57,135 nucleotides of DNA from Gemmatimonadota bacterium (GTDB lineage Bacteria > Gemmatimonadota > Gemmatimonadetes > Longimicrobiales > Gaopeijiaceae): positions 1 to 57,135 of the forward strand of contig SLSF01000048.1 of assembly GCA_007130605.1 (NCBI GenBank). The letters are read 5' to 3'. This document shows, one piece after another, positions 1-57,135 of the stretch; positions within the stretch are counted from its first letter, which is position 1, and each line of letters starts with the position of its first letter. Made by a program: the position numbers and the translations under genes. The notes under the pieces were generated by a model that had not been told where the DNA came from, searched no databases, and saw only the letters and a program-made list of their open reading frames with translations.

Positions 1-1
1 G

Positions 2-103
2 CGGCGCGCCCTCTACCAGCTCTATCCCCTCCTGGTCCATGTGGAGCTCTTCGGAGAGGGGTACGCCACCCGCACCGAGGCCGCGGCGCGCTCCGTGGCG
101 TGA
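2..103 (+). CDS. Fructosamine/ketosamine-3-kinase family protein, C-terminal end only
   Basis: The window opens inside this gene; only the last 33 residues and the TGA stop are present. The tail reads RALYQLYPLLVHVELFGEGY, which matches the conserved end of fructosamine-3-kinase proteins (YQLYPLLVHxxLFGxxY), where the last helices of the choline-kinase-like fold lie. Members phosphorylate ketosamines on glycated proteins so that the sugar falls off. The active site lies outside the window, so activity cannot be judged. Its stop codon directly abuts the stop codon of the convergent O-methyltransferase gene, with no intergenic base. Confidence 0.75.
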   Translation, partial: RRALYQLYPLLVHVELFGEGYATRTEAAARSVA

Positions 104-790
104 TCAGCCCGGCCGGCGCCGGGCCAGTGCGAGGCCGTCGCCGATGGGGAGGACCAGGGGATCCCACCGACGGTCCTCCACCAGGGTCCGGTGGACCCGG
201 AGGATGGCCGCGGTGGCCTCGTCCACCTCGTCCCCCTCGGCCACCGGCGGCTCTGAGGGCATCGCGTCGGAGCCCTTAGCCCAGAAGTCGACGATCTGCC
301 CCTTCCAGAGGACATTGTCGATGAGGAGGAGGCCGTCGGGTCGGAGGAGCCGGTGGGCCTCGTCGATGTAGTGAGGGAGGCTCTCCTTGTCGGCGTCCAG
401 GTGCATGGCATCCCACCCGCCCGGATCCTCCATGGCCTCGAGGAGGAGACGGGCGTCCCCCTCGCGGACCTCGACCCGGTCCCCGAGCCCGGCACGGGCC
501 AGGTGTCCGCGGGCCGCCTCCGCCCGTTCGCCATCGATCTCGAGGGTCACCAGGAGACCCCCCGGGGGAAGGGCCCGGCCGATCCAGTGGGCCGAGTAGC
601 CTGCGAGGGTGCCCACCTCGATGACCCTCCGGGCCCCGATCAGCGGCAGGAGGAGCTGGATCGTCCGGGCGGTGAGACGGGGGAGGTGGATCTCGGGAAA
701 GCCCCGTCGTTCGGCATCGTTTCGGACCCCCCGGAGCTCCGGGTCCTCGGGGGCGTAGAAGGCTTCGAGCCACGCCTCCACCGACGCCAT
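104..790 (-). CDS. O-methyltransferase, SAM-dependent (family 3, caffeoyl-CoA/catechol type)
   Basis: A 228-residue cytosolic class I methyltransferase. The SAM-binding motif I is VIEVGTLAGYSAHWIGRALP (residues about 56-75), followed by an acidic strand end (LVTLEID). The metal- and substrate-binding signatures HLDADKESLPHYID and LLLIDNVLWKGQIVD are those of the divalent-cation-dependent O-methyltransferase family that acts on catechol-like hydroxyls. Length is normal for the family. The start ATG overlaps the stop of the upstream aminotransferase gene as TGATG, so the two are translationally coupled. The natural substrate cannot be read from the sequence. Confidence 0.9.
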   Translation of the reverse strand: MASVEAWLEAFYAPEDPELRGVRNDAERRGFPEIHLPRLTARTIQLLLPLIGARRVIEVGTLAGYSAHWIGRALPPGGLLVTLEIDGERAEAARGHLARAGLGDRVEVREGDARLLLEAMEDPGGWDAMHLDADKESLPHYIDEAHRLLRPDGLLLIDNVLWKGQIVDFWAKGSDAMPSEPPVAEGDEVDEATAAILRVHRTLVEDRRWDPLVLPIGDGLALARRRPG

Positions 791-1995
791 CAGCCCCCTC
801 CTGCCCGGCTCCGGGCGAGCCTCCGGACGGCCTCTTCGAGAAGGGCATCCGAGGTCGCGTAGCTGAGCCGCACGAAGCGGTCATCGCCGAAGGCGACGCC
901 GGGGACCATGGCCACCCCGACCTCCTCCAGGAGATCCGAGCACCACGCCTCGGAACCGTCGATCCCGTCCCCATAGCGGCTGTCGGTCCGGATGAAGAGG
1001 TAGAAGGCGCCGCCGGGCTCCAGGATCTCCAGCCCGGGAAGGGCCTCCCTGATCCCCGCCATGACCTGGTCCCTCCGGCGACGAAAGGCCTGGACCATGG
1101 CGGCGATCTCGCGGTCGGCATCGTCGGGCCTGGAGAGGGCCTCGAGGGCGGCCATCTGCGAGGGGGTGGCGGCGTTGGAGGTGGAGTGGCTCTGGAGTGC
1201 GCCGAGCTTCTTCGCGATCTCGGGAGAGGTCACCGCGTACCCGATCCGCCACCCGGTCATGGCGTACGCCTTGGAGACGCCATCGATGATGACGGCCGAC
1301 CCCACGTCCTCCGCATCCAGGTCCATGAGACCCGGTGCCGGCGCCCCCGCCTCGTCGAAGTGGATGCGTCGGTAGATCTCGTCGCTCAGAAGGTGGATGC
1401 CCCGGTCCCGGCACCAGCGGGCCACCGCCTGGAGTTCTTCTGCGGAGTAGACGGCGCCGGTGGGATTGGAGGGCGAACAGAGGATGAGTCCCCGGGTCGC
1501 CGGCGTGCGATGGGCCTCGAGGATCTCGGGGTCCAGCCGGAATCCGCCCTCCTCGGGCCCTGCCACGAAGACCGGCTCGGCCCGGGCGAGGGAGACGATC
1601 TGGGGATAGCTTGTCCAGTAGGGCGTGGCGATCATCACCTCGTCGCCCGGCCCGAAGAGCGCCATGCACGCATTGTAGAGGGCCTGCTTCGCGCCGCATG
1701 TGACCACGACGCCGTCGGAGGTCACGGACCAGCCCTTCCCCCCCCCGCTTCGCATCATCGACGCCGCCACCGCCGAGCGGAGTTCGGGAAGGCCGGGGGC
1801 GGGGGTATAGCGGGTGTGCCCCTCGCGGATGGCCCGGATCCCTGCCTGGGCGATCCAGTCGGGGGTGGGAAAGTCGGGCTCCCCCGCGCTCAGATCGATG
1901 ATGTCGCGCCCTTCGGTCTTGAGCTTCTTGGCAAGGGTGCTCACCGCGATGGTGGCGGAAGGGCGGAGGCGAGCGATGTTGGAACTGAAGTCCAT
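790..1995 (-). CDS. Pyridoxal-phosphate aminotransferase, class I (aspartate aminotransferase-like)
   Basis: With the start at MDFSSNIARL the protein is 401 residues, typical for prokaryotic aspartate/aromatic aminotransferases of subgroup I-gamma. Visible PLP features are the SNPTG motif (N177), SDEIY (D205, Y208), the Schiff-base lysine K242 in SKAYAMTGWR, and the substrate-carboxylate arginine in FVRLSYATSD near the C-terminus. An upstream ATG would add 24 residues with no family similarity, so the shorter start is preferred, although no strong Shine-Dalgarno precedes it. It is coupled by TGATG to the O-methyltransferase gene. Amino donor is likely glutamate or aspartate; exact specificity is not determinable. 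Confidence 0.9.
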   Translation of the reverse strand: MDFSSNIARLRPSATIAVSTLAKKLKTEGRDIIDLSAGEPDFPTPDWIAQAGIRAIREGHTRYTPAPGLPELRSAVAASMMRSGGGKGWSVTSDGVVVTCGAKQALYNACMALFGPGDEVMIATPYWTSYPQIVSLARAEPVFVAGPEEGGFRLDPEILEAHRTPATRGLILCSPSNPTGAVYSAEELQAVARWCRDRGIHLLSDEIYRRIHFDEAGAPAPGLMDLDAEDVGSAVIIDGVSKAYAMTGWRIGYAVTSPEIAKKLGALQSHSTSNAATPSQMAALEALSRPDDADREIAAMVQAFRRRRDQVMAGIREALPGLEILEPGGAFYLFIRTDSRYGDGIDGSEAWCSDLLEEVGVAMVPGVAFGDDRFVRLSYATSDALLEEAVRRLARSRAGGG

Positions 1996-2090
1996 GAGAG
2001 GTCGGGGACACGGGGAACGGATCAACTCCCGGGAATCCGGGGTCCCCAATATGCCCCGGTCCATCACCGGACAGCAAGAAGCCTCCCGAC

Positions 2091-2095
2091 AAGGA
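2091..2095 (+). promoter_or_regulatory. Shine-Dalgarno AAGGA that points to a CTG start
   Basis: AAGGA is followed by seven bases and then CTG at 2103. No ATG, GTG or TTG lies in frame between the preceding in-frame stop and GTG 2124, yet the first beta strand of the protein is encoded before that GTG. This ribosome-binding site therefore decides for the CTG. Confidence 0.45.
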
Positions 2096-2102
2096 TCCTC
2101 CC

Positions 2103-2642
2103 CTGCTCATCGCATACGACTACGTGGACCCGGGCTCCTACCTGGTCCACACACTGGTTGACGACGCCGAGTGGCTCCCCCTGGAGCTCGCACCTCCGTC
2201 GGGTCCCCGCGTCGATCCGCACGATCCCCACTGGATCGCCATGCACGAGGCGCTGGCCGACGAGGCGGCCCGGATGGAAGTCCCCTTCCGGATTCCGAAC
2301 CATGTCCCCCACTCCCGAAAGGCAATGGAGCTGGCACTCCACGCGGCGGAGAAGGGCCGCTTTCCCCAGGTCCACGCCGCCCTCTTCCGGGCTCACTTCG
2401 TCGATGGGCTCGACCTGGAGCGGATCGACCACCTGGTCCGCATCGCGGCCGCCGCCGAACTCGAAGAGGCGGAGGTCCGCACCATCCTGGGCGTCGACCG
2501 CTTCCGACCCGAGATCGAGGCCATCCGGGAGCGGCTTCGAGGGGAGGGAATCCGGGGCGTTCCCACGATCCGGCGCGACGGATCCACCCTCGAGGGGTTC
2601 CGTAGTGCGGACGACCTCAAGATATTTCTGGAGGATGGCTGA
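2103..2642 (+). CDS. DsbA-fold (FrnE/HCCA isomerase-like) protein without CxxC
   Basis: A thioredoxin-fold protein of the DsbA superfamily with a helical insertion. The first strand and active-site turn read LLIAYDYVDPGSYLVH, where FrnE-type proteins have CPWC and 2-hydroxychromene-2-carboxylate isomerases have serine. Later family features are PNHVPHSRKAMELALHAAEK, FRAHFVDGLDLERIDHL and the cis-proline loop GIRGVPTI, then EGFRSADDL. No cysteine pair exists, so a disulfide oxidoreductase role is unlikely; a glutathione- or CoA-linked isomerase or a scaffold role is possible. If translated from GTG 2124 the first strand is lost, so CTG 2103 is proposed. It heads a plus-strand run that ends at the terminator near 4580. 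Confidence 0.75.
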   Translation: MLIAYDYVDPGSYLVHTLVDDAEWLPLELAPPSGPRVDPHDPHWIAMHEALADEAARMEVPFRIPNHVPHSRKAMELALHAAEKGRFPQVHAALFRAHFVDGLDLERIDHLVRIAAAAELEEAEVRTILGVDRFRPEIEAIRERLRGEGIRGVPTIRRDGSTLEGFRSADDLKIFLEDG

Positions 2643-2666
2643 CGAACATCAGACAGGGACGAGCAG

Positions 2667-2969
2667 ATGGCCGGGTACGTACGCAAGACTGCCCTTTCGC
2701 CCGCCGAGGCGCTGGAGCGGGCCGAGAAGATCCTCCCCGAACGGATCGGACTCACCCGGAGCAAGGGCTCCGGGCACTCCGCCACCTACACGGGGGAGGA
2801 GGGGACGGTGACGCTCAAGGCGCATCCCCACTACTATTACACCGAGGTGGTGGCCCAGACCGATGGCCTCCGGACCTCGCGGATCGACTACGAGATACAG
2901 AACTTTCTGAACCGGCTCCCCTACGAGCCGGAAGATACCGGTGGGCCGGGGTCGGGCGACCCCTCCTGA
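2667..2969 (+). CDS. Conserved-looking small protein, function unknown (100 aa)
   Basis: A 100-residue soluble protein beginning MAGYVRKTAL. It has a helix with a heptad-like pattern (SPAEALERAEKILPERIGLT), then strands TVTLKAHPHYYYTEVVAQ, and an acidic, Pro/Gly-rich tail. No signal peptide, membrane segment or metal-binding cluster is visible. It begins 24 bases after the DsbA-fold gene and ends 53 bases before the DEAD-box-like gene, in the same direction, so the three are probably cotranscribed. I do not recognise the family. Confidence 0.65.
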   Translation: MAGYVRKTALSPAEALERAEKILPERIGLTRSKGSGHSATYTGEEGTVTLKAHPHYYYTEVVAQTDGLRTSRIDYEIQNFLNRLPYEPEDTGGPGSGDPS

Positions 2970-3022
2970 ACCGGAAAGACATTCATGGGTTTGCGCCGCC
3001 GGAATCCGGCGATGGGAGTGGT

Positions 3023-4546
3023 ATGGACACCTTTGAGGAAGTGGGGCTTGCCCCCGAACTGGTCGAGTCCCTGATCGCCGAGGGGATCGAGCGTCCCACC
3101 ACCCTGCAGGCCGAGGCGATGCCGGTCCTGATGAAGGGGAATTCGGCGCTGGTCCGAGGGGGCTCGGGCGCCGGAGTCCTGGTGACCTACGGGGCGCCCC
3201 TCCTGGACCGGATCGAGCCCGGTGGAAGCTCCCCTCGCGGACTCGTGATGGTCGCCGACCGGAGCCACGCCGTCCGCCTGGCCCGCGCCCTCGCCCGCCT
3301 GGGCACCTCGCTGGGACACCGGGTCGCCGCCATCGGTGGTCCCTTCGCCCTCCCCGAACATGCCGACATCCTCTTCGCCACACCCGAGGACCTGGTCTCA
3401 CCCGCCAGCGCCGACCGCGTGGTGCTGGATGGGATCGAGGTCTGGGTCATCGATGGCGCCACCGCCCTCATGGGCGATGAGAGCGCACGGAAGGCGGTGG
3501 AGATGGTCCTGGAGCGACTCCCTGCCGGTCAGGGCGTGGTTCTCGCCGACCCGGTCACCGAGAAGGTGAGCGATCTGGTGGAGCGCCGGCTCCCCCGGGC
3601 GGTCCACATCCCCTCGGACGCCGCGCGACCCGACACCGAGGGTGCCCCGGTGGAACGGGGACGCCTCCGGGTCCATGCCGCCGAGGACACTCCCGGAGAT
3701 GTCCTCCCCTCGCTGGTGGACACCCTCCTGCAGGAGGATGGCGTCCGGCACCTCCTCCTCTTCTTCCGGGGCGAGGACCAGGCCGCCGACGGGGGGGATC
3801 TCCTGACCCTCCACGGATTCCACGCCGGCGCCCCGGGGGATCCGGATGTGCCGGTCTGGCTCGCGGTCGACGCCATGGAGGCCCGCCAGGCCATTCGCGA
3901 AGCCGGAGTGGGCGAATCGGTGCTGGCACTCTCGGTGGGCGCCCCCGCCGATGTGGACGAGCTCGACCGGAGGCACGGGGGGTCACGGGATGGCGGGGTG
4001 ATCCTGGCGCCAACCCGGCAGCAGCCACACCTCCGCCGGCTCGCCGGCGAAGCCGGGTACCGGGTGGAGTGGATCTCCGAGGAGTTCTCGGTGGCGGAGG
4101 CCGCCGTCCGGCAGCTTGAAGCGGAGATCGCCGACGCCATCGCCAACGCCGACCTCGCTCCCTCGCACATGATGCTGGAGCGGGTGGTGCGAGAGCATGG
4201 CGCCGCCCAGGTGGCGGCGGCGCTGACCTGGCTCCTTCGGTCGGGGCGGGTGGCGCCCGATGCCAGTGCGCCCACGGCATTCGTCCGCCTCTTCCTCTCC
4301 ATCGGGAGCCGCGACGGCGTGAGCCCGGGAGACCTCCTGGGGGCCATCACCGGCGAAGCCGAGATCGATGGCGAGCGGGTGGGCCGAATCGATATCCGCG
4401 ACACCTTCTCGAAGGTGGATGTGGACGAGAAGGTGGCCGGTCGGGTCATCGAGGCCCTGAACGGGATCTCGGTGCGCGGTCGGAGTGTTCGCGCCGACTA
4501 CGATCGGGGAGGCCCCCGGCCGCAAAGCCGTCGCCCCAAGCGATGA
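3023..4546 (+). CDS. Degenerate DEAD-box helicase-like protein with C-terminal DbpA RNA-binding domain
   Basis: A 507-residue protein with the outline of a DEAD-box RNA helicase. The Q-motif is kept (PTTLQAEAMP, Q29), but motif I reads RGGSGAGVL (residues 45-53) with Val52 in place of the Walker A lysine and Leu53 in place of Thr. Motif II is DGAT (144-147) instead of DEAD, the PTREL motif is ADRSH, and SAT is ADP (175-177). The arginine-finger motif VI is not recognisable. Residues about 420-495 (FVRLFLSIGSRDGVSPGDLL onward) match the DbpA-type RNA-binding domain that recognises 23S rRNA hairpin 92 in DbpA, followed by a basic tail. ATP hydrolysis is not expected; RNA binding is. A GGGAG Shine-Dalgarno precedes the ATG. 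Last gene before a strong terminator. Confidence 0.88.
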   Translation: MDTFEEVGLAPELVESLIAEGIERPTTLQAEAMPVLMKGNSALVRGGSGAGVLVTYGAPLLDRIEPGGSSPRGLVMVADRSHAVRLARALARLGTSLGHRVAAIGGPFALPEHADILFATPEDLVSPASADRVVLDGIEVWVIDGATALMGDESARKAVEMVLERLPAGQGVVLADPVTEKVSDLVERRLPRAVHIPSDAARPDTEGAPVERGRLRVHAAEDTPGDVLPSLVDTLLQEDGVRHLLLFFRGEDQAADGGDLLTLHGFHAGAPGDPDVPVWLAVDAMEARQAIREAGVGESVLALSVGAPADVDELDRRHGGSRDGGVILAPTRQQPHLRRLAGEAGYRVEWISEEFSVAEAAVRQLEAEIADAIANADLAPSHMMLERVVREHGAAQVAAALTWLLRSGRVAPDASAPTAFVRLFLSIGSRDGVSPGDLLGAITGEAEIDGERVGRIDIRDTFSKVDVDEKVAGRVIEALNGISVRGRSVRADYDRGGPRPQSRRPKR

Positions 4547-4551
4547 GGCAC

Positions 4552-4587
4552 AAAAAAAGGCCCCGTCGGATGACGGGGCCTTTTTTT
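4552..4587. terminator. Bidirectional rho-independent terminator
   Basis: A perfect 9-bp stem GGCCCCGTC (4559-4567), loop GGAT, GACGGGGCC (4572-4580), flanked by seven A's on the left and seven T's on the right. It therefore ends transcripts from both sides: the plus-strand DEAD-box-like gene and the minus-strand HU gene. Confidence 0.95.
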
Positions 4588-4632
4588 GTTGTCGCGGGTC
4601 CGTGCGGGACCCGTCTGCGACGGACGACTCGC

Positions 4633-4917
4633 TTACTTCACGGCGTCCTTGAGTCCCTTACCGGCACGGAAGCCGGGGGTCTTCGTCGCGGGAATCTTGA
4701 TCGACTCACCGGTGCGGGGGTTCCGGCCGGTCCGGGCCTTCCGCTTCTTGCTCTCGAAGGTTCCGAATCCGGTGATCTGAACGCGGTTCCCCTTCTTGAG
4801 GGCCTTCGCAATGATTCCGGAGTCGGTGGCGAAGAGGGCGTCGATGGCGCGACCGGAGTCGGCCTTCGTCATTCCCGTCTCATTCGCCAGGGCATCCACG
4901 AGTTCGGACTTGTTCAT
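4633..4917 (-). CDS. HU family DNA-binding protein
   Basis: A 94-residue histone-like protein starting [20 protein letters not shown]. The beta-arm signature of HU/IHF ([20 protein letters not shown], then [10 protein letters not shown]) and the C-terminal helix ([14 protein letters not shown]) are complete. It bends and compacts DNA as a dimer. The ATG at 4917 is chosen because AGGAG (4930-4926) lies eight bases upstream; a GTG start at 4926 would sit on top of that ribosome-binding site. Single gene with its own upstream region and terminator. Confidence 0.95.
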
Positions 4918-5384
4918 CAGGATCACTCCTCTCTGGGTGATGGTGATGGATCAGGGCAGCCCCGAACGCATTCGGGCTCGGCCGACCCGTCGGTGTGTGG
5001 GCGCCATCCGGATCTCTGTCGGACTCCGGCTGCGCCGTGGTGCTTCCGGCCACTGGACGGCTCCCACGGAGCGTGCCGAAAGTTGAAGTGGAAGGGTAAG
5101 TACCACCCCGGTGAGCGTCAAGAGAGGGGGACCCCCGGAAATCCGCTTGAATACTGGCTTCCGAGCCTATCGGAAGGGAAACGGATGGTGCGCCCGAAGC
5201 CGGACGGGGTCAGGCCGACCCCATCTCGAAAGCCGTCATTCCCTTGCGCCATATGCGGTTACAGCGCTAGTTCCATGGAAGGAGCGGGCGGCGAGCGCCC
5301 CTTCTCCATACCCTCTCCACCGAGGTCCGGTCGGGCCATTTCGTCCAATGGCGATCGGACGGTCCCTCCTGACGCTGCGGCCCA
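4918..5384. other. Intergenic region upstream of HU and of the zinc-ribbon/rimK operon
   Basis: 467 bases with no convincing gene. It contains the HU 5' leader, a small hairpin CCCGAA-CGCA-TTCGGG (4961-4976) in that leader, and a weak minus-strand promoter candidate at 5093-5121. It presumably also drives the plus-strand operon starting at 5385, but no plus-strand promoter stands out. Confidence 0.5.
5093..5121 (-). promoter_or_regulatory. Candidate HU promoter (TTGACG-17-TACCCT)
   Basis: On the minus strand TTGACG (5121-5116) is followed after 17 bases by TACCCT (5098-5093), which fits the relaxed TAnnnT -10 form common in GC-rich genomes. This would give a leader of about 170 bases for the HU mRNA. 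Based on pattern only. Confidence 0.3.
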
Positions 5385-5618
5385 ATGAGCGAATCCCGCC
5401 GACCGACGGTATATTCCCGAACCGAAGTCGCCACCATCCGGGACGAGTGGTCCGCGAAGGGAAGTGCAGCGTGTCCGGAATGCGGGACCGTCCTGGAGGA
5501 ACAAGACGTTCCACCCCATGCCGGAGTCCCCTACGTCCGTCGAAGGGTCTGGCTCCTCTGTGGTCGCTGTGGCCGGAGTGCCCTCGTCGAATCTCCCCGA
5601 ACCCCTCCACGCTCATGA
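5385..5618 (+). CDS. Small zinc-ribbon protein (77 aa), first gene of the rimK-like operon
   Basis: A 77-residue protein with two CxxC knuckles, C30-x2-C33 (ACPECG) and C59-x2-C62 (LCGRCG), spaced as in a zinc ribbon, with a basic strand between them (VRRRVWLL). The termination codon overlaps the next start as ATGA (5615-5618), which ties it to the RimB-like gene. In Pseudomonas the rimK operon also begins with a small gene (rimA) before rimB and rimK; whether this zinc ribbon plays a similar part is inference from position only. No clear Shine-Dalgarno precedes the ATG, so the start is less certain than the frame. Confidence 0.65.
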   Translation: MSESRRPTVYSRTEVATIRDEWSAKGSAACPECGTVLEEQDVPPHAGVPYVRRRVWLLCGRCGRSALVESPRTPPRS

Positions 5619-6067
5619 GCGGAAGACAGGAACGGACCCTCGTGGGCTGGCGGGAGTGGGCCACCCTTCCCGACCTGGGGACTCCGCCCATGAAGGCGAA
5701 GATCGACACCGGGGCCCGGACCTCGGCCCTCCATGTCTCGGATCTCCGCGCACGGGAGGAGGGGGGACGGACGATCCTCTCCTTCGTGATCCTCCCGGTG
5801 CAGAGGAGTGACGAGGGCCCCATCCATGCCCAGGCGCCCCTCCTGGAGTACCGGGAGGTCCGCCCGTCCTCCGGACGCGCGGTGCGCCGACCAGTGATCT
5901 CCACCACCCTCGCCATGGGGGAGTGGAGGGGGACCATCGAGCTCACCCTTGCCGACCGGGACCAGATGGGATTCCGGATGCTCCTGGGCCGCACTGCCCT
6001 TCGCTCCCATTTTCTCGTGGATCCCGCCGCATCCTTCCTCACCACCCCCCGGAACCCCGCCCCATGA
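5615..6067 (+). CDS. RimB-like retropepsin-type protease (ATP-dependent zinc protease family)
   Basis: A 150-residue protein of the family long labelled putative ATP-dependent zinc protease. It opens with [14 protein letters not shown] and then [14 protein letters not shown], where D31-T-G is the single aspartic-protease (retropepsin) motif of the family; the second conserved block is [12 protein letters not shown]. RimB proteins are encoded next to RimK and are thought to trim the glutamate tails that RimK adds. It overlaps both neighbours by ATGA, so the order zinc ribbon, RimB-like, RimK-like, AstE-like is a tight operon. Confidence 0.85.
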
Positions 6068-6993
6068 AGATCGGAATCCTCTCCCGAAAGGCCTCCCTCT
6101 ACTCCACCAGCCGGCTCGTGGAAGCCGCCACCGAACGGGACCACGAGGTCCGCGTCATCAACTATCTCCGGGCCTACATGGAGATCAACGAGAAGCGCCC
6201 CCGGGTCCTCTACCAGGACCTGGTTTCGGACCGGAACGCGGTGGAGGAGGAGCTGGAGTTCGACGCGGTGATCCCCCGGATCGGTGCGTCGTACACCTTC
6301 TACGGGACCGCCCTGGTCCGCCAGTTCGAGATGATGGGGGTCTTCACCTCCAACGAGTCGCAGGCCATCACCCGGGCCCGCGACAAACTCCGGTCCATCC
6401 AGATCCTCTCCCGGGCCAAGGTGGGACTTCCGGTGACCACCTTCGCCCACGACGCCCGTCATGCCAAGGGCCTCATCGACCGGGTCGGCGGGGCCCCCCT
6501 CATCGTGAAGCTCCTGGAGGGGACCCAGGGGCTCGGGGTCGTCCTGGCCGAGACCCGGAAGGCCGCCGAGTCGGTCATCGGGGCCTTCCGGCAGCTGGAC
6601 GCCAACATCCTGGTCCAGGAATTCATCCGCGAGGCGGGAGGGAGTGACCTGCGGGTCATTGTCATCGGGGGGAAAGTGGTGGCCGCCATGGTGCGCCACG
6701 CGGCGCCCGGCGAGTTCCGCTCGAACCTCCATCGGGGGGGCACCGCCGAGAAGGCGAAGCTCTCCGCCGCCGAGCGCCGGACGGCGGTGAAGGCGGCGAA
6801 GGCGCTGGGGCTCGATGTGGCCGGGGTCGACATGCTCCGGGCGGAGCGCGGGCCGGTGGTCATCGAGGTCAACTCCTCGCCCGGACTGGAAGGGGTCGAG
6901 GCGGCCACCGGGATCGATGTGGCCGGACGGATCATCGAATGGATCGAGGAGCAGGCCCCCCGGGGGAACCGGAAGGACCGGGTCCGCGCATGA
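6064..6993 (+). CDS. rimK: RimK-like ATP-grasp glutamate ligase
   Basis: A 309-residue ATP-grasp ligase. It starts [20 protein letters not shown] as RimK proteins do, with the N-terminal substrate domain, then the ATP-grasp core: [16 protein letters not shown] (ATP lysine and glycine loop), [17 protein letters not shown], and the metal-binding end [15 protein letters not shown]. coli RimK adds glutamates to the C-terminus of ribosomal protein S6; relatives make poly-glutamate or modify other carriers, so the target here is open. ATGA overlaps connect it to the RimB-like gene before and the AstE/AspA-like gene after. Confidence 0.92.
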
Positions 6994-7934
6994 AGGTCGA
7001 GGTCGCCGGCAACACCGTCCCCCCCGGGGAGAGCGCCCGTATCCATCTCCCGGCCGGACGACTCCCCACCGGCGCAGACGTCACCGTGCCCGTCGAAGTG
7101 ATCCACGGCATCCGGCCCGGCCCCCGGCTCTGGCTCTCGGCAGCGATTCATGGAGATGAGCTCAACGGCGTCGAGATCATCCGACAGGTCCTGGCCGACA
7201 CCCCGCCGAGACGCCTCTCCGGGGTCATCGTCGCCGCCCCCATCGTCAATGTCTACGGTTTCATCGCCCAGTCCCGCTACCTCCCGGACCGGCGGGACCT
7301 CAACCGCTCCTTTCCGGGGTCGGCCCGGGGATCGATGGCGTCGCGGCTCGCCCACCTCTTCATGGAGGAGGTCGTCCGGGGGTCCGATGTGGGGATCGAC
7401 CTGCACACGGGCTCCGACGACCGGACGAACCTGGCGCAGGTCCGGGGAGACCTCTCCGACCCCGGAACCCGTGAGCTCGCCCTGGCTTTCGGGGCGCCCG
7501 TCTCCCTTCACGCCAACACCCGCGACGGGTCCCTCCGCGCCGCCGCCACCCGCGATGGCTCGAAGGTCCTGGTCTTCGAGGGAGGCGAGGCGCGCCGCTT
7601 CAACCGCGAGATCATCGAGATCGGGACCCGGGGCGTGCTCCGGGTCATGGAGTCACTGGGGATGCGCCGCTCGTCGCGACCCACCGAGTCGCCCACCCTC
7701 GAGGCGACGGGGAGCCGCTGGGTCCGGGCCGGCCGGAGCGGCCTCATCCGGCTCAACGTGGAGCCGGGAGACCGGGTGGAGAAGCGGGACCAGCTCGGGG
7801 TCATCAAGGATGCCTTCGGCGATCGGATCCACAGGGTCCGGGCCGGCACCTCGGGCATCGTCATCGGCCTGACCCGGCAGCCCCAGGTGAACCGGGGGGA
7901 CGCCCTGGTTCACATCGCTCAGATCCAGCCCTGA
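6990..7934 (+). CDS. Succinylglutamate desuccinylase/aspartoacylase family M14 enzyme
   Basis: A 314-residue member of the AstE/AspA branch of the M14 zinc hydrolases. The zinc ligands are H54 and E57 in [10 protein letters not shown] and the histidine in [19 protein letters not shown] and [13 protein letters not shown] are also family signatures. A C-terminal barrel-like segment ([16 protein letters not shown]) resembles a biotinyl-lipoyl fold found in this subfamily. Proteins of this type are often encoded beside rimK and may hydrolyse an N-acyl amino acid or the amide that RimK forms; that role is inference. Start overlaps rimK by ATGA. Its last 16 bases overlap the end of the convergent uppP-like gene. 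Confidence 0.88.
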
Positions 7935-8782
7935 TGGACTGAAATGACGATGACGACCGCCAGGGTCCAGACGTAGTACGAGAAGAAGCGGAAACGGGCC
8001 CGGTAGAGGAGGTGGAGGACCACGTGGAGCGCACCGACCCCCACCACCGCCGCCACCACGAAGCCGACGACCAGCGGAAGGATCGCCACCTCCAGGTCGA
8101 GGCGGACCAGCTCCAGGAACTGGAGGAGGGTGGCCCCCAGAATGGTGGGAAAGGCGATGAAGAAGGAGAACTCCGCCGCCCACCGGCGCTTCATGCCGGT
8201 GAAGAGTCCGAAGGCGATGGTCATTCCACTCCGGCTGAGGCCGGGGAGGAGGGCCAGCCCCTGGGCGATCCCCACCACCGCGGCCTGCCAGGGGCCGATC
8301 TGCCGGAGTCCCCGGGTCCGCCGGGGGAGGATGTCGGTCCACCAGAGAAGGATCCCGGTGATGACGAGGGTGCCCGCGATCATGAGGGGCTGCGCAAAGA
8401 CCTCCTCGAACAGAGCTTTGAGGGGGAAGCCCAGGAGCCCGGTCATGAAGACGGCGAAGATCCCCAGGACCGCCAGTTTGAGGGTGAGACGCTCCCGGTC
8501 CCCGCGATTTCCACCTCCCTGCCACCGGTTTCCGAGGCCGGTGAAGAGGGTGCCGAGGAAGTGGGCGAGGGGTTTGCGGAAGACGACGGCCATGGAGACG
8601 AGGGTGCCCACATGGACCACGAGGTCGAAGAAGATCATCTCCGCCGACTCGGGGGGAGGCATGGCGGATCCCCGCTCGATGAGCCAGTGCTGCACCAGGA
8701 CGAGATGGCTCGTGGAGGAGACCGGGAAGAACATGAAGATGCCCTGGACGATCCCCAGCAGCACCGCCTCGAGAACGGTCAT
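7919..8782 (-). CDS. Undecaprenyl-diphosphatase (BacA/UppP) family protein lacking the usual N-terminal glutamates
   Basis: A 287-residue polytopic membrane protein of the BacA/UppP family, which recycles the lipid carrier of cell-wall synthesis by removing a phosphate from undecaprenyl diphosphate. It keeps PVSSTSHLVL (residues 20-29) and PGLSRSGMTIA (180-190, with the catalytic arginine 184). The E. coli segment EGLTEF, whose two glutamates matter for catalysis, reads QGIFMF here (Q13, M17). This may mark a paralogous subfamily. The start overlaps the amidase stop by ATGA. The ATG is at the conserved MTVLEAVLLGIVQG beginning. Confidence 0.85.
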   Translation of the reverse strand: MTVLEAVLLGIVQGIFMFFPVSSTSHLVLVQHWLIERGSAMPPPESAEMIFFDLVVHVGTLVSMAVVFRKPLAHFLGTLFTGLGNRWQGGGNRGDRERLTLKLAVLGIFAVFMTGLLGFPLKALFEEVFAQPLMIAGTLVITGILLWWTDILPRRTRGLRQIGPWQAAVVGIAQGLALLPGLSRSGMTIAFGLFTGMKRRWAAEFSFFIAFPTILGATLLQFLELVRLDLEVAILPLVVGFVVAAVVGVGALHVVLHLLYRARFRFFSYYVWTLAVVIVISVHQGWI

Positions 8783-10365
8783 TCGGTGCGCTCCGCCACC
8801 TGCTCGGCATCGAGGCGTCCCCGCTCCAGGGCGCCGGTTCCAGAGGCCGGAGGGAGGGGCTGCTGCCGGTGATGTCCCGTGCGGGCCTGCCACGCCGCCG
8901 CCACCGAGAGGAGTCGCTCCTCGCCGAAGGGTGGGGCCCCCAGGAGGATGCCCTCGGGTCGACGACCCTCCTCACTTTCGCGAAAACCCACCGGGAAGGT
9001 GATGAGGGGAAGGCCGATCATGTCGAAGGGGACATGGCCATTCTGGACCACCACGTCGCACCCCTCGAAGATCTCCTCCAGGGTCAGCGAGAGGAGGGCG
9101 TACCGGGCCCGCTGGCCCTTCAGGAGCTCGTCTCCCGAGAGGAAGAGCCCCTGCATCCAGCTGTTGAGGGTGACGCCGAAGAGGCGGACATCGTTCCGGA
9201 GGTGCTCGAGGAAGGGCTCCGAGCGCTCCGGGAGCCGGACGGCATTGAAGAGTCCCGACGAGAGCTCCTCCCACCGCTCCGATGGGTCGATCTCCACCAG
9301 CTCGGCGCCGGCGGCCTCCATCTCCGAAAGGAAGGCCCGCCGCTGCTCTCCCCGGACGCCCTCCGCATCCGTCCACCCCGGGAGCACCCCCAGGCGGGTG
9401 GGCCAGCGAAGCGTCTCGCCGGCGCGGGCGGCGGCCAGGTAGTCGGGGACCCCCGGGAGTCCCTGGGTCCGGGGATCGGCGGCGTCGGGGCCCGCCATCG
9501 CCTGCAGGAGGATGGCGGCGTCGGCGGCGTCGCGGGCCAGGGGACCCACATGGTCCCGCGAATAGGTGAGGGGGATGACCCCTCGGAGCGAGACCCGACC
9601 CATGGTGGGCTTGAGGCCGGTGAGGCCCTGGGCCATGGCGGGCACGGTGATGGACCCCCCGGTCTGGGTCCCGATGGAGGAGAGGGCCATCCTGGCGGCG
9701 ACGGCGGTGGCGGAGCCGCTGGAGGAGCCCCCGGGCGACACCGAGGGGAAATCGGGCGTCCAGGCATTCACGGTGGTGACCTGGCCGTCGGGGGTGAGGG
9801 CCCGGGTGGTGGCGAGAGGCCCCATCTGAGTCTTGCCCAGGACGACGCCCCCGGCATCCTGGAGCCGGGCCACCGCGGTGGCGTCGAAGTCGGGGACGAA
9901 GTCGCTGAAGATCCAGGAGTTGGCGGTGGTGGGCATCCCTCGGGTATAGAAGTTGTCCTTGATGGCGAGGGGGATCCCATGGAGGAGGCCCTCGGGCTCC
10001 ACCCGGCCGAGCTCGGCCGCCCGCCGGCGGGCCTCGTCGGTGTTCACATGATTGAAGGCGAGGTAGCGGGCGTCCCACGCCTCGATCCGTTGGAGGCAGG
10101 CGTCGACGAGCTCCACCGGGTCGAGTTCACCGCTCCGGAGGAGGGCGCCGGCCTCGTGCACGGTGAGGTCGGCGGGGGAGACGGGGGTGCCGGTGGGCAG
10201 CCCCGTGGTCCAGAAGGCGGGATCGATGGGGCGCGGGCGGGAACGTGCAGGTGCGGCGGACGCCGGAAGGGGGACCCCGAGTGCGGCAGCGGCGCCCAGG
10301 GCCCCCATCCGGGCCAGGAAGGCGCGCCGGTCCACCCGCGTGTCCTGCGGGCCGTCAGTCGGCAT
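8779..10365 (-). CDS. Exported amidase (amidase signature family) with Tat signal
   Basis: A 528-residue amidase. The N-terminus carries a twin-arginine signal (VDRRAFLARM, then a hydrophobic alanine-rich stretch and ASAAPA), so the enzyme is folded before export. The Ser-cisSer-Lys triad is visible: K136 in AIKDNF, the serine cluster PGGSSSGSAT (211-220) and S238 in TGGSITVPA. The family hydrolyses amides of varied type; GatA function is unlikely because of the export signal and absence of gatB/C. It overlaps a small upstream gene by 11 bases and the UppP-like gene downstream by four, so the three are one unit. Confidence 0.9.
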   Translation of the reverse strand: MPTDGPQDTRVDRRAFLARMGALGAAAALGVPLPASAAPARSRPRPIDPAFWTTGLPTGTPVSPADLTVHEAGALLRSGELDPVELVDACLQRIEAWDARYLAFNHVNTDEARRRAAELGRVEPEGLLHGIPLAIKDNFYTRGMPTTANSWIFSDFVPDFDATAVARLQDAGGVVLGKTQMGPLATTRALTPDGQVTTVNAWTPDFPSVSPGGSSSGSATAVAARMALSSIGTQTGGSITVPAMAQGLTGLKPTMGRVSLRGVIPLTYSRDHVGPLARDAADAAILLQAMAGPDAADPRTQGLPGVPDYLAAARAGETLRWPTRLGVLPGWTDAEGVRGEQRRAFLSEMEAAGAELVEIDPSERWEELSSGLFNAVRLPERSEPFLEHLRNDVRLFGVTLNSWMQGLFLSGDELLKGQRARYALLSLTLEEIFEGCDVVVQNGHVPFDMIGLPLITFPVGFRESEEGRRPEGILLGAPPFGEERLLSVAAAWQARTGHHRQQPLPPASGTGALERGRLDAEQVAERTE

Positions 10366-10639
10366 CGTCGATCTCGGTCACAGGGGGGAGCGCGGACGGG
10401 TAGAGGACCGGCGGGTACGACTGCGGGTCGAGCTCGTATGCCGAGAGCCGGGGGACGGTATTCCGGAGGAAGTTCCGGAGGGACCGATGGATCCGGACCC
10501 GGTCGGCCGGCGCGTCGGGATCCTCTTCGGGTAGAACCGAGAGATCGATCCCGATGAGGGTCAGCCGGGTACGAATGTACTGGTCCAGTTCCTCGTCGGT
10601 GAGATCGTCGGGACCGCGCGGGGCGCCTTGGGGGCTCAT
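10355..10639 (-). CDS. Small acidic protein of unknown function, upstream of the Tat amidase
   Basis: A 94-residue soluble protein beginning MSPQGAPRGPDDLTDEELDQ with an AGGAAGG Shine-Dalgarno just before the ATG. It has an acidic N-terminal helix, then a proline-rich C-terminus (YPPVLYPSALPPVTEIDDAD) and no membrane or signal segment. It overlaps the amidase start by 11 bases. Its position suggests a cytosolic partner or chaperone for the Tat-exported amidase, but there is no direct evidence. I do not recognise the family. Confidence 0.65.
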   Translation of the reverse strand: MSPQGAPRGPDDLTDEELDQYIRTRLTLIGIDLSVLPEEDPDAPADRVRIHRSLRNFLRNTVPRLSAYELDPQSYPPVLYPSALPPVTEIDDAD

Positions 10640-10769
10640 TGGCCTTCCTGCGTTATGATGGGGTCGGGTTCGGAGGAATATCCTACCGGATGGACCCGGC
10701 TCGGGCCAGAGACGCCCGTTGAAGGGAAGCATCCCATCTTCCGTAGGGAAGGTGCGAGAAGTCACCCGA

Positions 10770-12098
10770 ATGAGAGAGCTGATGAACCGATCCCCCTGGA
10801 TCCTCTGCACCCTCCTCCTCCTGGCACCGGGCCCCGCCCTCGAGGCGCAGACCCTCACCCCCGAGCTCGCCCTGGCGACCTTCGATTCGGTCTGGTCCCG
10901 GGTCGCCACCACCCACTACGACCCCGACCTCCTGGGCGTCGACTGGGAGGCGGCCCGCGACGATCTCCGGCCCCGGGCCGAAGGCGCGGAGTCCATGGGG
11001 GCACTCCGGGGGACCCTCCGGGATCTCCTGGCGAAACTCGGGGAGTCGCACTTCGCCATCCTCGAAGGGGTGGCGGCCGACGCGCTCCCCTCCGATGCCG
11101 GGGGAGACGCCGACCCGGGACTCACCCTCCGGCTGGTGGACGAGGGCGTGGTGGTCAGTCGGGTGCGGCCGGGAAGCCCTGCCCATGATGCCGGGGTCCG
11201 GCCCGGCTGGCTCCTTCGGCAGGTGGGCGAGGTCCAGGTGGACGAGCTGCGAAGGGAGATCGCCGAGTCCCTCGAGGGCCGGGGCGAACTCCTTCCCCTC
11301 TACCTGCCCACCGCCCTCCACCTGCGACTCCGGGGGGTCGAGGGCAGTGAGGTCGAGGTGAGCTTCTCCGATGCCGAAGACGCGGCCGTCGAAGTTCAGC
11401 TCCTCCGGGCCGAGCCCGATGGGACCCGGGTCACCTTTGGAAATCTGGGGGCCGTGCGGGTGGAAGTGGCGTCGGAGGCGCTCCCCCTGGCTTCCGGGGG
11501 CACCGCAGGGGTGATCCGGATCTCCTCCTGGTTCCCGGTGATTTCGGCCGAGGTGGCCGAGGCGGTGGACACACATCGCGACACCGAGGGCCTCGTCATC
11601 GACCTCCGGGGGAATCCCGGAGGGGTCGGGGGACTCGTCATGGGCATCGCCGGGCACCTCATCGACGAGCGAGTGGACCTAGGTGAGATGCGCACCCGCG
11701 ATTCGACCCTCCGTTTCGCGGTGAATCCCCAGCGGGTGGCACCCGATGGACGGAGGGTGGAGCCCTTCGACGGCCCCGTCGCGATCCTGGTGGATGGCCA
11801 GTCGGCGAGCACCTCCGAGATCTTCGCCGGGGGACTCCAGGCGCTGGGGCGCGCCCGGATCTTCGGAGAGGCGACGCCGGGCCAGGCCCTGCCGGCGCTC
11901 ATCGTCCCCCTTCCCAACGGGGACCGCCTCATGCACGCCGTCGCCGACTTCACCGCGCCCGACGGGAGTCGTCTCGAGGGCCGGGGCGTCCTTCCCGACG
12001 AACCGGCCCCCCTCACCCGGGCGGCGCTTCTCGAGGGCCGGGACCCGGCTCTCGAAGCCGCCCTCCACTGGATCGAAGCGCATTCCCCGCGGGAATGA
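10770..12098 (+). CDS. Secreted S41 family peptidase with PDZ domain
   Basis: A 442-residue protein with a signal peptide (WILCTLLLLAPGPALEAQ). After an N-terminal helical domain containing GESHFAIL (H94), a PDZ domain spans about 115-175 (RVRPGSPAHDAGVRPGW). The S41 core has LRGNPGGVGGLV and SASTSEIFAGGLQALG with the probable nucleophile S347. The CtpA/Prc lysine segment reads GEATPGQALP, without lysine, so catalysis is probably of the tricorn-like Ser/His type rather than the Ser/Lys dyad. Likely periplasmic or outer-membrane-associated. Start chosen at the ATG directly before the signal peptide; earlier in-frame starts extend it without a signal. Confidence 0.85.
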   Translation: MRELMNRSPWILCTLLLLAPGPALEAQTLTPELALATFDSVWSRVATTHYDPDLLGVDWEAARDDLRPRAEGAESMGALRGTLRDLLAKLGESHFAILEGVAADALPSDAGGDADPGLTLRLVDEGVVVSRVRPGSPAHDAGVRPGWLLRQVGEVQVDELRREIAESLEGRGELLPLYLPTALHLRLRGVEGSEVEVSFSDAEDAAVEVQLLRAEPDGTRVTFGNLGAVRVEVASEALPLASGGTAGVIRISSWFPVISAEVAEAVDTHRDTEGLVIDLRGNPGGVGGLVMGIAGHLIDERVDLGEMRTRDSTLRFAVNPQRVAPDGRRVEPFDGPVAILVDGQSASTSEIFAGGLQALGRARIFGEATPGQALPALIVPLPNGDRLMHAVADFTAPDGSRLEGRGVLPDEPAPLTRAALLEGRDPALEAALHWIEAHSPRE

Positions 12099-12149
12099 GC
12101 CCACTGCCGGGTCCCCGGGACCCGGACCAACCCTCACAGGAGCTCCATC

Positions 12150-12911
12150 ATGACTCATCGATCTTCCCGGCGCCTTGCGCCTGCTTTCCTCCTCCTCGCA
12201 CTCCTCCCGGTCTCGGCTCTCGCGGCCCAGGACCTCCCCGACGCCGATGCGCTCATTGCCACCTACGTGGAGCAGATCGGCGGCGAAGAGCTCTGGAATG
12301 TGGGGACCACCATGTCGGGCACCATGAGTATGCCCGCTGCCGGACTCCAGGGCACCTTCGAGCTCTTCCAGGCGCCCCCCAACCGGATGGTCATGCGGCT
12401 GAATCTCCCCGGCGTCGGAGAGATCCGGACCGGATACGACGGCCAGGTGGGGTGGTCGATGGACCCCATGTCCGGGCCCAGCCTCATGGAGGGTGCGCAG
12501 CTGGACCAGACCCGCGAGGAGGCCTCGGTGGCCGCTTCGTTCCGGGACCCCGAGCTCGTCCCCGGCCGCGAGACCCTCGAGGAAGCGGAGTTCGGCGGTG
12601 AGGCGTGCTGGCTCGTCCAGCTGACCTGGGCATCCGGGCGCGAGTCCCGCGACTGCTACTCCATGGAGACGGGACTCCTGGTGGCCTCCGAAGGGACGCA
12701 GGCATCCCCCATGGGCGAGATCCGGTCGGTGACCCGCTTCGAGGACTACCGGGAGTTCGAAGGACGCCTCCTCCCCACCCGCATGGTTCAGGAGTCGATG
12801 GGAATGGAGCAGGTGCTGGAAGTGGAGTCGGTGACCTTCGGGGCGGTGGATGACGGGGAGTTCGACCTTCCCGCCGCCATCCAGACCCTTGTGGGCGACG
12901 GGTCGTATTGA
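12150..12911 (+). CDS. Exported LolA/LolB-like outer-membrane lipoprotein-sorting-type protein
   Basis: A 253-residue protein with a clear signal peptide ending SALAAQD. The rest is predicted beta-rich and matches the open half-barrel pattern of LolA-like proteins (GTFELFQAPPNRMVMRLNLP, GQVGWSMDPM, then repeating strands to FDLP). It has two cysteines (ACWLVQ and RDCYS) that could pair. Such stand-alone proteins are frequent beside exported peptidases in this type of genome; their cargo is unknown. A GGAG Shine-Dalgarno precedes the ATG. It follows the S41 gene by 51 bases and probably shares its mRNA. Confidence 0.7.
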   Translation: MTHRSSRRLAPAFLLLALLPVSALAAQDLPDADALIATYVEQIGGEELWNVGTTMSGTMSMPAAGLQGTFELFQAPPNRMVMRLNLPGVGEIRTGYDGQVGWSMDPMSGPSLMEGAQLDQTREEASVAASFRDPELVPGRETLEEAEFGGEACWLVQLTWASGRESRDCYSMETGLLVASEGTQASPMGEIRSVTRFEDYREFEGRLLPTRMVQESMGMEQVLEVESVTFGAVDDGEFDLPAAIQTLVGDGSY

Positions 12912-13034
12912 CACCCTGCGGACGAAGAGGCACTCTGGTCCATTCCCGATGTCCATCGTCCGTTTCTGTCCGAGGCCCCGGCGGATCTCCCGTCGGGGTC
13001 CCGGACGGATTCCCGTCGTTCAAGGAGTGGGTAC

Positions 13035-15965
13035 ATGATCCCCCGATCCCCGCACAGCCTTCTGGCGCTGGTCCTCGCCGCTCTCCTCTGGACTGCCACC
13101 GCAGGGGTGGCGCAGCAGGCCATTGATGAGCGGTATACCGACCTGATCCACGAGTTCACCACCGAGGACTTCTTCCTCACTCCCCTGGTGGACCATCTTC
13201 CGGCGTCGGAGACCGTCCCGACCCCCCTCGACGTCCTGGGCTACATCAGCGGGACCCGCGACAGCCTCACCTATGCGGAGGACGTCCACCGCTACATGCG
13301 GGCGGTGGCCGACGCCTCGCCCCGGGTGGCGGTGGAGGTCATCGGCACCTCGGAGGAGGGTCGGGAGATCCTCCTGGTCCTCGTCTCGGATGAGGCGAAT
13401 CTGGACGAGGTGGACCGGCACAAGGCGTGGATGGCACAGCTCGCCGATCCCCGGGGGATCAGCGAATCCGAGGCCGCCGAGATCATTTCGCAGGTGAAGC
13501 CCATGTACTGGGCCACCGGCGCCATCCACTCGTCGGAGACCGGCTCCCCCGAGATGCTCATGGAGCTGGTCTACCGCCTCGCGGTGGACGAGGGTGACTT
13601 CATCCGGGCCATCCGGGACGAGATGATCGTCATGATCACCCCCGTCGTCGAGCCCGACGGCCGGAACAAGGTGGTCGATGTCCACATGGCGCCGCGGCGG
13701 AATCCCGACGGGATCAACCCCACCCGCACCGTCTACTGGGGCCAGTACGTCTACCACTCCAACAACCGCGACGGGATGGGGCTCTCGCTGAACCTCTCCC
13801 GGGCCATCACCGGCACCTACCTGGAGTACCACCCCATCGTGGTGCACGACCTCCACGAGTCGGCCTCCTACCTCTACACCTCGACGGGGCGGGGACCGTA
13901 CAACGCCTGGCTCGACCCCATGACCATCTCGGAGTGGAACCGGCTGGCGCACAAGGAAGTCCGCGAGATGACCGCCTTCGGGGTCCCGGGTGTCTATACC
14001 CACGACTTCTACGACGGATGGACCCCCAACTACATGTTCTGGGTGGCGCACCTCCACAACTCCATCGGGCGCTTCTACGAGACCCAGGCGGCCCGGAATG
14101 CCGCCGACTACATCCTGAGGACCAATGTGGACCGGGCGTGGCACCGGCCGAACACCCCCCTGCGGGAAGTCGTCTGGTCGATCCGGAACAACACGAACCT
14201 CATGCAGAGCGCCCTCCTTATCGCCCTGAACGAGGTGGCCAACAACCGCGAGGAATACGCCCGGAACTTCTGGACCAAGAGCGTCCGGTCGGTGGCCAAG
14301 GCCGAAATGGAAGGACCGGCCGGCTATGTCCTCCCCGGAGACGACCCCCGGGCCGGGCAGCAGGCCCGCCTCCTCCAGAACCTCCAGGGGCACGGCATCG
14401 AGGTGCACCGGGCGACCGCGGACTTCACCGCCGGCGACCGGACCTTCCCGGCCGGGAGCTACGTGGTGCGCATGGACCAGCCCTACTCACGGGGTGCCGA
14501 CATGCTCCTGGACCGGCAGTACTACTCCCCCGACGACCCGGCGCCGTACGATGACGTGGGGTGGACCTACGGGCCCCTCTACAATGTGGAGACGGTGCGG
14601 GTGGACGACCTCGCGCTCCTGGACGCACCCATGGACCGGGTGGAGGGCCAGGTCATGGCGCCGGGAGGGGTCCGGGAAGGGGATGCCGGGGCCACGGCGG
14701 CGTACGTCATCCACTACAACGCCGACAACAACCTCACCGCCTTCCGCTTCGCCCACGATGACCTGACGATCCTGGCGGCCCGGGAGGGCTTCGAGGCGGG
14801 GGGAGCGTCCTTCGGAGCGGGTTCCTTCATCCTTCCTGCCGGAGACAACCCCAGTGACCTGGGTCAGCGCCTCCAGGAAGCCGGTGAGCGGTGGGGCTTC
14901 ACGGCGGTGGCGGTGAGCAGTGCCCCCTCGGTCTCGACGCACCCGGTGGCGCTTCCCCGGATCGCGGTGGTCCACACCTGGCAGACCACCCAGAACGAGG
15001 GATGGCTCCGCATCGGCCTCGACGAGTACGGAGTCCCCCACGATTACGTCTCGATCCACGAAATCCGCGACACCGAGCGGCTGGGGGACCGGTGGGACAT
15101 CCTCATTTTCGGGCCCTCCACCAACAACCCCCTCCAGCTCCTCCACGGGATCTCGGGGAGCGACCCCATCCCCTGGGAAGCCACCGACATCACGCCGAAC
15201 ATCGGGCGCCAGGCCTCCTCGCCGGACATCCGCGGGGGACTCGAACTGCGGGGCATCATGAATCTGCACCGCTTCGTCGAGGAGGGGGGGACCCTCATCA
15301 CCCTCTCCAACTCGAGCCGCCTTCCCATCCACTTCGGCATGGCCGATGGCGTCGGGGAGCGGAACAGCAGCTCCCTCTGGGCTCCCGGCGGGGTCTACCG
15401 GGCCGACCGCACCGATTCCCGCTCACCCCTGGCGTGGGGGTACGGCGAGAGCCTCGGGGTCTACTTCAACCAGAACCAGAGCCCCCTTCTCACCGATGGG
15501 AGCTCGCGCCCCGGGTCGCAGGTGGCTTCGGAGCCCGACGGAAGCACCACCGAGCGCCTCTCCAGCCGGGGAGGGGTCGACGAGTCGGACGTAGTCCAAG
15601 GCCATGGCCGGGACTGGGGCCAGGCGAGCATGGAGGCCTTCCAGGCCCGGCAGGAGGATGAGGGCACCGGCGGAGGCTGGGGTGGCTTCGGCGGTGGAGG
15701 TGGGGGATCGGACGCCGTGCGCACCATCTTCCGGTACCATGACTCCCCCACCGAACTCCTCATCTCGGGAGGCCTGGTGGAGCCACGCCAGCTCGTGGGG
15801 ACCCCGGCCCTCATCGATGCCCGACTGGGTGAGGGGCACATGATCCTCTTCTCCTTCAACCCCTTCTGGCGGGGGGGGACCTTGGGGTCCTACGCCCTCG
15901 TCTTCAACGCCCTCCTCCACCACGGGAACCTGGATGCGGGGGCCGCCACCACCGAGGATCGCTGA
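13035..15965 (+). CDS. Large secreted M14 family zinc carboxypeptidase-like protein
   Basis: A 976-residue exported protein with a signal peptide ending GVAQQ. The M14 domain lies near 75-420: zinc ligands H165 and E168 in AIHSSETGSPE, VVEPDGRNKVVD, and HDLHE (H271/H274). The remaining 500 residues are beta-rich with a glycine-run (GGGWGGFGGGGGGSDA, about 879-894) before a short C-terminal domain that ends LGSYALVFNALLHHG, similar to the tail of exported M14 peptidases in this group. Expected to trim peptides outside the cytoplasm. AAGGAG stands before the ATG. Downstream PlsC gene starts four bases after its stop. Confidence 0.85.
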   Translation: MIPRSPHSLLALVLAALLWTATAGVAQQAIDERYTDLIHEFTTEDFFLTPLVDHLPASETVPTPLDVLGYISGTRDSLTYAEDVHRYMRAVADASPRVAVEVIGTSEEGREILLVLVSDEANLDEVDRHKAWMAQLADPRGISESEAAEIISQVKPMYWATGAIHSSETGSPEMLMELVYRLAVDEGDFIRAIRDEMIVMITPVVEPDGRNKVVDVHMAPRRNPDGINPTRTVYWGQYVYHSNNRDGMGLSLNLSRAITGTYLEYHPIVVHDLHESASYLYTSTGRGPYNAWLDPMTISEWNRLAHKEVREMTAFGVPGVYTHDFYDGWTPNYMFWVAHLHNSIGRFYETQAARNAADYILRTNVDRAWHRPNTPLREVVWSIRNNTNLMQSALLIALNEVANNREEYARNFWTKSVRSVAKAEMEGPAGYVLPGDDPRAGQQARLLQNLQGHGIEVHRATADFTAGDRTFPAGSYVVRMDQPYSRGADMLLDRQYYSPDDPAPYDDVGWTYGPLYNVETVRVDDLALLDAPMDRVEGQVMAPGGVREGDAGATAAYVIHYNADNNLTAFRFAHDDLTILAAREGFEAGGASFGAGSFILPAGDNPSDLGQRLQEAGERWGFTAVAVSSAPSVSTHPVALPRIAVVHTWQTTQNEGWLRIGLDEYGVPHDYVSIHEIRDTERLGDRWDILIFGPSTNNPLQLLHGISGSDPIPWEATDITPNIGRQASSPDIRGGLELRGIMNLHRFVEEGGTLITLSNSSRLPIHFGMADGVGERNSSSLWAPGGVYRADRTDSRSPLAWGYGESLGVYFNQNQSPLLTDGSSRPGSQVASEPDGSTTERLSSRGGVDESDVVQGHGRDWGQASMEAFQARQEDEGTGGGWGGFGGGGGGSDAVRTIFRYHDSPTELLISGGLVEPRQLVGTPALIDARLGEGHMILFSFNPFWRGGTLGSYALVFNALLHHGNLDAGAATTEDR

Positions 15966-15969
15966 CCCC

Positions 15970-17367
15970 ATGTCCCAAGACCCCGGAGCCCCTCCGGATG
16001 ATCATGAACGACCGGTCGGTCCCGACGGCAGCGTCGGTCGCTGGCACCGGAATCTCCATCGTCTCTTTCTCTTCGCCGCCCGGACCTACTACCGGGTCAG
16101 CGTGGCGGGCCATCCCGTCCCCCGGACCGGCCCGGTCCTCGTGGTGGCGAACCATCCGAACTCGCTCCTGGATGCCGCCCTCGTCTCGATGGCGGCGGAT
16201 CGCCCGGTGCGCTTCCTGGCCAAGGCCCCCCTCTTCGAGAAGCGGAGCATTGCGTGGGCCGTGCGGGGATCGGGTTCCCTGCCCATCTACCGGCGAGAAG
16301 ACGCGCCGGAGCTCATGGGACGGAACCGCTCCACCTTCGAAGCGGTCTGGATGGCGCTCCGAAGGGGCTCGGCGGTGGGAATCTTTCCCGAGGGCCTCTC
16401 CCATTCGGCCCCCTCCCTGGCTCCGCTGAAGACCGGGAGCGCCCGCATCGCGCTGGGCGCCATGGCCGGGATGGAATCGACCTTTCCCATCCTCCCGGTG
16501 GGGCTGACCTTCCGGGGGGGGAAGGAGCGATTCCGGTCGGAGGCGCTCCTCCTGGTGGGGAAGCCGATCCGGTGGTCGGACCTGGTGGGTCGGGGCGCCC
16601 AGGGAAGCACCGAGAGCAATGAGGCGGTCCGGGAGCTCACCTCCCGGATCCACGCCGGTCTCCGGCGGGTCACCGTCAACCTGGAGCGGTGGGAAGACCT
16701 CCCCCTGGTGGAGACCATCGAGGCCATCCACACTGCCGAATTCGGACAGGGTCGCACCCGGAATCCGGTGCGCTGGCTCGCCCGCATGCGCCGCACCGCC
16801 CAGACTCTGGAAGAGGCGCGGGTGGAGGAGCCTGACGAGGTGGAGGGACTCGCCGAGGAGCTCGAGTCCCACGCCCGGGTCCTGGCGAACCTGGCGCTGG
16901 AGCCCGAGGACCTCCACACTCGCCCCCGGGCATCGGTGGCGTGGCGCTGGACCCTTCTCCAGTTTGGCTTCTTTGGCCTCGCCATCCCCCTTGCCATCAT
17001 CGGGACCCTCATCTTCATCATCCCCTGGAAGATCGTGGGGTGGGCCGAGCCCCGGTTCGAACTCCCACCGGACCGGCGCGCCACCTACATCGTCCTGGGG
17101 GGCGGGACCGCCCTCGTCATCTGGATCCTCCTGATCGCCGGCGGGACCTTCTACCTGGCCGGTTGGCGCTGGGCACTGGGCGCGCTGGTGATCCTCCCCG
17201 CCCTGGGGCTCCTCACCCTCAGGATCCGGGAACGTTGGCGCGACGCCGTGGAGGACCTCCGACGCTTCCTCCTCCTCAAGGGCCGAAGCGACGTCCGCAG
17301 CAAGCTCCTGGCCCGTCAGCGCACCCTCGCCGAGCGGATCCGGGCCCTCCAGGACCGCCTGGGATAA
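15970..17367 (+). CDS. 1-acyl-sn-glycerol-3-phosphate acyltransferase (PlsC-like), long form
   Basis: A 465-residue membrane-associated acyltransferase. The catalytic HX4D motif is NHPNSLLD (H62, D68 with one extra residue), followed by the substrate motif FPEGLSH (E141) and a proline-containing block ILPVGLTF. The C-terminal half is a long alpha-helical region with two to three hydrophobic segments around residues 320-420, longer than the 240-residue classical PlsC. It would acylate lysophosphatidate or a related lipid at the inner membrane. Its gene ends immediately before a bidirectional terminator. Confidence 0.85.
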   Translation: MSQDPGAPPDDHERPVGPDGSVGRWHRNLHRLFLFAARTYYRVSVAGHPVPRTGPVLVVANHPNSLLDAALVSMAADRPVRFLAKAPLFEKRSIAWAVRGSGSLPIYRREDAPELMGRNRSTFEAVWMALRRGSAVGIFPEGLSHSAPSLAPLKTGSARIALGAMAGMESTFPILPVGLTFRGGKERFRSEALLLVGKPIRWSDLVGRGAQGSTESNEAVRELTSRIHAGLRRVTVNLERWEDLPLVETIEAIHTAEFGQGRTRNPVRWLARMRRTAQTLEEARVEEPDEVEGLAEELESHARVLANLALEPEDLHTRPRASVAWRWTLLQFGFFGLAIPLAIIGTLIFIIPWKIVGWAEPRFELPPDRRATYIVLGGGTALVIWILLIAGGTFYLAGWRWALGALVILPALGLLTLRIRERWRDAVEDLRRFLLLKGRSDVRSKLLARQRTLAERIRALQDRLG

Positions 17368-17376
17368 AAAAAATAC

Positions 17377-17403
17377 GGACCGCACCCCCGATGGGTGCGG
17401 CCC
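17377..17403. terminator. Bidirectional rho-independent terminator
   Basis: Stem CCGCACCC (17380-17387), five-base loop, GGGTGCGG (17393-17400), extended by two G-C pairs beyond one mismatch. An A-run lies on the left (seven to eight A's after the plsC stop) and a short T-run on the right. It sits between convergent genes and can serve both, with the better T-tract for the minus-strand S9 gene. Confidence 0.8.
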
Positions 17404-17425
17404 GCATTTTCGGATCCCGGACCGA

Positions 17426-19972
17426 TCAGTACCGATTCGACTCCGAATCGGAGTCGTCCACCACACTGGTGATGGGCGCCACCGGCTCATTCACATCGGC
17501 GTCCTTCACATAGTGATCGAGCCACGCGATCCACCGCGCCCACATGTCCAGGAGGGTTTCCTGGGCCGCCTGGCCATGCCCCTCGTACGGATACATGTAG
17601 AGGGCCGCGGTCTTCCCCAGCCCGTTCAGGGCATGGATCAGTCGCCACGAGTTGTCTGGGAAGGTCCCGGTGTTCTGGTCGTCGTCCCCATGGTAGATGA
17701 GGAGGGCGCCACTGAGCTGGTCGGCCCAGAGGAAGGGAGAGAGGTTCTTGTAGGTCTCGCGGGCATCCCAGAGGTTCCGCCGCTCGGTCTGGAAGCCGAG
17801 GGGGGTCAGGAGCCGGTTCGAGTTGGGCGCTCCGGCGATCCCGGCACGGAAGTAGGGGGTGTGAACCATGGCGTTGATGGTCCCGAAGCCGCCGTACGAA
17901 TGCCCTCCGAGGGCGAGGCGCTGCCGGTCGATCCACCCCCGCTGGTCCAGGGCATCGATGGTGGCCAGGTGGTTCTGGCGGAGGTCGATGAGGTAGTTGT
18001 CATTGATCCGGTTCGAGGGACCGATCGTGGGATGATCCGGCTCCACAACCGCGTAGCCGGCCACCGTGAGGATCTCCATGGTCCGTGCCCCCACCGAGGG
18101 GAAGGAGTTCCTGTTCCAGGTCCGGAGCGTCCGCTCGTACGCCTCCACGTCGGAGTACTCCCGGGGGTAGTGCCAGAAGAGAGCGGGCAGCCGGGTGCCC
18201 TCCTGGTAGTCGGCCGGGAGGGTCACATCGACCTTGAAGGAGATGCCGTCGACCCGGGTCACCATCACCCGCTCGCGGCGGGCATTGGTGATCGGCTCGT
18301 GGTGGTCCACATTCCGGGTGAGCTGGCGAAGGTCCCCGGAGCTGCGATCCAGGAGCCAGGAGTCGGGCACCATGGTGGGGGTCTCACGGGCCAGGACGAT
18401 CCGGTCCAGGTCGTCGTCGAGGACGCCGGTGATCCGCTCGAAGATGTCCGCGTCGGACTGGAAGATCCGCTCGGTGTCGCCGGTCTGGATCGCCACCCGG
18501 TCCACGAAGGGCCGGGGTGCATCCTCTTCGGGGTTCTCGAAGTACTGGGTTCCGGAGAGGTAGACATGCGCCCCATCGGTGGAGAGCCGGACCACCGAGA
18601 CTCCGATCTCGTTGGAGGTACCCATGAGGTTGCCGGGGTTCTCGTAGAACTCGTCGGTATCCCACTCGTACAGGTCGTAGCGGGTGTCGGGATCGTCCAG
18701 CTCCACCGCGAAGAGGGTCTCGGTTCCCTGCCGACGCTCGGTCATGAAGAGCCAGGCGCCGTCGGGAGAGAAGCGGGCGGAGCGGATCTCGCGCGAGTTC
18801 TCGTAGAGGACGACCTCCTCCCCCTCGTTGAAGGGAGGAAGCCAGTGGAGGACCCGGTCGTTCCCGGCCGAGTCATTCTCCTCGGCCTCCTCGTCCTCCT
18901 CGACCTTCTGGAGGAAGGTCAGTCCCTCGCCACTTGGATGCCAGTTGATGGAACGGCGAGGCTCCTCGCCATTGTCGTCATTCCCGGTCCCGTCCCGCAC
19001 CTCGCGGCGCTCGAGCTCCACCAGCGAGGTCCCCGTCAGGTCCCAGACCTCGTCCAGGTCGCCGAACTGGGAGACCGGGACGATGTAGGAGAAGGGGCGC
19101 TGGGTGGTCCGGACCCGGACCTGGTTACCCCCGGGCGCCACATCGATGGAGGCGAAGATGGCCGGCTCTCCGATGGGCTCGATCCCGCTCCCATCCACCG
19201 CGATCCGGACGAGCTGCCCGACGGTGTAGTACTCGAGGAGCTCCTCCTCGAAGGGATCCATCAGGAGCGAGGGATAGGTCCGGAGCGAATTCTCCTCTTC
19301 CGAGGTGATCCGGATCATGGGGGTGGCCGGGGTGGCGGGCCGCGTGGGCTCCATGCCCCGGTTCTCGGGGATGGTCACCGCGAAGACATGTTCACCGTCT
19401 CCCGACCATTCCACCGAGGTGACCCGGGTCGCCAGGAGGGGGGTCGAAGTGAGCTGACGGGACTCGCCGGTGGCGACCTCGGCCACATGGAGGTGGGTCT
19501 CGGTGTCGGTGTGGGCGAGATACGCCACCCGGGACCCGTCCGGCGACCAGCTCGGCGAACTCACCCGCTGTCCGGCGGGCACCTGGACCTCGTGACTCTC
19601 ACCGGTGAGGGCGTCGGTCAGAAGAAGCCCCGCCGAACCGCGGGTGGTCAGGGTCCGGGAACGGTTGGCGGCCGGATCGACCTCCACGCCTCCCAGGCGG
19701 TGGAAGGGGCGCGCGAATCGCTCGAGGGGAGGCAGGCCGTCACTCCGCGTATCGAGAAAGAATCGACCGTCGGGAGAGAGATTGGTGAGGAGGAGGTTCT
19801 CGTGCCTCTGCGAGTCGACGAGGGCGGCGATCTCCGGAGGCGGCGCGAGGAAGGCCTCGTCCTGCAGGGCGGGGTTCTGGGCGTCGAGAGCCAGGGGGAG
19901 CGCGAGGGCCAGCATCAGGCCGGCGAGAAGGCTCCGCCGGAGGCCCCCGACGAAAGGAACGTCGGCGGTCAT
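17426..19972 (-). CDS. Exported S9 family (prolyl oligopeptidase-type) peptidase
   Basis: An 848-residue protein with a signal peptide (LLAGLMLALALPLALDAQ). Residues to about 560 form a WD-like beta-propeller (DPAANRSRTL, SPSWSPDGSRVAYLAH, SARFSPDGAWLFMTE). The C-terminal alpha/beta hydrolase domain has the nucleophile in GGHSYGGFGT, the acid in LLIYHGDDDQNTGTFP and the histidine in YPYEGHGQ, a complete triad. It would cleave small peptides outside the cytoplasm. Start chosen at ATG 19972, preceded by AGGAG nine bases upstream; longer reading-frame versions have no signal peptide at their start. Confidence 0.92.
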   Translation of the reverse strand: MTADVPFVGGLRRSLLAGLMLALALPLALDAQNPALQDEAFLAPPPEIAALVDSQRHENLLLTNLSPDGRFFLDTRSDGLPPLERFARPFHRLGGVEVDPAANRSRTLTTRGSAGLLLTDALTGESHEVQVPAGQRVSSPSWSPDGSRVAYLAHTDTETHLHVAEVATGESRQLTSTPLLATRVTSVEWSGDGEHVFAVTIPENRGMEPTRPATPATPMIRITSEEENSLRTYPSLLMDPFEEELLEYYTVGQLVRIAVDGSGIEPIGEPAIFASIDVAPGGNQVRVRTTQRPFSYIVPVSQFGDLDEVWDLTGTSLVELERREVRDGTGNDDNGEEPRRSINWHPSGEGLTFLQKVEEDEEAEENDSAGNDRVLHWLPPFNEGEEVVLYENSREIRSARFSPDGAWLFMTERRQGTETLFAVELDDPDTRYDLYEWDTDEFYENPGNLMGTSNEIGVSVVRLSTDGAHVYLSGTQYFENPEEDAPRPFVDRVAIQTGDTERIFQSDADIFERITGVLDDDLDRIVLARETPTMVPDSWLLDRSSGDLRQLTRNVDHHEPITNARRERVMVTRVDGISFKVDVTLPADYQEGTRLPALFWHYPREYSDVEAYERTLRTWNRNSFPSVGARTMEILTVAGYAVVEPDHPTIGPSNRINDNYLIDLRQNHLATIDALDQRGWIDRQRLALGGHSYGGFGTINAMVHTPYFRAGIAGAPNSNRLLTPLGFQTERRNLWDARETYKNLSPFLWADQLSGALLIYHGDDDQNTGTFPDNSWRLIHALNGLGKTAALYMYPYEGHGQAAQETLLDMWARWIAWLDHYVKDADVNEPVAPITSVVDDSDSESNRY

Positions 19973-20048
19973 GGGTCGGTTCTCCTGCACGTGTGGATTG
20001 TACGGAAACGCCTCCATAGTAGACCGGGGAAGCGTGCCCGGGCAACTG

Positions 20049-21761
20049 TCAGGGAATGTGAGGAAGCTGTCGGTCCTCGGAAGGAGTGAGGACCCGGCCC
20101 GGAAGGGCCCCGGTGATCTCGCCATCCTCCACCACGAAGGTCCCCCCCACCAGGACATGGGGGAGGCCGCCGGGGAACTGGTGTGGATCGAAGAAGGTGG
20201 TCCGGTCCTCCAGCTCCTCGGGATGGAAGACCACCAGGTCCGCATGGAAGCCCTCGCGGACCTGGCCCCGGTCCCGAAGCCCCAGGACCTGCGCCGGAAG
20301 GGAGGTGGCCGACCGGACGGCGTAGGGAACCGAGATCAATCCCTCGTCGCGCGCGTAGTGACCGATCTTCCGGGGGAAGGTCCCATAGAAGCGGACATGG
20401 ACGAAGCCGTCCTCGGGCACCGCGATCCCTCCGTCGGACGCAGTGAGCATCCAGTCGTGGGGAGCGTACGCCTCAAAGTCCATCTCGTGGAGCGAGAAGC
20501 CCCGCACGTGGGCGCCCCCGCGCCGGTTCCGATCCCCGTCGAGCTGTAGGCGGAAGGCGACGTCCACCGGATCGAGCGTCCACTCCTCGGCCAGCTCCTC
20601 CACCGAGAGACCCACCAGCGCCTCGTCCGGGTGACTGAGGATGAGAAGCCGGTCGGGTCCACCCCGTCTCCGGATCTCGTGAGCCACATCGCCCCTCAGG
20701 TCGTCGGCGACCGTGTCGTCGTTCAGCGCTGCCTCGATGGCGTCGCCATTGGACACCTCACCCCCCCCCACCAGCTCCCGGCCATGGGCGAAGGCCCATC
20801 CGGGAATCAGCACGGTGTTCCCGTCGCTCCCCGTCGTCTCGTAGGGGTAGTGGTCGCCATAGATGGGGACGCCCCTCCGCCGGGCGGTCTCGATGAGCTG
20901 GATCACGGTGTGGCTCGTGCCCCAGTAGTGGGAGCCTTTCGCCTTCAGGTGCGATGCCACGCTGGGCACCCCGGTTCGCTCCGCGATCTCGATGGTCTCG
21001 AGGACCGCGTCGATGAGGTCCGGCGGGCCGGGCTCGTCCTGGCTCGGCCAGTACCACATGGGATCGGAGCCCTCGCTCCGCTGGTGAGCCACATAGATGC
21101 CCCCGCCCGAAGCGACCTCCCCCACCGCCTGCACCACCTCTTCGGTGTCCGCCCAGCGGCCGGGGTTGTACTCCAGCGCCGAGGAGATGCCCCAGGCGCC
21201 ATCCTCCATTCCTTCCCGGACCAGGGCCCGGATCTGCTCCACCTCTTCGGGGGTGGCCACCCGCGCCACATCGTCCGCCATGGCCATCCGGCGGACCTGC
21301 CCATGTCCGACCAGGACGATGGTGTTGGGCGCCTGGCCCACCTCGCGGAGGGCGGAGACCTGGTCGCGGATGGGCCAGGGGGAGCGCCCGTCCTGGTTGA
21401 TCACGACGGTGGTGATCCCCTGCGCGATGAGAGACGGAGCGGCCCGGTACCGGGGATCGTCGTGCAGGAGCCGTCCATCGGCGTGCGAATGGATGTCGAT
21501 GAAGCCGGGGGCGACCACATGCCCGCTGACATCCACCACCCGCGCCGCGCTATGCCCCTCCAGGTTGCCGATTGCGACGATCCGGCCATCGCGCACTCCC
21601 ACATCGGCTCGAAAGTCCGGATTTCCCGTCCCGTCCAGCACCTGTCCCCCCTGGAGGATCAGGTCGAAGGGCCCCGCCTCCTGCGCCAGGACGCCCTCGG
21701 AAAGGAACGGCAGGGCAAAGAGCAGGAGGAGAAGCAGGGGCAGGCGGAAGGGACGATCCAT
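20049..21761 (-). CDS. Exported amidohydrolase, N-acyl-D-amino-acid deacylase-like
   Basis: A 570-residue protein with a signal peptide (LLLLLLFALPFLSEGVLAQ). The metal site begins FIDIHSHADGR, followed by SHLKAKG and the late histidine/aspartate motifs typical of the D-aminoacylase branch of the amidohydrolases (ILSHPDEALVG, WMLTASDGG). In D-aminoacylases the block GNCG provides a metal-bridging cysteine; here it reads VVINQDGRS, so the cysteine is absent and substrate or metal chemistry may differ. Ends RVLTPSEDR. Separated by 76 bases from the S9 peptidase gene, same strand. Confidence 0.85.
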   Translation of the reverse strand: MDRPFRLPLLLLLLFALPFLSEGVLAQEAGPFDLILQGGQVLDGTGNPDFRADVGVRDGRIVAIGNLEGHSAARVVDVSGHVVAPGFIDIHSHADGRLLHDDPRYRAAPSLIAQGITTVVINQDGRSPWPIRDQVSALREVGQAPNTIVLVGHGQVRRMAMADDVARVATPEEVEQIRALVREGMEDGAWGISSALEYNPGRWADTEEVVQAVGEVASGGGIYVAHQRSEGSDPMWYWPSQDEPGPPDLIDAVLETIEIAERTGVPSVASHLKAKGSHYWGTSHTVIQLIETARRRGVPIYGDHYPYETTGSDGNTVLIPGWAFAHGRELVGGGEVSNGDAIEAALNDDTVADDLRGDVAHEIRRRGGPDRLLILSHPDEALVGLSVEELAEEWTLDPVDVAFRLQLDGDRNRRGGAHVRGFSLHEMDFEAYAPHDWMLTASDGGIAVPEDGFVHVRFYGTFPRKIGHYARDEGLISVPYAVRSATSLPAQVLGLRDRGQVREGFHADLVVFHPEELEDRTTFFDPHQFPGGLPHVLVGGTFVVEDGEITGALPGRVLTPSEDRQLPHIP

Positions 21762-22255
21762 GGCACGGCTCCGGGAATCGGTTTGTGGGTCCGCCGGAGG
21801 CGTCGGCCACCGGACTCGGCATCGCTCGACAATGTGCGGATCCCTCCCCCGAAAAGGCAAAGGAGGCCGGCCCGGGACAAGAGAGTTCAACGACTGAACA
21901 CACCGTGATGGGACACCCTCCGTCACTCCCGCCCCCCGGGCAGCGCCTCGCGATCCCGGAATCCCGGGGCGTCAATGTACACGTTTTCCAATCTCATCGA
22001 TGTGTTCGGGAGGAGCACACCCAGACGCCGATGTCACGCCCCACCCCTTGATGTCAAGGATCACAATGATGGACGGTGCCCAGATGCCTTCCGATATGAT
22101 ATATTCTTTATGGCCCCAAGGGTTTGTTTTCGGAACCCCACCCGGACGCCCGTCCCCGTGCGCTGACTGGACGAACGCCGGTGGCGAAAGCTACAATCGG
22201 GCGATGACAATGAATTGACGGTTATGGTTGAGGGTCTAACCTCCAGGGAGGCGAC
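21762..22255. other. Divergent intergenic region, AT-richer than the rest of the window
   Basis: 494 bases between the amidohydrolase (minus) and the TPR gene (plus). It holds the lowest-GC stretch seen here (22090-22130, including ATATGATATATTCTTTAT), a palindrome with direct repeats at 22030-22059, and a strong GGGAGG Shine-Dalgarno (22246-22251) that is itself within CCTC/GAGG self-complementarity. No credible gene longer than 50 codons. Confidence 0.6.
22030..22059. promoter_or_regulatory. Direct repeats GATGTCA and palindrome CCTTGATGTCAAGG
   Basis: GATGTCA occurs at 22030-22036 and again at 22050-22056, 20 bases apart, i.e. on the same face of the helix two turns away. The second copy lies inside the perfect palindrome CCTTGA-TG-TCAAGG (22046-22059). 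AraC-type regulators often bind such direct repeats, and one is encoded 1.6 kb downstream. Confidence 0.4.
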
Positions 22256-23548
22256 ATGGCTCGAGCGAGCGCGGGCAGGCGGGACAAGCAGGGACAGAAG
22301 AAGCGGAAGAAGCGGCAGTGGGGCTCCCCTCCTCCACTGATCCGAGATTCGGAATCTCCGGGTCCGGAGGGGCTGGCCATCATCGGCGAAATCAGCTCCT
22401 CGCTTGGCGGAATCCTCTGGAAGGCCTATCGGTCGATGCTTCTGTGGGCGGAGACCGACGAAGCAGACCGCGTCAACCTCTACGGGAAGCGCAACGCGGA
22501 AAGCCGGCGGCGGCGGGAAATCGACATGTACGTGCCCGACGAGGAGATCGAGCTCCGGGAGCCTCTCGAGGTCCTCCTGGCCCTCATCGCCGCCCCGGAG
22601 GAGGGGGATCGGTCCGAAGTGGCACACGCCGCGCATCGGATCGCCAAGTGGGCCGCCCTGCAGGGATATACACGCACCCAGATGGAGTTCCTCTGCGTCG
22701 CCGCCCTGAGTGAGCCCACCAACGCCCGCTACGCCTACCTTGTGGGAACGACCGCCCGCTCCCGCGGCCAGCTGGGTATGGCCGAAGCGTGGTACGTCCG
22801 AGCCATTGCCCTCGCCCGACGATCGAAGGAGTGGGACCCCTACATCCGCGCCTACCTCGAGCATGGCCTGATGATGCTGGACAAGGGCGCCCTCCCCACG
22901 GCCCGGGGCAGCCTCATCAAGGCGTATCGCCGCGCGGTCCGCCAGGGTCTTCGGAAGCCTCGCGCCGAGTCCCTCAGGGGGCTCGTCACCCTCGAGGTCG
23001 CTGCCGACGACCCCATCGAGGCGGCGAAGCATGCCGAGGAAGCCGCCGGGGTGCTCAACCCCAGCGACCCCGAGGCCACTGATCTCGTCCGCGAGGTGGT
23101 GCACTTCTGGTTGCGCTCCGGATACTTCGAGCCCGCTCTCGTCGTTCTCCGGGAACTCGCCGAGGCAGTCCCCCGGCCACTCCTCCCGGAGGCCCTGGGT
23201 GCCTTTGCACGGGCTGCCGCCGGCGCCGGCGACGAGGCCGCCTTCGAGGAAGCGAGGGAGCGCCTCTCCCGACTCACCGGGGGACCTGGGGTCCCGGAGG
23301 CATGGCTCGAGGTGGGTCGGGCGGCAAGCCATCTTGGAAAGAGCCAGGTCACGGAAGAGGCCGCCGCCCACGCCGACCGTCTCTCGCGGCAGCAACCCGG
23401 AAGCCAGATCGGCTTCATGGCCGGGATCCTTCGCCAGCAGTCTGCTGCGAACATCGGCCTTGGAGATCCGGCGGAGGACGAGGGAGGGCACCAGGCCTCG
23501 CTCGCCGAGACCCTCGCCAGCCTCTTGCGGGAAGCACGGCATTCCTGA
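22256..23548 (+). CDS. TPR-like helical-repeat protein of unknown function
   Basis: A 430-residue protein with a highly basic N-terminus (KQGQKKRKKRQW) and then alpha-helical repeats. Units such as NARYAYLVGTTARSRGQLGM-AEAWYVRAIALARR and SLIKAYRRAVRQGL have tetratricopeptide-like spacing (small residue, aromatic, Ala-rich helix pairs) from about residue 110 to 400. No signal peptide or membrane segment. The N-terminal basic patch could bind nucleic acid or acidic partners. It ends 68 bases before an AraC-type regulator gene in the same direction. A role as sensor or adaptor of that regulator is inference from position. Confidence 0.7.
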   Translation: MARASAGRRDKQGQKKRKKRQWGSPPPLIRDSESPGPEGLAIIGEISSSLGGILWKAYRSMLLWAETDEADRVNLYGKRNAESRRRREIDMYVPDEEIELREPLEVLLALIAAPEEGDRSEVAHAAHRIAKWAALQGYTRTQMEFLCVAALSEPTNARYAYLVGTTARSRGQLGMAEAWYVRAIALARRSKEWDPYIRAYLEHGLMMLDKGALPTARGSLIKAYRRAVRQGLRKPRAESLRGLVTLEVAADDPIEAAKHAEEAAGVLNPSDPEATDLVREVVHFWLRSGYFEPALVVLRELAEAVPRPLLPEALGAFARAAAGAGDEAAFEEARERLSRLTGGPGVPEAWLEVGRAASHLGKSQVTEEAAAHADRLSRQQPGSQIGFMAGILRQQSAANIGLGDPAEDEGGHQASLAETLASLLREARHS

Positions 23549-23616
23549 GAGCTTGAACCGGCCCCCATTTCCGGGTGACCGGTACCGTTCAACGATGGAC
23601 CAGGGGAAAGCATCCA

Positions 23617-24435
23617 ATGCAAGAACAGACCCGACCGCTCATCTTCATGCACTCGAGCAAGCGTCTCGAGTCCAGAGTCCGGAAAGCTTCGACGGACCGC
23701 TTCAACGTCTCCACCGTGAGCGACTGGAGTGGCCTGCGCAGGGCAATGCAGGACGCCCCGCCCTCCGCTCTCGTCATGGTCGATCCCTTTCATGGAATCC
23801 GCTCGGAACGGACCCCGTCCGCCGAACTGAAGGCGCTCCTGGAGGCCTTCCCCTCGAGTACGGTGATGGCTGCCATGGGGAGCAAGCCGACCCAGTACTC
23901 GGCCATCTGGAAGCTGGGGGAATGGGGGATCGCCGAGATCCTCCAGATCGACGATGACCGGAGCTCGGCCGCCATCCGGCGCAGACTCCTGGAGACCCGC
24001 GCCCAGCCCCTCCGCCGCCTCCTCACCTCCGAAGCCTCGTATCGGCTCACCGGACGGGCGCGCACCATCATCGACGCGGCGGTGGAAACGGTCATGCGTG
24101 GCGAGCACCCCCGGGCGCTCTCGAAAGAGCTGGGCTTCTCTCCCTCGACCCTCCTCCGGTGGTGCGAGCGCTCCCAGCTCCCCACCCCCCGACGGCTCCT
24201 CCTCTGGATGCGGATGCTCCTGGCGTCGGCCCTCCTGGACGACCCGGGCCACTCGGTGCAGAGCGTCGGAAAGGCGTGTGGCTACTCCGGGGACCAGGCC
24301 CTTCGGCGTGCCCTGAAGGCCGTCCTCCCCTACACGCCCACCGAGCTCCGGGAGATGGGGGCCTTCGACACCGTCTCGGCGGCCTTCTTCGCCGAACTCG
24401 ACCGGCTCCACGATCCCGAGGCCGAGAAACGATAG
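23617..24435 (+). CDS. AraC-type helix-turn-helix regulator with pseudo-receiver-like N-terminus
   Basis: A 272-residue protein. The C-terminal 110 residues match the double helix-turn-helix of AraC/XylS regulators: ALSKELGFSPSTLLRWCER (first HTH) and SVQSVGKACGYSGDQALRRA with the ending YTPTELRE. The N-terminal 125 residues have an alternating strand/helix pattern like a response-regulator receiver (PLIFMHSSKRLESRV, ALVMVDPFHG, STVMAAMGSK), but the usual Thr/Ser and Lys switch residues are not evident, so phosphorylation may not occur. ATG 23617 is preferred to GTG 23575 because GGGGAAAG stands just before it. Confidence 0.8.
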   Translation: MQEQTRPLIFMHSSKRLESRVRKASTDRFNVSTVSDWSGLRRAMQDAPPSALVMVDPFHGIRSERTPSAELKALLEAFPSSTVMAAMGSKPTQYSAIWKLGEWGIAEILQIDDDRSSAAIRRRLLETRAQPLRRLLTSEASYRLTGRARTIIDAAVETVMRGEHPRALSKELGFSPSTLLRWCERSQLPTPRRLLLWMRMLLASALLDDPGHSVQSVGKACGYSGDQALRRALKAVLPYTPTELREMGAFDTVSAAFFAELDRLHDPEAEKR

Positions 24436-24466
24436 GTGTCCCGGATCAGAGATTCGTCGGCATTCG

Positions 24467-24569
24467 TGCGCCGCTGCATCCGCTGTGGCGTCGTTGCTCC
24501 TCCTCGCAATAGCGCTGCCATTACTCGTCGTCGCGCCTAGCCACAGCGGCGCATCGGCACCCTCGGTGC
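24467..24569 (+). repeat. Overlapping inverted repeats in the lgt upstream region
   Basis: CCGCTGTGGC (24480-24489) can pair with GCCACAGCGG (24540-24549). TGCGCCGCTG (24467-24476) can pair with CAGCGGCGCA (24544-24553). The right arms overlap, so the two stems exclude each other in RNA. A small GCACC/GGTGC hairpin (24557-24569) follows, just upstream of the lgt GTG. Confidence 0.4.
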
Positions 24570-24599
24570 GTCAACGAACCCCTGAACCGGGACACCAGC

Positions 24600-25451
24600 G
24601 TGGACCCCATCATCCACAACATCGATCCCTTTCTCATCCGGTTCACCGATGGGTTCGGGATCCGGTGGTACTCGATTCCCTACATCGTGGGGATGCTCCT
24701 GGTCTACCTCTCCCTTCGGAAGGCGGCGGTCCAGAAGCGGATCGGCAACCTTACCGAGGAGGGCTCGGAAACCTTCGTCCTCCTGGCCATCGCCGGCGCC
24801 CTCATCGGCGCCCGGTTCTTCCATGTCTTCATCTTCGAGTTCGACCGCTACGGCTTCGATCCCGCCGCCTGGATTGCGGTGTGGCGGGGAGGGCTCGCCT
24901 TTCATGGAGGGCTCGCCGGGATCCTCCTGGCCACCTGGTGGTTCGCCCGCAAGCATGACATCCCCATCTACAGCCTCACCGACCGCATCGCGGTCCCGGT
25001 CCTGGTGGCGCTGGGGCTGGGCCGGATCGCCAACTTCATCAATGCCGAGATGTACGGCACCCCCTACGATGGAATCTTCTGCGTCGACTACTCGCAGAAC
25101 CAGTACCTGGCCGGGCTTCCGGACGACTGCCGCCATCCGACCCAGCTCTATGAATCGTTCAAGAACTTCGCCATGGCCGGGGTCCTCCTCGCCGTGCGTG
25201 AGCGGATCCGGGTGCCGCAGGGGACCCTCACCTGGTCCTTCGTGGCGGGCTACGGGGTGATCCGCTTCTTCCTGATGTACGTGCGGGAGGAGCGAACCGT
25301 CTGGATGGACCTCACCCTCTCGCAGATCTTCTCGGGGGGGATGGGACTCCTGGGCATCGCCATGCTCATCTGGGTCTTCATGAAGGGCGAGCGCCCCGAG
25401 ACCCCCGGGATGGAGCCCGGCTCCGGAACGTCGAGGCGTCGCTCCCGGTAG
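24600..25451 (+). CDS. lgt: Prolipoprotein diacylglyceryl transferase
   Basis: A 283-residue inner-membrane enzyme that moves diacylglyceryl from phosphatidylglycerol to the lipobox cysteine of prelipoproteins. Seven hydrophobic segments are visible and the conserved blocks are present: GGLAFHGGLAG (the HGG motif), LGRIANFINAEMYG (GRxxNFxNxE), and RHPTQLYESF. The start is GTG at 24600, giving the family-typical opening of short periplasmic helix then TM1. Several lipobox proteins in this window (isoaspartyl peptidase, small lipoprotein) are its likely substrates. Confidence 0.95.
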   Translation: MDPIIHNIDPFLIRFTDGFGIRWYSIPYIVGMLLVYLSLRKAAVQKRIGNLTEEGSETFVLLAIAGALIGARFFHVFIFEFDRYGFDPAAWIAVWRGGLAFHGGLAGILLATWWFARKHDIPIYSLTDRIAVPVLVALGLGRIANFINAEMYGTPYDGIFCVDYSQNQYLAGLPDDCRHPTQLYESFKNFAMAGVLLAVRERIRVPQGTLTWSFVAGYGVIRFFLMYVREERTVWMDLTLSQIFSGGMGLLGIAMLIWVFMKGERPETPGMEPGSGTSRRRSR

Positions 25452-25459
25452 CCCTATTC

Positions 25460-26125
25460 ATGGCTACCTCGAACCGATCCAGCGACTCCGACACCACCAC
25501 CGCACTCCTCCTGGTGGACATCCAGCCCGACTTTCTCCCCGGGGGTGCTCTCGCCGTCGAAGGGGGAGACCAGATCCTGGAGGGAGTCGAGCGGCTCATG
25601 ACCTCCGACGCCTTCCACCTGCAGGTGGCGACCCAGGACTGGCATCCCCCACGCCACACCTCCTTCGCGTCGCAGCACGAGGGGCATGATCCCTTCGACG
25701 AGATCACCCTCCACGGCCACCCCCAGACCCTCTGGCCCGACCACTGTGTGCAGGGCACCGCCGGGGCCCGGCTCGCCCCCGGGCTTCCCTGGGACCGGGT
25801 GTCGGCCATCATCCGCAAGGGAATGGACCCCCAGGTGGACTCCTACTCCGGCTTCCGGAACAACTGGGGGCCCCGGGGGACGAGGCCCTCCACCGGACTC
25901 GCCGGCCTCCTGCGGGAGCGGGGGGTGGGTCGGATCGTCGTCTGCGGCCTGGCGCGGGATGTCTGCGTCCGCTGGACCGTCGAGGATGCCCTGGACGAGG
26001 GCTTCGACGTGACCCTCGCCTGGGAACTCACCCGCTCGGTGGACCCGTCGGGAGACGCGGTCCTCCGCAGGACCCTCGAGGACGAGGGCGCCCGGATCGC
26101 CGACGAGGTGGGAGCGCTCCTCTGA
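25460..26125 (+). CDS. pncA: Nicotinamidase/pyrazinamidase
   Basis: A 221-residue cytosolic isochorismatase-fold amidase that converts nicotinamide to nicotinate in NAD salvage. The catalytic triad is D20 (LLLVDIQPDF), K120 (IIRKGMDP) and C169 (LARDVCVR); metal ligands are D60, H62 and H66 in QDWHPPRHTSFA. Length and order are standard. It follows lgt by eight bases and its end overlaps the proposed CTG start of the permease gene. The NAD de novo genes nadA/nadB are at the other end of the window. Confidence 0.93.
   Translation: MATSNRSSDSDTTTALLLVDIQPDFLPGGALAVEGGDQILEGVERLMTSDAFHLQVATQDWHPPRHTSFASQHEGHDPFDEITLHGHPQTLWPDHCVQGTAGARLAPGLPWDRVSAIIRKGMDPQVDSYSGFRNNWGPRGTRPSTGLAGLLRERGVGRIVVCGLARDVCVRWTVEDALDEGFDVTLAWELTRSVDPSGDAVLRRTLEDEGARIADEVGALL
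26110..26114 (+). promoter_or_regulatory. Shine-Dalgarno GGGAG ahead of a CTG start for the permease
   Basis: GGGAG followed by seven bases and CTG at 26122, which itself overlaps the pncA stop (CTGA). An alternative GGAGGA at 26161-26166 serves the internal ATG 26176, so the choice rests on membrane topology rather than on this site alone. Confidence 0.35.
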
Positions 26126-27459
26126 GGCGCGACGGGGAGCTCCTTCGGGACGTCGGCCTGGGAGGAGCCGTCTTCATGGGGCTGGGCTCCATCGTGGGCA
26201 CCGGGCTCTTCGTCTCGCTGGGCATCGCCACCGGCGTGGTAGGCGACGGCATCCTCTTCGCACTCCCCCTGGCCGCCCTTTTGGCCCTCTGTAACGGCCT
26301 CTCCTCGGCCCAGCTCGCCGCCGCCCATCCGGTGAGCGGGGGCACCTACGAGTACGGCTACCGTTTCCTGAACCCGACCCTCGGCTTCACCGCCGGCTGG
26401 ATGTTCCTTGTGGCGAAGGGGGCGTCGGCGGCGACGGCCGCCCTCGGCCTGGCGGGCTACGGCCTCCTTCTCTTCGGCGTGGAGGCCCGGACCGTGCTCC
26501 TCATCGCCCTGGGCGGTGGCGGGGTCGTCGTCTTCACCCTCCTCCTCCTGGGGGGCATCCGTCAATCCAATCGCGCCAACCTCCTCATCGTGGGCGCGAC
26601 CCTGGGGATCCTCGCCCTCTTCCTGGCGGTGGGGCTCCCCGACGGGGTGCGCGGCCTCTTCGAGCGGCGGGAGGGCCTCGGGATGGAGATCTCCGCGGGC
26701 GGATGGGGCCCCACCTTCCACGCCACCGCCCTCCTCTTCGTCGCCTACACGGGCTATGGCCGGATCGCCACCCTGGGCGAGGAGGTCCATGACCCCGCCC
26801 GGACCATTCCCCGCGCCATCTGGATCACCCTCGCCGCCGTCGCCTTCCTCTACATGGCGGTGGCGGTGGTCGCCCTGGGGACCATCGGCCCCGACGCTTT
26901 CGCCCGGGCCACCGCCGAGACCGCCGCACCCCTCCGGGAGGTTGCCGAGGGGCTGGCCATGCCCGGCCTGGGGATCCTCATCGGGATCGCCGCGGTCACC
27001 GCCATGCTCGGCGTCCTCCTCAATCTGCTCCTGGGGCTCTCCCGGGTGGCCCTCGCCATGGGGCGCAGGGGCGACCTCCCGGTGCCCTTCGGATCGGTCC
27101 ACCAGGAGTCTCGGACCCCCCGGGTCGCCATCATCGGGGTCGCCGCGGCGATCCTTCTCCTGGTCCTCACCGGCGACGTCTCCACCACCTGGTCCTTCTC
27201 GGCCTTCACCGTCCTCATCTACTACGGGGTCACCAACCTGGCCGCCCTTCGTCTCCCTCCGGAGGCCCGCCGCTATCCCCGCTGGGTCGCGGTGGCGGGG
27301 CTCGTGGGATGCCTCTTCCTCGCCTTCCAGGTGGAGATGGGGATCTGGGGCGTCGGCGTGGGCCTCCTGGTGGGTGGACTGGTCCTCCGTGCCCTCCTTC
27401 GCCGGGGCAGGACCGGAGGTCCCCCGGAGCCCCCTTCCCCCGAGCACCGCAACGGTTAA
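26122..27459 (+). CDS. APC superfamily amino acid permease
   Basis: An integral membrane transporter with about twelve hydrophobic segments. TM1 carries the APC signature [12 protein letters not shown]; further family features are [13 protein letters not shown] and [20 protein letters not shown]. Residues before the first ATG (26176) read [18 protein letters not shown], which is the expected cytoplasmic lead-in and first half of TM1, so translation probably begins at CTG 26122. From ATG 26176 the protein would be 427 residues with a clipped TM1. Substrate is an amino acid or polyamine by family; not resolvable further. Next to pncA and ettA on the same strand. Confidence 0.82.
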
Positions 27460-27506
27460 CTTCCCCGAGTTCGACGCCCCTCCCCCCCCGATACGAGTGC
27501 AACGAG

Positions 27507-29186
27507 ATGGCCGGCCCCCAGTTCATCTATGTCATGAAGGACCTTCGCAAGGTCGTCCCACCCAGGAAGGAGATTCTCAAGGGGATCTGGCTCTCCTTCT
27601 ATCCGGGGGCGAAGATCGGGGTGGTGGGACCCAATGGGTCGGGAAAGAGCACCCTCCTCCGGATCATGGCAGGGGTCGACGACGACTTCCAGGGCGAGGC
27701 GTGGGCGGCGAAGGGGACGAAGATCGGGTATCTCCCCCAGGAGCCCGAGCTGGACGAGAGCCTGGACGTGGTGGGGAATGTGGAACTGGGAGTCGCCGGC
27801 ACCCGCAGGCTCCTCCAGCGCTTCGAAGAGGTGAACCTCGCCTTCGGTGAGGTCTCCACCGACGAGGAGATGAATTCGCTCCTCGAGGAGCAGTCGCGAC
27901 TCCAGGACCGGATCGAGGCCGAGAACGCGTGGGAGCTGGACCGGAAGGTGGAGATCGCCATGGATGCCCTGCGCCTCCCCCCTCCCGACGCCGATGTCTC
28001 GACCCTCTCCGGGGGAGAGAAGCGCCGGGTGGCCCTCTGCCGGACGCTCCTGGAGGAGCCGGACCTCCTCCTCCTGGACGAGCCCACCAACCATCTGGAC
28101 GCCGAGTCGGTGGCGTGGCTCGAGCAGCACCTCGCCTCCTTCGAGGGGACCATCGTCGCCATCACCCACGACCGGTACTTCCTCGACAATGTGGCCCAGT
28201 GGATCCTGGAACTGGACCGGGGCGAAGGGCACCCGTACGAGGGCAACTACTCGTCGTGGCTCGAGCAGAAGCGGGCCCGACTCGCCCTCGAGGAGAAGCG
28301 GGAGACCGCCCGCCAGAAGACCCTGGAGCGGGAGCTGGAGTGGATCCGGATGACCCCGAAGGCCCGCCAGTCCAAGGGGAAGGCCCGACTCCGCTCCTAC
28401 GAGGACCTTCTCAAGGAGGGACCCACCGACCAGGTGGGAAACGCCGAGATCCTCATCCCCAAACCGGAACGGCTGGGCGAGGACGTGGTGATCTTCGACG
28501 AGGTCACCAAGGGGTACGGCGACCGCCTCCTCATGGAGGACCTCTCCTTCCGACTCCCCCGCGGGGGGATCGTCGGTGTCATCGGGCCCAATGGTGCGGG
28601 TAAGACCACCCTCTTCCGGATGATCGTCGAAGAGGAGACGCCCGACTCGGGGTCGATCCGGATCGGATCCACCGTGAAGCTCTCCTACGTGGACCAGTCA
28701 CGCTCGGACCTGGATCCCGACAAGACGGTGTGGGAGGAGGTCTCCGGGGGGCACGACATCCTCGACTTCGGGTGGCGCGAGGTGAATTCCCGCGCCTACC
28801 TCTCCTCCTTCAATTTCAAGGGCCCGGAGCAGCAGAAGAAGGTGGGGGTCCTCTCCGGGGGGGAACGGAACCGCCTCCACCTGGCGAAGCTCCTCCGTTC
28901 CGGGGGAAATGTGATCCTCCTGGACGAGCCCACCAATGACCTGGACGTGGACACCCTGCGGGCCCTCGAGGATGCCCTCCTGGGCTTCCCGGGGTGCGTG
29001 GTGGTGATCTCCCACGACCGGTGGTTCCTGGACCGTATCGCCACCCACATCCTCGCCTTCGAGGGAGAGAGCGAGGTCCGGTGGTACGAGGGGAACTACG
29101 AGGAGTACGAGGCCGACCGGAAGCGGCGACTCGGTCCGGAGGCGGACCTCCCCCGACGGATCCGCTACCGGAAGCTGGTCCGCTGA
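27507..29186 (+). CDS. ettA: Energy-dependent translational throttle protein EttA (ABC-F)
   Basis: A 559-residue soluble ABC-F ATPase, the size of E. coli EttA (555). Both nucleotide-binding domains are complete: Walker [10 protein letters not shown] (K47) and GPNGAGKTT, signatures [13 protein letters not shown] and [15 protein letters not shown], Walker [13 protein letters not shown] and [12 protein letters not shown]. The arm and linker read [20 protein letters not shown], as in EttA. It binds the ribosomal E site and regulates the first elongation step according to ATP level. The ATG is supported by homology of [19 protein letters not shown]; Shine-Dalgarno is weak. Confidence 0.93.
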
Positions 29187-29193
29187 GCGCAGG

Positions 29194-30423
29194 TCACCGC
29201 CGGCGCGTCCGGCTGTGCTCCTCCATGAGGTCGGTGGCCAGGTAGGAGAGACGGACCAGGTGCGGGTGGGCGCGGTGCCCATTGGTGAGGATCGCCACCC
29301 CGACCCGCCGGTCGAGATTGCCGTGGAGGAAGGCCGTGTACCCCCGCACACTTCCCGAGTGGGCGATGTACCGCTCCCCCTCCCGCTCCGAGACCCACCA
29401 CCCGAGCCCGTAGCCGGCCCCCTCGCCCCCCCATCCCCCGGCCATGGCACCGGTGAAGTCGGGAAACTGGTGGGTGTGCGCTTCGCGGAGGGTCTCCGGC
29501 TGGAGGATCCGCCGTCCCTGGTAGACCCCGTCATTCAGATTCATCCCGAGCCAGCGGGCCTGGTCCTGGACCGTTCCCCACGCGGCGCCGGCGGGCCACT
29601 CGGCGAAGCGAAGACGTTCGGCAGGGAGGAGGGGACCGTCACCTCCCTCGGCCATGTAGGGGATCGCCATCCGCTCCACCATCTCGGCCGAGGGGACGAA
29701 ATCGGTGCTTCCCATGGAGACCGGGCCGAAGATCCGGTTTCGGACCCAGGTCCGGAACTCGACCCCGGTGAGCCGTTCCATGAGGTAGGCCAGGAGGGTG
29801 TACCCCATGTTGGAGTAGCGGACCTGCTCGAGGGGCGCGCTGACCACGGCCATCTCGTTGCGGAGGAAGACCCCCATGGAGGAAGGCACCGAGTCGGCCC
29901 AGACCGGAACGGGGGAGAAGGAGGAGGGGAGGCCCGAGGTGTGGGTGAGGAGCTGGCGGAAGGTGATGGGGCGGTGGGGATTCTCCCCCGGAATCTCCAG
30001 GTCGCCGAGGTAGTCGCGGACTGGATCGTCCAGGTCGAAGCGCCCCTCCTCCCAGAGCCCCAGGAGTGCCGTCGCCGACATGGTCTTGAGGGTCGAGGCG
30101 ATCATGTACACCGTGCTGGGTGTGGCCGGCGAACGGGTGTAGAGGTTGGCCTCGCCGTATCCCTGGCTCCAGAGGATCTCATCGCGTTGGACGAGGGCGA
30201 TGGTGAGCGAGGGGATCCGTCCCTCGGTCATGGCGCGCCGGATCTCGGGCTCCAGGTCGCGGACCACCCGGTCGAGGTGGATGTCGGGATCCTGGGCGAC
30301 CCCTTCCGTCGCCGGTACAACGATGGACCCCCATGCCAGGGCGGCAAGAAGGAAGAGCCCCCCTCGCAGGCGGTGGGCCGGCGCGGACGGAGAAGGGGAG
30401 GGAGTGGGAAGCCGTGGGGTCAT
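29194..30423 (-). CDS. Exported serine hydrolase, beta-lactamase/class C-like
   Basis: A 409-residue protein with a signal peptide (LFLLAALAWGSIVVPATEGVAQ). The SxxK motif is STLK (S110, K113), the tyrosine motif is YSN (Y203), and the third motif is HSGSVRGY instead of KTG, all typical of the large family that includes D-aminopeptidases, esterases and class C beta-lactamases. The substrate is probably a peptide or ester outside the cytoplasm, and antibiotic hydrolysis should not be assumed. ATG 30441 is an alternative start six codons earlier. Convergent with ettA, seven bases apart. Confidence 0.85.
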   Translation of the reverse strand: MTPRLPTPSPSPSAPAHRLRGGLFLLAALAWGSIVVPATEGVAQDPDIHLDRVVRDLEPEIRRAMTEGRIPSLTIALVQRDEILWSQGYGEANLYTRSPATPSTVYMIASTLKTMSATALLGLWEEGRFDLDDPVRDYLGDLEIPGENPHRPITFRQLLTHTSGLPSSFSPVPVWADSVPSSMGVFLRNEMAVVSAPLEQVRYSNMGYTLLAYLMERLTGVEFRTWVRNRIFGPVSMGSTDFVPSAEMVERMAIPYMAEGGDGPLLPAERLRFAEWPAGAAWGTVQDQARWLGMNLNDGVYQGRRILQPETLREAHTHQFPDFTGAMAGGWGGEGAGYGLGWWVSEREGERYIAHSGSVRGYTAFLHGNLDRRVGVAILTNGHRAHPHLVRLSYLATDLMEEHSRTRRR

Positions 30424-30481
30424 GGGTGAAAAGTTCGGCATTGGAGGACCCATTGCGCAAGCGGCAACGCGCAGAAAGCGC

Positions 30482-31348
30482 TCAACGACGCCGTCGGGGC
30501 GGATCGGTGAGTTCGCCCCGCTCCAGCCGATCCAGGAGGCCCTCGGCCGCCAGACGGGCCCGCTCCTCCTTCCCATGGAAGGAGCCACGCCCGGCACCAA
30601 TCCCACCGAGTATCCCGGCACTGATCCCGACCACCCCCCCGGCAACAGCCGCAGGAGGCGACATCAGCACCCCGGCAATGGCGATGCCGACCCCACCGCC
30701 CAGGAAGCCGAAACCCGCCATGAAGCCTCCGCCCACCTCCGCCCGGATGTTCCTGAGATCGACGGTGAGGGTGACGAGGACGAAGCCCTCCTCCATGGGC
30801 TGCACCGAAAGTTCGAGCTGGCGGGCCTGCGCCAGGTCGTACTGGTGGCCATGCCACTTGAGGCCTCGCTGGAGCTGGGCGACCCAGCCGGCATCGGGCT
30901 CCCAGAGCGAGATTCCGGCGCGGCGCCGGACGAGGTGGAGGCTCTCGGCCTCGGCGAGCCATCGGACCAGGCGCTCCTCCACCGTCCCCACCGAGCCACT
31001 CACCACCCGTTCCGCCCGGACCCGTCCCTCGCCGATGAGTCGACGCATCAATCCCCGGTCGGCGGGGAGCGCGGGGACCATCGCCTCGGCCCGCACCTCG
31101 CCGAGGGCGCGCTTCATGTGCGCCCGATCGAGACCGACCTCCCGGCCGATCCGGAGCACTTCGTCCTCGGTGAGTTCACGTACGTCGTCGGTGCCGTCGG
31201 CAAACTGGAGTTCGGTGGCGCGCCGGATCACCCGGTCGAGCTCACTCCGGCTCACGGGCACACGGGCGGGACCCTCCCCTTCTCGGGAGGAGGTAGCCGG
31301 TGGAGCGGCCTTCGAGCCCTCGCCTCGGTCCTCCATACGCTTCGTCAT
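30482..31348 (-). CDS. Protein of unknown function with Gly-rich membrane hairpin
   Basis: A 288-residue protein. Residues 30-90 are helical (VSRSELDRVIRRATELQ, LTEDEVLRIGREVGL), forming a compact charged N-terminal domain. A middle part of mixed strands follows (FVLVTLTVDLRNIRAEVGGG), then two hydrophobic glycine/alanine-rich helices (FLGGGVGIAIAGVLMSPP and AVAGGVVGISAGILGGIGAG), and a basic C-terminus ending RRRR. It looks like a cytosolic sensor anchored by a hairpin. Family not recognised. Divergent from csoR with 72 bases between. Confidence 0.65.
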   Translation of the reverse strand: MTKRMEDRGEGSKAAPPATSSREGEGPARVPVSRSELDRVIRRATELQFADGTDDVRELTEDEVLRIGREVGLDRAHMKRALGEVRAEAMVPALPADRGLMRRLIGEGRVRAERVVSGSVGTVEERLVRWLAEAESLHLVRRRAGISLWEPDAGWVAQLQRGLKWHGHQYDLAQARQLELSVQPMEEGFVLVTLTVDLRNIRAEVGGGFMAGFGFLGGGVGIAIAGVLMSPPAAVAGGVVGISAGILGGIGAGRGSFHGKEERARLAAEGLLDRLERGELTDPPRRRR

Positions 31349-31420
31349 CCTTGAATTGAACCTCGCGCGGCTCTACTTCTTCAGGGCCCCCATCTTCACC
31401 CCTCCGTCCACGGAACGTCG

Positions 31421-31738
31421 ATGAGCCCCTCCTCCGAATCCGGTACCCCGCAACATGCCGCCGCGGTCGATCCCGACATCAAGGCGAAGAACCTCGCCCG
31501 CCTCCGCAGGATCGAGGGCCAGGTCCGCGGGCTCCACCGCATGGTCGAGGAGGACCGCTACTGCCCCGACATCCTCGTGCAGGTGGCCTCGGTCCGCGAG
31601 GCCCTCCTGGGTGTGGGACGAGAGGTCATGCGAAACCACCTGGACCACTGCGCGGCAGAGGCCCAGGCGGAGGGCGGAGAGGCCGCCACGGCCATGCGCG
31701 ACGAACTCCTCGACCTGATTTTCCGCTACCTCAAGTAG
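31421..31738 (+). CDS. CsoR/FrmR family metal-sensing repressor
   Basis: A 105-residue all-helical repressor of the DUF156 class. The ligand set C48 (RYCPD), H73 and C77 (HLDHC) is the Cu(I) site of CsoR-type proteins, and the basic helix RLRRIEGQVRGLHRM is the family DNA-contact region. Such proteins leave DNA when copper binds. No copper exporter or chaperone gene lies nearby, so its target is either itself, the divergent membrane protein or a distant locus; FrmR/RcnR-like sensing is less likely given the C-H-C pattern. Its stop is one base from the stop of the convergent isoaspartyl peptidase gene. Confidence 0.88.
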   Translation: MSPSSESGTPQHAAAVDPDIKAKNLARLRRIEGQVRGLHRMVEEDRYCPDILVQVASVREALLGVGREVMRNHLDHCAAEAQAEGGEAATAMRDELLDLIFRYLK

Positions 31739-31739
31739 C

Positions 31740-32834
31740 TCAGTGCCCATCCCCCTCGTCGGCATAGATGGCGGTGAAGGGCTCCGCTCCCGCCATCCGG
31801 TGCCCCCGGTACATGCCGGGAGTGTTCAGCACCATGGAGAAGTGTCCGTCGCGATCGATGGCGACGATGCCCCCGGTGCCTCCGTGGTCGTAGAGCTGGT
31901 CCATCACGACGGCCTCGGCGGCGGCCTGGAGGGTCTCTCCACGGTGCTCCATCCGTGCGCAGATCTCCCTCGAGACGACGTTGCGGATGAAGTACTCGCC
32001 GTGGCCGGTGGCCGAGACGGCGCATGAGGCGTTGGAGGCGTAGGTTCCGGCCCCGATGACCGGCACATCGCCCACCCGGCCGAAACGCTTGTTGGTCATT
32101 CCGCCGGTGGAGGTGGCCGCGGCGAGATTCCCGTCGCGGTCCCGGGCCACCGCGCCCACGGTCCCCATCATCCGGTTCTCGTCACCCCGCCAGTCGACGG
32201 AGACCTCCTCGGCCTCCTGCGCCCGCTGGAGGGCCTCCCACCGCTCCTCGGTGAAGTAGTAGTCCGGGTCCACCGTCTCCAGGTCGAACTGGGCGCCGAA
32301 GGTCTCGGCCCCCTCCCCCACCATCATGACATGGGGAGACTCGTCCATGACCAGGCGGGCGAGTTGGATGGGATTCTTCAGACTGGTGACCCCGGCCACC
32401 GCACCGGCATTCCGGTCGGCGCCATCCATGACCGCGGCATCGAGCTCATTGGTCCCCTCGCTGGTGAAGACCGCGCCGCGGCCCGCGTTGAAGACGGGCT
32501 CGTCCTCCATGATCACCACGGCGGCGATGACCGCGTCCATCGCGCTTCCGCCGGCCTCGAGGATCTCGTACCCGGCGTCGAGGGCCGCGCGGAGGGCCTG
32601 GTGGTAGTGGTCCTCCCGCTCTTCGGTGAGCTGGTCCCGGGTGATGGTCCCGGCGCCCCCATGGATGACCAGGCCGTACTCCGTCCCCGCGCCGAGGGCC
32701 TCCCCGGTCTCATTGGCCGCCTCCGATGGATCGGTTTCGCACGCCCCGAGAAAGGCCACCACCATGAGGAGGGTGAGGATCCCCCACCCCCGCCTCAGAA
32801 CCGCTCTGCCATCCACCGCCATTGCTTCCCTCAT
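31740..32834 (-). CDS. Lipoprotein isoaspartyl peptidase/L-asparaginase (Ntn hydrolase)
   Basis: A 364-residue protein with a lipobox signal (LLMVVAFLGAC, C32), so Lgt would anchor it in a membrane. It is a type 2 asparaginase/isoaspartyl dipeptidase: LVIHGGAGTI, FNAGRGAVFTSEG, and the autocleavage site GTVGAVARD where Thr225 becomes the N-terminal nucleophile of the beta subunit, then GGTGGIVAIDRDG. It would hydrolyse beta-aspartyl dipeptides or asparagine outside the cytoplasm. ATG 32834 has AGGAG seven bases upstream. Divergent from a PIG-L deacetylase gene. Confidence 0.9.
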   Translation of the reverse strand: MREAMAVDGRAVLRRGWGILTLLMVVAFLGACETDPSEAANETGEALGAGTEYGLVIHGGAGTITRDQLTEEREDHYHQALRAALDAGYEILEAGGSAMDAVIAAVVIMEDEPVFNAGRGAVFTSEGTNELDAAVMDGADRNAGAVAGVTSLKNPIQLARLVMDESPHVMMVGEGAETFGAQFDLETVDPDYYFTEERWEALQRAQEAEEVSVDWRGDENRMMGTVGAVARDRDGNLAAATSTGGMTNKRFGRVGDVPVIGAGTYASNASCAVSATGHGEYFIRNVVSREICARMEHRGETLQAAAEAVVMDQLYDHGGTGGIVAIDRDGHFSMVLNTPGMYRGHRMAGAEPFTAIYADEGDGH

Positions 32835-32985
32835 TCCGACTCTCCTCGTACCGGGTTCGACTCCACCTGCACCACTCCCCGACAGACGGGGGGGATGCTC
32901 ATGGTGCGGGTCCGACACCCATTCGTCAATGTGGAGGGGATCCCGGCGAGTTGTTGCCGGCGCCCATGGGAGCGATCTTGTCGCC

Positions 32986-33687
32986 ATGAAGATTCTCTAC
33001 ATCTTTCCCCACCCCGACGACGAGTGCTTCGGACCGGCCCCGGCCATCGCGCGCCAGATCCGGCTGGGCCACGAAGTCCATCTCCTGACCCTCACCCGTG
33101 GCGGCGCCACGAAGCAGCGGCACCGCCTGGGGCTCTCGGTGGAGGAGATGGGCGAAGTCCGCCACGCCGAGATGCTGGCGGTGCGCGAGACCCTGGGGCT
33201 CCAGGGAATGCGGGTCCTGGACCTCCCCGACTCGGGGCTCGCCGAGATGGACCCTCGGGAGATCGAGGCGGTGGTGGAGGCCGAGATCCTCCGGCTGGCC
33301 CCCGAGGTGGTGGTGACCTACGCGGTCCACGGCGTCAGCGGCTTTCCGGACCACCTGGTGACCCACGCGGTGGTGAAGCGGGTCTTCTGCGAACTCCGGA
33401 GCACCCATGGCACCCCCCGGCGGCTCGCCCTCTTCACCCTCGCTCCCCGCGAGGAGCCCGACTCGGGGTTCCAACTCAAGACCTCCTCCCCGGAAGCCAT
33501 CGACGCCGCCGAAACCTTCTCCGACAGCGACATGGAGATCGCCCGGCGCGCCCTGGCCTGCTACGTCACCTACCAGCCGGTCATCGAAGAGGCCCGACCT
33601 CTGGAGCGGATCGGCGACGCCGTTCACTTCGAGCTCTTCCAGGAGTCCTTCGACCCGTGGCTCGGATCCATCGTCGAATCACTGTGA
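32986..33687 (+). CDS. PIG-L/LmbE family deacetylase
   Basis: A 233-residue zinc-dependent deacetylase. It begins MKILYIFPHPDDECFGPAPA with the metal motif PHPDDE (H9, D11, D12) and has the second histidine pair in HGVSGFPDHLVTH. Family members remove N-acetyl from GlcNAc moieties in mycothiol, bacillithiol, PI-glycolipids or antibiotics, or act on N-acetylated side chains. With no bshA/C or mshA nearby the substrate is not determinable. The ATG is the family start; about 150 bases separate it from the divergent isoaspartyl peptidase gene. Ends ten bases before the convergent menH. Confidence 0.88.
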   Translation: MKILYIFPHPDDECFGPAPAIARQIRLGHEVHLLTLTRGGATKQRHRLGLSVEEMGEVRHAEMLAVRETLGLQGMRVLDLPDSGLAEMDPREIEAVVEAEILRLAPEVVVTYAVHGVSGFPDHLVTHAVVKRVFCELRSTHGTPRRLALFTLAPREEPDSGFQLKTSSPEAIDAAETFSDSDMEIARRALACYVTYQPVIEEARPLERIGDAVHFELFQESFDPWLGSIVESL

Positions 33688-33696
33688 CGCAGTGCT

Positions 33697-34470
33697 TCAA
33701 CCGCCGTCGAGGAATGACTCGACGGCGGTGAGCCAGCTGTCGGGGGCCTCCAGGTGCACCGTGTGGCCGACACCGGAAAGGGTCCGCCGCCATGCCCGGG
33801 GAAGGGTCGCCGCCATCCGGTCCGCGATGGCGACGAACTTCTCGTCGAGGGCCCCGGTCAGGAGGAGGACGCGACGATCGAGTCCCTCGAGGTCACCCCA
33901 GTGCGAGGGCTGCACCCCGGTCCCCATCTGGCGGAGGGCGCCGGCGAGCCCGGCCGGATCCTGGCCCAGTCGGCGCGCCCGCTCCCCCTCCACGATCCCC
34001 TGGGGAAGACGCCTGCGACTCCGGAAGAGGGGATGCGCCTCCCAGAAGTCGACGAAGGCCTCGATCCCCTCGGACTCGATGCTCCGGGCCAGCGCCTCGT
34101 CGGAGGCACGCCGTTCCCTTCGCGCCGCGGGATCCTCCAGGCCGGGCGAGGCGCTCTCCAGCACCAGCGAGGCGACGACCTCGGGGTAGCGCACCGCCAC
34201 CGAGAGGGCGATCCGTCCTCCCATGGAGTAGCCGATCCAGTGGGCCTGCACGTCTCCGACCTCATGGGCCAGGTCGTCCACCACCTGGTGGAAGGGGGGA
34301 ACCTCGTGGGCCGCGTCTCCATGCCCCGGAAGGTCGACGATCCAGACCGGCCCTCGCCGGGCGAGCCTGCGGGGGATCTCTTCGCCCCACCCCTCTCCCG
34401 AACCGGTGAAGCCATGGAGGAGAAGGATGGGCGTCGAACCCGATCCGGGGGCGCCTTCGATCCGCCGCAT
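33697..34470 (-). CDS. menH: MenH-like alpha/beta hydrolase (SHCHC synthase)
   Basis: A 257-residue alpha/beta hydrolase with LLLHGFTGSGEGW, nucleophile S82 in GYSMGGRIAL, acid in LTGALDEKF and histidine in GVGHTVHLEAP. The stretch GALRQMGTGVQPSHWGDL matches the MenH-specific segment, so 2-succinyl-6-hydroxy-2,4-cyclohexadiene-1-carboxylate synthase in menaquinone synthesis is the best call. No other men gene is in the window. The start codon overlaps the stop of the serine hydrolase gene upstream as TGATG, so it is coupled to it although a functional link is not obvious. Confidence 0.78.
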   Translation of the reverse strand: MRRIEGAPGSGSTPILLLHGFTGSGEGWGEEIPRRLARRGPVWIVDLPGHGDAAHEVPPFHQVVDDLAHEVGDVQAHWIGYSMGGRIALSVAVRYPEVVASLVLESASPGLEDPAARRERRASDEALARSIESEGIEAFVDFWEAHPLFRSRRRLPQGIVEGERARRLGQDPAGLAGALRQMGTGVQPSHWGDLEGLDRRVLLLTGALDEKFVAIADRMAATLPRAWRRTLSGVGHTVHLEAPDSWLTAVESFLDGG

Positions 34471-36068
34471 CACCAGGTGGGCAGATCCTCGGGATCGATG
34501 CGCTCGAAGGTGGTGGTCCGGGTGTATCCGGCGGGGTAGAGCCCCACCTGCAGGAGCGAGGGTCGGAGGGTCCAACGAATGTAGAGCCGCTCGATGGAGC
34601 CATCCTCGCCCCGCCCGAACCAGACGAACTTCTCGCGCTGGGCGGGATTCACGTACGACGCCCGGAAGGTGTCGTGGTGCCAGTGTTCCAGGTGGAGGGT
34701 CTGGTTCTCGTCCCCCCAGAGTTCCAGGACCAGCGCCTCTCCCTCGAGCCGGACCTGCACATCGGCGTAGAGGGGGTCGTAGAAGGTCCCCTCGAAGGCA
34801 TCCATGGGCACCGAGGGGCTCGTCCCCTCTTCCCTCGCCTCATGGATCGCCTCGCGCCCCGCCTGCACCCGATCGTACGAGGCGAGGTAGCTCTCGCGGT
34901 ACATCCGGTCCCACTCCCGGTCCTCGATCCCCAGGAAGCGATCGACCACCCGGTTGGTGAGGGCGTTCATGAAGGAGTTGAAGGTGTTGGTGACCACGAC
35001 CACCCCCAGCTCCTCTTCGGGGAGGAGGACGAGATTCGTGTTCATCCCGTCGGTGGCACCCCCATGCTGGGAGATCCGACGGCCCTCGTAATGGGACAGC
35101 CGCCACCCGAGGCCGTACGAGGCCAGGTCACCGGTGATCCCCGAGTCGGGGATCCGGTTCTGCGCCCGATGCATCTCCCGCATGACGGCAGGGGAGAGGA
35201 GGCGGAAGCCATCGACCTCCCCCGGATCTCCCAGGTGGAGGCGCATCCAGGTGGTGAGCTCCTCCACCGGGGCATTGATGCTCGCCGACGCCCCCACCGC
35301 GTCGAAGTTCCGGCGGGGGATCGGCACGACCTCGCCCCGGATCTCCTGGTGGGGCCAGGCGGCATTCTCGCCCTCGGCGATCTGGGTCACCGAGGTATTG
35401 CTCCGCTCCATCCCCAGGGGCCCGAAGATCCGCTCCTCGACGAATTCGCCCCAGCTCATCCCGGTCACCGCCTCGATGACCTGGCCGGCCACCATGTACA
35501 TGACATTGGAGTAGACGTAACCATTCCGGAAGGTCTGTTCCGGCTCGGCGTAGCGCATCCGGTAGACCAGTTCGCTCCGGTCACGGGCGGGGAGCCACTG
35601 GAGCCGGTTTCCGGTCATGCGGCCCACACCCACCCGGTGGCTCAGGAGATCCCGGATTGTCACCGTCTGGGTGACCCCCGGGTCGTAGAGCCGGAAGTCG
35701 GGAAGGTGCCGGACCACCGGGTCGTCCCAGTCCAGAACCCCCTCGTCCACCAGGAGCCCGATGGCTGCCGCGGTGAAGGCCTTCGAGACCGAGGCGACGC
35801 CGAAGAGGGTGTGCTCGTCCACCTCCCGGGTCTCCCCCAATTCCAGCACCCCGTACCCGCGGCTGTAGACCACTTCGCCCCCGTGCACCACCGCCAGCGC
35901 CAGCCCTGGAATCCCCCATTCCGCCATCCCCGCCTCGACGAAGGCGTCGAGATCCTCGAGGGGCGCCGCCTGGGCCTGGACGCCCGAAGGGGGGGACGCC
36001 ACCCCCAGGAGAAGAGCCAGGAGGAGGACCGACAGGAATCCGGGAATGCGCAGAGGACGATGCATCAT
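34470..36068 (-). CDS. Exported serine hydrolase (beta-lactamase-like) with DUF3471-type C-terminus
   Basis: About 532 residues with a signal peptide (FLSVLLLALLLGVASPPSGVQAQ). SxxK is SVSK (S93, K96), YSN is VYSNVMY, and HGGATDG takes the KTG place. Residues about 410-530 form a beta-rich tail (FEGTFYDPLYADVQVRLEGE, LVLELWGDENQTL) like the DUF3471 domain often attached to these hydrolases. Probably a peptidase or esterase acting outside the cytoplasm. Three candidate start codons lie in tandem (TTG 36071, ATG 36068, ATG 36065) behind GGAG; the exact one is uncertain. Confidence 0.88.
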   Translation of the reverse strand: MMHRPLRIPGFLSVLLLALLLGVASPPSGVQAQAAPLEDLDAFVEAGMAEWGIPGLALAVVHGGEVVYSRGYGVLELGETREVDEHTLFGVASVSKAFTAAAIGLLVDEGVLDWDDPVVRHLPDFRLYDPGVTQTVTIRDLLSHRVGVGRMTGNRLQWLPARDRSELVYRMRYAEPEQTFRNGYVYSNVMYMVAGQVIEAVTGMSWGEFVEERIFGPLGMERSNTSVTQIAEGENAAWPHQEIRGEVVPIPRRNFDAVGASASINAPVEELTTWMRLHLGDPGEVDGFRLLSPAVMREMHRAQNRIPDSGITGDLASYGLGWRLSHYEGRRISQHGGATDGMNTNLVLLPEEELGVVVVTNTFNSFMNALTNRVVDRFLGIEDREWDRMYRESYLASYDRVQAGREAIHEAREEGTSPSVPMDAFEGTFYDPLYADVQVRLEGEALVLELWGDENQTLHLEHWHHDTFRASYVNPAQREKFVWFGRGEDGSIERLYIRWTLRPSLLQVGLYPAGYTRTTTFERIDPEDLPTW

Positions 36069-36091
36069 CAAGCTCCGATCTGGAAAAGAAA

Positions 36092-36123
36092 ACGGTCCCG
36101 GGACACGACGCTCCCGGGACCGT
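36092..36123 (-). terminator. Strong rho-independent terminator of the small lipoprotein gene
   Basis: A 12-bp perfect stem ACGGTCCCGGGA (36092-36103) and TCCCGGGACCGT (36112-36123) with an eight-base loop; on the minus strand it runs into a T-tract (TTTTCTTTT). It separates the lipoprotein gene from the serine hydrolase downstream. Confidence 0.9.
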
Positions 36124-36192
36124 GGCCCCCACGGGGGGTCCGGCCAAGATGTTCTGGACAGTTCCGGCCTCGAACCCGAGACCGGTGCAGAC

Positions 36193-36576
36193 TCAGAAGG
36201 TGACCCTTCTGAAGACCGCGGGCCCGTCGAGCGCGGTTCCGTTCAGGACACCCTCCATCCGATACCGATCGGTGAAGCGTCCCTCGAAGACCACCGTACC
36301 GGTCTCGAAGCTGAACAGGGTCAGCTCGAGGTTGCCATTCTGATTGACTCCGGCCACCGAACCCGTCGAGCCTCCCCGACGCCAGGTGCCCGTCACATTT
36401 CCGTCGGCATTCTGGACCAGATCGAGCCGTGCTCCGGAAAAGGTCTGCTGCATCGCACCCACACCGTCCCAATGTCCCTGAACGGTGACCTCGGCGAGAT
36501 CCGTTGCCGAATCGCATCCGAGAAGGGCGATGATCAGGAGAATCGGGAAGCCGAACAATAGGGCTGACCGACGCAT
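36193..36576 (-). CDS. Small lipoprotein of unknown function
   Basis: A 127-residue protein starting MRRSALLFGFPILLIIALLGCDS: a classical lipobox (LLGC, C21) after a hydrophobic segment, preceded by GGAGG four to five bases before the ATG. The mature part is predicted all-beta (GNVTGTWRRGGSTGSV, NGNLELTLFSFETGTVVFEG, DRYRMEGVLNGTAL), a lipocalin-like or small barrel pattern seen in many short periplasmic lipoproteins. Function unknown. It stands alone with its own terminator. Confidence 0.75.
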   Translation of the reverse strand: MRRSALLFGFPILLIIALLGCDSATDLAEVTVQGHWDGVGAMQQTFSGARLDLVQNADGNVTGTWRRGGSTGSVAGVNQNGNLELTLFSFETGTVVFEGRFTDRYRMEGVLNGTALDGPAVFRRVTF

Positions 36577-36741
36577 GATACCTCCATTCCCCCATTTGAA
36601 TTCCTGTGGAAGGCCGACCTGGGCCAGCCCTCCGGTACACCCCACCATTCTACCGTCCCGGGGCAACAAAGTCCACGGCTGGGCATCCGGCCCACCGTCG
36701 GAGCGGTCCACTTCCGCCCCGGCGCCAAAGGTCCACCCGGA

Positions 36742-37179
36742 TCATTCCTCCACCTCGGGAACCTCCCCCACCCCCCGGTCCACGGTGAGTACCATGGCGG
36801 CGTGCCCCATGGCTCCCAGGAAGAAGAAGAAGACCCCCCAGAGGAGGAGCTCGTCGATGGGACGCTCTCTTCCCTGGCCCGCGAAGGAGACCACCAGGGT
36901 GAGCAGCACCGCCAGCGCGCCCCCGTACCGCACCGCCCGGTACCACGGCCCCCCGCGCATGGGGGTCAGGAGGAGCGCGATGGGCGCCGCCACCCCTCCG
37001 GCCAGGGCGAAGTGCCACCTGAGGGCCTCGTACTCGAAAGCGCCGGCCAGGATGAAGCCGGCCGAAGCCCCCAGGATCACCTCCAGGAGGATCCGTCCCC
37101 GGCTCCGCTCCACGAAGCTCCACATGGAGGGGGGCGGCGGCATCGGCTCCCCGTCCATCTCTTCTCGTTCCCGCTCCAT
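36742..37179 (-). CDS. Membrane protein of unknown function (four TM segments)
   Basis: A 145-residue protein with an acidic N-terminus (MEREREEMDGEPMPPPP), then hydrophobic segments near 32-48 (VILGASAGFILAGAF), 55-73, 85-100 (GGALAVLLTLVVSFAG) and 112-131 (LLLWGVFFFFLGAMGHAAM). No catalytic motif. An in-frame ATG seven codons downstream is an alternative start. Divergent from the rRNA methyltransferase gene by 99 bases. Confidence 0.65.
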   Translation of the reverse strand: MEREREEMDGEPMPPPPSMWSFVERSRGRILLEVILGASAGFILAGAFEYEALRWHFALAGGVAAPIALLLTPMRGGPWYRAVRYGGALAVLLTLVVSFAGQGRERPIDELLLWGVFFFFLGAMGHAAMVLTVDRGVGEVPEVEE

Positions 37180-37278
37180 TCGTGCGTCCTCCTCCCGGGG
37201 GGCACCCCGGGATCCGAAATCATGGATGTCCGTTCACACCCTCGCGGATCGGCCTCCATTTCGCCACCTTCCGGCCCC

Positions 37279-38487
37279 ATGCCGACCCCTCCCTTCCGAC
37301 TCTTCGCCATCGTCCCACCGGGGCTCGAAGCCCTGGCCCGGGCCGAACTCGCTCCCCGCGTCTCCGGGCTCATGCGGGTTCGGGGAGGCCTTTCAGTCGA
37401 GTCCGACTGGCGGGGTCTCATGGACCTCCACCTCCATAGCCGGATCGCCAGCCGGATCCTCCTTCGCATCGGTCGCTTCCGGGCACGGGCCCTGGGCGAG
37501 CTGGAGCGGAAGGCGGGAGAGATCCCATGGGAGGCGTTCATCCCCACCGAGCGCCTCCAGCCGGGCCACCCCCCCATCGCCATCGATGTGGCCACCAGCC
37601 GGTCGAGGCTCTACCACGAGGGCGCCGTCCGGGAGCGGATCCAGCGGGCCATGGGCACCTCCGGGGAGGGCGAGCCGGAGTCCGAACCGTGGCGACTCCA
37701 GGTCCGGGTGCACCGGGACCAGGTCACCCTCTCCCTCGATGCCACCGGAGACCACCTCCACCGCCGGGGCTACCGACGACATGTGGGCAGCGCCCCCATG
37801 CGGGAGACGCTGGCAGCCGCCACCCTCCTGGGCTCGGGCTGGCAGCCGGACACCTCGCTGGTGGATCCCTTCGCGGGCTCCGGGACCATTCCCATCGAGG
37901 CGGCCCTCCTGGCGCGCCGGATCCCCCCCGCCCTCGCCGGCCGGGACCGGGAACCCCGCGACTTCCCCTTTCGCCACTGGGAGGGCTTCCCGGCGTCGGA
38001 ATGGACGGAGGCCGTCGGGGAGGCCCGCGCCGGCATCCTCCACCGCGCCCCCGCGCCCATCCATGCCTCGGACCGCGATGGACGGGTCCTGGACGCGTTG
38101 ATGGAGAACGCCCGCGCCGCCGGCGTCGAAGAGGACCTCTCGGTGGCGGAAGCCACCGTCACCCGGGCCCCATTCCCCGCCGAGCCCGGGTGGATCGTCA
38201 CCAATCCCCCCTATGGAGGGCGCCTGGGCGACCGACGGAAGCTCCAGCCCCTCTACCGGGCGCTGGGCCGGGAGCTCGCCGAGGGCTGGAACGCGTGGGG
38301 ATGGGGGGCACCGGTGAGTGACCCGGCGCTGGTGGCCATCCTTCAGCGGGAGGTGACGCGGCGGAAGGGGCGTCCGCTGGAGACCGGCCTCCAGTTCCGG
38401 AATGGAGGGATCCTCGTCACCCTCCTCCACCGGAGTCGTGCTGCCGGAGATAGTCCGCCGCCCCCCGACCTGCCATCCGACCCGTAG
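37279..38487 (+). CDS. THUMP-domain class I methyltransferase, RlmL-type (23S rRNA m2G2445)
   Basis: A 402-residue enzyme corresponding to the N-terminal (RlmL) half of E. coli RlmKL, as in Bacillus YpsC. It has FAIVPPGLEALARAEL and a THUMP-like RNA-binding region to about 170, then the methyltransferase with the SAM site VDPFAGSGTIPIEAALLARR and the catalytic NPPYGGRLGD. It would methylate N2 of a guanine in 23S rRNA. Its last 71 bases, including a Pro-rich tail (GDSPPPPDLPSDP), overlap the end of the convergent flavoprotein gene. Confidence 0.88.
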   Translation: MPTPPFRLFAIVPPGLEALARAELAPRVSGLMRVRGGLSVESDWRGLMDLHLHSRIASRILLRIGRFRARALGELERKAGEIPWEAFIPTERLQPGHPPIAIDVATSRSRLYHEGAVRERIQRAMGTSGEGEPESEPWRLQVRVHRDQVTLSLDATGDHLHRRGYRRHVGSAPMRETLAAATLLGSGWQPDTSLVDPFAGSGTIPIEAALLARRIPPALAGRDREPRDFPFRHWEGFPASEWTEAVGEARAGILHRAPAPIHASDRDGRVLDALMENARAAGVEEDLSVAEATVTRAPFPAEPGWIVTNPPYGGRLGDRRKLQPLYRALGRELAEGWNAWGWGAPVSDPALVAILQREVTRRKGRPLETGLQFRNGGILVTLLHRSRAAGDSPPPPDLPSDP

Positions 38488-39685
38488 CCCACGCCCAGGC
38501 GAAGTTGTAGCCGCCGATGGGCCCGAAGGCATCCAGGAGCTCCCCCGCCAGGAAGAGCCCCGGATGACTCCGACTCTCCAGGCGCTTCGGATGAACCTCC
38601 GCCAGGGCGAGTCCCCCACCGGTCACCTCGGCCTTCCGGTACCCCTCGTCCCCCGTCCAGGGGAGGGGATAGGCGCCCAGGAGGGCACTCAGCCGCTCCC
38701 GATCGGCCCTTGGGAACCGGGCCAGGGGGGTCTCGGGAGGGACCCCGGCCTCGTGGAGGAGCCGGTCGGCGAGCCGCTGGGGGAGGGCGCGCCGGACGAA
38801 GCCCCCCACCGGCACCGAAGCCCCCTCCTCCTGGCCGGCGTCGCGGAGGCGGCGGTCCCACTCTTCCGCGCTCTCGTGGCTCCAGCGCACTTCGAGCAGA
38901 CCCTCGCCCTCTCCCCGGATGGCGATGTGGGAGAGGTTGAGCACGGTGGGCCCCGACCATCCGCGGTGGGTGAAGAGGAAGCCACCCCGCACGGTGGGGC
39001 GGCGGGGGGCCCGGGGCGCCGTCATGGTGACATCGAGGGAGATCCCGGCCAGCTCCCCATGGGGAGGCGGGTCCGCCGTGAGGGGGGTGAGGGCCGGATA
39101 GAGGTCATGGATGGTATGCCCGAGGCCCTCCAGGATCCGGAGCCCGGTCCCGTCACTCCCGGTGGCCGGCACCGAGAGCCCTCCGGTGGCCAGGAGGACG
39201 GCCCGGCTCCGCACCGTGCCCATGGGCGTCACATCGAGGGTCCAGAGGCCATCGGGATCTTGCCGGAGCCCCTCCACCGAGTGCTCGAAGTGGAAGTCCG
39301 CCCCATGGTCCCGGGCGGCCTCCACCAGGCGATCCCGCACATGGCGCGCCTTGTTGGAGACGGGAAAGAGCTTTCCCGTCTCCTCCTCGAGGGCCAGGGG
39401 AATGTCCAGCACCTTCTCGAAGTAGCGCCGCTGCTCTGCAAGGGGCCAGGAGAGGAGAAGCTTCCGGAGACTGTTGGGCGACGACGCCGTCACGAAGTCG
39501 GCGGGGTCGAGCCGGGAGGGAAGGACATTGCACCGGCCTCCTCCACTGATGAGGATTTTCCGGCCCCCATCCCGGCTCCGCTCGAAGACCAGGGTTCGAC
39601 CCACTCCCCGCTCGGCGGCATGGATGGCCGCCATGAGCCCTGCGGCCCCCGCGCCCACCACCACCAGGTCCGCCACCTCCCTCAT
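38417..39685 (-). CDS. BaiN/HI0933-type FAD-dependent oxidoreductase
   Basis: A 422-residue flavoprotein. The FAD-binding Rossmann motif is VVVGAGAAGLMAAI (GxGxxG near residue 9), followed by the family signature GRKILISGGGRCNV, then the middle domain (FHFEHSVEGLRQD), LATGGLSVPATGSDG and the terminal FLAGELLDAFGPIGGYNFAW, all characteristic of the HI0933/YhiN family. Physiological substrate is unknown for most members; BaiN acts in bile-acid dehydroxylation in clostridia and that should not be transferred here. Start overlaps the PH-domain gene stop by ATGA; end overlaps rlmL-type gene by 71 bases. Confidence 0.9.
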   Translation of the reverse strand: MREVADLVVVGAGAAGLMAAIHAAERGVGRTLVFERSRDGGRKILISGGGRCNVLPSRLDPADFVTASSPNSLRKLLLSWPLAEQRRYFEKVLDIPLALEEETGKLFPVSNKARHVRDRLVEAARDHGADFHFEHSVEGLRQDPDGLWTLDVTPMGTVRSRAVLLATGGLSVPATGSDGTGLRILEGLGHTIHDLYPALTPLTADPPPHGELAGISLDVTMTAPRAPRRPTVRGGFLFTHRGWSGPTVLNLSHIAIRGEGEGLLEVRWSHESAEEWDRRLRDAGQEEGASVPVGGFVRRALPQRLADRLLHEAGVPPETPLARFPRADRERLSALLGAYPLPWTGDEGYRKAEVTGGGLALAEVHPKRLESRSHPGLFLAGELLDAFGPIGGYNFAWAWATGRMAGRGAADYLRQHDSGGGG

Positions 39686-41244
39686 CGGTCCCCCTGCGCG
39701 AGCCGGAGTGCCCACCGCTCCCGGAGGTGGGCAGCCACCCGGTCCTCCAGGTCGATGGCCCTGGGGGCCCCGAAGACTCCCACGGGACGGGCGATGTGCA
39801 GTTCGAGGGTGGCCAGGTTACGCCGGCGCTGGAAGGGGTTCGAGACGGTCCGGAGCTCCTGCACCGACTCCAGGGGAACGAGGGCCCACCGCCGGGTGAG
39901 CGCCCCCTCGCGCACCACCAGCACCGGGTCATGGTCGGCCCACCCGAGTCCCCGGTAGGAGAACCGCGCCAGGAGGAGCCCCGTGACGAGGACCAGGAGC
40001 GAGAAGACCGGCACGGTGAGCCAGGGGGTCCACGCCTCGATCCAGGCTCCCGCGATCCCGCCACCGACGGCGGCGAGCACGGTGGCCACGAAGGCACGGA
40101 GCAACCGTCGACGGCGGGCATGGTCCGGCATGGCCACGAGGGGTGGAGCGCCCTCCGGCTCCATCCCCACGATCTCGCGAGCCAGTTCGAAGGCTCGGCG
40201 CCTCGACCCCACCGGAAGGATCAGGTCCGCACCCGTTCGCTGCGACGACCCGGCACGCCCGGCCACGACCACCTTCACCGAGGCGAGCCCGAAGATGCGC
40301 CGGATCCAGTTCTCCTCCACCCGGAGCGCCTGGATCCGCCGGAAGGGCACCGTGTCCCGGTGCTCGGTGAGGAGTCCGCGCCGCACCTGGAGCGCGGTGG
40401 GCGTCCGGGTGAGGGTGAAGTTCCAGTGGATCAGGAGGGTCGCCACCAGCGAGGTCAGGAAGCCGATGAGGATGGCCATCCCACCCAGGAAGAGGAGGAT
40501 CCGGAGCCCCGCGAGACTCATGGGGTCCGGCATCTGCTCGAGTCCCGGGAGGAGGACCGCGGCCACCCACTCGGCAGGAGCGACCTGGCTCACCAGCCCC
40601 AGGATCGCCGCTCCCACGCCCACCCGACCCCCGGTGATCCCGGCCACCAGGAGGTCCCGACCCGACATCCGCGCAATGATCTCGGGGGCACGGGAGGGCC
40701 GGGGCGGGCCGGCGGCGAAGGGGGCCTCCCCATCGATGGTCTCGTCCCCGGATGAAGGGGCCGAGGCCGCCCCCTCCACGGGGAATCCCTCGTCGGCATC
40801 GGAGGTCCCCAAAAGGGCCTCCCGGAGCGCCTCGGCCACCGCGGGCTGAAGTGCGGGAAGCGCCCCCTCGGTGTCCTGGGCCCCGATGGCCTCCACCCGG
40901 ACCTCGGTCACCCCCAGGATCCGGTGGACCAGGGTCCGCTCCAGGTCGACACTCTGCACCCGGTCCCGGGGGATCACCCGCCGTTCCCGCATGAGGAGCC
41001 CACGCTCGATGATGAGGGCGCTGGCGTCGAGTCGCCAGGAAAAACGGAGCCAGGTCACCACATGGGTGACCTGAAAGGCCAGGACCAGGACGATGATCAA
41101 CCGCACCGGCACCTGTCCCACCAGGAAGATGAGTGCCGCGGGGATGAGGCCGATGAGCGACCGCATGACCCAGACCCCCAGCGCCGCCAGGGGCAGTCGG
41201 GACGGGATCCCCTCCAGGGGGGAGGAGGGCTCAGACGGGGTCAT
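39682..41244 (-). CDS. Bacterial PH-domain membrane protein, YdbT-like
   Basis: A 520-residue membrane protein with repeated bPH2 domains. Each unit has a transmembrane pair followed by a strand-rich domain with a short basic signature, for example LIIERGLLMRERRVIPRDRVQSVDLERT, LTRTPTALQVRRGLLTEHRDT and VLVVREGALTRRWALVPLES. The three repeats suggest three bPH2 units. It corresponds to YdbT of Bacillus, encoded beside YdbS and linked to lantibiotic/cell-envelope tolerance there. It overlaps the YdbS-like gene by 14 bases and the flavoprotein gene by four. Confidence 0.85.
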   Translation of the reverse strand: MTPSEPSSPLEGIPSRLPLAALGVWVMRSLIGLIPAALIFLVGQVPVRLIIVLVLAFQVTHVVTWLRFSWRLDASALIIERGLLMRERRVIPRDRVQSVDLERTLVHRILGVTEVRVEAIGAQDTEGALPALQPAVAEALREALLGTSDADEGFPVEGAASAPSSGDETIDGEAPFAAGPPRPSRAPEIIARMSGRDLLVAGITGGRVGVGAAILGLVSQVAPAEWVAAVLLPGLEQMPDPMSLAGLRILLFLGGMAILIGFLTSLVATLLIHWNFTLTRTPTALQVRRGLLTEHRDTVPFRRIQALRVEENWIRRIFGLASVKVVVAGRAGSSQRTGADLILPVGSRRRAFELAREIVGMEPEGAPPLVAMPDHARRRRLLRAFVATVLAAVGGGIAGAWIEAWTPWLTVPVFSLLVLVTGLLLARFSYRGLGWADHDPVLVVREGALTRRWALVPLESVQELRTVSNPFQRRRNLATLELHIARPVGVFGAPRAIDLEDRVAAHLRERWALRLAQGDR

Positions 41245-41782
41245 CCGCCTCCCCGGCGAGAGCGGCCAGCCGCTCCCGGATCGTCTCTGCCTCTTCCCGG
41301 TCCAGTCCGGGCACGAGCCCCGAGGTGCCCGGCGCCGCCGTGTGCACCACGAGCTGGGCCAGGCCGAAGAGGTTCTCGAGGGGTCCCTGTCGGGTGTCGA
41401 CGAACTGGAGCCGCCGGTAGGGGATCACACTCACCGAGCGCCAGAAGATTCCCTGGCGGATCCAGAGGTCGTCGTCCCGCAGCGCGTAGCGCCAGCGCCG
41501 GTAGCGGAGGGGGGGCACGAAGATGGCCCATAGGAAGAAGAGGGCCACCATGGGCCAGGGGCCCAGGTCCCGGAGCCATCGCAACGCATCGATGCCCGGA
41601 AGGATCAGGAGGTGCGCCATGAAGGCACCGGTGCTCAGCACCAGGGCCCAGGCGAAGGCCACCATCCACCAGAGGGCGAGCACCCGCCCCTCGAGCTTTC
41701 GCGGCCCCTCGAGGGCTTGCGGCTCCTCGGGCTCTCGCGGCTCCTCGTGTATCGGTGTCGCCACCTCGTCTTCCTCGTGCAT
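41231..41782 (-). CDS. Bacterial PH-domain membrane protein, YdbS-like
   Basis: A 183-residue partner of the YdbT-like protein. An acidic/proline-rich N-terminus with repeated EP and LEG elements (EEPREPEEPQALEGPRKLEG) is followed by two transmembrane helices (VLALWWMVAFAWALVLSTGA and PWPMVALFFLWAIFVPPL) and a single bPH2 domain (YALRDDDLWIRQGIFWRSVS, VIPYRRLQFVDTRQGPLE). ATG 41782 has GAGGGGG upstream; ATG 41833 would add 17 residues. Cotranscribed with the YdbT-like gene; divergent from infC. Confidence 0.83.
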   Translation of the reverse strand: MHEEDEVATPIHEEPREPEEPQALEGPRKLEGRVLALWWMVAFAWALVLSTGAFMAHLLILPGIDALRWLRDLGPWPMVALFFLWAIFVPPLRYRRWRYALRDDDLWIRQGIFWRSVSVIPYRRLQFVDTRQGPLENLFGLAQLVVHTAAPGTSGLVPGLDREEAETIRERLAALAGEADDPV

Positions 41783-41894
41783 CGGCCCCCTCGACTGGTG
41801 CTCCCCGGGCTCCGCCCCCGGCAGCGTGAACATTCCATCGACCCAACACGGGTCCCAGAAAGGTCTCCCCAAGTGGAGCCCGGCGCCACCTCCA

Positions 41895-41915
41895 CCCCCG
41901 TCGGGGGACTTTTTT
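41895..41915 (+). terminator. Terminator-like hairpin in the infC leader (attenuator candidate)
   Basis: CCCCC-GTC-GGGGG followed by ACTTTTTT on the plus strand, ending about 100 bases before the infC start. It lies in the divergent region, with no plus-strand gene upstream to terminate. If the infC promoter lies to its left this is an attenuator; if to its right it only blocks read-through. Confidence 0.5.
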
Positions 41916-42006
41916 CGAGGTTGAGAGTATGGGGAAAGATGGAGGCGTCTCGTGGACCGAGGTCCCTCGGGCCCCTTCCGCAACTCGTCCAGTCAAACCC
42001 ATGCAT

Positions 42007-42011
42007 GGAGG
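42007..42011 (+). promoter_or_regulatory. infC Shine-Dalgarno that decides an AUU start
   Basis: GGAGG lies six bases before ATT 42018. The nearest in-frame conventional codons are GTG 41952, with no IF-3 similarity after it, and GTG 42032, which would cut the conserved N-terminus. Confidence 0.75.
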
Positions 42012-42017
42012 CATCTG

Positions 42018-42533
42018 ATTTCCGACCCCCGCGTGAATGAACAGATCCGGATCAGCCCCGTCCGTCTCATCGGAGCCGATGGAGAACAGGTGGGCATCGT
42101 AACGATCGAAAAGGCCCGTGAGCTCGCCGCCGAGGCGGAGCTCGACCTGGTGGAAGTGGCCGACCGGGCCCGTCCCCCCGTGGTGAAGATCATGGACTGG
42201 GGCCGGTATCGATACGAACAGCAGAAGAAGGCGAAAGAAGCCCGGAAGAACCAGCAGATCCAGGAGACGAAGGAAGTCCAGCTCCGTCCCCGGACCGATG
42301 ACCACGACTTCCAGACCAAACTCAAGAGGGCCCGCCGCTTCCTCGAAGATGGGAATGTGGTGCGGGTCGTCCTCCGCTTTCGTGGCCGCGAACTCCGTCG
42401 CCCGGAAGTCGGGGTCGAGACCCTGGAACGGATGCTCGAGGCGACCAAGGACCTGGCCCAGGTGGATCAGCTTTCCAAGAAGATCGAGGGCCGACGCCTG
42501 GTGGCCCGGCTGGAGCCGCTGGACCGGAATTGA
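42018..42533 (+). CDS. infC: Translation initiation factor IF-3
   Basis: A 171-residue IF-3 starting (M)SDPRVNEQIRISPVRLIG, with the linker helix YEQQKKAKEARKNQQIQETK and the C-terminal domain LRPRTDDHDFQTKLKRARRF. It binds the 30S subunit and polices start-codon choice. The first codon appears to be AUU at 42018, six bases after GGAGG, as in E. coli infC where the rare start lets IF-3 repress its own synthesis. The usual followers rpmI and rplT are absent; instead the stop overlaps the TTG of prmA (TTGA). A terminator-like hairpin lies in the leader. Confidence 0.93.
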   Translation: MSDPRVNEQIRISPVRLIGADGEQVGIVTIEKARELAAEAELDLVEVADRARPPVVKIMDWGRYRYEQQKKAKEARKNQQIQETKEVQLRPRTDDHDFQTKLKRARRFLEDGNVVRVVLRFRGRELRRPEVGVETLERMLEATKDLAQVDQLSKKIEGRRLVARLEPLDRN

Positions 42534-43492
42534 CCCGGGACCGGACCCCGCAGTGGCTCCGAATCGAGGTACCCCTCCCTCCCCGGGGGGAGGGGTATCG
42601 TCTCGTGGACCTCCTCCACCGGCGGGGCGCCCGTTCGGTGACCGAGGCGGAGGGCCGGGTGGTGGCCCACCTGCCCCTTGAAGGGGCGGACCCGTTGGAC
42701 CTCCTGGCCGAAGTTCGGGCCGCCCTCCACGCCGGCACCTCCATCGCACCCGACGCACTTCGGTGGCACCTCGCCTCCGAACCTCCCGCCGAGGGGTGGG
42801 GACCCGACTTCCGGGTGTCCCCCCGACTGGTGATCACCGGCACGCCCCCCTCCGGTGCCGGCCGGATCCGGATTCTTCCCTCCCACGCCTTCGGAACCCC
42901 CGGCCACCCCACCACCCGACGCTGCCTGGTGGAGCTGGACACCCTCGTCTCGGCGGGGGACCGGATCGTCGATGTGGGCGCCGGCTCCGGGATCCTCTCC
43001 CTGGTGGCGGCGCGGCTGGGGGCGGCACGGGTGGACGCCATCGAATCGGATCCGGTGGGGTGCCGGGCCACACGGGAGAATGCGGCGGCCAACCACCTCA
43101 CCGAGCGCATCCGCCTCCACCCGGTCCACGCCGACCCGGCCTTCCTCGACACCCTCGCCGCCGAGGACCCCCCGGTGGACGGCGCGGTGGCAAACCTGCC
43201 ACCGGACGCCCTCCACCCTCTCCTGCCGGCCCTCGCCCGTCTCCCCCGTCCGGGGGGCTGGCTCCTCCTCTCCGGCGTGCCCCGGGCCGACCTCCCGGCC
43301 CTCCGGAAGGCCCTGGCTTCCCTCCCCCTCGTGGAGATCCGGAGCGAGGTCGACGACGGTTGGTGGAGTGGGGTCAGTATCCCCACGGACGCGGAGGCGG
43401 ATCCACCGGCGTCGAGAGATCGAACTCCACCCGGATCGAGTGACCGAACTTCGGCCAGTGCACCCCGTACTCCAGGACGTCGTCGTCGCTGA
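42530..43492 (+). CDS. prmA: Ribosomal protein L11 methyltransferase (PrmA-like)
   Basis: A 320-residue class I methyltransferase. The PrmA block before motif I is present as ILPSHAFGTPGHPTTRRCL, then the SAM site IVDVGAGSGILSLVAARLGA, and ANLPPDAL at the place of the catalytic NxL/NPP loop. N-terminal residues to 90 are diverged from E. coli PrmA. The start is TTG in an overlap TTGA with the infC stop, so it depends on infC translation. The domain ends near WWSGVSI; the last 40 residues (rich in Arg, Ser, Pro) are read from sequence antisense to the convergent peptidase gene, an overlap of 119 bases. Confidence 0.85.
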   Translation: MTRDRTPQWLRIEVPLPPRGEGYRLVDLLHRRGARSVTEAEGRVVAHLPLEGADPLDLLAEVRAALHAGTSIAPDALRWHLASEPPAEGWGPDFRVSPRLVITGTPPSGAGRIRILPSHAFGTPGHPTTRRCLVELDTLVSAGDRIVDVGAGSGILSLVAARLGAARVDAIESDPVGCRATRENAAANHLTERIRLHPVHADPAFLDTLAAEDPPVDGAVANLPPDALHPLLPALARLPRPGGWLLLSGVPRADLPALRKALASLPLVEIRSEVDDGWWSGVSIPTDAEADPPASRDRTPPGSSDRTSASAPRTPGRRRR

Positions 43493-46400
43493 AGTCGAAG
43501 AACCAGAAATTGTCGGCCCGGTCGGGGAGGATCGCCGCCGTGTGCGCGTCGGCGGGGAAGATCTGGCGGGTGGGGAGCCCCGGTGACGGCGCATCGCCCC
43601 CGTACTGGCTGATCTCCTCCTCGGTGCCGTCGGGGTTCCGGTGGTCGTGCTTCAGCCGGATCGTCCCGTCCACCCGGGTCAGGATCCAGTTCCGGGAGCG
43701 GTTGTCGTCGATGTGGAAGGGTATGTGGATCCGGTCCTCCTCGCACGACATCACATGCATGGTGAGCTCCACGTCGTCCATCCCGTCGGCGTAGTAGGGG
43801 GTCACATCGGAGACCGTGCCGTGGTACGCCCGGCCGCAGTGCTCCAGCAGCCGGTTCCAGAAGGCGTCCTGTTCCGCGGCCCACACTCCCGGCGTCCCAT
43901 CGGCCGGCGTCGGCACCACCCCGGCCCGTAGCGCCGGCCCCTCTTCCGTCTCGATCCGTCGCGCCACCGGAGCCCGCTCCCGCACCCGGTGCACCGGAAG
44001 CCCCCCGCCCACCCGCGCCTCCGAGAGGAAGGCCCCGGTAATGGCGAAGGAGTTCTCGTCGTCGGGCTCCATCAGGTGGAAGACCAGGGCCCCGCCCGGC
44101 TGGTCGGCCGGCACGAACCAGCTCCCCGCCGGCATGAAGTGCCGATCGGCCTCCAGCGAGGTCCGGAAGGTCTGCGGCACGTACCCCTCGTAGACCGACG
44201 AGGAGAGCTCCAGCGAATCGATGTGGAAGCGCTCCACCTCCCACTCGGTCCCGGCCATGAGCCGCTCCACCCGGATCCCGTGGTCCAGGAGGGCCCGCAC
44301 CAGGTCTCCCCGATGGGGCTCCACCAGGTAGCCCACCGGCCGGGTCCGACCCAGGGTCACCCGCGAAGAGTCGTAGAGGGGCGCCTCGACGGTGATCACC
44401 TCGCCGGTGGCCTGGAGCCGGGTTCCCTCGGGAGTCTCCACCGACCGGTACTCCGCCACATCGTAGTCGACGGTCCGACTGGGGATGGGCTCCCGGAGCA
44501 CCGCGATGGAGTCGGCCTCGTCCCATCTGCCACCGCGCTCCGCCATCTCCCGGCGTCCGTCATGGAGGGCACCCCGGACCCCCTCGGGGTCGGCGGCCAT
44601 TGCCCGTGCCAGCGCCTCCATGGCCACCCGCTGCCGGGTGGCGCGGTCCTCGATGTCCACCCGGGCATCGCTCTCCCGCAGGCTCTCGAAGAGGATGGTG
44701 GCAAGCCCCTGCGACGCCGCGTAGTCGTTCAGGGTTCGCCCGTACACCGGGACCCGGATCCCCACCTCCGGCTCCTCGGCGAGCCGGTTCAGGCCCCCTG
44801 GGGTGTGATAGATGATGTGACTGGACCCCGATGCCTCGAGCGCGTCCACGATGGCGGGAATCAGTGCGTCGCCGGCCAGGTGCATGGGGGCGGCGGGTCC
44901 GTGGGGGTTGGTGGGATGCCAGGTGTAGAAGTCGTAGACCCGGGGTGGCCCGGGGAGCTCGTGGGCATCCACCACCACGTGGGGACGCCAGGGGATCAGG
45001 ACCTCGTCGACGATGGCCCGGCTCTCGGGGTTGTCCAGGCGGAGGGCGTCGCGATTCAGATTGTAGCCCGCCGTGTTCGGCCGGATCCCCCAGGTGCCGG
45101 CCTCGGCCCCGTCGGGATTCATCTGGGGCACGAAGAGGAAGACCATCTCGTCCAGGAGCGACGCCAGGGGCCCCTCCGTCAGGTCACGGGTGAACTGCAT
45201 GAGCCCCTCCTTTCCCGCCGGCTCGTCGCCATGGACCTGCGCCCCGATGAAAAGGATGGGCCGTCCCGAAGCGTGGGCCTCGGCGGGAGTCCGGATCCCG
45301 CCTCCCGCCAGGATCGCCAGGTGGAGGGGGCGTCCCTCCCGGCTCCGCCCGATCTCGTGGAGGGTCATCTCCGGGGAACGGGCCGCCAGGGTCCGGTAAA
45401 AGGCCACCACTTCCCGGTGGGGTGTGAGAGGATCCCATCCAGCCACCTCCGCCGGGGTCCGGGGTGCCACGTCGCCCTCGATCCCCGGGAGCTCGGCACC
45501 GGCGAGCCCGTCGGGGTTTCGGTCGCCGATCCAGAGGGTCCGTCCCCAGCCGTCCACCCGGGTCACCTGCTCCGCCGGGGTCGCGGGCAGGGCCTGCAAC
45601 CGGTGCACGCCCAGCGACGCGCCACTCCGCTCCGAAGTGGCGAACCACCCCATCGACGCCAGGGAATTCTCGTCCTCCGGCTCCAGGAGGTGGGCGATGA
45701 TCCGGGCGTCCGGCTGGTCCATCCGGACGAGAAAGCTTCCCGCCGGAACCGGCCCGTCGGGCTCCACCAGCTCGGTTTCGAAGGTCCGGCTCACATAGCC
45801 CTCGTACGAGATCGAGGCCCGCTCCACCGATTCCACCACATAGCTCCACCCCTCGATCTCCACCGGGGCCAGGAGCCGCTCCACCTGGACCCCGTGGAGC
45901 GCCAGGTGACGCGCGGCCTCCTCCCGGTGCGGCTCGATGACGTATCCCACCGGCCGCACCCGACCCATCTCGATCACCGTGCTGTCGAGAAGGGGCACGG
46001 GAAAGTGGAGGGTGTCGCCCTGCCACTCCACCCGGTAATCCAGCTCCCGGCTCGCCACCTGCTCGAGCTGGATCGCCACCGAGTCCGCCGGATCCCACCG
46101 GGCGCCCCGCTCCACCAGCTCGGCCCGCTCCCGGCGCACCGTCTCCACCACCGCCTCGGGGTGCTCCGCCACGTAGCGGACCAGGGCCTCGAGGGCCACA
46201 TGGTGCCGACGGGTCCGGCTCTCCAGCTTCTCGCGGGCGTCCCGGGGGCGCATGCTCTCGTAGAGGAGGGTGATGGCGCCCCGTGCGCCTCCATACGACG
46301 AGAGGGCCCGGGCGCCGTAGGTCCCCGCCGAGACCCCGATGGAGGGATCCTCGATGACCGCCCCCGAGACCCGGTGGTAGGGGAAGTGGTCGAAACCCTC

Positions 46401-47123
46401 GGCCTCGAGGGCATCGACGATGGCGGGGACGATCTCGCTCCGGGTGAGGGCGTAGTTGTGGGTCGGCCCCTCGATGCTCCGGGGGAAGCTCGTGTAGAAG
46501 TCGTAGATCCGGGGCGGTCCGATGAGCTCGTGCACATCGACGATCACATGGGGGCGCCATGCCCCGATGACCTCCTCAACGAAGGCCCGGGACTCGGGGG
46601 CGTCGAGGCGGAGGTAGTCCCGGTTCACATTCCGGTTCATCCGGTTGTTCCGGCTCCCCCAATCACCGGACTCGGCGCCGTCGGGGTTGAGCTGCGGGCT
46701 GAGGACGAAGATCACCTCGTCCAGGAGGGGGTTCAGCGGCCCCACCGCCAGGTCCCGCGCCAGGAGCATGACCGCCTCCTTGCTCGCCTGCTCGTCGCCA
46801 TGGACCTGGGCATTGATGAGCACCACGGGTCGACCCGAGGCGTGCGCCTCCCAGGGGCCGGTGACCGAGGGCCGCGAGATCACCACCTCCAGGAGCTCCC
46901 GCCCCTGGGCACTCTCTCCGAAGCGGCGCACCGCCACCTCGGGGGAGCGGGCAGAGAGCTCATCGTAGAAGTCCACCACCGTCGAGTGGGGCGAGACCTC
47001 GCTCCACCCCTGTCGCTCCGCATGGGTCAGGAGGGTCGCAGGAGGGCCCTCCTGCGCCACCAGGGGGGTCGCGAAGAAGACAAGGAGGAGGATCGGGAGG
47101 TGCCTGGCCATCATTCGGTCCAT
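43374..47123 (-). CDS. Giant secreted protein with two tandem M14 carboxypeptidase modules and an unknown C-terminal domain
   Basis: A 1249-residue protein with a signal peptide (MARHLPILLLVFFATPLVAQ). Module A (about 45-310) and module B (about 565-830) are each a full M14 peptidase: zinc ligands H108/E111 and H198 with catalytic E289 in A, and H631/E634, H721 and E813 in B; both share HASGRP, QVHGDE, NPDGAE, VNRD/LNRD and HELxGPPRxYDFYT. A beta-rich region after each (to about 540 and 1060) repeats too (RVRPVGYVIEPHR, TRPVGYLVEPHR, EGYV...TF). Residues 1082-1249 (WAAEQDAFWNRLLEHCGRAY onward) are a separate domain that I do not recognise. An internal duplication is clear. Shine-Dalgarno is weak; ATG 47114 is an alternative start. 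Confidence 0.9.
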   Translation of the reverse strand: MDRMMARHLPILLLVFFATPLVAQEGPPATLLTHAERQGWSEVSPHSTVVDFYDELSARSPEVAVRRFGESAQGRELLEVVISRPSVTGPWEAHASGRPVVLINAQVHGDEQASKEAVMLLARDLAVGPLNPLLDEVIFVLSPQLNPDGAESGDWGSRNNRMNRNVNRDYLRLDAPESRAFVEEVIGAWRPHVIVDVHELIGPPRIYDFYTSFPRSIEGPTHNYALTRSEIVPAIVDALEAEGFDHFPYHRVSGAVIEDPSIGVSAGTYGARALSSYGGARGAITLLYESMRPRDAREKLESRTRRHHVALEALVRYVAEHPEAVVETVRRERAELVERGARWDPADSVAIQLEQVASRELDYRVEWQGDTLHFPVPLLDSTVIEMGRVRPVGYVIEPHREEAARHLALHGVQVERLLAPVEIEGWSYVVESVERASISYEGYVSRTFETELVEPDGPVPAGSFLVRMDQPDARIIAHLLEPEDENSLASMGWFATSERSGASLGVHRLQALPATPAEQVTRVDGWGRTLWIGDRNPDGLAGAELPGIEGDVAPRTPAEVAGWDPLTPHREVVAFYRTLAARSPEMTLHEIGRSREGRPLHLAILAGGGIRTPAEAHASGRPILFIGAQVHGDEPAGKEGLMQFTRDLTEGPLASLLDEMVFLFVPQMNPDGAEAGTWGIRPNTAGYNLNRDALRLDNPESRAIVDEVLIPWRPHVVVDAHELPGPPRVYDFYTWHPTNPHGPAAPMHLAGDALIPAIVDALEASGSSHIIYHTPGGLNRLAEEPEVGIRVPVYGRTLNDYAASQGLATILFESLRESDARVDIEDRATRQRVAMEALARAMAADPEGVRGALHDGRREMAERGGRWDEADSIAVLREPIPSRTVDYDVAEYRSVETPEGTRLQATGEVITVEAPLYDSSRVTLGRTRPVGYLVEPHRGDLVRALLDHGIRVERLMAGTEWEVERFHIDSLELSSSVYEGYVPQTFRTSLEADRHFMPAGSWFVPADQPGGALVFHLMEPDDENSFAITGAFLSEARVGGGLPVHRVRERAPVARRIETEEGPALRAGVVPTPADGTPGVWAAEQDAFWNRLLEHCGRAYHGTVSDVTPYYADGMDDVELTMHVMSCEEDRIHIPFHIDDNRSRNWILTRVDGTIRLKHDHRNPDGTEEEISQYGGDAPSPGLPTRQIFPADAHTAAILPDRADNFWFFDFSDDDVLEYGVHWPKFGHSIRVEFDLSTPVDPPPRPWGY

Positions 47124-47285
47124 GGTGGAGTGCGGTGGTTTGAGGGACTCGTTGCGTCTGAAGGTATAGGTCCGATGGCGTCCGCACCGCCAGTCTCGGA
47201 AGCGCGCCGCCGACGGGAAGCCGCGGACCCGACCTCGGAATTCGGGGGTACGCTCCCCTCCTCCACTCCCCCAGCCCCGGACCCC

Positions 47286-48266
47286 ATGAGCGACGAAATG
47301 ACTCCGCCCCTCACCGGCCTCCACCACCTCACCGCCGTCTCCTCCGAGATCGGGACGAATTTCCGCTTCTACACCGAAACCATGGGGATGCGACTGGTGA
47401 AGCGGAGTGTGAACCAGGACGACGTGAGCGCCTACCACCTCTTCTACGCCGACCGGGTGGGCACCCCCGGAACCGACCTCACCTTCTTCGACTGGTCGGT
47501 CCCTGCGGAGGTTCGTGGGACCCACTCCATCACCCGGACCCATCTCCGGGTGCGGAGCGAGGAGAGCCTGGTGTGGTGGGCCGAACGGCTCCGTCAGGTG
47601 GGGGACCCGGCCCCCCGATCGGTCGGCGAGGCCGTCGAGGTGCACGGGCGGCCGACCCTTCCCTTCGAGGACCCGGAGGGCCAGCGCATGGCGCTGGTGG
47701 TGGATGGGGGCGCCGGCGATCCCCCGGTCCCCTGGGAGGAGAGTCCGGTCCCCGCCGAGCACCAGTTGCGGGGGCTGGGACCGGTGGTCCTGAGTGTCCC
47801 CGATCCCGAGCCCACCGCGGCGATCCTCACCGGCGCCATGGGGATGACGCAGGTGGGAGAATTCGACGCCGACGGCACCGCCACCCGGGTCTATGCCATG
47901 GGGGAGGGCCCTCACGCCGAAGTGCACCTGGCGGTGGAGCCCGATCTCGCGCCGGCCCGACCCGGCGCCGGGGGCGTCCACCATGTCGCCTTCCGTACCC
48001 CCGACGACCACTACGACGCGTGGGCCCAGTGGCTCCGGGAGCTCCGGATCCCCAACAGCGGGAAGGTGGACCGCTACTACTTCCGGAGCCTCTACTTCCG
48101 GGAGCCCAACGGGATCCTCTTCGAGATCGCCACCGATGGTCCCGGCTTCACCGCCGACGAAGAGGTGGAGAGCCTGGGGCAGGAGATCGCCCTCCCACCC
48201 TTCCTCGAGTCCCGCCGCGACGAGATTGTGCGAGGGCTGAAGCCACTCCCCGACATGGAAGGCTGA
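47286..48266 (+). CDS. VOC-family ring-cleaving dioxygenase-like protein (MhqO/PcpA type)
   Basis: A 326-residue protein of two vicinal-oxygen-chelate modules. It opens LTGLHHLTAVSSEIGTNFRF, the start seen in MhqO/LinE-like hydroquinone dioxygenases; the second module has GGVHHVAFRTPDDHYDAWAQ and FREPNGILFEIATDGPGF, giving the His/His/Glu iron site. Likely extradiol-type cleavage of hydroquinones or related aromatics, or quinone detoxification. The ATG is the family start. Convergent with hemQ (six bases between stops). Confidence 0.85.
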   Translation: MSDEMTPPLTGLHHLTAVSSEIGTNFRFYTETMGMRLVKRSVNQDDVSAYHLFYADRVGTPGTDLTFFDWSVPAEVRGTHSITRTHLRVRSEESLVWWAERLRQVGDPAPRSVGEAVEVHGRPTLPFEDPEGQRMALVVDGGAGDPPVPWEESPVPAEHQLRGLGPVVLSVPDPEPTAAILTGAMGMTQVGEFDADGTATRVYAMGEGPHAEVHLAVEPDLAPARPGAGGVHHVAFRTPDDHYDAWAQWLRELRIPNSGKVDRYYFRSLYFREPNGILFEIATDGPGFTADEEVESLGQEIALPPFLESRRDEIVRGLKPLPDMEG

Positions 48267-48272
48267 CCGGGG

Positions 48273-49094
48273 TCAGTCGCCCATCCACTCCCGGACCAGG
48301 TCCTTTCCGGCGATCCGGTAGCCGGTCCAGAATCGCCCGAACTCGGCGAACTCCGAGCTGACCCGGTCGTAGCGCATCTCGGTGAGGAGCGACTTGAACT
48401 GGAGGGGATCGGTGCCGAAGAGGGTCACCGCCCACTCCCAGTCGTCGAGCCCCACCGAGCCGGTGATGATCTGGGAGATCCGTCCGGCGTAGCCCCGACC
48501 CGTCTGCCCATGGGCCGCCATCATCGCCGCCCGCTCCTCGAAGGGCTCCGTGTACCAGTTCTGCCCCGGATTCCGCCGCTTGTCCATGGGGTAGACCGAG
48601 ATGTAGGGCATCTCGTCGGGCTGCCGCGGCTGGAGCCGGTCCTGCACGTACTTCTTCTCCCGCTCCTGGGCCATCGCCTCCTCCACCATCGCCGTCCACG
48701 CCTCGGAACCGACCTCGATCTCCTCGAGGGCGGCCTTCTCGCGCAGCGCCTGGGTCAGGGCGTAGAGCCCCAGCTCCACCACCGAGAGGTAGTCGTCCAC
48801 CACCTCGATGGAGGCGGCCCCGGGGTGGCGGCGGAGGACCCGTTCGGCCTTCCCCAGCCCCTCCAGGTGGGGACGGAGGTGCATGACCAGGTAGTCGCTC
48901 CCTCCCCCCACCACCCGGTAGACCCCGGTCCACCCGTCCTCTCCCAGGTCCTCCCAGCCGGCAACGATGCCCGCGAGAGTGGCAAGGGCGTTCCGTCCGG
49001 CGTCATCCCCCTCCAGGGGAGGGTGGATCCGGATAAACTGGTGAAGGACGTACCAGCCTTCGAGGGCGAGGGGGGGAGAGAGCTTTTCGGCCAT
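48273..49094 (-). CDS. hemQ: Coproheme decarboxylase HemQ (chlorite dismutase family)
   Basis: A 273-residue protein of the HemQ branch. MPYISVYPMDKRRNPGQNWY contains the conserved tyrosine (Y168) and positively charged propionate clamp, and AHGQTGRGYAGRISQIITGS holds the proximal histidine H195. GLDDWEWAVTLFGTDPLQFK is the family C-terminal block. HemQ turns coproheme III into heme b with peroxide in the coproporphyrin-dependent route. It is divergent from a TonB receptor gene with a Zur/Fur-like palindrome between them. Start ATG 49094 matches family length. Confidence 0.92.
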   Translation of the reverse strand: MAEKLSPPLALEGWYVLHQFIRIHPPLEGDDAGRNALATLAGIVAGWEDLGEDGWTGVYRVVGGGSDYLVMHLRPHLEGLGKAERVLRRHPGAASIEVVDDYLSVVELGLYALTQALREKAALEEIEVGSEAWTAMVEEAMAQEREKKYVQDRLQPRQPDEMPYISVYPMDKRRNPGQNWYTEPFEERAAMMAAHGQTGRGYAGRISQIITGSVGLDDWEWAVTLFGTDPLQFKSLLTEMRYDRVSSEFAEFGRFWTGYRIAGKDLVREWMGD

Positions 49095-49242
49095 GGGTGC
49101 ATCGGGCTCCGGTTGGGGTATGGATGGTCCGGGTTGAAGCTCACTTCGCGCGCCCTCCCGTGCAAGGCGGGCCGTGGGAGTGGGAACGGAGGCCTCCGGG
49201 TTGTGTTTGAACCGGAGGCGGAGTACCTTCTTGTACCCCTAC

Positions 49243-49260
49243 ATGATAATGCGTTTTCAT
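49243..49260. promoter_or_regulatory. Zur/Fur-like palindrome upstream of the TonB receptor
   Basis: ATGATAATGCGTTTTCAT is an imperfect palindrome: 14 of 18 positions agree with its reverse complement. It looks like Zur boxes of the TGATAAT/TTTTCA type. It lies 72 bases before the receptor ATG and 149 bases from the hemQ start; GATAAT inside it could be a -10 element. Confidence 0.55.
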
Positions 49261-49332
49261 CTTGGATGGGTTTCCGCGGCACTCCATGGCCCGGTGCCCT
49301 CGGAACGATTCCCCATACGCCCACGAGCACCC

Positions 49333-51726
49333 ATGAAACACCTTCGGCCCGGACGCCCCCGAATGGCCGCCCGTGACCTCCGGTCCGGGAGCCTCGTCGT
49401 CTTTGGACTCGCACTCCTGACCCTCCTCCTGGCGGCCCCCGAACCGGTGTCGGCACAGAACGACGGCAGGATCGTGGGACAGGTGGTCGATGTGAACACC
49501 GGCCAGCCCCTCCCCATGGCGGCGGTCCGGATCCGCGACCTGGGACGCACCCAGGGCACCGACGCCGAGGGACGTTTCACCTTCGAGGGTCTCCCCGCCC
49601 GCGCCTATCGCCTGGTGGGCGAGCTCCTGGGCTACGCCCCCAACGAGATCCAGGTGGTGGTGGAGCCGGGGGCCACCACCGAGGTCACCCTCCAGCTCCG
49701 CTACAGTCCCATCCACCTTCCCGGAGTGGTGGTGACGGGCACCGGACGGGAACGGGGTGCGGCGGACCTCTACCGGCCCACCTCGGTCCTCTCCGGGGCC
49801 GAACTGGACCGCTCCCTGGCCAGCAGTGTGCCCGCCACCCTCGCCCGCGTCCCCGGCTTCTCGGCCCAGTACAATGGTCCCGGCGCCACCCGACCCACCA
49901 TCCGGGGGATGGGAGGTGACCGGGTCCTCATGCTGGAAGATGGCCAGCGCACCGGAGACCTCTACCAGACGGCGTCGGACCACGGCGTCATGGTGGAGCC
50001 CCTCACCGCACGCCGGATGGAGGTGGTCCGCGGCCCCGCCGGACTCCTCTACGGTTCCAACGCCCTGGGCGGAGTCGTCAATGTGATCCGCGACGATGTC
50101 CCCCGGGTGCGGCTGAGCCGCTTCCAGTCCACCGCGTCGACGCATATGGAGTCGGTGAACGACGGAATCACCGGCGGCCTCCTCATGGAGGGCCCCGCGG
50201 GTCCCCTCAACCTTCGCTCCGAATTCACCGCCCGCTTCATGGGCGACACCCGGACCCCCGAAGGGACCCTCGAGAGCTCCGACACCGAGGTGTACAACGC
50301 CAGCATCGGCGCCAGCGTCGCCGAGAGCTGGGGCTTCGCCGGAGTCTCGTACCGGTACTACGACAACCAGTACGGGGTCCCGGGGGAATTCGCCGGCGAA
50401 CTGATCCCGGGCGCCCATCCGGGAGGGGTCGACATCGAGGCGACCCGCCACCTGGGTCGCTTCCGGGCGGCGTACCAGCGCCCCATCCTAGGCTTCTTCC
50501 AGTCCGCCGAACTCGACGCCAACATCACCCGCTACATTCACGACGAGATCGAGGCCTTCATCGATGGGGACGCCATTCCCGGATCGCAGTTCCGCCAGAC
50601 CAGTGGCGAAGTGAACCTCATGGCCGACCACGACCACACCGGCCACGACCACCCCACCGGCATCGTCCGGGCCGAGGGCGCCCTCGGGGTCTCCTTCCAG
50701 GGACGGGATCTCTGGGCCGGGGGAGCCAATCCCGGCACACGTTCGGGGCACGAATGGAGCCTCGCCGCCTTCGGGTACGAGGAATTCGCCTGGGAGGTCT
50801 TCCGGCTCCAGCTCGGGGCGCGCTACGACTTCCGACGGGTGGCGCCCGCCGACCTCTCTGACCTGGTGATCCGCACTACGGAGCGCCGGATCGAGAAGCC
50901 GGTCTCGGAGCGGACCTTCCACTCCTTCTCGGGATCGGTGGCGACCCTCCGGGACTTCGGTGACGGATGGACGGTGGGGGCGAGCCTGGCCCGCTCCTTC
51001 CGGACTCCCTCCATCGAGGAGATGTTCTCCGAGGGCCCCCACCTGGCCGACTTCTCCTTCGACATCGGAAGCCCCGACCTGGACCCGGAGATCGGGGTGG
51101 GAGTCGACCTCTTCCTGCGGGGGAACCGGCCGGGACTGAGTGTGGAGGTGGCCACCTACCTGAACCGGGTCTCCAACTACATCTTCTACCTGCAGACCGG
51201 CGAGACCGTGCGGGTGATCCGCGAGGGTGCCCGGCCCCGGGTCACCCCCGTCTACGAGGCGCAGGGCACCGACGCCCGCTTCGTCGGTGCCGAGGGGCGG
51301 GTCCAGTGGGAGGCCATGCCGGGCTTCATCCTCGATGGCACCGTCTCCTACACCCGGGCCCAGCGGACCGACGACGCCGATCCCCTTCCGCAGATCCCTC
51401 CCCTCTCTTTCAGCGGGGAGGCACGCTACGAGAACCAGCGCTGGTTCGTGAGTGCGAGTCTCGACGGAGCCAGGGCGCAGGACCGCATCCCGGGCCCCGT
51501 GGAGATCGGCGACATCACCGAGCTTCCCGAGAACCCCACCGACGGGTATGGACTCGTGCACCTGGGCGGCGGCGTGAACTTCAACTCCGGCGCCTTCCGG
51601 CACTCGGTCTCGCTCCAGGTGCGCAATGTCACCGACGCCGTCTGGCGCGACCACCTCTCCCGGATCAAGGACATCGCTCCGCAGCCCGGCCGGAATATCC
51701 AGCTCACCTACCGGGTGCGCTACTGA
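49333..51726 (+). CDS. TonB-dependent receptor, ZnuD-like (probable zinc uptake)
   Basis: A 797-residue outer-membrane receptor. After a signal peptide (LVVFGLALLTLLLAAPEPVSAQ), residues about 45-125 form a carboxypeptidase-regulatory-like domain (GRIVGQVVDVNTGQPLPMAA), then the plug (GVVVTGTGRERGAAD, TRPTIRGMGGDRVLMLEDG, EVVRGPAGLLYGSNALGGVV) and a 22-strand barrel ending in the C-terminal signature RNIQLTYRVRY. A loop with DHDHTGHDH (432-440) resembles the His-rich metal-capture loop of ZnuD receptors. ATG 49363 is a possible alternative start; the upstream ATG at 49243 lies in the operator. Overlaps the convergent SulP gene by 23 bases. Confidence 0.88.
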   Translation: MKHLRPGRPRMAARDLRSGSLVVFGLALLTLLLAAPEPVSAQNDGRIVGQVVDVNTGQPLPMAAVRIRDLGRTQGTDAEGRFTFEGLPARAYRLVGELLGYAPNEIQVVVEPGATTEVTLQLRYSPIHLPGVVVTGTGRERGAADLYRPTSVLSGAELDRSLASSVPATLARVPGFSAQYNGPGATRPTIRGMGGDRVLMLEDGQRTGDLYQTASDHGVMVEPLTARRMEVVRGPAGLLYGSNALGGVVNVIRDDVPRVRLSRFQSTASTHMESVNDGITGGLLMEGPAGPLNLRSEFTARFMGDTRTPEGTLESSDTEVYNASIGASVAESWGFAGVSYRYYDNQYGVPGEFAGELIPGAHPGGVDIEATRHLGRFRAAYQRPILGFFQSAELDANITRYIHDEIEAFIDGDAIPGSQFRQTSGEVNLMADHDHTGHDHPTGIVRAEGALGVSFQGRDLWAGGANPGTRSGHEWSLAAFGYEEFAWEVFRLQLGARYDFRRVAPADLSDLVIRTTERRIEKPVSERTFHSFSGSVATLRDFGDGWTVGASLARSFRTPSIEEMFSEGPHLADFSFDIGSPDLDPEIGVGVDLFLRGNRPGLSVEVATYLNRVSNYIFYLQTGETVRVIREGARPRVTPVYEAQGTDARFVGAEGRVQWEAMPGFILDGTVSYTRAQRTDDADPLPQIPPLSFSGEARYENQRWFVSASLDGARAQDRIPGPVEIGDITELPENPTDGYGLVHLGGGVNFNSGAFRHSVSLQVRNVTDAVWRDHLSRIKDIAPQPGRNIQLTYRVRY

Positions 51727-53437
51727 CCGTCGCCGCCTCCCCCGGGACGTCGGGGGCCTCCGGCGGCAGGGCCTCGTCATCGAGCTCCCGGACCGCGTCT
51801 CCCACATCGAGGTGGAAGTGGGAGCGCCCCACCGTCTCGTCGAGGCCGGTGACCCGGAAGCGATCCATGACCGGCCCCTTCACCCCGGCGAAGCGGACCT
51901 CGATCCCACGGATCCGGAGGTCCTCCATGATCTCGGCCCACTCGTGGGCCGCCGTGGAATCCATCCCATTCACCGCGCTGAAGTCGAAGACGAAGCTCCG
52001 GGGCTCCAGGGGCCCGTCGGCCAGGGCCCGGATCCGGCTCCTGAGATACTCGGCATTGGCGAAGGAGAGGGTGGCGTCGGGTCGGAAGATGACGACCCCC
52101 GGGATGGCGCGGGCCTCGGGGTGGCGCTCCACATTCCGGAAGGTGTCGGTGCCGGGGAGCCGCCCGCAGATGGCCACATGGGGCCTCGACGTCTGGTAGA
52201 CCAGGGCCAGGAGCGAGGCGACGACGCCCACCAGGATCCCCTCCTCGATTCCCAGGAGGAGGGTTGCCAGGAAGGTGACTCCCATCATGGCCAGGTCTCG
52301 CCGGTCGGTCCTCCAGAGGTGCACCGCCTCCCGCCAGTCCACCAGGTTCGCCACCGCCACCAGGACGATGGCGGCGAGTACCCCGTTGGGGAGGTGGTGG
52401 AAGAGGCCGGTGAGGAAGGCGAGGGTGATCCCGATGATCCCCGCCGCCACCAGGCTTGAGAGGGTGGTCCGGGATCCGGCCTGGTCGTTCACCGCCGTGC
52501 GCGAGAATCCCCCGGTGGTGGGGAAGGCCCGGAAGAAGGATCCCACCACATTGGCCATCCCCAGTGCCACCAGCTCCCGGTCGGGGTCGACGGCGTAGCG
52601 GTGCCGGGTGGCATAGACCTTCGCCACCGCGATGGACTCCATGAAGCCCACCAGGGCGATGGTGAGGGCCACCGGGAGGAGGTCGATGGCCGCGCCGGGA
52701 TCCAGGGGAGGAAGGACCGGAGCGGGAAGGCCACCGGGCACATCGCCCACCACCCGGATCCCCGCCCCCTCGAAGCCCAGGAACCAGGCGAGGGCCGTGG
52801 CCAGGGCCACCACCACCAGCGCCCCCGGGGCCCTGGGTCGCCAGCGCTTGAAGACCGCCAGGAGGACGATGGCCCCCACCCCCACCAACACCGTGGGCAG
52901 GTGGACCCCCGACCACTGGGCCACCAGGGCCGCCCCGATCTCGAAGATCTGGTTCGAGCCCGGGAGCTCCACTCCGAAGAGGTGGCGGAGCTGGCTCGCC
53001 CCGATGACGAGGGCGGCGGCACTGGTGAAGCCGGCGAGCACCGGATGCGAGAGGAAGTTGGTGAGGAAGCCGAAGCGGAGGAGCCCCAGTGCCACCTGGA
53101 TGATCCCCACCATGAGGGCCAGGAGGAAGGTGAGGGCGATGTATCGATCCGGATCCCCAGCGGCCAGAGGCGCCACACCGGCCGCCACCAGGAGGGAGAC
53201 GATGGCCACCGGGCCCACGGCGAGCTGCCGCGAGGTCCCCATGAGGGCGTAGACCACCAGGGGGACCAGCGACGCATAGAGCCCGTAGATGGGAGGTACC
53301 CCGGCGATGAGGGCGTACGCCATCCCCTGCGGGATGAGCATGACGCCCACGGTGAGACCGGCGGAGAGGTCGGACCGGAAGGTCGCCCGGTCGTACTCCG
53401 TCAGGGTTTCGGCCACCGGAAAGAACCTCCGGATCAT
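51704..53437 (-). CDS. SulP family anion transporter with STAS domain
   Basis: A 577-residue membrane protein. The SulP signature PQGMAYALIAGVPPIYGLYAS is in TM1-2, followed by about ten more hydrophobic segments, GFMESIAVAKVYA and the FPTTGGFSRTAVN block, then a STAS domain (about 450-560) with the conserved DFSAVNGMDSTAAHEW. Family members carry sulfate, bicarbonate or dicarboxylates with sodium or protons; no neighbouring gene defines the substrate. GGAGGG is six bases before ATG 53437 and favours it over ATG 53443. Divergent from the NrtR-like gene. Confidence 0.92.
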   Translation of the reverse strand: MIRRFFPVAETLTEYDRATFRSDLSAGLTVGVMLIPQGMAYALIAGVPPIYGLYASLVPLVVYALMGTSRQLAVGPVAIVSLLVAAGVAPLAAGDPDRYIALTFLLALMVGIIQVALGLLRFGFLTNFLSHPVLAGFTSAAALVIGASQLRHLFGVELPGSNQIFEIGAALVAQWSGVHLPTVLVGVGAIVLLAVFKRWRPRAPGALVVVALATALAWFLGFEGAGIRVVGDVPGGLPAPVLPPLDPGAAIDLLPVALTIALVGFMESIAVAKVYATRHRYAVDPDRELVALGMANVVGSFFRAFPTTGGFSRTAVNDQAGSRTTLSSLVAAGIIGITLAFLTGLFHHLPNGVLAAIVLVAVANLVDWREAVHLWRTDRRDLAMMGVTFLATLLLGIEEGILVGVVASLLALVYQTSRPHVAICGRLPGTDTFRNVERHPEARAIPGVVIFRPDATLSFANAEYLRSRIRALADGPLEPRSFVFDFSAVNGMDSTAAHEWAEIMEDLRIRGIEVRFAGVKGPVMDRFRVTGLDETVGRSHFHLDVGDAVRELDDEALPPEAPDVPGEAATVSSAPGR

Positions 53438-53626
53438 CTCCATCCCTCCATCAGGAATTCCGTGAAAGGGGTCGCTCCCCCCCAGACGAGGCGGGCCGGA
53501 GGGTAGCGAACCCATCTCCCTTCGACCACTATTCAAAAATACAACCAAACAGTTGAACAATGGAACCCCCCACCCCCGATCCGGGTCCCTTCCCTCTCCT
53601 GCACCGACCCCTTCGACCCCCTCTCA

Positions 53627-54592
53627 ATGAGCCCGGACCCCGCCTCGCCCCTCTCCGTGGGACTCAACGCCGTCATCCTCGCCGTCACCGAGGAACGCCC
53701 CCGCATCCTGGTGGTCGAGGGCACCGGCGAGAGCGCCCACGCCGACACCCTCCCCTTCGGCCCCCTCGATCCCCGGGGCGACCGGACCCTGGAGCTCACC
53801 CTCCGGGGATGGGTGCGGGAGCGCACGGGCCTCGAGCTCGGCTACGTGGAGCAGCTCTATACCTTCGGTGACCGGGACCGGGGCTTCCATCGCGCCACCT
53901 CGGGAGCCCGGGTCCTCTCCATCGCCTACCTGGCCCTGGTGCGGGAGACCGGCACCCCGGAGGCCGACAACGCCCAGTGGAAGGATGTCTACGACTTCCT
54001 CCCGTGGGAGGACTGGCGGCGGGGCGATCCCCCGCTGGTTCGCAACACCGTCGTCCCGGCACTGGAGCGGTGGATCCGGAGCGCCGATGGCGCCGAGGCC
54101 AAGCGGGAACGACGGCTGCGGGCCGAGATCACCTTCGGCCTGGGGGGCTCCGACTGGGACAGCGACCGGGTCCTGGAGCGGTACGAGCTCCTCTACGGCG
54201 CCGGCCTGGTCCATGAAGCGGTTCGCGACCGCGGCCTTCCCGAGCCCCCGGACCCCGAGCTCCCCCTGGGCCGCGCCATGGCGCTGGACCACCGCCGCAT
54301 GCTCGCCACCGCACTGGGAAGGATCCGCGGAAAGATCCGCTACCGTCCCGTCGTCTTCGAACTCCTCCCTCCCCGCTTCACCCTCCTCCAGCTCCAGCGG
54401 GTGGTGGAGGCGCTGGCGGGGATGGGCACCCACAAGCAGAACTTCCGCCGCCTGGTGGAGCGGCAGGGTCTCGTGGAGGGCACCGGGAGCCTGGAGAGCC
54501 GCACCGGCGGCCGACCGGCCGAGCTCTTCCGATTCCGGAAGGAGGTCCTCCGGGAACGCCGGACACCCGGGGTGGGCCTCCCCGGCCGATGA
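53627..54592 (+). CDS. NrtR-like transcriptional regulator of NAD metabolism (Nudix + winged helix)
   Basis: A 321-residue protein. Residues 10-150 form a Nudix fold (VGLNAVILAV, LPFGPLDPRG) in which the catalytic Nudix box is degenerate (RGWVRERTGL, without the paired glutamates), as in NrtR regulators that sense ADP-ribose rather than hydrolyse. Residues 233-305 match the NrtR winged helix: KIRYRPVVFELLPPRFTLLQ, then LQRVVEALAG and KQNFRRLVERQGL, GGRPAELFRF. A region between the two (about 155-230) is extra. It lies directly upstream of a perfect palindrome and nadA, so control of nadAB is the clear prediction. Confidence 0.87.
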   Translation: MSPDPASPLSVGLNAVILAVTEERPRILVVEGTGESAHADTLPFGPLDPRGDRTLELTLRGWVRERTGLELGYVEQLYTFGDRDRGFHRATSGARVLSIAYLALVRETGTPEADNAQWKDVYDFLPWEDWRRGDPPLVRNTVVPALERWIRSADGAEAKRERRLRAEITFGLGGSDWDSDRVLERYELLYGAGLVHEAVRDRGLPEPPDPELPLGRAMALDHRRMLATALGRIRGKIRYRPVVFELLPPRFTLLQLQRVVEALAGMGTHKQNFRRLVERQGLVEGTGSLESRTGGRPAELFRFRKEVLRERRTPGVGLPGR

Positions 54593-54704
54593 CCTTTCCC
54601 GTTGCCCATGAACTTCAACCTTGAGAGATCCCCCCTTCCCTTCCACCCCGGACCCTTGTATCGTTTCAGCACGGCGTACCCCCGCCTAATTTTTTCGGAC
54701 CCCA

Positions 54705-54723
54705 TATACTCACAATGAGTATA
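54705..54723. promoter_or_regulatory. Perfect palindrome, probable NrtR-type operator of nadAB
   Basis: TATACTCA-CAA-TGAGTATA: two perfect 8-base arms with a three-base centre, ending 22 bases before the nadA ATG. Its left arm contains TATACT, a good -10 hexamer, so a bound repressor would block the promoter. No convincing -35 is visible at the usual distance. Confidence 0.7.
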
Positions 54724-54745
54724 AGTACCGCGAAGCGAGGACATC

Positions 54746-55792
54746 ATGGCACCCGTACAGACCCCGGATCGGACCACCCCCGACGACGGACTTGAGTTCA
54801 CCCCCGAAGTCGAGGCGGCCACCAAGGAGATCCGTGCGCGCCTGGAGGGCACCATCGCCGAAGTGGAGTGGGCGGTCCACGCCCCCTACATCGCGCGGAT
54901 CCAGGAGCTGAAGAAGGAGCGGAACGCCGTCATCCTGGCCCACAACTACCAGACCCCCGAGATCTTCCATGGGGTCGCCGACATCGTGGGTGACTCGCTG
55001 GGGCTCGCCCAGGAGGCGGTCACGGCGGAGGCCGACGTCATCGTCCTCTGCGGCGTCCACTTCATGGCCGAGACCGCCAAGATCCTGAACCCCGAGAAGA
55101 TGGTGCTCATTCCGGACCTCCGGGCAGGATGCTCCCTGGCCGAGTCCATCACCGGCGAGGATGTCCGGAAGCTCAAGGAGCGGTACCCGGGGGTGCCGGT
55201 AGTGACCTATGTGAACACCTCCGCCGACGTGAAGGCCGAGAGCGACATCTGCTGCACCTCGTCCAATGCCGTGCAGGTGGTGGAGTCGCTGGGGGTGGAC
55301 CGGGTGATCTTCCTTCCCGACGAGTACCTGGCGAAGTGGGTCGCCACCCAGACCGATGTGGAGATCATCCGGTGGGACGGCACCTGCGAGGTGCACGAGC
55401 GCTTCACCGCCGAGGAGATCCGCCAGTACCGCCGGGGCTACCCCGACGTGGTGGTCCTGGCCCACCCCGAGTGCCCCCCCGATGTCCTGGACGAAGCGGA
55501 CTACGTGGGCTCCACCGCCGGAATGATGGGGTACGTGCGCGACCGGCAGCCCGAGCGGGTCGTCATGATCACCGAGTGCTCCATGAGCGACAACCTGGCC
55601 GCCGAGAACCCCAATGTGGACTTCGTCCGGCCATGCAACCTCTGCCCGCACATGAAGCGGATCACCCTCCCCCGGATCCTCCGCGCCCTCGAGAACCTCG
55701 AGTACGAGGTCGAGGTGGACCCCGAGATGGCGGAGCGGGCGAAGAATGCCGTGGAGCGGATGCTCGCGGTGGGACGGGGCAGCGGCGGCTGA
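54746..55792 (+). CDS. nadA: Quinolinate synthase
   Basis: A 348-residue enzyme that condenses iminoaspartate with dihydroxyacetone phosphate to quinolinate, the second step of de novo NAD synthesis. The [4Fe-4S] ligands are seen as C102 ([10 protein letters not shown]), C243 (AHPECPPD) and the CNLCPHM cysteines (C297/C300). [18 protein letters not shown] and [20 protein letters not shown] are substrate-binding blocks. The GAGGA before the ATG supports the start. It lies in an operon with nadB, whose TTG start is three bases after its stop. Confidence 0.96.
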
Positions 55793-55795
55793 TCG

Positions 55796-57135
55796 TTGAC
55801 CCCCGCGAAGGGATCTGAGCGCACCGAGGCCGACCTGGTCATCGTCGGCTCAGGGGCGGCGGGACTCTCGGCGGCGCTGGCCGCGGCCGGGGGCGTCCGT
55901 TCGCTGGTCTCTGATGGCACCACACCCGTGGACCCGCCGGGCCGGATCCTCCTCCTCACCCGGGGCCGGCTGGGCCGCGACGGCGCCTCCACCATGGCGC
56001 AGGGTGGGGTCGCCGCGGCGCTCCACCAGTCGGACTCCCCCGACCTCCACGCCATTGACACCGTCCTCGCCGGCGCGGGACTCTCGAGGCAGGACCGGGT
56101 CTCGATCCTCACCACCGAGGGCCCCGGTCGGGTCCGGGAACTCCTGGGGATGGGGGCTCGCTTCGATCGCGACGCCTCGGGGTCCCTCGCCCTCGCCATG
56201 GAAGGCGCTCACTCCCGCCGTCGGGTGATCCATGCCCATGGCGACCGCACGGGGGCCGAGGTAAGCCGGGTCCTGGCCGATGCCGTCCGCGCCGACCCCC
56301 GCATCGAGGTGGTGGAGGGTGCCGAACTCCTGGACCTGGTGGTGGAGGCAGGGCGACTGACCGGGGTCCGCATCCGGGTCACCGCCTCGGGCACCCCCCC
56401 GCATGAAGTCGACGAGACCACCGGCCGACCGGTCGGGACCCATGCGGTGATCCTGGCCACCGGAGGCCCGTGCCACCTCTACCTGAAGACCACGACCCCG
56501 CCCTCCTCCACGGGAACGGGGATCGCCATGGCGGCCCGGGCCGGCGCACGCCTCACCGACATGGAGTTCGTCCAGTTCCACCCCACCGCCATGGCGGTGG
56601 AGGCCGACCCCCTCCCCCTGGTCACCGAGGCGCTCCGGGGCGAGGGAGCGGTGTTGGTGGACCGCCGGGGCCGCGGCCTCCACTTTCCCGACGACGGAGG
56701 CGACCTCTCCTCCCGGGACCTGGTGGCCCGCACCCTCTGGCTCGAGCTCCGGGAGGGCCGGGAGGTCTTCCTCGACGCACGCGCCGCACCGGGCGCCGAC
56801 TTTCCCCGGCGCTTCCCCGGGGTGTACGCCCTCTGCCGGGAGCACGGGATCGATCCCGTTCGGGAGCCCATCCCCGTCACCCCCGCCGCCCACTATCACA
56901 TGGGGGGAGTGGAGGTGGACGAGGAGGGGCGCACCTCCCTGCCCGGACTCTGGGCCGCCGGCGAGGTGGCGTCCACCGGGGTCCATGGCGCGAACCGGCT
57001 GGCGAGCAACTCCCTCCTGGAGGGCCTCGTCTTCGGGGCTCGCGCCGGGGAGTCGGCACGTCGGACCCTCGAGGGCGGGGGGTGGGAGTGGCGAGAAGTA
57101 CGGGAGACGCCCGAGCTCGCCCCCTCCCCCCTTCC
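55796..57135 (+). CDS. nadB: L-aspartate oxidase (3' end outside the window)
   Basis: 446 codons are present before the window ends. The flavoprotein starts TTG (MTPAKGSERTEADLVIVGSG) with the FAD motif VGSGAAGLSAALAA, then TMAQGGVAAAL, GMGARFDRDASG, VILATGGPCHLY, FVQFHPTAM and HGANRLASNSLLEGLVFG, covering the FAD and capping domains including AAHYHMGG and the active-site arginine region. The C-terminal helical domain is missing because of the edge, not by truncation. It oxidises aspartate to iminoaspartate for NadA. Absence of an ATG and close spacing to nadA make the TTG the likely start. Confidence 0.93.
   Translation, partial: MTPAKGSERTEADLVIVGSGAAGLSAALAAAGGVRSLVSDGTTPVDPPGRILLLTRGRLGRDGASTMAQGGVAAALHQSDSPDLHAIDTVLAGAGLSRQDRVSILTTEGPGRVRELLGMGARFDRDASGSLALAMEGAHSRRRVIHAHGDRTGAEVSRVLADAVRADPRIEVVEGAELLDLVVEAGRLTGVRIRVTASGTPPHEVDETTGRPVGTHAVILATGGPCHLYLKTTTPPSSTGTGIAMAARAGARLTDMEFVQFHPTAMAVEADPLPLVTEALRGEGAVLVDRRGRGLHFPDDGGDLSSRDLVARTLWLELREGREVFLDARAAPGADFPRRFPGVYALCREHGIDPVREPIPVTPAAHYHMGGVEVDEEGRTSLPGLWAAGEVASTGVHGANRLASNSLLEGLVFGARAGESARRTLEGGGWEWREVRETPELAPSPL

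Follow-up and report, generated by a model that had tools for sequence, protein, structure and literature searches.

A DEAD-box pseudohelicase kept by nearly the whole class Gemmatimonadetes, as a probable ATP-independent RNA-binding scaffold or chaperone

The stretch of DNA analysed here in its full length of 57,135 nucleotides (the window) carries, at positions 3023-4546 of the forward strand, a gene for a 507-residue protein in which a DEAD-box core is joined to a DbpA-type RNA-binding domain (RBD), and it raises the question of whether such a core can still hydrolyse ATP and, if it cannot, what the protein is kept for. The start codon is backed by orthologs that share M-x-S/T-F-E-D/E-L-G at the same position. 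In the Pfam search, the RBD (PF03880) was matched over residues 422-491 (positions 4286-4495) with 82.8 bits against a gathering score of 25.6, while the DEAD family gave a weak match of 35.7 bits that was confined to residues 26-167. Between the two lies a DeaD/CshA-type dimerization-like helical segment (residues 357-409; positions 4091-4249), which is marked by a weak match to DeaD_dimer (PF25399; 21.4 bits against a gathering score of 23, with 21.7 bits for the ortholog L060) and by an alignment to CshA (5ivl) that extends to profile position 408. The protein ends in a short basic tail, DRGGPRPQSRRPKR (4502-4543). When NCBIfam helicase equivalogs were scored on it, none came near its cut-off. 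An AlphaFold model, built from two sequences, reached a pLDDT of 41.5, too low for use.

The motifs were read from an alignment of the protein with 13 canonical helicases, E. coli DbpA among them. The Q-motif region (3032-3109) is intact, with F4, P25-T26 and Q29 in place. The P-loop (3158-3181), by contrast with the GxGK[TS] of an active helicase, reads G46-G-S-G-A-G-V52-L53, such that the Walker A lysine is replaced by valine (codon 3176-3178) and the glycines G49 and G51 are retained. Motif II (3452-3463) is DGAT in place of DEAD, in which the first aspartate (D144) is kept and the catalytic glutamate is gone, and motif III (3545-3553) is ADP in place of SAT. The second RecA-like domain is a shortened remnant (3635-4057), recognized by profile-profile alignment to canonical helicases; its motif V has become WLAVDAMEA, and DRRHGGSRDG (3965-3994) occupies the site of the HRIGRTGR of motif VI, leaving neither motif V nor the arginine fingers of motif VI. 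The changes that the earlier note had read in motifs I, II and III, together with the unrecognisable motif VI and the intact Q motif, were thus confirmed by alignment, as was its description of the whole as a DEAD-box pseudohelicase with a DbpA-type RBD. From these losses, the protein is very probably unable to hydrolyse ATP.

The same losses recur in the orthologs, where the earlier note had proposed to look for them. A match to the window protein was found in 57 of 59 relatives, mostly as full-length orthologs, with identities mainly of 43-61% for members of the window's family and of 33-41% for members of its order. The catalytic glutamate was absent from all 61 aligned orthologs of the window's own order, and among the 60 whose sequence spans the P-loop, 51 had no Walker A lysine; a search of this own-order set for close relatives with intact motifs, which would have spoken for error or decay, returned none. 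The Q-motif glutamine was present in 60 of 60 own-order orthologs covering the site, the first aspartate of motif II in 43 of 61, and Q29, G49 and G51 were invariant wherever covered. With its glycines unchanged throughout the order, the P-loop has not simply been destroyed. When 18 members of three further families were added, one of the 79 motif-read pseudohelicases had the glutamate, nine (all of family f3) had the Walker A lysine, and none had the second arginine of motif VI; all three residues were present in 13 of 13 canonical controls.

In a larger set of 124 pseudohelicases, obtained from a tally of 125 rows by removing by hand a canonical helicase cut by the end of its locus (L120), the glutamate was found once, motifs V and VI never, and the Walker A lysine 14 times (nine members of f3 and five of f11); 14 of 14 canonical controls kept the glutamate, the lysine and motifs V and VI. 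Stray arginines in the motif VI column of a few f5 and f11 rows were treated as alignment noise because the HRxGR context is absent there. The one pseudohelicase with an intact DEAD is encoded at L108 (3964-5763, reverse strand); its near relative at L109 has DGAD. The families with a confirmed pseudohelicase are f1 (the window's own), f2, f3, f4, f5, f7 and f11. Matches were returned from 148 of 150 genomes in a phylum-wide search and from 186 of 198 in a class-wide one, both counts including canonical DeaD; E-values fail to separate canonical DeaD from the pseudohelicases of distant families, and members were therefore counted after motif reading. Five genomes of f8 were searched for a pseudohelicase and none was found, and f9, which belongs to another class, gave weak matches only, as judged by score. 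A scan of genome contigs with peptide seeds yielded a single relative, and a scan of viral contigs yielded none.

By the Nei-Gojobori method, the RecA parts of the three closest pairs had a dN/dS of 0.02-0.14 and their RBDs one of 0.02-0.04, with values of 0.1-0.6 reached in wider pairs; by this measure the core of the pseudohelicase is under purifying selection. Loss of catalytic residues is thus combined with conservation of the gene by selection, as expected of a pseudoenzyme, and the loss of ATPase function that the earlier note had proposed is well supported by the lost motifs, the selection and the single clade described below. As far as alignments and substitution ratios can tell, the dead version is kept under selection by nearly the whole class Gemmatimonadetes.

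In the tree, all the pseudohelicases formed one clade (support 100/100), whose neighbours in the tree are the phylum's own DeaD helicases with an RBD (89/85). The stem of the clade is long (0.9 changes per column) and leaves some room for long-branch attraction, against which synteny speaks: a divergent class I/II aminotransferase gene (793-2067, reverse strand) and a convergent gene for an HU-type DNA-binding protein (4636-4950, reverse strand) flank the window's gene and are neighbours conserved across families, one or both standing beside the pseudohelicase in f1-f5 and f7, which supports one ancestral locus. Phylogeny and synteny together indicate that the family is class-wide, vertically inherited and of a single origin. 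Descent from the DEAD-box fold is documented by hhalign, in which the family aligned with canonical helicases over 431 columns (E 1.1e-56), covering the two RecA domains as well as the RBD. The best full-profile match in the PDB was CshA (5ivl; profile positions 1-408, including its C-terminal part), which points to an ancestor of the CshA/DeaD type that carried a dimerization segment, and not clearly to DbpA itself. A DbpA ortholog that has merely lost its ATPase was considered and rejected, as the NCBIfam DbpA equivalog (NF008744) gave 90.1 bits against a curated cut-off of 524, and the best full-length match was to CshA.

Overall, the reading that we favour, with a probability of roughly 0.6, is that of a class-wide DEAD-box pseudohelicase of CshA/DeaD descent whose most likely role is that of a dimeric scaffold or chaperone that binds RNA independently of ATP. 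The dead pair of RecA domains and the dimerization segment would form a platform for protein docking and dimer formation, and a C-terminal element would grip structured RNA, probably rRNA or another abundant RNA; this element would be the DbpA-type RBD in the window, an Arg/Gly/Pro-rich tail in some relatives, and both in others. The dimer is suggested by the match to the dimerization segment and RNA binding by conserved contact positions, while the scaffold role, with a part in ribosome or other RNP assembly, is what we infer from the whole.

The alternative C-terminal elements were encountered in the sister family f5, in which at least 20 pseudohelicases (L158-L177 and L154) have no RBD, and the dimerization-like segment is followed by a tail of 41-155 residues composed of 25% Arg, 17% Gly, 16% Pro and 11% Asp. 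No RBD was found in any open reading frame of these loci. Seven of the genomes lack PF03880 altogether, and the remainder have it in a separate open frame, a canonical DeaD where identified. Mapped on the tree, the presence and absence of the RBD required five changes, at least two of them forced by strong branches, which puts the independent losses of the RBD in f5 at two or more. An intermediate form, in which the dead core is followed by an Arg-rich linker, an RBD and an Arg-rich tail, is encoded at L151 (784-2688, reverse strand). The dN/dS of the core in the members without RBD was 0.07-0.26, by which their core, too, is under purifying selection. With the RBD lost in f5 and the core still there, what stays constant across the family is the dead core together with the dimerization-like segment, and the RNA-binding end can, on this comparison, be exchanged. 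This counts against the view of the earlier note that the motor was lost and target recognition retained: the first half holds, and the second fails for f5, which shed the recognition domain and kept the core. It is conceivable, and we put it forward tentatively at somewhat below even odds, that this is an ancient bacterial family whose function resides in the dead core itself, as a scaffold or RNP assembly platform with an RNA-binding end that may be either a folded RBD or a disordered Arg/Gly-rich tail, and that it is a bacterial counterpart of the eukaryotic protein Utp25 in the assembly of ribosomes or RNPs.

The RBD belongs to a family common to DbpA, DeaD/CsdA and Hera-like helicases, and the solved structure nearest to that of the window protein is E. 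coli DbpA (GALTGDIGLDGADIGKI in the window protein, GAITGEAEIDGERVGRI in DbpA). Guanine is read through main-chain amides by I436, G437 and I439 of YxiN and by V461, G462 and V464 of Hera, and the K463A substitution in Hera lowers affinity more than 25-fold (PMC3695512). The guanine-reading motif [IV]G[RK]I is kept in the window protein as V453-G454-R455-I456 (4379-4390), equivalent to YxiN I436-G437-I438-I439 and Hera V461-G-K463-V, and Arg or Lys occupies the position of Hera K463 in 76 of 78 pseudohelicase RBDs, whereas two canonical DeaD proteins of the phylum have Ala or Thr there. Because these contact positions are kept, RNA binding by the domain is likely. The arginines of PTREL and TPGR, through which a helicase core contacts RNA, are mostly lost as well, so that the core may make no contact with RNA.

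In the earlier note, the dead core with its recognition domain had led to the proposal of an ATP-independent ribosome-assembly factor or rRNA-hairpin clamp. In the specific form of this proposal, the RBD would anchor the dead protein on helix 92 of 23S rRNA, near the peptidyl transferase centre, as a 50S assembly clamp. The kinship of the RBD to that of E. coli DbpA and the kept guanine reader agree with this, and the pseudohelicase is the only PF03880 protein in most genomes of its own family and could stand in for DbpA there; the window's genome (~93% complete) has this single PF03880 domain, and a canonical DbpA or DeaD with RBD was sought in it and not found. However, targets vary among the RBDs of this class, with YxiN binding the hairpin-92 loop and Hera GGGPyr single strands (PMC3695512), and K427, with which YxiN reads a uridine in that loop (PMC3695512), corresponds to G444 in the window protein, although glycine is likewise found in Hera and in E. 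coli DbpA itself. Together with the CshA/DeaD-type descent, the relatives that have the core and no RBD, and the seven genomes devoid of PF03880, this leaves the loss of ATPase standing and the clamp not established, and we regard it as unlikely.

A role for nucleotide, as opposed to its hydrolysis, has to be weighed against the order in which the motifs were lost. Members of f3 (loci L047-L060) and five of the six of f11 (L178, L179, L181, L182 and L183) have a GxGKT P-loop, DGxS for DEAD and no motif VI, and may bind ATP without hydrolysing it. The tree places f11 beside f7 with moderate support (80/86) and f3 beside f1 and f2 (98/97), from which the Walker A lysine would have been lost at least three times independently (in f4 and f5 together, in f7, and in f1 and f2 together), barring regain. 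Parsimony offers an alternative of two changes, a loss and a regain in f3; the three or more losses are preferred because f11 also keeps GSGKT. Motifs V and VI are absent from every member and the glutamate from all but one, so that those losses were probably the earliest, suggesting an order in which motifs II, V and VI went first and motif I later and repeatedly. The living states form a series: the P-loop is intact and the glutamate gone in f3 and f11; the lysine is gone and the Q motif kept in f1 and f2; the Q motif is lost too in f4, f5 and f7, with the P-loop wholly lost in f4 and f5; and the RBD is gone in part of f5. The invariant Q29, G49 and G51 of the window's order, the frequent first aspartate of motif II and the full GSGKT of f3 and f11 would suit a switch in which the Q motif and glycine loop bind an adenine nucleotide that sets the conformation of the protein, and nucleotide could still matter in that order. 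Nonetheless, the lysine was lost repeatedly, and the gene persists in f4 and f5 without either Q motif or P-loop, such that the family as a whole can do without nucleotide binding. A switch is possible in f3, in f11 and perhaps in f1 but cannot account for the family in general, and as a reading it is decidedly unlikely.

Regulation of an active DEAD helicase through heterodimerization, as a dominant-negative or activating partner, is a further alternative, for which the dimerization-like segment is kept, many genomes of the window's family encode an intact DEAD helicase at a distance of about 4 kb, and pseudoenzymes often regulate active paralogs (PMC9539457). That helicase, however, represents a different type, and beyond this family no such neighbour was seen. 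Since the canonical RBD-carrying DeaD paralog is absent from most own-family genomes, including the window's, heterodimerization with it is unlikely as a general function, and we consider a regulatory role of this kind rather improbable. Motif losses in one sequence alone could be decay or sequencing error, but orthologs across the class share them in open frames without stops and with dN/dS well below 1, and this explanation was rejected as having practically no weight.

The favoured scaffold or chaperone reading can be set beside several known systems. CshA and DeaD (CsdA) share the two RecA-like domains, probably the dimerization segment and, in DeaD, the PF03880 RBD; the pseudohelicase differs in having no catalytic glutamate and no motifs V and VI, in the mostly lost Walker A lysine and in the shortened second RecA domain. 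DbpA and YxiN share the C-terminal RBD with its guanine reader; in the pseudohelicase, by contrast, the core is apparently inactive, the RBD is preceded by a dimerization-like segment, and YxiN K427 has no equivalent. The order RecA1-RecA2-dimerization-RBD-basic tail and the basic residue at the K463 position are found in Hera of Thermus thermophilus, which, however, is an active ATPase and helicase. The closest conceptual precedent is Utp25/Def of the yeast SSU processome, with its DEAD-box descent, vestigial motifs and link to RNA (PMC9539457), although it is eukaryotic and no RBD of the PF03880 type is reported for it. In Deinococcus radiodurans PriA, a bacterial helicase family has likewise lost its ATPase in one phylum and kept the binding of nucleic acid and partners (PMC4504706); PriA, however, is a DNA replication-restart factor of another helicase family. 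Utp25 was only the second pseudohelicase to be proposed, after that PriA (PMC9539457), and no paper on a Gemmatimonadetes pseudohelicase family was found in the literature searched. Few pseudohelicases being described, one that an entire bacterial class retains in natural intermediate states is of interest, and the series makes the use of a DEAD-box core without ATP testable in culturable Gemmatimonadetes; Pfam-based genome annotation would label its members as helicases or DbpA-domain proteins.

Two further features of the neighbourhood deserve mention. The intact DEAD helicase, which has no RBD, lies about 4 kb upstream on the opposite strand at L065, L116-L121, L126 and L127; it is conserved in the window's family, and in the window its place would be beyond the contig end. 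Directly upstream of the pseudohelicase, a conserved open reading frame of 100 amino acids (2667-2969, forward strand) gave no match in Pfam; its homologs adjoin the pseudohelicase in 10 loci, and the two genes possibly form one transcription unit.
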